From Dehalococcoidales bacterium (lineage in GTDB: Bacteria > Chloroflexota > Dehalococcoidia > Dehalococcoidales > RBG-16-60-22), in contig JADHXF010000025.1 of NCBI GenBank assembly GCA_016783105.1, forward strand, positions 1 to 21,242: DNA of 21,242 nt. Direction: 5' to 3'. The position numbers were made by a program, and so were the translations under genes. Position 1 is the first letter of the stretch. Every line of letters begins with the position of its first letter. Shown one piece after another: positions 1-21,242 of this stretch. The notes beneath the pieces were generated by a model, which was not told the origin of the DNA, ran no database searches, and saw nothing but the letters and a program-made list of their open reading frames with translations.

Positions 1-614
1 ATCCGCTTCAGCATCTCCCCTTTCTGTTCCTCGCTCAGCTGGTCGGTCATCCTGGAGACAATGAAGCCGGGGGCAATGGCATTGACGGTAATGCCCCGCG
101 AGCCAACCTCTCGGGCAATGCTCTTGGTAAAGCCGATGATACCCGCTTTGGATGACGCATAATTCGCCTGGCCGGGATTACCCACAATGCCCACGATGCT
201 GGATATGCTGACGATACGCCCCCACCTCTGCTTTATCATCTGCCGCAGTACGGCGCGCGTGCACAGGAAAACGCTCTTCAAGTTCACATTCAGCACCGTT
301 TCCCAGTCCTCGTCCGACATCCGCAGCAAAAGCTGGTCGCGGGCAATGCCGGCGTTATTCACCAGAATGTCAATCCGCCCGAATTCCCCGGCCGTCTTCT
401 CCACCAGATTGGCGACGTCAGCCGCCGAGCTGACATCGGCATGGACTGCCAGGCTCTGCCGGCCCATTTTCTTTATTTCCTCAGCCGCCGATTCCGCGCC
501 AGCAATGTCACTGATAACAATGTTGGCGCCAGCCTCTGCCAGCCTGAGCGCAATCTCCCGCCCGATACCACGGGCGCTGCCGGTCACAATGGCTACTTTA
601 CCGGATAGATCCAT
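1..614 (-). CDS. fabG: 3-oxoacyl-ACP reductase FabG, 3' end outside the window
   Basis: NADPH-dependent reductase of the fatty-acid elongation cycle (beta-ketoacyl-ACP to beta-hydroxyacyl-ACP). The minus-strand frame opens with ATG at 614 (MDLSGKVAIVTGSARGIG) and is still open at base 1, giving 204 residues of a family usually about 246 long. Visible SDR features are the cofactor motif TGSARGIG (11-18), NNAG (86-89), catalytic Ser at about 139 in SISSIVG, and YASSK with Tyr152 and Lys156. The C-terminal GFIVSRMTD also fits FabG. A strong GAGGAGGT ribosome site lies just upstream of the ATG. It is the last visible gene of yceD-rpmF-fabD-fabG, 15 bases after fabD. The partner gene supports FabG over a generic short-chain dehydrogenase. 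Confidence 0.95.
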   Translation of the reverse strand, partial: MDLSGKVAIVTGSARGIGREIALRLAEAGANIVISDIAGAESAAEEIKKMGRQSLAVHADVSSAADVANLVEKTAGEFGRIDILVNNAGIARDQLLLRMSDEDWETVLNVNLKSVFLCTRAVLRQMIKQRWGRIVSISSIVGIVGNPGQANYASSKAGIIGFTKSIAREVGSRGITVNAIAPGFIVSRMTDQLSEEQKGEMLKR

Positions 615-629
615 GTTTACCTCCTCGGA

Positions 630-1559
630 TTATGTCAAACGGCTGCTTGCCGCCGGCGCATCCCCGATATTTATGGTCTGTACCTCTCGGTTTATCCGCT
701 TTATCAGGCCGGCGAGCACCTTGCCCGGTCCTATCTCAATGAACGTGGTGACCCCTTCATTAATCATGAACTCAACGGAGCGCTGCCACTGGACACAGCT
801 GCATAGCTGCTGGACAAGCTCCTCTTTTATCGCCTGCGCTGTGGTCAGGGGACAGGCAGTGACATTGGCGATAACAGGGATGGACGGGTCGGCAAAAGTA
901 ACCTGAGACATGATTTCCGTCATACCCTCGACGGCGGGCTGCATCAGCGGCGTATGGAAAGCACAGCTTACCGGGAGAAGTATAACACGTGCCGCTCCCC
1001 TGTCTCTGGCCAGTTCCATGGCTTTCACCACACCATCGCTATCGCCGCTTATAACCAGCTGGCCCGGCGAGTTCCTGTTCACGATAAAGATTCCTGCCTG
1101 CTGGCATACCTCTTGCAATGGCGATTCCTCAAGGCCGATAACCGCCGCCATGCTTCCGGGACGGACGGTGCCGGCCTCATGCATCAGCCGACCACGCTCC
1201 CTTGCCAGATAGACCGCGGTCCTGAAATCAAGCACGCCGGATGCGGCCAGCGCGGTGTACTCACCGAGGCTGTGACCGGCCACAAAACGGGCTGGCGGCA
1301 GACCGGGATTCACCTCGCGGGCAGCTTCCAGGCAAGCGTAACTGACCGTCAATATCGCCGGCTGGGCATTTATGGTCTGGCGCAGCTCCTCCTCAGGTCC
1401 TTCAAAACATAGTTTGGAGAGAGGAAATCCCAGCATTTCGTCGGCCTGTTGGAAGATAGCCTTTGCTGAAGCGAAGTTCTCATACAGGTCACGCCCCATA
1501 CCCGCCCACTGCGAACCCTGACCGGGGAAGACGTAAGCTACGTTGCCTGAATCAACCAT
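630..1559 (-). CDS. fabD: malonyl-CoA:ACP transacylase FabD
   Basis: Transfers malonyl from CoA to acyl carrier protein, supplying extender units for type II fatty-acid synthesis in the cytoplasm. The 309-aa product has the usual family length. It begins with the conserved FPGQGSQ (residues 11-17) and carries the nucleophile elbow GHSLGE (95-100, Ser97) and the catalytic His202 in CAFHTPLM. The C-terminal EIGPGKVLAGLIKRI is also typical. It sits 36 bases after rpmF and 15 before fabG on the same strand. plsX and fabH, which often lie between rpmF and fabD in other bacteria, are absent here. No strong ribosome site is seen before the ATG, so the start is likely but not certain. Confidence 0.96.
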   Translation of the reverse strand: MVDSGNVAYVFPGQGSQWAGMGRDLYENFASAKAIFQQADEMLGFPLSKLCFEGPEEELRQTINAQPAILTVSYACLEAAREVNPGLPPARFVAGHSLGEYTALAASGVLDFRTAVYLARERGRLMHEAGTVRPGSMAAVIGLEESPLQEVCQQAGIFIVNRNSPGQLVISGDSDGVVKAMELARDRGAARVILLPVSCAFHTPLMQPAVEGMTEIMSQVTFADPSIPVIANVTACPLTTAQAIKEELVQQLCSCVQWQRSVEFMINEGVTTFIEIGPGKVLAGLIKRINREVQTINIGDAPAASSRLT

Positions 1560-1595
1560 TGATTTCCACGGCGAATTAAATTGGAGAAAAATGCC

Positions 1596-1796
1596 TTATT
1601 CTGGCTTTGCGGGCGGCCCGGATACCTTAATGACCTCTCTGCCAGCATAGGTACCACAGGTCCGACAGGCATGATGCGGCAGCTTCGGGTTATGGCACTG
1701 GGGGCAGTAATCCATCTGAGGGGCTTTCAATGCCAGATGACTTCGCCTTTTACCACGGCGTGCCTTGGATAACTTTCTTTTTGGTAACGCTCCCAT
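1596..1796 (-). CDS. rpmF: 50S ribosomal protein L32
   Basis: Small zinc-binding protein of the large ribosomal subunit, 66 aa. It has the basic N-terminal MGALPKRKLSKARRGKRRSH and two Cys pairs, CPQC and CRTC, that form a zinc ribbon; this is the C+ form of L32. The ATG at 1796 follows a GAGAGGAAG-like ribosome site. The gene lies between yceD and fabD, a linkage of L32 with lipid-synthesis genes that is common across bacteria. Confidence 0.95.
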   Translation of the reverse strand: MGALPKRKLSKARRGKRRSHLALKAPQMDYCPQCHNPKLPHHACRTCGTYAGREVIKVSGPPAKPE

Positions 1797-1828
1797 AATT
1801 TACGCTTCCTCTCGCTTTATTAGCTGAA

Positions 1829-2338
1829 CTACGGTAGATTAATCAGTTTCGACCAGCGCGGGTCAACTGCCCGCACAGGACAGCCACAGGGCCCGTGATT
1901 CAAATTACGCCCGCATTCCGGGCACAGCCCGACACACTCCTCATCACACAGCGGCTTAATTGGTACTGCCAGCAGCGCGTATTGGCGTATCGCCTCACTC
2001 AAATCAACTACGTGATGCTCATCAATGGTGAACGAGCCGGGCTCTCCGGAAGACTCAAGCGGCAGTCCGCTGGTGACGTCAATGGTTTGAATATATTCCT
2101 CCTCAAAAGCCATATCCACTGGATAATCAAACACACTCAGGCAGCGGCTGCAGGTCAATTTAAGGTCGGTGTGCAGTCCTCCTCTGGCCAGAATGCCGCG
2201 CTGCGTTCTTAAAAAGCTGACTTCACCGCTTACCTTGCGGCCAGGTTGGTCTTCAGCAATATCAATCGTTTCGTCTATTTTATATTTACGGGATGACCCG
2301 ATGGATTCCTTGAGCAACTGGGAAACATTTATCTGCAT
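1829..2338 (-). CDS. yceD: YceD/DUF177 family protein
   Basis: 169-aa member of the DUF177 (YceD) family, whose genes usually sit just upstream of rpmF; the family is implicated in 23S rRNA or L32 handling. It has CSRCL near the middle and a C-terminal cluster CDEECVGLCPECGRNLNHGPCGCP typical of the non-proteobacterial branch, probably binding zinc. An upstream GTG at 2353 would add five residues, but ATG at 2338 is preferred because a GGAGG ribosome site lies 8 bases before it and overlaps the GTG. It is the first gene of the operon, behind the promoter at 2371-2400. Confidence 0.9.
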   Translation of the reverse strand: MQINVSQLLKESIGSSRKYKIDETIDIAEDQPGRKVSGEVSFLRTQRGILARGGLHTDLKLTCSRCLSVFDYPVDMAFEEEYIQTIDVTSGLPLESSGEPGSFTIDEHHVVDLSEAIRQYALLAVPIKPLCDEECVGLCPECGRNLNHGPCGCPVRAVDPRWSKLINLP

Positions 2339-2370
2339 AACAACCGCCTCCACACCAGCCAGTTCTTTCT

Positions 2371-2400
2371 ATTATAGGGCAAGCGGCATATTCGCCGCAA
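2371..2400 (-). promoter_or_regulatory. Sigma70-type promoter of yceD-rpmF-fabD-fabG
   Basis: On the minus strand a TTGCGG -35 (2395-2400) and a perfect TATAAT -10 (2371-2376) are 18 bases apart, putting the start near 2364 and about 26 bases before the yceD ATG. An inverted repeat, GCGGC-6 nt-GCCGC (2383-2398), fills the spacer and enters the -35. It could be an operator or the end of a terminator for the upstream methyltransferase transcript. Confidence 0.6.
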
Positions 2401-2418
2401 GCTCGGTTAGACAGAGCG

Positions 2419-3027
2419 CTACAAGTTCACAGACTTGATTATGGTGATAAGACCATCATTCGGGTAATCTCTTTTGGCCCCGGTAAGCCGGTTCCTGGCT
2501 AACAACACTTCCAGCCCACCCTGCACCAGGTAATCTTTGAAACAACGATGATGATTCCTGCCGGCGAAAAACTCGATGGCCCTGACCAGATAGGAAAATG
2601 GCTTTCTGGGTAGTGGAACCTGGAAATCGAGGAAAAGCAAAGCGCCACCCCTTTTGACCACCCGCTTCATCTCCGAGATGATATTATCACGAGCCTCTCT
2701 CTCTTTTTCATGCAGGGCTAAGGAAATAGATACGCTGTCAAACACGTTATCCTTAAAGGGTAACTCTTGCGCATCCGCCCGCTGGAACGACACACCCTTT
2801 AAATCTCGATTTCTTTTATCCTTCCTCGCCAGTTTGAGCATATTCAGGTCCAGGTCTATACCTGTTGCCATAATGCCAGCTTGGGCATAGTGAAACACCT
2901 GGTCGCCGGTCCCACAGCAGACATCCAGAACTCTGTCACCAGCTTTCATTCCGGAAAATTTCACGGTATAAGCCCTCAGGTTACTTAATAGAGGGTCAAT
3001 TATGGTCGAATAGTTAAAAAACAGCAT
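2419..3027 (-). CDS. class I SAM-dependent methyltransferase, UbiE/MenG-like
   Basis: 202-aa Rossmann-fold methyltransferase. Motif I is VLDVCCGTGDQV (about residues 34-45), followed by an acidic post-I loop TGIDLDLNML, motif II-like ADAQELPFKDNVFDSVSISLALHE, and a GGALLFLDF segment. This pattern resembles the UbiE/MenG/COQ5 group, but a specific quinone substrate cannot be claimed. The ATG at 3027 has no clear ribosome site. The frame stays open upstream as far as etfA but holds no other good start codon. It lies 35 bases after etfA, so it may be the last gene of the acd-etfBA operon, or may be expressed independently. Confidence 0.8.
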   Translation of the reverse strand: MLFFNYSTIIDPLLSNLRAYTVKFSGMKAGDRVLDVCCGTGDQVFHYAQAGIMATGIDLDLNMLKLARKDKRNRDLKGVSFQRADAQELPFKDNVFDSVSISLALHEKEREARDNIISEMKRVVKRGGALLFLDFQVPLPRKPFSYLVRAIEFFAGRNHHRCFKDYLVQGGLEVLLARNRLTGAKRDYPNDGLITIIKSVNL

Positions 3028-3062
3028 GGCACCAGCCCGAAAGATCGAGGAAAAGTCGTTGC

Positions 3063-4058
3063 TTACCGTTTCTTCAGCTTCTCGGTGAGCATCGGCACCA
3101 CCTGGAACAGGTCGCCCACGATGCCGTAGGTGGCTACCTCAAAGATGGGGGCACCGGGGTCTTCATTGATGGCAACGATACACTCCGAGGTCTGCATACC
3201 CACCACGTGCTGCAAGGCACCGGAAACGCCGACAGCGATATACAGCCTGGGGCAGACCGTTTTCCCGGTCTGGCCTATCTGGTGCGAGTAGGTAGTCCAC
3301 CCTTCGTCCACCGCGGCGCGCGTGGCACCCACCGCCGCACCCATGACCGAGGCCAGCTCATCGAGCATCTCAAAATTCTCCGCCTTTCCCAGACCGCGCC
3401 CCCCCGCAACGACGACATCCGCCTCCTCAATTCTCACCGTTTCCGTAATTTCCGCAACAAAATCAAGAAGCTTCGTCCGTGAAGTCATGCGCTCCCGGTT
3501 GAAGTCCAGTTTTACTATTTCACCTTTCCGGCTGCTATCCGGTTCACCTCTGGAAAAGACGTGGGGGCGCACCGTCGCCATCTGCGGTCGCGCTTCAGGA
3601 CAGGTGATGACGGCCATGATATTGCCGCCAAACGTCGGCTTAGTCTGCAGCAAAAGCCTCTTCTCAACATCAATTTCAAGGTCAATACAGTCGGCGGAAA
3701 GCCCGGTGGGCAATGCCGCCGCCACGCGGGGAATGAAGGCGCGTCCCAGCGCGGTGGCCCCGGCCAGGACAATCTCCGGCCGGTGCTGCTGTATCAGTTC
3801 GATAAGCTGCCGGGTAAAGAAGTCTTCCTGGTTATTTGCCAGCGCGGGGCCATCTACCAGATAGACCGTGTCGGCACCGTGGGCAATAAACTGGTCAATC
3901 TCGCCAATACCGTGACCGAAACAGACAGCGCTCAATTCCGTCTGCAATGCATCGGCCAGTTCTCTCCCTTTGGCCAGAAGTTCATAGGCGACGCTCTTGA
4001 TTTTGCCGTTTCGCTGCTCGGCGAATACCCATACTCCCCGGTAGTGCTTGCTACTCAT
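3063..4058 (-). CDS. etfA: electron transfer flavoprotein alpha subunit
   Basis: FAD-binding subunit of the EtfAB heterodimer, which accepts electrons from acyl-CoA dehydrogenases. 331 aa, near family length. The N-terminal half is the Rossmann-like ETF domain. The C-terminal FAD domain is clear: GGRGLGKAENFEMLDEL, then GATRAAVDEGW, SHQIGQTGKTV, YIAVGVSGALQH and VAINEDPGAPIFEVATYGIVGDL. It follows etfB by 11 bases and lies downstream of an acyl-CoA dehydrogenase, so the three probably form one electron-transfer unit. The ATG at 4058 has only a weak AGAAAG-like ribosome site, consistent with translational coupling to etfB. Confidence 0.95.
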   Translation of the reverse strand: MSSKHYRGVWVFAEQRNGKIKSVAYELLAKGRELADALQTELSAVCFGHGIGEIDQFIAHGADTVYLVDGPALANNQEDFFTRQLIELIQQHRPEIVLAGATALGRAFIPRVAAALPTGLSADCIDLEIDVEKRLLLQTKPTFGGNIMAVITCPEARPQMATVRPHVFSRGEPDSSRKGEIVKLDFNRERMTSRTKLLDFVAEITETVRIEEADVVVAGGRGLGKAENFEMLDELASVMGAAVGATRAAVDEGWTTYSHQIGQTGKTVCPRLYIAVGVSGALQHVVGMQTSECIVAINEDPGAPIFEVATYGIVGDLFQVVPMLTEKLKKR

Positions 4059-4069
4059 ATCTTTCTGCC

Positions 4070-4855
4070 TTAAATGAACCCGTTATCCCTTAACCGGCCA
4101 ATCAAACAATCAACCTGTTCTTCTGCCTCTCCCTGGAAAATCTCGCCCTGGCAGACCCGCTGAGGAGAAAATATCCGGATGACCTGAGTAAAAGAGCCGG
4201 CCAGGCCGAGCCTGCCCGGGTCCACGTTTAGCTCTTCAGTTCCCCAGACCGATATGGTGGCGCTTTTGGAGCGGGCGATGCCGCGCAGCGAGGGCAAGCG
4301 CGGCGTGTTAATCTCTTTGACTACGGTTATCACCGCCGGCAGGGAGCATTCCATGACCTCGTAACCATCTTCCACCATGCGCTGGACACGTAGGCTGCCA
4401 TCAGCAATCTCTTCAATCTGGCTGACATAGGCGATAAACGGTAGCGCCAGCATCTCAGCGAGCTGTGGACCAACCTGTCCGGTATCGCCGTCCAGCGTCT
4501 GCCGACCACAGATAACAAGGTCATACTGTACCAGTTTGCGCAGCGCAGCTGATATAGTGTATGAGGTCGCCCAGGTGTCCGCACCGGCAAATGCGGGGTC
4601 ACTCAACAAAATCCCCTCGTCAGCACCAAGAGAGACGGCTTCTCTCAGGGCGGTTTCCGCTTGTGGAGGACCCATGCTGATGGCGGTCACCTTGCCGCCA
4701 GTTCGCTCTCTCAGTCGAACCCCTTCCTCAATGGCATAGGTATCAAAAGGATTAATGATGTTCTCAATTCCATGGCGGATAAGGATGTTGGTCCGGGGGT
4801 CGATTTTCACCTGCGTGGTGCCGGGCACCTGTTTCAGGCAGACGACGACGTTCAT
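4070..4855 (-). CDS. etfB: electron transfer flavoprotein beta subunit
   Basis: Beta subunit of EtfAB, 261 aa. It begins MNVVVCLKQVPGTTQVKID and has NPFDTYAIEEGVRL, the adenine-nucleotide region DLVICGRQTLDGDTGQVGP, and the late SLRGIARSKS segment, all typical of EtfB. Its ATG overlaps the TGA of the upstream acyl-CoA dehydrogenase in an ATGA arrangement, showing translational coupling. Whether this pair is an ordinary or a bifurcating ETF cannot be decided from the sequence alone; no extra FAD-binding partner such as FixC/FixX is seen next to it. Confidence 0.94.
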   Translation of the reverse strand: MNVVVCLKQVPGTTQVKIDPRTNILIRHGIENIINPFDTYAIEEGVRLRERTGGKVTAISMGPPQAETALREAVSLGADEGILLSDPAFAGADTWATSYTISAALRKLVQYDLVICGRQTLDGDTGQVGPQLAEMLALPFIAYVSQIEEIADGSLRVQRMVEDGYEVMECSLPAVITVVKEINTPRLPSLRGIARSKSATISVWGTEELNVDPGRLGLAGSFTQVIRIFSPQRVCQGEIFQGEAEEQVDCLIGRLRDNGFI

Positions 4856-6009
4856 TCCGTCCTTGCCTTTCGCTTTCTCAGTTCCCCGGCGATGGCGCTG
4901 CGTAAAACCTGGTTGGCACCTTCATATATCTGGGTTATCTTGGCGTCCCGCATCATCTTCTCGACCGGGTAATCTTTCATATAGCCCGTACCGCCGCAGA
5001 TTTGCACTGCGTCCGTGGTCACCTTCATCGCCACATCCGAGGCGAAAACCTTGGCCATGGCCGATTCTTCCGTAAATTTACGGGCGCCGCTATCCCCTGT
5101 CCTCGCGGCGGCATAGACCAGCGCCCGGGCCGCTTCAACCTGAATGGCCATCTCCGCCAGCATATCCTGTACCACCGGCAGGGTAATAATCGGCTGCCCG
5201 AACTGGACACGCTGCTGGGCATAGTCCACCGCCGCCTCGAGCGCCCCCTGCGCTATGCCGACCGCCTGCGCCCCAATCCCCGGGCGTGAGCGGTCAAAGA
5301 GTCGCATCGACTGGATAAACCCCATGCCCGCCTTGCCAATGAGGTTCTCCTCCGGGACATGGCAATTGCGGAAGATGAGCTCCCCGGTGGCTGATGCCCG
5401 GATGCCCATTTTCTTCTCCTTCTTGCCGAAGGTAAAACCCGGCGTGCCCTTCTCCACGAGTATGGCACTGGCGCCACGGGCACCCTTTGTTTTTTCAGTT
5501 AAAACAATCACTGTATAGAGCCCGGCTTCACCGGCATTGGTGATAAATTGCTTGGTGCCGTTAAGCAGATAGCCGCCTGCAACTTTTTCCGCGGTCGTCT
5601 TAATGGCGCCGGCATCGCTGCCTGCCATGGGCTCGCTGATGGCGAAGGCAGTCAAGTTTTTACCGGCGGCAATATCCGGGAGGTATTTGCGTTTTTGCTC
5701 TTCAGTACCATACTCTATCAGAGTATGGGCGCCAAGGGCATTTACTGCGTAGGTGGTTGCCACACCACCACACACCCGGCTCAACTCCTCCACCACCAGA
5801 CACAGTTCCAGACAGCCACCACCCAGTCCTTCATACTCTTCCGGGACGAAGACGCGGAACATGTCAGCATCGGCCAGGTCTTTTATGATTGCCCGGGGGA
5901 ACTCTTCTTTTTCATCCAGCTCGGCACGAACCGGCAGAATTCGCTCCTCGGCAATCTTTCTGGCCAGGCTTTTAATGGTCTTCTGTTCTTCAGTCAAAAA
6001 ATATTCCAA
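4852..6009 (-). CDS. acyl-CoA dehydrogenase
   Basis: FAD flavoenzyme that introduces the alpha-beta double bond into acyl-CoA and passes electrons to ETF. 385 aa, full length. Visible signatures are AFAISEPMAGSDAG (about 121-134, FAD and substrate loop), ITNAG, YAQQRVQFGQPI, and the C-terminal QICGGTGYMKDYPVE with IYEGANQVLR, where Glu363 is the expected catalytic base of the short-chain group. The start is a TTG at 6009, supported by a GGAAAGGAG ribosome site 7 bases upstream. It is the first gene of acd-etfB-etfA and overlaps etfB by 4 bases. Chain-length preference (butyryl, isobutyryl or other) cannot be read from the sequence. Confidence 0.94.
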   Translation of the reverse strand: MEYFLTEEQKTIKSLARKIAEERILPVRAELDEKEEFPRAIIKDLADADMFRVFVPEEYEGLGGGCLELCLVVEELSRVCGGVATTYAVNALGAHTLIEYGTEEQKRKYLPDIAAGKNLTAFAISEPMAGSDAGAIKTTAEKVAGGYLLNGTKQFITNAGEAGLYTVIVLTEKTKGARGASAILVEKGTPGFTFGKKEKKMGIRASATGELIFRNCHVPEENLIGKAGMGFIQSMRLFDRSRPGIGAQAVGIAQGALEAAVDYAQQRVQFGQPIITLPVVQDMLAEMAIQVEAARALVYAAARTGDSGARKFTEESAMAKVFASDVAMKVTTDAVQICGGTGYMKDYPVEKMMRDAKITQIYEGANQVLRSAIAGELRKRKARTE

Positions 6010-6095
6010 GGAAATACTCCTTTCCTGTTTAAGCGACGCCTCTAACGGAGAAAGGTACTGAAATTTTCCAATCTACCAGATCAGGGTCAAGTAAA

Positions 6096-6125
6096 ATTAT
6101 AGGTAAAATTCCTTGCCGGCGTCAA
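6096..6125 (-). promoter_or_regulatory. Sigma70-type promoter of acd-etfB-etfA
   Basis: Minus-strand TTGACG (6120-6125) and perfect TATAAT (6096-6101) with an 18-base spacer. It predicts a start near 6089 and an 80-base leader before the TTG start of the dehydrogenase. It is back to back with the plus-strand promoter at 6147-6175. Confidence 0.7.
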
Positions 6126-6146
6126 GGCAGGAGTCTGGCAATCACC

Positions 6147-6175
6147 TTGACAGAGACCCTTGCGGTGGCTATACT
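6147..6175 (+). promoter_or_regulatory. Sigma70-type promoter of the AsnC-domain gene
   Basis: Consensus TTGACA (6147-6152), 17-base spacer, TATACT (6170-6175). The start should be near 6182, about 50 bases before the GTG at 6233. The divergent promoter at 6096-6125 is only 21 bases away, so the two may share regulation. Confidence 0.75.
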
Positions 6176-6232
6176 ACCGATTACCGAGAGAAATTTGGGA
6201 TAACGCAGTCTTGCAGAAAGGGGGTGCATCCG

Positions 6233-6463
6233 GTGGCAGCCAAAGCATTTGTCTTAATTGAGACCGAGGTAGGCAAAACCAGGGATGTTGTTATCGCCCT
6301 GCAAAAATTGAAAGGGGTTTTGTCGGTGGATACCGTGACGGGGCCATACGACATCATTGCCATCCTGCAGGGTGATAGCCTGAATGATATTGGCGACCTG
6401 GTTACGGGGAAGATTCACCCTATTCCCGGCATATCCCGTACCGTGACCTGCCTGTCAATTTAA
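6233..6463 (+). CDS. stand-alone AsnC/Lrp ligand-binding (RAM) domain protein
   Basis: 76-aa protein consisting only of the effector-binding half of Lrp/AsnC regulators; there is no helix-turn-helix. The sequence runs MAAKAFVLIETEVGKTRDVV, then GVLSVDTVTGPYDIIAILQ, then GISRTVTCLSI, matching the alpha-beta RAM fold. The GTG at 6233 is chosen because an AAAGGGGG ribosome site lies 8 bases upstream and the conserved domain starts there; a longer ATG-initiated frame from 6113 has no family-like sequence and would begin upstream of the promoter. Such proteins form oligomers and may bind amino acids, but no target is visible. Its stop codon ends 1 base from the 3' end of the convergent ispH. Confidence 0.88.
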   Translation: MAAKAFVLIETEVGKTRDVVIALQKLKGVLSVDTVTGPYDIIAILQGDSLNDIGDLVTGKIHPIPGISRTVTCLSI

Positions 6464-6464
6464 A

Positions 6465-7328
6465 TCACGCCTGCAAAGACCTCAACACTTCATTAACCGT
6501 CTGCTCGTCGGTTGAAGCGCCGGCGGTTACGCCGATATGGCGTTTGCCTTCCCGCCAGGAAGGCTGGATTTCAGCAGCGGTTTCTATCAGGTATGTCTCT
6601 GTCGCCTGGGAACATAATTCGGCCAGACGATTGGTATTGGCGCTGTGATGCCCGCCAACAACCAGCATCAGGTCCACCTGGCCGGCCAGCTCGATGGCAG
6701 CTGCCTGGCGTTCCCTGATATCATGACAGATGGTGTCAATTATCCGCATCTCCGAGTCCCGGATAAAGGCGGTATCAATCAGTTTTTTAACGAAATCAGT
6801 AAACTGGGTCGGCACCTGCGTGGTCTGGGATAAAATCCCAATGCGGCGCGGTATCTGGTCCAGCCTGGAGATAAATTTATCGTCAAGTGCCGCCAGCCCC
6901 TTCCCCTTGGTCCAGCCCAGAATACCCCTGACCTCCGGGTGTTCGGCATCGCCGAAAATAACCACCAGAAAATCGGCTTCCGCCAGCCGCCGGGCCGCCG
7001 CCTGTGCCCGGAGCACGAACGGGCAGGTGGTGCTGATTATCTCAATGTTTCGGGCCTTTATCGCCTCCTCGAGCTGCGGGCTTATCCCGTGAGAACTGGT
7101 TACCACCACATCACCGCGGATATCGTCCACATTTTTGGCTACTTTCACACCAATCCCGGCCAGCCTCTGCAGCACCTGCCGGTTATGCACCACCGCCCCC
7201 AGCGTTTCCACACCGCCACGCTCGCGGGCTACCTTTTCCAGTATGTCAAGGGCCCGCTTCACACCAAAGCAGAAGCCTACCTTGTCCGCTTTTTCAATGG
7301 TCATCCGGCTAGCTTTTTTCGCCACCAT
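6465..7328 (-). CDS. ispH: 4-hydroxy-3-methylbut-2-enyl diphosphate reductase IspH
   Basis: Last enzyme of the MEP isoprenoid pathway; reduces HMBPP to IPP and DMAPP with a [4Fe-4S] cluster. The three cluster cysteines are seen in GFCFGV, STTCPFV and DTICHDI, along with the family motifs EHPEVRGILGW, GHHSANTNRL and TAGASTDEQT. About 287 aa from ATG 7328. Starts are ambiguous: ATG 7364 gives a 12-residue non-conserved extension, and ATG 7304 begins at the conserved MTIEKADKVGFCFG but has no ribosome site. ATG 7328 has GGGGG 4 bases upstream. With this start it overlaps the upstream plsC by 20 bases. Confidence 0.93.
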   Translation of the reverse strand: MVAKKASRMTIEKADKVGFCFGVKRALDILEKVARERGGVETLGAVVHNRQVLQRLAGIGVKVAKNVDDIRGDVVVTSSHGISPQLEEAIKARNIEIISTTCPFVLRAQAAARRLAEADFLVVIFGDAEHPEVRGILGWTKGKGLAALDDKFISRLDQIPRRIGILSQTTQVPTQFTDFVKKLIDTAFIRDSEMRIIDTICHDIRERQAAAIELAGQVDLMLVVGGHHSANTNRLAELCSQATETYLIETAAEIQPSWREGKRHIGVTAGASTDEQTVNEVLRSLQA

Positions 7329-7950
7329 ATTGCCCCCGGTATTCTTCGGGCAACAGCTCGGCAATACGGGTCATGATAAGGTGTGTGAACTCCGCAAGCT
7401 GTCCCCGGGTCACTTTACCATTTACCGATGGTAAATTAAACGGGCGCCCGATATTAACCGCGATTTTCGGACGGTGCCACCACCAGGTACGTCCCGTTAT
7501 CTTTTCCGTGCCATAAATTCCCACCGGCAGGATGGGAACACTGTTATGCACCGCGATGAGTGCCGAGCCGGAAAAGGCATCCACCAGCTGCCCTTCCATG
7601 CTGCGTCGACCCTCCGGAAAGGCGATCAGCGCACCTCCCCGACCGAACAATTTTTCGGCAAAGCGCAGGGCGTCCCGGTTCATGCCGCCGCGCCGTATCG
7701 GAAAGGCGTCGCAGTTACGGAAAATGTACCTGTGAATCCGGCTACGGAATAGCTCCTCCTTGGCCAGAAACATCGCCTTCCGTTTTACGCTGATACCCAC
7801 TATCAGCGGGTCTGCCAGGTTGAGATGGTTCGACACCACAAGCAGCGCTCCTTTATCCGGAACATGCTCCCTGCCCAGCACCCGCCACCGGGTAAAAAGG
7901 AACACAAGCACCCGGGTCAGATAACGGCCAACGTAATAAAGCCAGTGCAT
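7309..7950 (-). CDS. plsC: 1-acyl-sn-glycerol-3-phosphate acyltransferase
   Basis: Membrane-associated acyltransferase that makes phosphatidic acid from lysophosphatidic acid. 213 aa. It has the HX4D block in SNHLNLADP (motif I), a PIRRGG stretch (motif II), FPEGRRS (motif III) and ILPVGIYG (motif IV). The hydrophobic N-terminus MHWLYYVGRYLTRVLVFLF probably anchors it at the membrane. It is the first gene of a pair with ispH and ends inside the ispH N-terminal region. The ATG has a weak ribosome site. Confidence 0.92.
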   Translation of the reverse strand: MHWLYYVGRYLTRVLVFLFTRWRVLGREHVPDKGALLVVSNHLNLADPLIVGISVKRKAMFLAKEELFRSRIHRYIFRNCDAFPIRRGGMNRDALRFAEKLFGRGGALIAFPEGRRSMEGQLVDAFSGSALIAVHNSVPILPVGIYGTEKITGRTWWWHRPKIAVNIGRPFNLPSVNGKVTRGQLAEFTHLIMTRIAELLPEEYRGQYGGEKS

Positions 7951-7982
7951 TTCGTCTTAAGAGAAAAACGGTATTTCTTTCA

Positions 7983-8011
7983 ATTATAGCGGTGGGATGG
8001 GTTAAAGACAA
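7983..8011 (-). promoter_or_regulatory. Sigma70-type promoter of plsC-ispH
   Basis: Minus-strand TTGTCT (8006-8011), 17-base spacer and perfect TATAAT (7983-7988), about 33 bases before the plsC ATG. It lies in the short gap after feoB and separates the two operons. Confidence 0.65.
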
Positions 8012-8036
8012 TTACAGTGGAAATGAGTTTATTGTT

Positions 8037-9803
8037 TTAGAGAATCAGGTTCAGCAGCCCGCCCACGGAGAGGGCCGCGGTAACCATGATGGCGGTTGCC
8101 TTGAGCACTCCCCTGGCACCCAGTTCCCGGAAAAGCACCACAAAGGTAGCGATGCAGGGGAAGAACATCGCCAGAACAACGCTGCCGACGACCAGCTGCT
8201 CTGCGGTTAACGCCAGGGGCGCCAGCATACCCAGGGCCACATCCTTGCGCAGGAAACCTACCGTCAGCGCCACCACCGCTTCCTTGGGCAGTCCGAGCAG
8301 GCCCGTGACCACCGGTGCCGTGACATTGGCGATTATATCAAAGACGCCGACCGCATACAGTATGTTTATCACCAGTACCGCGCCCAGTATAATCGGTATG
8401 GCCTCATGCAGAAAGCCGTAGACCCTGAACCATAGCTTCTGAAGCACGGCCTGCCACGGCGGTATACGATATGGCGGAATTTCGATTAACAACTCAGGGC
8501 TGAACCCTTTCACCATGCGATTTAGAACGAACCCGAGAATAACCCAGACGAGAAATAACGTCCCATAGACCATGGCGACGTACTGGATGCCCCGCGCTCC
8601 CACCAGGCCGAAGACCATTGCCTGCAAAGCAGCACAGGGCACGGCAATTGAGATAAGTGTGGCCGCGATGAACCTCTCCCGTTTGCTCTCCAGTATCCTT
8701 GTCGACAGAATTGCCGGCACGTTACAGCCGAGTCCCAGCAATGTGGGAATAATGGCATAGCCGTGAAGCCCCAGGCGATGCAGAATCGTATCCATGAGAA
8801 CGGCCAGACGCGGCAGGTAACCGACGTCTTCCAGCAGGCCAAGCACGAGATAGAAAGCAACAATATAGGGCAATACCATGGCAAAAGGCACATAGAGGCC
8901 GGTGGTCAGCAGGCCAAACGACTCGATGTAATTTATTTCGCCGGCCACGATATGACCTAGCAGCACGTTATGGAGAATGCCGGAGCCACCCATAAAGCTG
9001 CTGAAAAAAAGTATCACCGGCGTCCAGAGATATTCAAATATGGGGTTAAGGACGTAGTTAATCAGGCTCTCACCGATGAAACGAATACCGGAAAATGTGC
9101 CCGCCAGAACCACCGCAGCAATGATAATCCCGGTAAAGGGGCGGGCGCTGGCATCTTCCAGACGCTCCAGCCAGGTATGGTGACGGTGGGTGACCTGCTG
9201 CACGTGTTCCACAATATTGCCAACGGCGGCCCACCGTTCATCATGGCTGCCTGGCGGCAGCCTGGGCGCCCTGGCTGCGGGAATACTTTCCACCAGTTCC
9301 TTGATTCCCTGTCCGGTAACTGCCACCGTGGGGATAACGGGAACGCCGAGCAACTCTTCAAGCCGCTTCAGGTCAATGTGGATGCCGCGGTGCCCGACTT
9401 CGTCCCACATGTTCAGAGCCACAACCATCGGCACACCTTTTTCCAGTAACTGGAGCGTCAGATTAAGGTTTCTCTCCAGGTTGGTGGCATCAACCACGTT
9501 GATGACCATGTCGCCGGTGGCGAGCATTTGCAGAGCGATTTCCTCCGCCTCACAGGTCGGCTCCAGGCCGTAAGCACCGGGCACATCAATCACCCCCGCC
9601 GTCTCTTCCCCGACCTTCATAAATCCCTGCGTATAACCGACTGTGGTGCCGGGATAATTGGAGGCAATGACCCGCACGCCCGTCAGCCGTGAGAAAACGA
9701 CGCTCTTGCCGACATTGGGGTTGCCCATGAGGAGGATTTTCCTCAGGTCGTTCTTTTCACCCCGTTGCTTTTTAACCTGGGTTTTTACACCGTGGCACGA
9801 CAT
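8037..9803 (-). CDS. feoB: ferrous iron transporter FeoB
   Basis: Inner-membrane Fe(II) transporter with an N-terminal G-protein domain, 588 aa. G motifs are visible: G1 GNPNVGKS (27-34), G2 region SNYPGTT, G3 DVPG (73-76) and G4 NMWD (131-134). The rest is a polytopic membrane core with two Gate-type repeats, including GLGCNVPA with its conserved Cys, GFLRKDVALGM, and MFFPCIATFVVLF. It is shorter than the 773-aa E. coli protein and no FeoC is seen. An N-terminal MSCHG precedes the G domain. It follows feoA by 12 bases and is the last gene of fur-feoA-feoB. Confidence 0.96.
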   Translation of the reverse strand: MSCHGVKTQVKKQRGEKNDLRKILLMGNPNVGKSVVFSRLTGVRVIASNYPGTTVGYTQGFMKVGEETAGVIDVPGAYGLEPTCEAEEIALQMLATGDMVINVVDATNLERNLNLTLQLLEKGVPMVVALNMWDEVGHRGIHIDLKRLEELLGVPVIPTVAVTGQGIKELVESIPAARAPRLPPGSHDERWAAVGNIVEHVQQVTHRHHTWLERLEDASARPFTGIIIAAVVLAGTFSGIRFIGESLINYVLNPIFEYLWTPVILFFSSFMGGSGILHNVLLGHIVAGEINYIESFGLLTTGLYVPFAMVLPYIVAFYLVLGLLEDVGYLPRLAVLMDTILHRLGLHGYAIIPTLLGLGCNVPAILSTRILESKRERFIAATLISIAVPCAALQAMVFGLVGARGIQYVAMVYGTLFLVWVILGFVLNRMVKGFSPELLIEIPPYRIPPWQAVLQKLWFRVYGFLHEAIPIILGAVLVINILYAVGVFDIIANVTAPVVTGLLGLPKEAVVALTVGFLRKDVALGMLAPLALTAEQLVVGSVVLAMFFPCIATFVVLFRELGARGVLKATAIMVTAALSVGGLLNLIL

Positions 9804-9815
9804 TCCCCTACCCCA

Positions 9816-10061
9816 TCACTGCTCGATCTCGACAAGAATTTTTCTTGCCATGCCGAATCCGATCGCCAGCCGGGTACTGCCCTGCTGCACGGTTACCGGC
9901 CCTCGCATCAACATCGAACTTAATTTAGTAATTTTTCTACCCGGCCGGATGCCCATGGCGCTGAGGCGGCTCACCAGTCCCACCCCTCCGTCGATTTCCA
10001 CCACCCTTCCACTCTGTCCAGAATACATCTGGCTTAAATTTACCTGCTTAATTGTCGTCAT
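9816..10061 (-). CDS. feoA: ferrous iron transport protein FeoA
   Basis: 81-aa SH3-like protein that works with FeoB. It shows the family pattern VNLSQMYSGQSGRVVEIDGG, then RLSAMGIRPG, then GPVTVQQGSTRLAIGFGMARKI. An AAAAGGTGAT ribosome site lies just before the ATG at 10061. It is 30 bases after fur and 12 before feoB, so the three genes should be cotranscribed. Confidence 0.94.
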   Translation of the reverse strand: MTTIKQVNLSQMYSGQSGRVVEIDGGVGLVSRLSAMGIRPGRKITKLSSMLMRGPVTVQQGSTRLAIGFGMARKILVEIEQ

Positions 10062-10091
10062 ATATCACCTTTTCAATATAGCCATGTTGCC

Positions 10092-10514
10092 TTACCGACG
10101 GGTCCGGCGACACAGATTGCAGTGGCCGGCAACACGTATTTCTGTTTCATCAATGTCGAAGTCTTTCAATTCTGGCACTTCTTTTTTCAGGTAGCGGGAC
10201 AGTGGATAGCTAAATTCAATAACTCGACCACAGCCAAGGCACACCAGATGATAGTGTTCTTTGGTCGGTTTTACTTCATAGTGATGATGGTTCTCGCCAA
10301 AATGCAGTTCGTCTACCAGTTCCAATTCCTTCATCATCTGCAGGGTGCGATAGACCGTGGAGAGACTGAGGCGCGGCTCTTTCTCACGGGCACGCCGGAA
10401 TATCTCATCGGCGTCAAGATGCCCCTCTCCCTGGCGGATAATATCCATAATCAGGGCTCGCTGGTGGGTAAACCTCTTCCCGGCGCTGTTCAGCTTCCTG
10501 CGACTCGCGGTCAT
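10092..10514 (-). CDS. fur: Fur family transcriptional regulator
   Basis: Iron-responsive repressor, 140 aa. The N-terminal winged helix includes RFTHQRALIMDIIRQ, HLDADEIF and LSLSTVYRTLQMM. The metal-binding part has HHHYEV (76-81), HYHLVCLGCG and HCNLC; CLGC (92-95) and CNLC (132-135) are the structural zinc site. It is the first gene of fur-feoA-feoB and has a near-consensus Fur box just downstream of its own -10, so it very likely represses itself and the Feo transporter when iron is plentiful. A zinc (Zur) or peroxide (PerR) role is possible by sequence, but the Feo context favours iron. Confidence 0.93.
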   Translation of the reverse strand: MTASRRKLNSAGKRFTHQRALIMDIIRQGEGHLDADEIFRRAREKEPRLSLSTVYRTLQMMKELELVDELHFGENHHHYEVKPTKEHYHLVCLGCGRVIEFSYPLSRYLKKEVPELKDFDIDETEIRVAGHCNLCRRTRR

Positions 10515-10540
10515 ATTACGGTTGCCTCGCGTTCCTTAAT

Positions 10541-10559
10541 GCTAATGATAATCATTTGC
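10541..10559. promoter_or_regulatory. Fur box
   Basis: GCTAATGATAATCATTTGC matches the classic 19-bp Fur palindrome at 16 of 19 positions, with the central ATGATAATCAT intact. It lies 8 bases downstream of the fur -10, over the predicted start site, where a bound repressor would block transcription of fur-feoA-feoB. Confidence 0.88.
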
Positions 10560-10566
10560 AATAGCA

Positions 10567-10595
10567 ATTATAACATTGTTATTTGGCTTTCGCAA
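10567..10595 (-). promoter_or_regulatory. Sigma70-type promoter of fur-feoA-feoB
   Basis: Minus-strand TTGCGA (10590-10595), exactly 17 bases, then TATAAT (10567-10572). The start would fall near 10560, at the edge of the Fur box, about 46 bases before the fur ATG. Confidence 0.8.
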
Positions 10596-10617
10596 TAAAA
10601 ATTATTTGCGGTAATTA

Positions 10618-11850
10618 TTACTTCCGGAGCAATGTTGATGCCCAGATAAAAATGATGGCCGCGATGACGACGGCAGCGGCAGAATTCACCAGCAGCATGG
10701 CGGGTGCTCCCCAGAGGCCGGCACCGGCGCCGGTGAGCAGGCTGCCCAGCGGCAGCGTACCGATGGCAAACGCACGTGCCCCGGAAACCCGGCCCCGCAT
10801 TTCCTCGGTAGACCACACCATCAGCAGCGACTGAATGAGCGCCATGCACATTCCCTGATTCAATCCGGTCATAACCAGCAGAAGCAGCGACAGAGAAAAC
10901 AGGCGCGAGAAGGAAAACAGCATCACCATGGCTGGCCAGATAATGGTTACCGCTAACAGCACCCTTCCCCGATGTATTGAATCCGGCAGCATGGTTACCA
11001 CCAATGGGCCAACCGTATTACCGAGCCCGATTGCCGCCATGAGCTGTCCATAGCCAACTACATCGGTATGCAGAATATCCCGGGCAAAAACCGGGATTAA
11101 AGTAAACCAGTACGGGAAAATTAAAAAGTTTGCCAGAGCGGCGATAAGTATCAGGGCAGAAAGGGAACGGTCTTTTCTTAAATAGCGGAATCCCGCCACG
11201 ATGTTCTGCCACATTGATTCCCGGGCCACTGGCTTTGGTAGCGGTTCAAGTTTCATGGGCAGGAGAGATAAAAATGACAGGCAGAAACTGGCCGCAATCA
11301 GGGCAAAGCAACCACTGGCGCCGATAACCTCGAGCAGACCGCCGCCGAGAAGTGGACCCAGTATGGTGGTACTGCCCTGTGCTACAAACAGAAGCGAAAT
11401 AGCGGCGACCACGTGGTGCCTCTTCACGATATCGGCCGCAGTGGCATGCCGGGTAGAGAAATCAAACGTGTATGACACGCCACCCACCAGGGTAAAAAGA
11501 AAGAGATGCCATACCTCAAGAGCCGAGGTCAGAAACAACATCATAATGACCAGGGCACCAATGGCATAAACCACCTGCACGATGATAAGAATATGACGCC
11601 TGTTGAAGCGGTCGCTGACGGCGCCACAGAAAGGCCCCAACAGCATGGCAATAAAGCGGCAGGCCCCCAGCAGGCCAACCATAAAAGGAGAATCGGTCAG
11701 CTCCAGAATTAGCCAGGCACCAACCACGGTGTCCATCCAGCGGCCTATATAGGTACCGAAGGAAGAGAGAAAGAGGAGGCGATATTGTGGATACTGCCAG
11801 GCTGCCAGAAAATAGCGGCGCCCCGTGGAGGCGGCTTCGGCTTCAGGCAA
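10618..11850 (-). CDS. major facilitator superfamily transporter (MFS_3-like)
   Basis: About 410-aa polytopic transporter with roughly 12 hydrophobic segments. The loop 2-3 motif GAVSDRFNRRHIL is an MFS motif A, and the opening FGTYIGRWMDTVVGAWLILELTDSPFMVGLLG resembles the EntS/MFS_3 drug and siderophore exporter group. A GTG at 11856 abuts the GGAGG ribosome site with no spacing, so TTG at 11850, 6 bases after it, is preferred. It follows the patatin gene by 18 bases. The substrate is unknown. Its position just upstream of fur-feoAB might hint at metal or siderophore export, but the two units are separated by a clear promoter. Confidence 0.85.
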   Translation of the reverse strand: MPEAEAASTGRRYFLAAWQYPQYRLLFLSSFGTYIGRWMDTVVGAWLILELTDSPFMVGLLGACRFIAMLLGPFCGAVSDRFNRRHILIIVQVVYAIGALVIMMLFLTSALEVWHLFLFTLVGGVSYTFDFSTRHATAADIVKRHHVVAAISLLFVAQGSTTILGPLLGGGLLEVIGASGCFALIAASFCLSFLSLLPMKLEPLPKPVARESMWQNIVAGFRYLRKDRSLSALILIAALANFLIFPYWFTLIPVFARDILHTDVVGYGQLMAAIGLGNTVGPLVVTMLPDSIHRGRVLLAVTIIWPAMVMLFSFSRLFSLSLLLLVMTGLNQGMCMALIQSLLMVWSTEEMRGRVSGARAFAIGTLPLGSLLTGAGAGLWGAPAMLLVNSAAAVVIAAIIFIWASTLLRK

Positions 11851-11868
11851 TGTCACCCTCCACAGGCT

Positions 11869-12687
11869 TCAGGCTCCTAACCTGCTTCTGATTTCGGGCA
11901 TGGCTTCCTGTGCCGCCAGTTCCCCCAGCCTGATGCACTCCTGGGCATGGTGAAATTCAGCCGCCCCGATATGCACCACGTCCGGCTCAATCACAACATC
12001 GGCCTTCTCCATGCTTGACCTAACCAGCGAATAGGTGCCAATATGTACGGACTGGAGCAGGACATAGATGATATTCGGCTCTCTGGTGCCTTCCGTGCTT
12101 TTTTTAACCGATTGGTGGGCGCGGTCGAGCACGCCGGGGATGACGTTGACCGCAATGACGAAGTCGGCGCCCATTCTCTGGACAAGGTTAACCGGCACCG
12201 GGTTTGCCAGCCTGCCATCAACCAGGTATCTACCTGCCCGCCTGACTACCGTAAATATTCCAGGCATGGAAATGCTGGCCCTCACTGCTTCCACTACGGA
12301 ACCACGGTCGAGCACTACTGCCTCCCCGGTATCGATATCGGTCGCGGTGCAGGCGAAAGGTATCAGCAGGTCGCTGAATTTGATATTGCCGCCCAGAAAC
12401 GAGGCCAGCTGGTCGCTGATTTTCTTCCCTTTGATGAGCCCGGTCCTGGGCAGAGCCGGGTCGATGAATCGGGTTAATCGGCTCCCTGACAGTTCGATGA
12501 CCCTCTCTTTGATGAGACCCGCGTTTTTACTCCGTGCGTAGAGAGAACCGACTACGGCACCAGCACTCGTGCCCGCAACCAGGTCGATGGGAATTCCCTC
12601 TTTCTCCAGGACGGTCAACACGCCAATGTGTGCCATCCCCCGCGCGGCGCCGCCTCCCAGTGCCAGCCCTATCTTTCTTTTCTGCAA
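11869..12687 (-). CDS. patatin-like phospholipase (RssA-like)
   Basis: 272-aa serine hydrolase of the patatin family. It has the oxyanion loop GGGAARG (11-17), nucleophile elbow GTSAG (Ser41) and the dyad Asp157 in VDGRL, which is usually DGG or DGA. Length and layout match bacterial RssA/YchK-type proteins. It may hydrolyse acyl esters of membrane lipids; no signal peptide is seen. The only start that keeps the glycine loop is a TTG at 12687, preceded by a GGGGA stretch. It lies about 70 bases after herA and just before the MFS gene. Confidence 0.88.
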   Translation of the reverse strand: MQKRKIGLALGGGAARGMAHIGVLTVLEKEGIPIDLVAGTSAGAVVGSLYARSKNAGLIKERVIELSGSRLTRFIDPALPRTGLIKGKKISDQLASFLGGNIKFSDLLIPFACTATDIDTGEAVVLDRGSVVEAVRASISMPGIFTVVRRAGRYLVDGRLANPVPVNLVQRMGADFVIAVNVIPGVLDRAHQSVKKSTEGTREPNIIYVLLQSVHIGTYSLVRSSMEKADVVIEPDVVHIGAAEFHHAQECIRLGELAAQEAMPEIRSRLGA

Positions 12688-12758
12688 TTGATTTTTCCCC
12701 GAGAACCAGAGATTGATTCAATAAGTTTGCGCCGATATAAGAGCGGCGGGGCAGCCTA

Positions 12759-14369
12759 TTACCCCCAGAGCTCTTCGATGTCCTTCTCTGCCTGCTCCCC
12801 GCCTCCGGCCTTTCCGGCGGTGAGAAATTCCTGATAGGACTTTGGTGAGCCGTATTCCCTCGTTCTGATGACCACCGGCATCGGTACGGCATGCCCGAAA
12901 ATAAGGGCCTGCTGCTTCGATTCCAGCCTGGAAAGCACCGATTTCAGCGCGCTTTTGCCGGAGACGCCGGCGAGGACGCTGTCAATATCCCGCTCGTTGT
13001 CCAGCAGGCAGGTGATCTTGGTGCCCATCTGCGACATCACCTCGGTATCTATGCCGCTGGGGCGCTGGTCAATGACCAGCAGCGTTACGTTGTATTTCCT
13101 CATCTCGCGGGCGATGGTGCCGAAAATGGTCCTCCCGGCAACCTCCGGATTGAGAAAACGGTGCGCCTCCTCAATGGTGATAACCAGCGGTGTCGGTTTG
13201 ACGGTATCTTCACCCATCGCTTTCTCCATCCGGTCGCGATACTGGGCGTGTATCCGCCGGGTGAGCAGGTTGGCTACCAGAATGTAGGCGGTGATATCCG
13301 TGTAGCGGCCAAACTCCAGGACAACGTTTATGCCCCGGTCAAGGTATTCCAGAATGCGTTTGACCGCATTATCCGGCGCCTGGGGCTCGATAAAGGGGAG
13401 CCGGCTCACCGTGGCCAGCCCCCTTCTCAGGTTCTGGAAGGTGCTCTCGTGGATACTCAGTTCGTTCAGCAGTTTGCTGGTTTCCTCAGAATCGGACAGG
13501 TCGGCGGCCTGCTGCAACCAGTTTTTACCAAATCGACGACTTAACTGGTAAATGGCTTCCACCGCCGGCTCGGTCAAGTTCAAAGTCTGGCGCAGCAACG
13601 ACATGTCTTCCGGCTCAATCTCATCGTAGCCAATTTTCACCACGAAGTCGGTGCTCACCTTTCGCCTTCGGGAGCTTTCCTCGTCAAGGGTGAACACCGC
13701 CACCTTCGAGGGGAAGAGCTGTTTCAATGCCTTGACGGAACGCCCCCCCTCGCTTGTCCCCGCCCAGCCGTACTCGTTATGCATGTCGAATATCAGATTC
13801 ACCGCAGCGCTCTTCTGCAGCATACCGATGAGCAATATGCGGGTGAGGAAAGTCTTGCCCGTGCCGCTCTTGCCGAAGATGCCGTTGGAGCGCTTGACCA
13901 GTTCCGGCAGGTCGAGGCATATCCTGGTCTCCATATCCAGCGGCGTGCCGACGTAGAACCGTTTTTCGTCCTCGCCGCCAAAGACAAGCTCCACATCCTG
14001 CTGCGTCGCCAGTTTGACCGCCGAGAAATGAGTTGGTACGGTCTTCACCGGCTGCGGCCCCTCGATAAGGCTGGCCACGTCTCCGCTGATGGTGAGCATG
14101 GGCAGCACGTGGAGGGTGCCGTAGGTGCTCGTCCCGGAGAGCACCTCGGAAATAAACGGGTCGGAAATATCCGGCGGCGTCAGGGTAAATCGGGGGTCGA
14201 TGACGCCCAGCCCGATATCGGTAATCATGCCGAAAAATCTCTGCTTTTGCCCTTCAATGGTGACATATCTCCCCACCGCCATATCCTCCACCGATACTGC
14301 ACCATCGAGCTTGACTTCAACCCCACTCTCCAGCGAACCGGAGACTACGACTCCCAATCTTTCCGTCAT
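12759..14369 (-). CDS. HerA-like ATPase with N-terminal HAS-barrel
   Basis: 536-aa hexameric-type DNA-translocating ATPase of the HerA/FtsK group (DUF87). The N-terminal about 60 residues look like a HAS-barrel. Walker A GKSGTGKT is at 166-173, Walker B VITIEEAH at 396-403, and a sensor-like IDQRPS at 433-438. The C-terminal SQMGTKITCLLDNERD is typical. In archaea HerA works with NurA in DNA end resection. Here there is no NurA; its ATG instead overlaps the stop of a small HAS-barrel-like protein by 4 bases, suggesting a coupled two-protein complex. A repair or DNA-processing role is inferred. Confidence 0.88.
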   Translation of the reverse strand: MTERLGVVVSGSLESGVEVKLDGAVSVEDMAVGRYVTIEGQKQRFFGMITDIGLGVIDPRFTLTPPDISDPFISEVLSGTSTYGTLHVLPMLTISGDVASLIEGPQPVKTVPTHFSAVKLATQQDVELVFGGEDEKRFYVGTPLDMETRICLDLPELVKRSNGIFGKSGTGKTFLTRILLIGMLQKSAAVNLIFDMHNEYGWAGTSEGGRSVKALKQLFPSKVAVFTLDEESSRRRKVSTDFVVKIGYDEIEPEDMSLLRQTLNLTEPAVEAIYQLSRRFGKNWLQQAADLSDSEETSKLLNELSIHESTFQNLRRGLATVSRLPFIEPQAPDNAVKRILEYLDRGINVVLEFGRYTDITAYILVANLLTRRIHAQYRDRMEKAMGEDTVKPTPLVITIEEAHRFLNPEVAGRTIFGTIAREMRKYNVTLLVIDQRPSGIDTEVMSQMGTKITCLLDNERDIDSVLAGVSGKSALKSVLSRLESKQQALIFGHAVPMPVVIRTREYGSPKSYQEFLTAGKAGGGEQAEKDIEELWG

Positions 14370-14959
14370 TTCAGCCTCCCCAGAATCGCCCGGAGCTGAT
14401 TATACTGCCCGCCGAGCATGACCGCCAGTTCCTTGCCCGCCGCCACCAGAAAAGCGTGCGGGTCTGCCTGCGCCCCGCTCATCAAGCGCAGGACGGCGGG
14501 TATGATTTCATCTATGGACACGGGCAGATGGGCGCTCACCAGAATATCTAAAAAGCCCAGCGACCGGCCGAACTCCCTTACCTCGTCGGGCGGGCAGTGA
14601 TGGACAAAGCCGTGGATGCGCGCCGGGCCGGGCGGCAGGTACTGATAGATGTTATCTCCTTTCCGGTGCCCCACCACCAGCGCCCCGAACTCGCTGCGGA
14701 GCAGCTTGGAAAGCTGGGGGCTGGACTGGTAGATGGCCTCCTCGCTCTCTTCATCTTTGCCTCGGGCGATGGGTCGGCGCCCCGGCTCCAGGCTGCCGGT
14801 GGTGGCATGGCAGACGATGCCGTAGATGTCCAGCTCGCCGTCTTTCGTCTTCACCAGGCTGCCCAGCGGCGGAAGCTCATAGAGCTCATAGCACTGCGCC
14901 ACAAAGCTGGCGGTGCTGGCCTCGATTATCTCGCCAACTCGGTCAGATGGTTCAGCCAT
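14366..14959 (-). CDS. HAS-barrel-like partner protein of the HerA ATPase
   Basis: 197-aa protein with an N-terminal stretch RVGEIIEASTASFVAQCYEL followed by ELPPLGSLV that resembles the HAS-barrel seen in HerA and ATP-synthase-like proteins, and then an uncharacterised helical C-terminus with no nuclease motif that I recognise. ATG 14959 follows GGGGATGGAG. It overlaps herA by 4 bases, so the two are made together. It might be an adaptor or regulatory subunit. The serine-recombinase pseudogene ends just 21 bases upstream. Confidence 0.7.
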   Translation of the reverse strand: MAEPSDRVGEIIEASTASFVAQCYELYELPPLGSLVKTKDGELDIYGIVCHATTGSLEPGRRPIARGKDEESEEAIYQSSPQLSKLLRSEFGALVVGHRKGDNIYQYLPPGPARIHGFVHHCPPDEVREFGRSLGFLDILVSAHLPVSIDEIIPAVLRLMSGAQADPHAFLVAAGKELAVMLGGQYNQLRAILGRLK

Positions 14960-15117
14960 TATTTACTAACTCCATCCCCTTTATCCCCCTCGGTGGATTG
15001 GATGCAATTGCTCACCCATAGGTATGATGGTTAGAATTTCAATACTTTGTCCATTATAGAGTATTTTTCTACCAGAAGTCTCAATAGTTCTTGCTTGCCG
15101 GTAAAGTCAAGGTTTTC

Positions 15118-15125
15118 CAACTCTA
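15118..15125. repeat. Target-site duplication, left copy
   Basis: CAACTCTA, identical to 15733-15740, immediately outside the left terminal repeat of the 607-bp element. Confidence 0.8.
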
Positions 15126-15129
15126 GGTT

Positions 15130-15660
15130 CTACTCAATCTTGGTTGTTGCCGATGTTTTATCTGTGACTTTTCCATTAACATTGTTTTTAGCTTCTAACC
15201 TTTTAATAATATCTGAATATTCATTAACAAGTTTATTGTTTTGACGAATGAGCTTATTGTTTTGCTTTATTAATACACCAAGTATATTCCGATATTTTTT
15301 TATGTTTGCCTCTCGCTCTATTGGAGTTATTGCCGCCAAAAGATACGGAGGCCAAGATTCGTCATATTCAACTAGCTCCCCAAATTTGGCACGCCAAAGT
15401 AGTTTAAGAAGATTTAATAGTGAATAGATACCCATTGCAACAAAGAACAATACGATAATACTCCCTAATATGTATAGGAACCATTGGAAGGCGGATAATT
15501 CTAACATACTCCACCATCCCCACACGGGTTTTCCAAGTTCGATAACAATAATAGAGCAAAAGGCAAATATTGCGAGCCATGTTTGAAGATTATGGGTGAG
15601 CATGAGAGTAGAGCCTGCTTCTTTTCTACGTTTAAAAGCTTTGTAAATTCCTTGTGGCAT
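15130..15660 (-). CDS. Two-helix membrane protein with C-terminal coiled coil; element cargo
   Basis: 176-aa protein of unrecognised family. After a basic N-terminus (KAFKRRKEAG) come two hydrophobic segments at about 27-43 and 60-88, separated by a Trp-rich loop (PVWGWWSML). A charged region with ESWPPYLLAAITP follows, then a coiled-coil-like stretch rich in Asn, Lys and Ile (about 117-158, with repeated KQNNKL and RQNNKL). ATG 15660 is preferred over ATG 15678 because AAAGGG lies 6 bases before it and the predicted transcript starts close to 15683. The stop lies inside the left terminal repeat. No enzyme motif is visible; function is unknown. The low GC content fits foreign origin. Confidence 0.65.
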   Translation of the reverse strand: MPQGIYKAFKRRKEAGSTLMLTHNLQTWLAIFAFCSIIVIELGKPVWGWWSMLELSAFQWFLYILGSIIVLFFVAMGIYSLLNLLKLLWRAKFGELVEYDESWPPYLLAAITPIEREANIKKYRNILGVLIKQNNKLIRQNNKLVNEYSDIIKRLEAKNNVNGKVTDKTSATTKIE

Positions 15661-15689
15661 CTTAATCCCTTTATCCATTGGTTAAGAGG

Positions 15690-15718
15690 ATTATATACCC
15701 TTGAGAGCCACAAACCAA
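15690..15718 (-). promoter_or_regulatory. Promoter of the element cargo, partly in the terminal repeat
   Basis: Minus-strand TTGGTT (15713-15718), 17-base spacer, TATAAT (15690-15695). The -35 lies within the right terminal inverted repeat, so the element brings its own promoter. The -10 lies about 30 bases before the chosen ATG. Confidence 0.6.
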
Positions 15719-15732
15719 GATTGAGTAAAAGG

Positions 15733-15740
15733 CAACTCTA
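15733..15740. repeat. Target-site duplication, right copy
   Basis: CAACTCTA, identical to 15118-15125, directly next to the right terminal repeat of the 607-bp element, inside the recombinase codons for Ile-Glu-Leu. Confidence 0.8.
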
Positions 15741-16198
15741 TGTTAATCTTCTTTGCCAGGCTCTTAATATGGGCTTCCTGCTTTTGTGTCAGAAACCTCT
15801 GGGTAAGCTGCCTTTCCAGCTCAACCTTTCGCTTCTCCAATTCGCCTTGCTCTTTCTGGATAAGTTCCATATCCTCCCGCATCATAAAGTCAGCATATAG
15901 ACCTTTACGATAACCCTCCACTAATCGCCTCTGCTCGTCTGGTATTGCTTTTAACCTGGCCTGACAAAGTTGTAGTTCCCGCTCTAATATTTCCTTGGTC
16001 TGTGAATTGTCAGCATTACGGCGACGAAGCTCTTGGATAAGAAAGTCCGGATCTTTAATAAGCTGGCAAATTGTATTCCAGACTTCTGCTTCTATTGCCT
16101 CGCTTTTAATCTCAGGGCACGAACAAGGTTGAGGACTGCCATCTGGACCGAACGGAACCCTATCGGGATTGCCTTTCCGATAACAGTGGTAGTATGGG

Positions 16199-16393
16199 AT
16201 GCCACTAACTGCAGGCATGATTTCTGAGAGGTTTAATAAATTTATTGATAATACTGAATTGCTATTAACCTCGGCGATGGGACTGCCCAATAGCTTGGTG
16301 GTTGTTAGACATCGCTTAAAAGGGCTCACAGAACAAGCCCAAGATACTGCAAAAGGCTTAAATAAGATTCTGGAAAACTTGAAGGTAAAGTAG
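16199..16393 (+). CDS. Small ORF in a truncated sister element (uncertain)
   Basis: 64-aa frame of hydrophilic, helix-rich character ending RHRLKGLTEQAQDTAKGLNKILENLKVK. It starts at the point where recombinase homology on the other strand stops (about 16212) and ends 20 bases before the terminal repeat at 16413. Internal ATG 16217 is an alternative start; neither has a good ribosome site. It may be the 3' end of a cargo gene whose 5' part was lost. No family is recognised and it may not be expressed. The overlapping long minus-strand frame in this stretch is rich in Phe and Leu and looks like its shadow. Confidence 0.3.
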   Translation: MPLTAGMISERFNKFIDNTELLLTSAMGLPNSLVVVRHRLKGLTEQAQDTAKGLNKILENLKVK

Positions 16394-16412
16394 AATAATA
16401 TGAATAGTAAAG

Positions 16413-16435
16413 AACAACTAAGATTGAGTAGAACC
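16413..16435. repeat. Third copy of the terminal inverted repeat
   Basis: Reading inward on the minus strand from 16435 the sequence is GGTTCTACTCAATCTTAGTT and continues GTT; it matches the left end of the 607-bp element at 22 of 23 bases. It marks the right end of a related, left-truncated element covering about 16213-16435. No matching 8-bp target duplication was found for it. Confidence 0.7.
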
Positions 16436-16450
16436 GAGGCTTGCATTCAT

Positions 16451-16480
16451 TTGACGAAGAGGCTTTCTTTAGTGTATAAT
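16451..16480 (+). promoter_or_regulatory. Sigma70-type promoter of the zinc-ribbon gene
   Basis: TTGACG (16451-16456), 18-base spacer, perfect TATAAT (16475-16480). The start is expected near 16487, leaving an AT-rich leader of about 110 bases before the ATG at 16597. It is the best promoter match on the plus strand in the accessory region. Confidence 0.7.
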
Positions 16481-16596
16481 GTATCCGTAGTTCAAGTTCA
16501 GGTTATTACAAACTTCTTTATAGAATCCCCTCAGATTCAAATCAAGTACTGGATGGCCCGAGCTCTAGCTAAATAATTAAGAGAGGAGGTCATCCA

Positions 16597-16923
16597 ATGA
16601 GTTTTCAGGACAAGACCATCGAATGTTCCGATTGCGGTAATACTTTTACCTTTAGCGCTGAGGAACAGGAACAGTTTCAGTCGAGAGGCTATACCAACGA
16701 ACCCAAACGCTGTCCCGATTGCCGTCAAGCTAGGAAAGCACGACAGTACGGAAACAGCGACAATAGCTATGGTAATAATAGCCACGGCTATACCCCCCGA
16801 CGCCAAATGTTCCCTACAGTGTGCTCCGAGTGTGGCAAGGAAACTGAAGTACCGTTTGAACCCCGTGAGGGCAGACCTGTGTATTGCAGTGATTGCTACC
16901 GTAAAGTCAGAGTAAGCAGTTAA
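16597..16923 (+). CDS. Double zinc-ribbon protein with CxxC-x17-CxxC domain
   Basis: 108-aa protein with two Cys4 zinc sites. The N-terminal one is CSDC-x25-CPDC, like the 'probable zinc-ribbon' (zf-trcl) family, and starts at about residue 10. The C-terminal one is CSECGKETEVPFEP to YCSDC, exactly CxxC-x17-CxxC, a module known as a stand-alone or repeated domain in many environmental bacteria and archaea. A Gly/Ser/Asn/Tyr-rich linker (YGNSDNSYGNNSHGY) joins them. A GAGGAGGT ribosome site precedes ATG 16597. The flexible basic linker suggests nucleic-acid or protein binding, but the role is unknown. Confidence 0.85.
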   Translation: MSFQDKTIECSDCGNTFTFSAEEQEQFQSRGYTNEPKRCPDCRQARKARQYGNSDNSYGNNSHGYTPRRQMFPTVCSECGKETEVPFEPREGRPVYCSDCYRKVRVSS

Positions 16924-16947
16924 CCTTGAATTAGTCTGCGAAACGAA

Positions 16948-16977
16948 CATGGGCTGAGCGATATCGCTCAGCTCATG
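16948..16977 (+). terminator. 30-bp near-perfect palindrome after the zinc-ribbon gene
   Basis: The half-sites CATGGGCTGAGCGAT and ATCGCTCAGCTCATG pair with one mismatch and no loop. It lies 25 bases after the zinc-ribbon stop and is followed by TCTATCTTTA, a weak T-tract. It could be a terminator for that gene, or an operator for the 127-aa gene that begins 43 bases on. Confidence 0.5.
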
Positions 16978-17019
16978 TCTATCTTTAGACGGTCAGGATT
17001 CACCGGACAGAAGGTGTCT

Positions 17020-17403
17020 ATGGTAACAAAAAACAGAGCAAAAACAATTGAATTCGTTGACCAAGATGAGGGCTTCATTAAGAAGCTTACCGAAGACATC
17101 GGCTGTCATTATTTTAAGGCCAATGAACGTACTTATAACCTTAACAAATTTGCCTCTGATATTCACAGTAAAATGGGTGTTTTCGCATGGGTTCACAAAG
17201 AAGACAGCAATTGTTTCTGGATATCTACGAGAAAGATTTGGGTAGAAGAAGCCCAGGCTAAGGCAATGGCCGGTAGAAAGGCATCAGGAATAAATTACTT
17301 TACCAGAGATACCCAGCAAGCAGAGGACAGTGTTAGTTTTGACACACAAGATGGTTATGAAAAGACTGTAAGTGCGCTAAGACTAATTAAAAAAGTACGG
17401 TAG
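17020..17403 (+). CDS. Uncharacterised 127-aa protein
   Basis: I do not recognise this family. ATG 17020 (MVTKNRAKTIEFVDQDEGF) is chosen over ATG 16975, which lies inside the palindrome; AGAAGGTG sits just before 17020. The product is mixed alpha/beta in look and soluble. It has an aromatic-rich middle (KMGVFAWVHKEDSNCFWIST) and a charged end with SALRLIKKVR. No zinc, membrane or catalytic motif stands out. It follows the zinc-ribbon gene on the same strand and precedes the IS3 remnant. Confidence 0.6.
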   Translation: MVTKNRAKTIEFVDQDEGFIKKLTEDIGCHYFKANERTYNLNKFASDIHSKMGVFAWVHKEDSNCFWISTRKIWVEEAQAKAMAGRKASGINYFTRDTQQAEDSVSFDTQDGYEKTVSALRLIKKVR

Positions 17404-17440
17404 CTTGTCACTGCACAACCAGACACATCATTCGACGTAT

Positions 17441-17811
17441 TGACCTGCCCCAAGTAATTGTACCACTTTCTAAGTTAGAGTTGCCGGCATAATTACTGGC
17501 ATTATAGCTTCAAGAGCGGGTGGTCGATAGCGTAAAGCACTATGTGACCGTATCCGATTATACTCTTCAGCCATTCCCCTATCAATCCCCTTGCCTCTAG
17601 CTTTGTGTAAGCTAGTAATGCTACTGCTACAAACAGATAAATAGGCTTTGCCTGGAGTGCTAGAAAGCAACACAATTGCAATTACAGAGTAACCTGATAT
17701 AAAAGGATTAGTTGATTTTGGTAGTGTGGGGGTGAGCTGCCGTCAGTGGATATTGTGATCGTGACTGTAGTGTTTCTATGCATAATTGAATCAGTTTTTT
17801 GAGGCAGGTCA
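17441..17811 (-). mobile_element. Internally deleted IS3-family element (371 bp)
   Basis: The ends are inverted: TGACCTGCCCC at 17441 and GGCAGGTCA ending at 17811, which reads inward as TGACCTGCCTCAAAAAA. The latter resembles the left end of the larger IS3 element at 19627 (TGGCCTGCCCCCCAAAAA). Inside are only the last codons of a transposase, read on the minus strand, so most of the element has been deleted while both tips remain. No clear target duplication is seen beside it. Such MITE-like forms could be moved by a related transposase. Confidence 0.7.
17470..17574 (-). pseudogene. IS3-type transposase OrfB, C-terminal fragment
   Basis: The minus-strand frame encodes EEYNRIRSHSALRYRPPALE, which is the hallmark end of IS3/IS481-group integrase-core transposases (consensus EYNxxRPHSxLGYRPPxPE). 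It then runs to a stop at 17470, 26 bases from the element tip. The catalytic DDE part is missing. The frame is open further upstream but shows no transposase similarity there. Confidence 0.8.
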
Positions 17812-17813
17812 AT

Positions 17814-17838
17814 CCCTGAGGCGTGTGGAATGTGGTTA
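17814..17838 (+). repeat. Direct repeat copy 1, left of the response regulator
   Basis: CCCTGAGGCGTGTGGAATGT plus GGTTA. It matches 18870-18893 in the same orientation, apart from one gap and two or three substitutions. It starts just outside the IS3 remnant. The 17839-17937 stretch after it holds nothing else I can identify. Confidence 0.45.
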
Positions 17839-17937
17839 TGGTTTTAGAGACAGGATATAGAGGAATCTACCCCACAAGGTGTCACGCAAAACAACCGCAA
17901 GCAAAAGAAGGAATAAAAGGTTCAAGTGGGCTAGCTC

Positions 17938-18612
17938 TTAAGCGATAGAGATTATACCCTGTTTTGCGGCGATAACTACCGCGTCGGTACGGGCATTGGC
18001 ATTTAGTTTACGCAGGATTGAGGTAACGTGATTTTTAATGGTTTGTTCGCTAATGTCAAACTCATAAGCAGTCTTCTTATTAGTATAGCCCTGAGCTATA
18101 CATCGAAGAACTTCCTTCTCTCTAGGAGTTAGCGGTGAGATAAAGCCTTCAGCTTCACTCCGCCAAGAGGGCTCTTGAAACTGCAGTAACACCTGTTCCG
18201 CTAATTTTGGTTCGGCACCAAGGTTTTCATTTATGGGGTATTCACCATGAGCTACACGCCTAATCGTATCGACTAGTTCGTTAACGGTAGCTTCTTTGCT
18301 CAAATAAGCACTGGCTTGGGCTTTGAGCGCCTGAAAGAGTTGAGTATCATCCTGACGTGAAGTCAGCACTACCACGCCAGTATTAGGCAAGCGCTGTTTT
18401 ACCTTACGAGCCAACTGCAAGCCACTGTCAGAAGGAGCATCAATATCCACCAGTGCTACATCTGGTGGCATAATATCGATAGCCGACAGCACTTCGGCAT
18501 TAACGCCAGTAGTACCTGAGATTTCTATATCTTCTATACCAGAGAGTGAACGCTCTATTCCTTGCCGAAATAGGACCTGCTGACTGACTATGAGGACTTG
18601 TATCATATTCAT
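17938..18612 (-). CDS. LuxR/NarL-type response regulator with degenerate receiver
   Basis: 224-aa transcription regulator. The receiver domain (1-120) keeps the phospho-acceptor position Asp56 (ALVDIDAP), Thr84 and Lys106, but the paired acidic residues near the N-terminus (normally DD in ILIVDDH) are replaced by Ser10-Gln11 (VLIVSQQVLF). This pocket binds the Mg2+ needed for phosphorylation. The C-terminal LuxR helix-turn-helix is intact: LTPREKEVLRCIAQGYTNKK, then SEQTIKNHVTSILRKL. No histidine kinase is adjacent. An AAGG ribosome site precedes ATG 18612; ATG 18606 is a close alternative. It sits between two direct repeats. Confidence 0.88.
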   Translation of the reverse strand: MNMIQVLIVSQQVLFRQGIERSLSGIEDIEISGTTGVNAEVLSAIDIMPPDVALVDIDAPSDSGLQLARKVKQRLPNTGVVVLTSRQDDTQLFQALKAQASAYLSKEATVNELVDTIRRVAHGEYPINENLGAEPKLAEQVLLQFQEPSWRSEAEGFISPLTPREKEVLRCIAQGYTNKKTAYEFDISEQTIKNHVTSILRKLNANARTDAVVIAAKQGIISIA

Positions 18613-18657
18613 TAGCCTTATCTGAGTCTATCCGCACTGCAGCCAACTGAAAAAATA

Positions 18658-18670
18658 TCACCGAAGGTGA
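18658..18670 (-). promoter_or_regulatory. Start-site hairpin with T-tract in the response-regulator leader
   Basis: On the minus strand TCACC-TTC-GGTGA forms a 5-bp stem with a 3-base loop, followed after TA by six T residues (18650-18655). It begins about 4 bases after the -10, so it covers the predicted start of the transcript. Confidence 0.45.
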
Positions 18671-18674
18671 GTTA

Positions 18675-18702
18675 ATTATAGTCCTATTTGGTAGAGTGTC
18701 AA
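18675..18702 (-). promoter_or_regulatory. Consensus promoter of the response regulator
   Basis: Minus-strand TTGACA (18697-18702), 16-base spacer and TATAAT (18675-18680); both hexamers are perfect. The start should lie near 18668, giving a leader of about 56 bases. Confidence 0.75.
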
Positions 18703-19013
18703 TATCAGGATGGCATCATCACAACACACCCTACTTCCCGTTTAGCCTTTCGCTTGCCACGTAGCCCAAATAACCTTGAAACGTAAAGGGATGTATAGGT
18801 GCAATAACCAAAACGCATAGTGAAGTATTACTTACACTTACAGCTCGTCTTTATTAGGAAACAAGAGACCCCTGGGCGTGCGGAATGTAGTTACTACAAC
18901 CGAGAGGGAGGTGGTGGTGAAGGACTAGAGTAAACTTTACACTAACTGGTTGCTATCCCTTTGGTCTATTCCCCTTGGCATTAGCCACCATCACCTCCAC
19001 CATCATCTTCTAC
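18703..19013. other. Gene-free stretch between response regulator promoter and csp
   Basis: No convincing gene is seen on either strand. It holds the second direct repeat (18870-18893), a spaced inverted repeat GGAGGTGGTGGTG (18907-18919) with CACCATCACCTCC (18986-18998; 12 of 13 pairs), and, at 18981-19013, ten codons in frame after the cold-shock stop (see findings). Confidence 0.5.
18870..18893 (+). repeat. Direct repeat copy 2, right of the response regulator
   Basis: CCCTGGGCGTGCGGAATGTA plus GTTA, the partner of 17814-17838. The two copies bracket the response regulator gene and its promoter, about 1 kb apart. Confidence 0.45.
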
Positions 19014-19220
19014 CTAAGTCTCGGTAAGCCTCACCTTAACTGCTGCGGAGCGACCGTCACGTCCCTGACTCACCTCAAATTCCACTTCCTGCCCTTCGCT
19101 AAGGCTACTAAATTCCACTCCTTCAAGATCGTTGCGATGGAAGAAGAGGTCTGTTTCATCCTCTGTCTTGATAAACCCAAAACCACGGTCCGTGAGCGTT
19201 TTGATTGTGCCTTTTGGCAT
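19014..19220 (-). CDS. cold-shock domain protein
   Basis: 68-aa single-stranded RNA/DNA-binding protein of the CspA family. The OB-fold signatures RNP1 GFGFIK (about 13-18) and RNP2 DLFFHR (24-29) are present, and the length is normal. AAGGAGGTG lies just before ATG 19220. It follows the small zinc-binding gene by 22 bases and probably shares its promoter. The TAG stop is followed in frame by ten codons for an acidic, glycine-rich tail, then TAA. Confidence 0.93.
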   Translation of the reverse strand: MPKGTIKTLTDRGFGFIKTEDETDLFFHRNDLEGVEFSSLSEGQEVEFEVSQGRDGRSAAVKVRLTET

Positions 19221-19242
19221 AGGACACCTCCTTAATGACTAA

Positions 19243-19473
19243 TTAGTTATCATACTCAGGTTCAACGTCAGTCAGCTCTGGCAGGAAAAGGACACTATGC
19301 TCCTTGCCAGAAGACGTAGAATCCGTCCATGAGTTACTGAACTCTTTTTCAGCACCGCATAACTTACATCTACCTTTACTTATCGACCCACTAGGTGATT
19401 CTATTAGCCAATAATGCCCACATTCCCTCTTTACTTGGGTTTCTAGTTGTTCCACTGCCTCTCTCATCTCCAT
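19243..19473 (-). CDS. Small zinc-finger-like protein upstream of csp
   Basis: 76-aa protein with CGHYW followed 19 residues later by CKLCG (ECGHYWLIES to GRCKLCGAEKEFSNS). Cys and His in the first half and CxxC in the second suggest one zinc site. Short proteins with a C-x-H-x-W and CxxCG layout of this kind occur in Chloroflexota, but I cannot name the family. The N-terminus is a short charged helix and the C-terminus is acidic (ELTDVEPEYDN). ATG 19473 has only a weak ribosome site. It is the first gene of a pair with csp, behind the promoter at 19534-19560, so a shared stress or RNA-linked role is possible. Confidence 0.72.
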   Translation of the reverse strand: MEMREAVEQLETQVKRECGHYWLIESPSGSISKGRCKLCGAEKEFSNSWTDSTSSGKEHSVLFLPELTDVEPEYDN

Positions 19474-19497
19474 TTATTACTATAACCAACACAAAAA

Positions 19498-19526
19498 ATT
19501 AGCAGTCGAGTCATTCGACTGCTAAT
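19498..19526 (-). promoter_or_regulatory. Perfect 12-bp hairpin with T-tract at the leader start
   Basis: ATTAGCAGTCGA and TCGACTGCTAAT pair without mismatch around a 5-base loop. On the minus strand six T residues follow (19493-19498). It has the form of an intrinsic terminator but begins right at the predicted start of the zinc-finger/csp transcript. It could instead end a former upstream minus-strand transcript. Confidence 0.7.
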
Positions 19527-19533
19527 AATCCAT

Positions 19534-19560
19534 ATTATAGGACAGTAAATGTTTTGTCAA
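19534..19560 (-). promoter_or_regulatory. Promoter of the zinc-finger/csp pair
   Basis: Minus-strand TTGACA (19555-19560) and TATAAT (19534-19539); both are perfect but the spacer is only 15 bases. The start falls near 19527, so the hairpin at 19498-19526 would be the very 5' end of the RNA. Confidence 0.65.
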
Positions 19561-19694
19561 GTAGCTATAAATAACATTGTCAATAGTGCCCATATATCTT
19601 TATCGGACCCCCGCTCCCAGACCCACTGGCCTGCCCCCCAAAAAGGAGTCCAGTTTTGATGTTAGACTGGAACTGAAAATAAAGGGGGTAAATC

Positions 19695-19973
19695 ATGGTC
19701 AAGAAATCGCATTCTCCGGAGCAGGTCATCAACAAGCTGCGCGAAGCTGAGATCCTGCTGAATCAAGGAGCTAGCGTCGGCGAAGCCTGCCGGAAGATAG
19801 GTATCACCGAACAGACGTACTATCGGTGGCGTAGAGAGTACGGCGGTATGCGGGTTGAGCAGGCAAAACGGCTAAAAGATCTGGAGAAGGAGAATGTCCG
19901 GCTCAAGAAGCTGGTAGCCGACATCTCCCTGGATAATGCCATTCTGAAAGAGGCGGCGGAGGGAAACTTCTAA
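19695..19973 (+). CDS. IS3-family transposase OrfA
   Basis: 92-aa DNA-binding part of the transposase. It starts MVKKSHSPEQVINKLREAEI and has a helix-turn-helix (GASVGEACRKIGITEQTYYRWR) and a leucine-zipper-like helix (RLKDLEKENVRLKKLVADISLDN), ending KEAAEGNF. ATG 19695 follows AAAGGGGG. Its last sense codons overlap the GGGAAAC slippery site from which OrfB is read. Confidence 0.93.
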   Translation: MVKKSHSPEQVINKLREAEILLNQGASVGEACRKIGITEQTYYRWRREYGGMRVEQAKRLKDLEKENVRLKKLVADISLDNAILKEAAEGNF

Positions 19974-20040
19974 GCCCGTCAAAGAGACGCAAGTCCATTC
20001 TGTGTGTACAGAGGAAGCTTGGCGTCTCCGAGAGGCGGGC
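19961..20040 (+). promoter_or_regulatory. Programmed -1 frameshift signal of the IS3 transposase
   Basis: Slippery heptamer G GGA AAC (19961-19967) in the orfA frame is followed by TTC and the TAA stop. Six bases after it a nested stem begins: GCCCG (19974-19978) with CGGGC (20036-20040), GAGACGC (19984-19990) with GCGTCTC (20022-20028), and an inner CTGT/ACAG hairpin. A shift of -1 enters the orfB frame as GKLLSPSKRR. Confidence 0.8.
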
Positions 20041-20044
20041 GTGT

Positions 20045-20848
20045 ATGGTAGTTGGTCAGGCCAGAAAGACGCAGCGGCGTACCCCACGTATAACGGACGA
20101 GGAGGAATGGCTAAGAGCCCGGATCATTGAACTGGCGACCCGGTATGGCAGGTATGGTTATCGCAGGATTACGGCATTACTCAATCAGAATCCAAAGGAA
20201 CATCCGGTGAATCACAAGAGGGTGGAAGGACTGAAGGTGCCAAAGAAGCAACCGAAACGAAGAAGGCTGTGGCTCAATGACGGATCGTGTATCAGACTCC
20301 GTCCACAGCACAAGGATCATGTCTGGAGCTATGATTTCGTCATGGCATGGACTACCAATGGCAAAGCCTTTCGAATACTCGTAATCATTGACGAATACAC
20401 TCGGGAATGCCTGGTAATGATGGTGGCCCGGCATATTACATCTGGGGATGTCATTGAACAGCTGTATGAGTTGTTTCTTTTGAGAGGAGTTCCTGAGCAT
20501 ATCAGATCAGACAATGGCCCTGAGTTTACCTCAAAGGCGGTGTGTAAGTGGTTGAATCGGGTCGCAGTGAAGACTCTGTTTATTGAACCCGGTAGCCCAT
20601 GGGAGAACGGTTACGTCGAATCACTCAACAGTAAACTGAGGGATGAATTACTGAATGGTGAGATCTTCACAACCCTGACCGAAGCGAAGGTATTGATTGA
20701 GCAATGGAGAAGGGAGTACAATCAGGTGCGTCCTCATAGCTCGCTTGGTTACCGGCATGCCAGGAGGGGGAATCGCGGGTGGCTGCCAACACCTTTGACA
20801 CAATACTGGATAATATTTCCAAAAAACGAGACGTTAGAAAAATGTTAG
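20045..20848 (+). CDS. IS3-family transposase OrfB, integrase core, damaged
   Basis: Catalytic half of the transposase. The DDE triad is seen at Asp97 (WSYDFV), Asp156 (RSDNGPEF) and Glu192 (ENGYVESLNSKLRDEL), with the standard 35-residue DE spacing. It should be made as an OrfAB fusion, because the frame is open back to the slippery site and encodes SKRRKSILCVQRKLGVSERRA before ATG 20045. Two defects appear: the usual stretch between HKRV and EGLKVPKK seems about six residues short, and after PHSSLGYR the expected PPAPEA is replaced by HARRGNRGW. The gene is probably inactive. Confidence 0.85.
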   Translation: MVVGQARKTQRRTPRITDEEEWLRARIIELATRYGRYGYRRITALLNQNPKEHPVNHKRVEGLKVPKKQPKRRRLWLNDGSCIRLRPQHKDHVWSYDFVMAWTTNGKAFRILVIIDEYTRECLVMMVARHITSGDVIEQLYELFLLRGVPEHIRSDNGPEFTSKAVCKWLNRVAVKTLFIEPGSPWENGYVESLNSKLRDELLNGEIFTTLTEAKVLIEQWRREYNQVRPHSSLGYRHARRGNRGWLPTPLTQYWIIFPKNETLEKC

Positions 20849-20898
20849 AAGAAGTGGATGGGGTCGAGTGTAGGCCGTACAGGTCTTTGAACCTGTGA
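20755..20898 (+). pseudogene. C-terminal fragment of an unknown gene fused to the IS3 end
   Basis: In a frame different from orfB the sequence reads QEGESRVAANTFDTILDNIS, then KKRDVRKMLEEVDGVE and CRPYRSLNL to a stop at 20898. The helical, charged character looks coding, and it starts just where OrfB similarity stops. It may be the 3' end of a gene joined to the truncated IS. No start codon or family is recognised. Confidence 0.3.
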
Positions 20899-21084
20899 CA
20901 CCCTGATTAAAAGATACAGACGTATTGTTCCACCTGGTAATAAAAAACAACTTTAAGTCGCATATTGTTTGGAATATAGCTTCATTTTGTACCCTGTAGT
21001 ACTGTACTTTTTCACGCGCAGAAGTTCGTTAGCAAAAATGCTAGCAAAATTATGCTTCGAGTAATTGAAATTCTATTCTGTAGT
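20899..21084. other. Gene-free stretch before the right-edge gene
   Basis: AT-rich. Nearby there is a hairpin ACAGGT/ACCTGT (20879-20896), and at about 21030-21043 TAGCA-4 nt-TGCTA, which could weakly terminate the right-edge gene. No gene is seen. Confidence 0.4.
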
Positions 21085-21242
21085 TCAGGGCTGAAACTCT
21101 GGTAGCACAAGGTCGAGGCCCTGACCCGATGGTATGACAATGACCTTGATGTCTTCCCCAAGCCTATCGAGCAGGATATACTGCAGGACCTCAGGTGTTA
21201 GAGATCCCTCGATGTCCCTGTTGGCGGCAACTTGGGCCTCAG
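21085..21242 (-). CDS. SPFH/prohibitin-like protein, C-terminus only
   Basis: Reading in from the right edge, the last 52 residues include EAQVAANRDIEGSLTPEVLQ, then YILLDRLGEDIKVIVIPSGQ and GLDLVLPEFQP before the TGA at 21085. The LTPEVLQY...IKVIVIPSGQ pattern resembles the end of prohibitin/SPFH (band 7) membrane-scaffold proteins. The 5' part is outside the window, so the assignment is tentative. The perfect hairpin and T-tract at 19498-19526 may once have ended this transcript before the IS3 element arrived. Confidence 0.55.
   Translation of the reverse strand, partial: EAQVAANRDIEGSLTPEVLQYILLDRLGEDIKVIVIPSGQGLDLVLPEFQP

Follow-up and report, generated by a model that had tools for sequence, protein, structure and literature searches.

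The IS6 family of insertion sequences (ISs) contains a branch of long members with a zinc finger, named clade h by Varani (2021) and clade VII by Harmer and Hall (2019). The accessible parts of the IS6 review (PMC7986276) give these zinc-finger members a length of 340-350 aa and describe two MITEs and one passenger-bearing member. The latter is ISDsp3 from Dehalococcoides BAV1, whose passenger is a hypothetical gene. In the available part of another paper (PMC6807381), ISDsp3 is 1456 bp and 319 aa long, has an 8-bp duplication, and lies outside the clades without an intact zinc finger. On insertion preference or non-autonomous elements we found nothing in the accessible parts of the review, where specificity appears in reference titles only. 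Elements that carry cargo in place of a transposase are known as mobile insertion cassettes (MICs), and insertion at a fixed distance from promoters has been described for TnGBS and ISLre2 (p-MULT 3) and for part of ISKra4 (p-MULT 4), which insert 15-17 bp upstream of the -35 box (Guerillot 2014; PMC3942029, available part).

Here we analysed a stretch of 21,242 nucleotides from a Dehalococcoidales bacterium (contig JADHXF010000025.1), hereafter the window. It holds a 607-bp unit that we consider, with a probability of about 0.8, to be a mobile insertion cassette of IS6-type descent. The whole analysis is inference from sequence, largely from metagenome-assembled genomes (MAGs). The unit has the anatomy of a MIC, with inverted repeats, the CAACTCTA duplication and a cargo gene instead of a transposase. 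In inverted repeats, duplication, cargo and lack of a transposase it resembles MIC231A1 and mic-qnrD as described in the available part of PMC3913671, but those belong to other IS families, whereas here several cargoes occur under one tip family. Compared with the reviewed IS6 elements, the differences are frequent and closely coupled passengers, cargo-only cassettes and promoter-biased insertion; for ISDsp3 this is a comparison by description alone. The tips differ as well. IS6 tips begin with GG at both ends and carry cTGTt and caaa motifs (PMC7986276, accessible parts). In the window the left (L) tip begins with GG, whereas the right (R) tip begins with CC and the motifs are absent. The features of the locus are as follows.

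14960-15117, minus strand: flank past the insertion, as used in the join; the adjoining part encodes ENLDFTGKQELLRLLVEK, then the frame breaks
15105-15110, minus strand: TTGACT, -35-like, 15 bp outside the L tip of the 607-bp copy; -10 weak, 3 of 6
15118-15125, no strand: left target-site duplication CAACTCTA, an exact repeat
15126-15145, plus strand: L tip GGTTCTACTCAATCTTGGTT, holding the final codons and stop of the cargo
15130-15660, minus strand: cargo coding sequence, 176 aa; 182 aa from an earlier ATG at 15678
15690-15718, minus strand: promoter-like TTGGTT-N17-TATAAT into the cargo, its -35 within the R tip; the geometry is the same in the L044 cassette
15713-15732, minus strand: R tip CCTTTTACTCAATCTTGGTT, from the comparison of tips
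15733-15740, no strand: right target-site duplication CAACTCTA, an exact repeat
15741-16215, minus strand: putative recombinase remnant upstream of the insertion, without its N-terminal part, from a sub-threshold Zn_ribbon_recom match and the translation
16216-16435, no strand: second, truncated family copy with an approximate left boundary
16416-16435, minus strand: L tip GGTTCTACTCAATCTTAGTT of the truncated copy, the third match to the tip core
16451-16480, plus strand: TTGACG-N18-TATAAT, 15 bp outside the tip of the truncated copy and upstream of a zinc-finger gene at 16597-16923

The initial annotation of this DNA had reported a 607-bp insertion with inverted tips identical at 17 of 18 bases and an exact 8-bp duplication, and this description held. 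The inverted arms (15128-15145 and 15713-15730) are 94% complementary over 18 nt. Exact copies of CAACTCTA flank them on both sides, and the element is therefore placed at 15126-15732. An extra copy of CAACTCTA lies at 17476 on the minus strand, where about 0.5 would be expected by chance. The tip core TACTCAATCTTRGTT was found three times in the window, every match being exact in a search that allowed up to two mismatches. Shuffled sequences gave a mean of 0.04 matches per shuffle (n=100) and none held three copies. The L and R tips are asymmetric, as their outer five bases are unlike. Like this asymmetry, the third tip (16435) went unnoticed in the earlier reading. It belongs to the truncated copy, which adjoins the recombinase remnant and contains the end of another ORF (16199-16393, plus strand). 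We rejected the outer pair 15126-16435 as a single 1310-bp element, for which no duplication was found (the best had 3 mismatches, with shifted ends).

The flanks joined by script with one duplication read ...KKINIELENLDFTGKQELLRLLVEK... in frame, as proposed. The frame continues across the insertion, and the possibility that the recombinase naturally contains this stretch of about 600 bp was not borne out. The interrupted gene looks like a serine recombinase on a Zn_ribbon_recom match below the Pfam cut-off (E 0.049) and on motifs that we take to be those of serine recombinases. It is broken independently of the insertion, with its N-terminal part absent and the frame breaking after LLVEK, and it was already nonfunctional, apart from the 607-bp insertion. 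The element was initially placed inside a serine recombinase. The in-frame join supports this placement, but the gene is a remnant and its identity is that of a probable recombinase. A phage search for intact relatives of the interrupted gene gave no match.

The ORF at 15130-15678 (minus strand) encodes, as first reported, a single membrane protein with two hydrophobic helices by a hydropathy window, and no transposase. The 176-aa coding sequence is likelier than the 182-aa form because four relatives begin at the second ATG. These relatives, from the protein database and metagenomes, are 44-49% identical to the cargo. Its AlphaFold model has two long helices and a long C-terminal helix, but its confidence is low, with a pLDDT of 60 from either 2 or 5 sequences. 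The C-terminus extends 5-13 alignment columns past the four relatives and ends in tip codons, which would fit a deletion that fused the cargo gene to the L tip. The claim that the cargo has its own promoter agrees with the promoter-like sequence read from 15718 to 15690. The idea of the same internal promoter geometry in every tip was dropped, since the TATAAT spacing fits the window and L044 and not most ISs.

Searches with the cargo gave little. Against 47 other passenger and cargo proteins (P0003 was not in the set) the best phmmer E value was 0.15, and no homology was detected. Viral contigs held no relatives of the cargo and no exact L tip, and plasmids no match for the 607-bp element. 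Across the class, 1 of 393 genomes had a match, a weak fragment with an internal stop (E 4e-4).

The tips were found elsewhere. An exact contig scan with GGNTCTACTCAATCTTNGTT returned seven loci, six in Dehalococcoidia/Chloroflexi MAGs and one in an archaeal MAG, which we took as a chance match. With up to three mismatches there were more matches in three of the seven genomes (G001, G002 and G006); the reversed control gave one, in G001. The exact 20-mer of the window L tip is present also in L001, L004, L005 and L006. Among the 393 class genomes the L tip (up to two mismatches) was found in 4 and its reversed pattern in 1, and the R tip in 10 and its reversed pattern in 4. Since reversed patterns also match, some single tip matches may be due to chance. 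Within a family of 31 genomes, 6 had the L tip at up to two mismatches (reversed-pattern control 0) and 8 had the R tip (one control match). Across the tip family, the outer five bases are GGTTC at the L tip versus CCTTT, CTTTT or CTTAT at the R tip. The initial annotation would have been undermined by tips present at no other locus; they recur in several Dehalococcoidia MAGs.

We tabulated 19 paired elements, counting once the L040 insertion, which lies at an identical site in G304 and G405. The 8-bp duplication is perfect in seven (window, L002, L005, L040, L057, L062 and L068) and matches at 7 of 8 positions in four (L006, L016, L025 and L053), so further copies with differing duplications, the support sought at the outset, do exist. 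It was not clear in the other eight (L001, L019, L020, L023, L041, L048, L066, and L044, where it was seen with shifted ends only). Thirteen of the 19 are 59-182 bp long with almost no content (MITEs), and L048 is 329 bp long. ORFs were taken as cargo in five elements, all oriented from the R to the L tip.

Window element, 15126-15732: membrane protein
L002: 209-aa protein with one helix above threshold, and a 74-aa ORF
L005: 59-aa ORF with one helix
L041: 126-aa membrane protein
L044: 421-aa N6/N4 methyltransferase

Other cargoes between the same tips had been named as something to look for; they are membrane proteins in three elements besides that of the window and a methyltransferase in L044. 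Mechanically called ORFs overlap some of the cargo ORFs (e.g. a 182-aa ORF on the opposite strand in L002), and for this reason only the methyltransferase and the window protein have the backing of homologues. The R end of the window element (15682-15732) is 86% identical to that of the L044 cassette over 51 bp, and 89% identical to that of L041 over 37 bp. These cassettes therefore have leader and tips in common.

Two loci of G254 were observed beside this set. L078 5990-7820 may be an element of 1831 bp: one tip is R-like and one L-like, the duplication has 2 mismatches and a 425-aa ORF lies inside. It was left out of the counts. We take this ORF to resemble a serpin-type inhibitor with a signal sequence. 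In L079 (4473-6122) a 549-aa methyltransferase with an Mrr-like tail adjoins an R tip. It points toward the R tip, unlike the other cargoes, and no L tip was seen there.

Transposases with related tips were found in other genomes. In G405 a DDE transposase fragment of 198 aa (P0004) stands at a contig end, and 38 bp separate its stop codon from a family tip (the CTTATT variant). It matches PF13610, the IS240-type DDE domain, with 43.6 bits (cut-off 27). The fragment matched 14 of the 31 family genomes at E<=0.001, and the weakest of these matches are probably other transposases. A full-length relative from G314 matched 35 of the 393 class genomes at E<=1e-20 and, in a phylum scan, 10 of 311 genomes at E<=1e-30. 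Nine of these ten were already in the class list, so the phylum scan is no fresh independent set. Plasmids gave no match to the L104 transposase at E<=1e-30. The L104 tips, CCTTTTGTTCAATCTTGCGT and GGTTCTGTTCAATCTTCGGT, were read by eye and have the same asymmetry as those of the window. Its duplication, also read by eye, is imperfect (6 of 8), and its 109-aa two-helix protein overlaps the 311-aa transposase by 8 bp. The expectation of a full-length IS with these tips was borne out in part: there are transposase-bearing relatives, but no intact IS bearing exactly both window tips was found, as the L104 tips have diverged and the G405 transposase is a fragment. As an observation on assembly, five ends of four G405 contigs (C5, C16, C38 and C41) lie about 90-171 bp from a tip. 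The inner sequence of C16, C41 and one C5 end starts out the same, which is what a multi-copy IS collapsed by the assembler should produce.

The transposase set comprised 65 distinct ORFs of at least 230 aa, and at 32 of the 65 loci there is a perfect 8-bp duplication next to tips with no more than 5 mismatches in 20. Five full-length transposases and the P0004 fragment were scanned with NCBIfam models, and IS6 was the best model for all six. Against NF033587 (IS6, cut-off 125 bits) L104 scored 135.6 and L118 125.9; below the cut-off were L126 (118.9), L105 (117.6), L128 (104.1) and the fragment (56.8). ISLre2 and ISKra4 models were absent among the matches listed for the six (E<=0.01; E<=0.1). 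An N-terminal zinc ribbon was matched in four of the five full-length proteins, L128 being the one without. The partner transposases, mostly 300-370 aa long, resemble the long zinc-finger IS6 members in this length and zinc ribbon as well as in the 8-bp duplication and the IS240-type DDE domain. Membership in IS1595, considered from the 8-bp duplication, was dropped when the L097 transposase matched IS240/IS6 models. The window element is called IS6-derived because of its tip-sharing relatives only. Tips, duplication, copies with other cargoes and transposase-bearing relatives together bear out the initial annotation of a cargo-only mobile element.

Many of these transposases are accompanied by a membrane-protein ORF. 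An upstream ORF with a predicted helix lies within -60 to +40 bp of 33 of the 65 transposases (37 of 65 with either side counted), compared with 3 of the 24 control genes, which are other large ORFs from these loci. The count used a simple hydropathy-window helix predictor and a small control, and transposases near a locus edge were kept, whereas control genes were accepted only from 400 bp inward. The passenger membrane proteins form a diverse set, with 10 pairs listed at E<=1e-3 among 48 sequences and the window protein in none of them. In L111 and L128 a methyltransferase gene, 62% identical to that of L044, stands directly 3' of the transposase. The gene order there is membrane protein, transposase, DNA methyltransferase, with ends overlapping or close. 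In L111 all three genes lie between tips with a perfect duplication, while the ends of L128 were not found; the coupling count takes the L111 methyltransferase only, because the L128 ORF reaches the locus end. The L111 tips (GGCAAAGTACA...) are quite unlike those of the window and L128 is without a zinc ribbon, so these two belong to another subgroup than the presumed parent of the window element, which speaks against one common parent. Cassettes and ISs have gene types in common, the methyltransferase genes being homologous across subgroups.

The cargo could instead be a host gene for fitness, defence or a toxin-like function, captured between IS-derived ends and spread as cargo. Its four metagenome relatives make it seem a real conserved protein, and a methyltransferase among related cargoes would suit defence or self-protection. 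However, the window cargo had no match in Pfam above the cut-off, none in the PADLOC defence families at E<=1 and none in NCBIfam at E<=0.1, so the initial suggestion of a fitness, defence or toxin gene found no backing in these databases. Membrane-protein ORFs also recur beside related transposases, which makes the assumption of capture unnecessary, and we regard a captured gene as unlikely. Since the related ISs often have such a coupled ORF, we consider it likelier that the gene descends from an IS accessory gene, although no homology to the sampled passengers was detected, and the cargo is best read as an accessory gene that would have outlived its transposase. As to function, our working guess is that it regulates or tethers transposition, a guess to which we give somewhat less than even odds. 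A defence or toxin role ranks below this and is doubtful.

The insertion sites of both cassettes and ISs are concentrated 15 bp upstream of sequences that resemble -35/-10 promoters. The motif GTCAA was seen on one or both flanks, with its start 18-21 bases (mostly 20) outside the tip, in 12 of the 19 paired elements, at 9 of 22 single tips and in 16 of 32 ISs, compared with 0.9% at random positions in the same loci. Another 11 weaker single tips had been left out by eye, none with the motif (9 of 33 with these included), and these target counts cover the 32 transposase loci with clear tips and duplication, leaving aside the other 33 of the 65. The GTCAA within 40 bases outside the tips begins at exactly 20 in 31 of 48 cases. 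In the outward direction the motif reads TTGAC(A) and stands 15 bases from the tip. A occupies the sixth position in 24 of 38 TTGAC flanks, versus 156 of the 614 TTGAC sites that these loci contain. A -10 box matching at 4 of 6 positions or better follows at 16-18 bp in 29 of the 38 flanks, versus about 23% of the 614 sites, the 38 included.

We also scanned 72 insertions offset by offset (L048 had too little flank and is omitted). At offset 15 both boxes match at least 4 of 6 in 27 of the 72; over offsets 0-11 and 19-94 this count averages 0.92 and never exceeds 5, and it is 5 at offset 14 and 1 at offset 16. The mean promoter score is 7.43 at offset 15 versus 4.60 (sd 0.25) over the same background, with intermediate values at offsets 14 (5.64) and 16 (5.42). 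The spike occurs in each class, in 7 of 18 paired elements, 9 of 22 single tips and 11 of 32 ISs. The test is post hoc, as the motif was first noticed on tip-family flanks; checks that are partly independent come from the ISs and from the -10 box.

The fixed distance upstream of -35 is thus a likeness to p-MULT 3/4, subject to the post hoc nature of the spike. Their transposases are Mutator-type, whereas those found here are IS6/IS240-type by model matches. Insertion of p-MULT 3 is oriented, while here the motif stands on either side (5' of the transposase in 11 ISs, 3' of it in 5), which is closer to the p-MULT 4 ISs (PMC3942029, available part). We found fixed-distance promoter targeting described only for Mutator-type transposases (TnGBS, ISLre2 and ISKra4), and no report of it for IS6 in a literature that mostly excludes subscription journals.

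The transposase might simply read TTGAC as a plain DNA motif, with RNA polymerase uninvolved. The 607-bp insertion itself has TTGACT as its motif, in a dead gene and with a weak -10, and at 9 of the 38 sites the -10 match falls short of 4 of 6, as such a reader would allow. But a plain motif reader needs no -10, and its enrichment over the other TTGAC sites speaks against this explanation, which we think improbable though not negligible. Survival bias, with insertions in genes lost and intergenic ones kept, is very improbable: promoters abound in intergenic DNA and 45 of 72 insertions are without both boxes at offset 15, but such a bias would not fix the distance at which GTCAA begins, nor raise the promoter score at a single offset so far above background. 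Recognition of the promoter or of its polymerase complex by the transposase would be consistent with both boxes at this distance.

The explanation that we propose is the following. A related IS would run from the promoter-end tip through a membrane-protein gene, the transposase and, in few cases, a DNA methyltransferase to the other tip. A cassette such as the 607-bp unit would have arisen by loss of the transposase with one accessory gene retained. The transposase of a relative would presumably recognise the cassette tips and mobilise it in trans. Its insertion would make the 8-bp duplication, with a preference for sites that precede a -35 box by about 15 bp. More broadly, and only tentatively, a Dehalococcoidia lineage of IS6-type elements might sense the RNA polymerase-promoter complex, with the coupled membrane proteins and methyltransferases serving as working parts in target choice, control or self-protection and also spreading alone as cassettes. 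If the promoter bias holds, fixed-distance promoter targeting would occur in a second, unrelated transposase family, and a comparison of the two might reveal how bacterial transposases locate promoters. With their passengers, these IS6-type elements would be seen no longer as one-gene ISs but as carriers of recurring, diverse membrane proteins, and they would show a route for small genes to spread as cassettes.

Several other features of these loci were observed. The gene at window 16597-16923 and that at L104 2180-2506 (G314) are small double zinc-finger genes (that of the window matching zf_Tbcl), each with a family element just upstream, and the two gene regions are 80% identical in DNA over 377 bp. 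Window 17440-17500 matches L131 at 84%. Downstream, at 19695-20848, are two IS3-like ORFs (HTH_Tnp_1 and integrase-core rve). A HerA-type helicase gene (DUF87) lies at 12759-14959, with an adjoining gene that has a weak HAS-barrel match.
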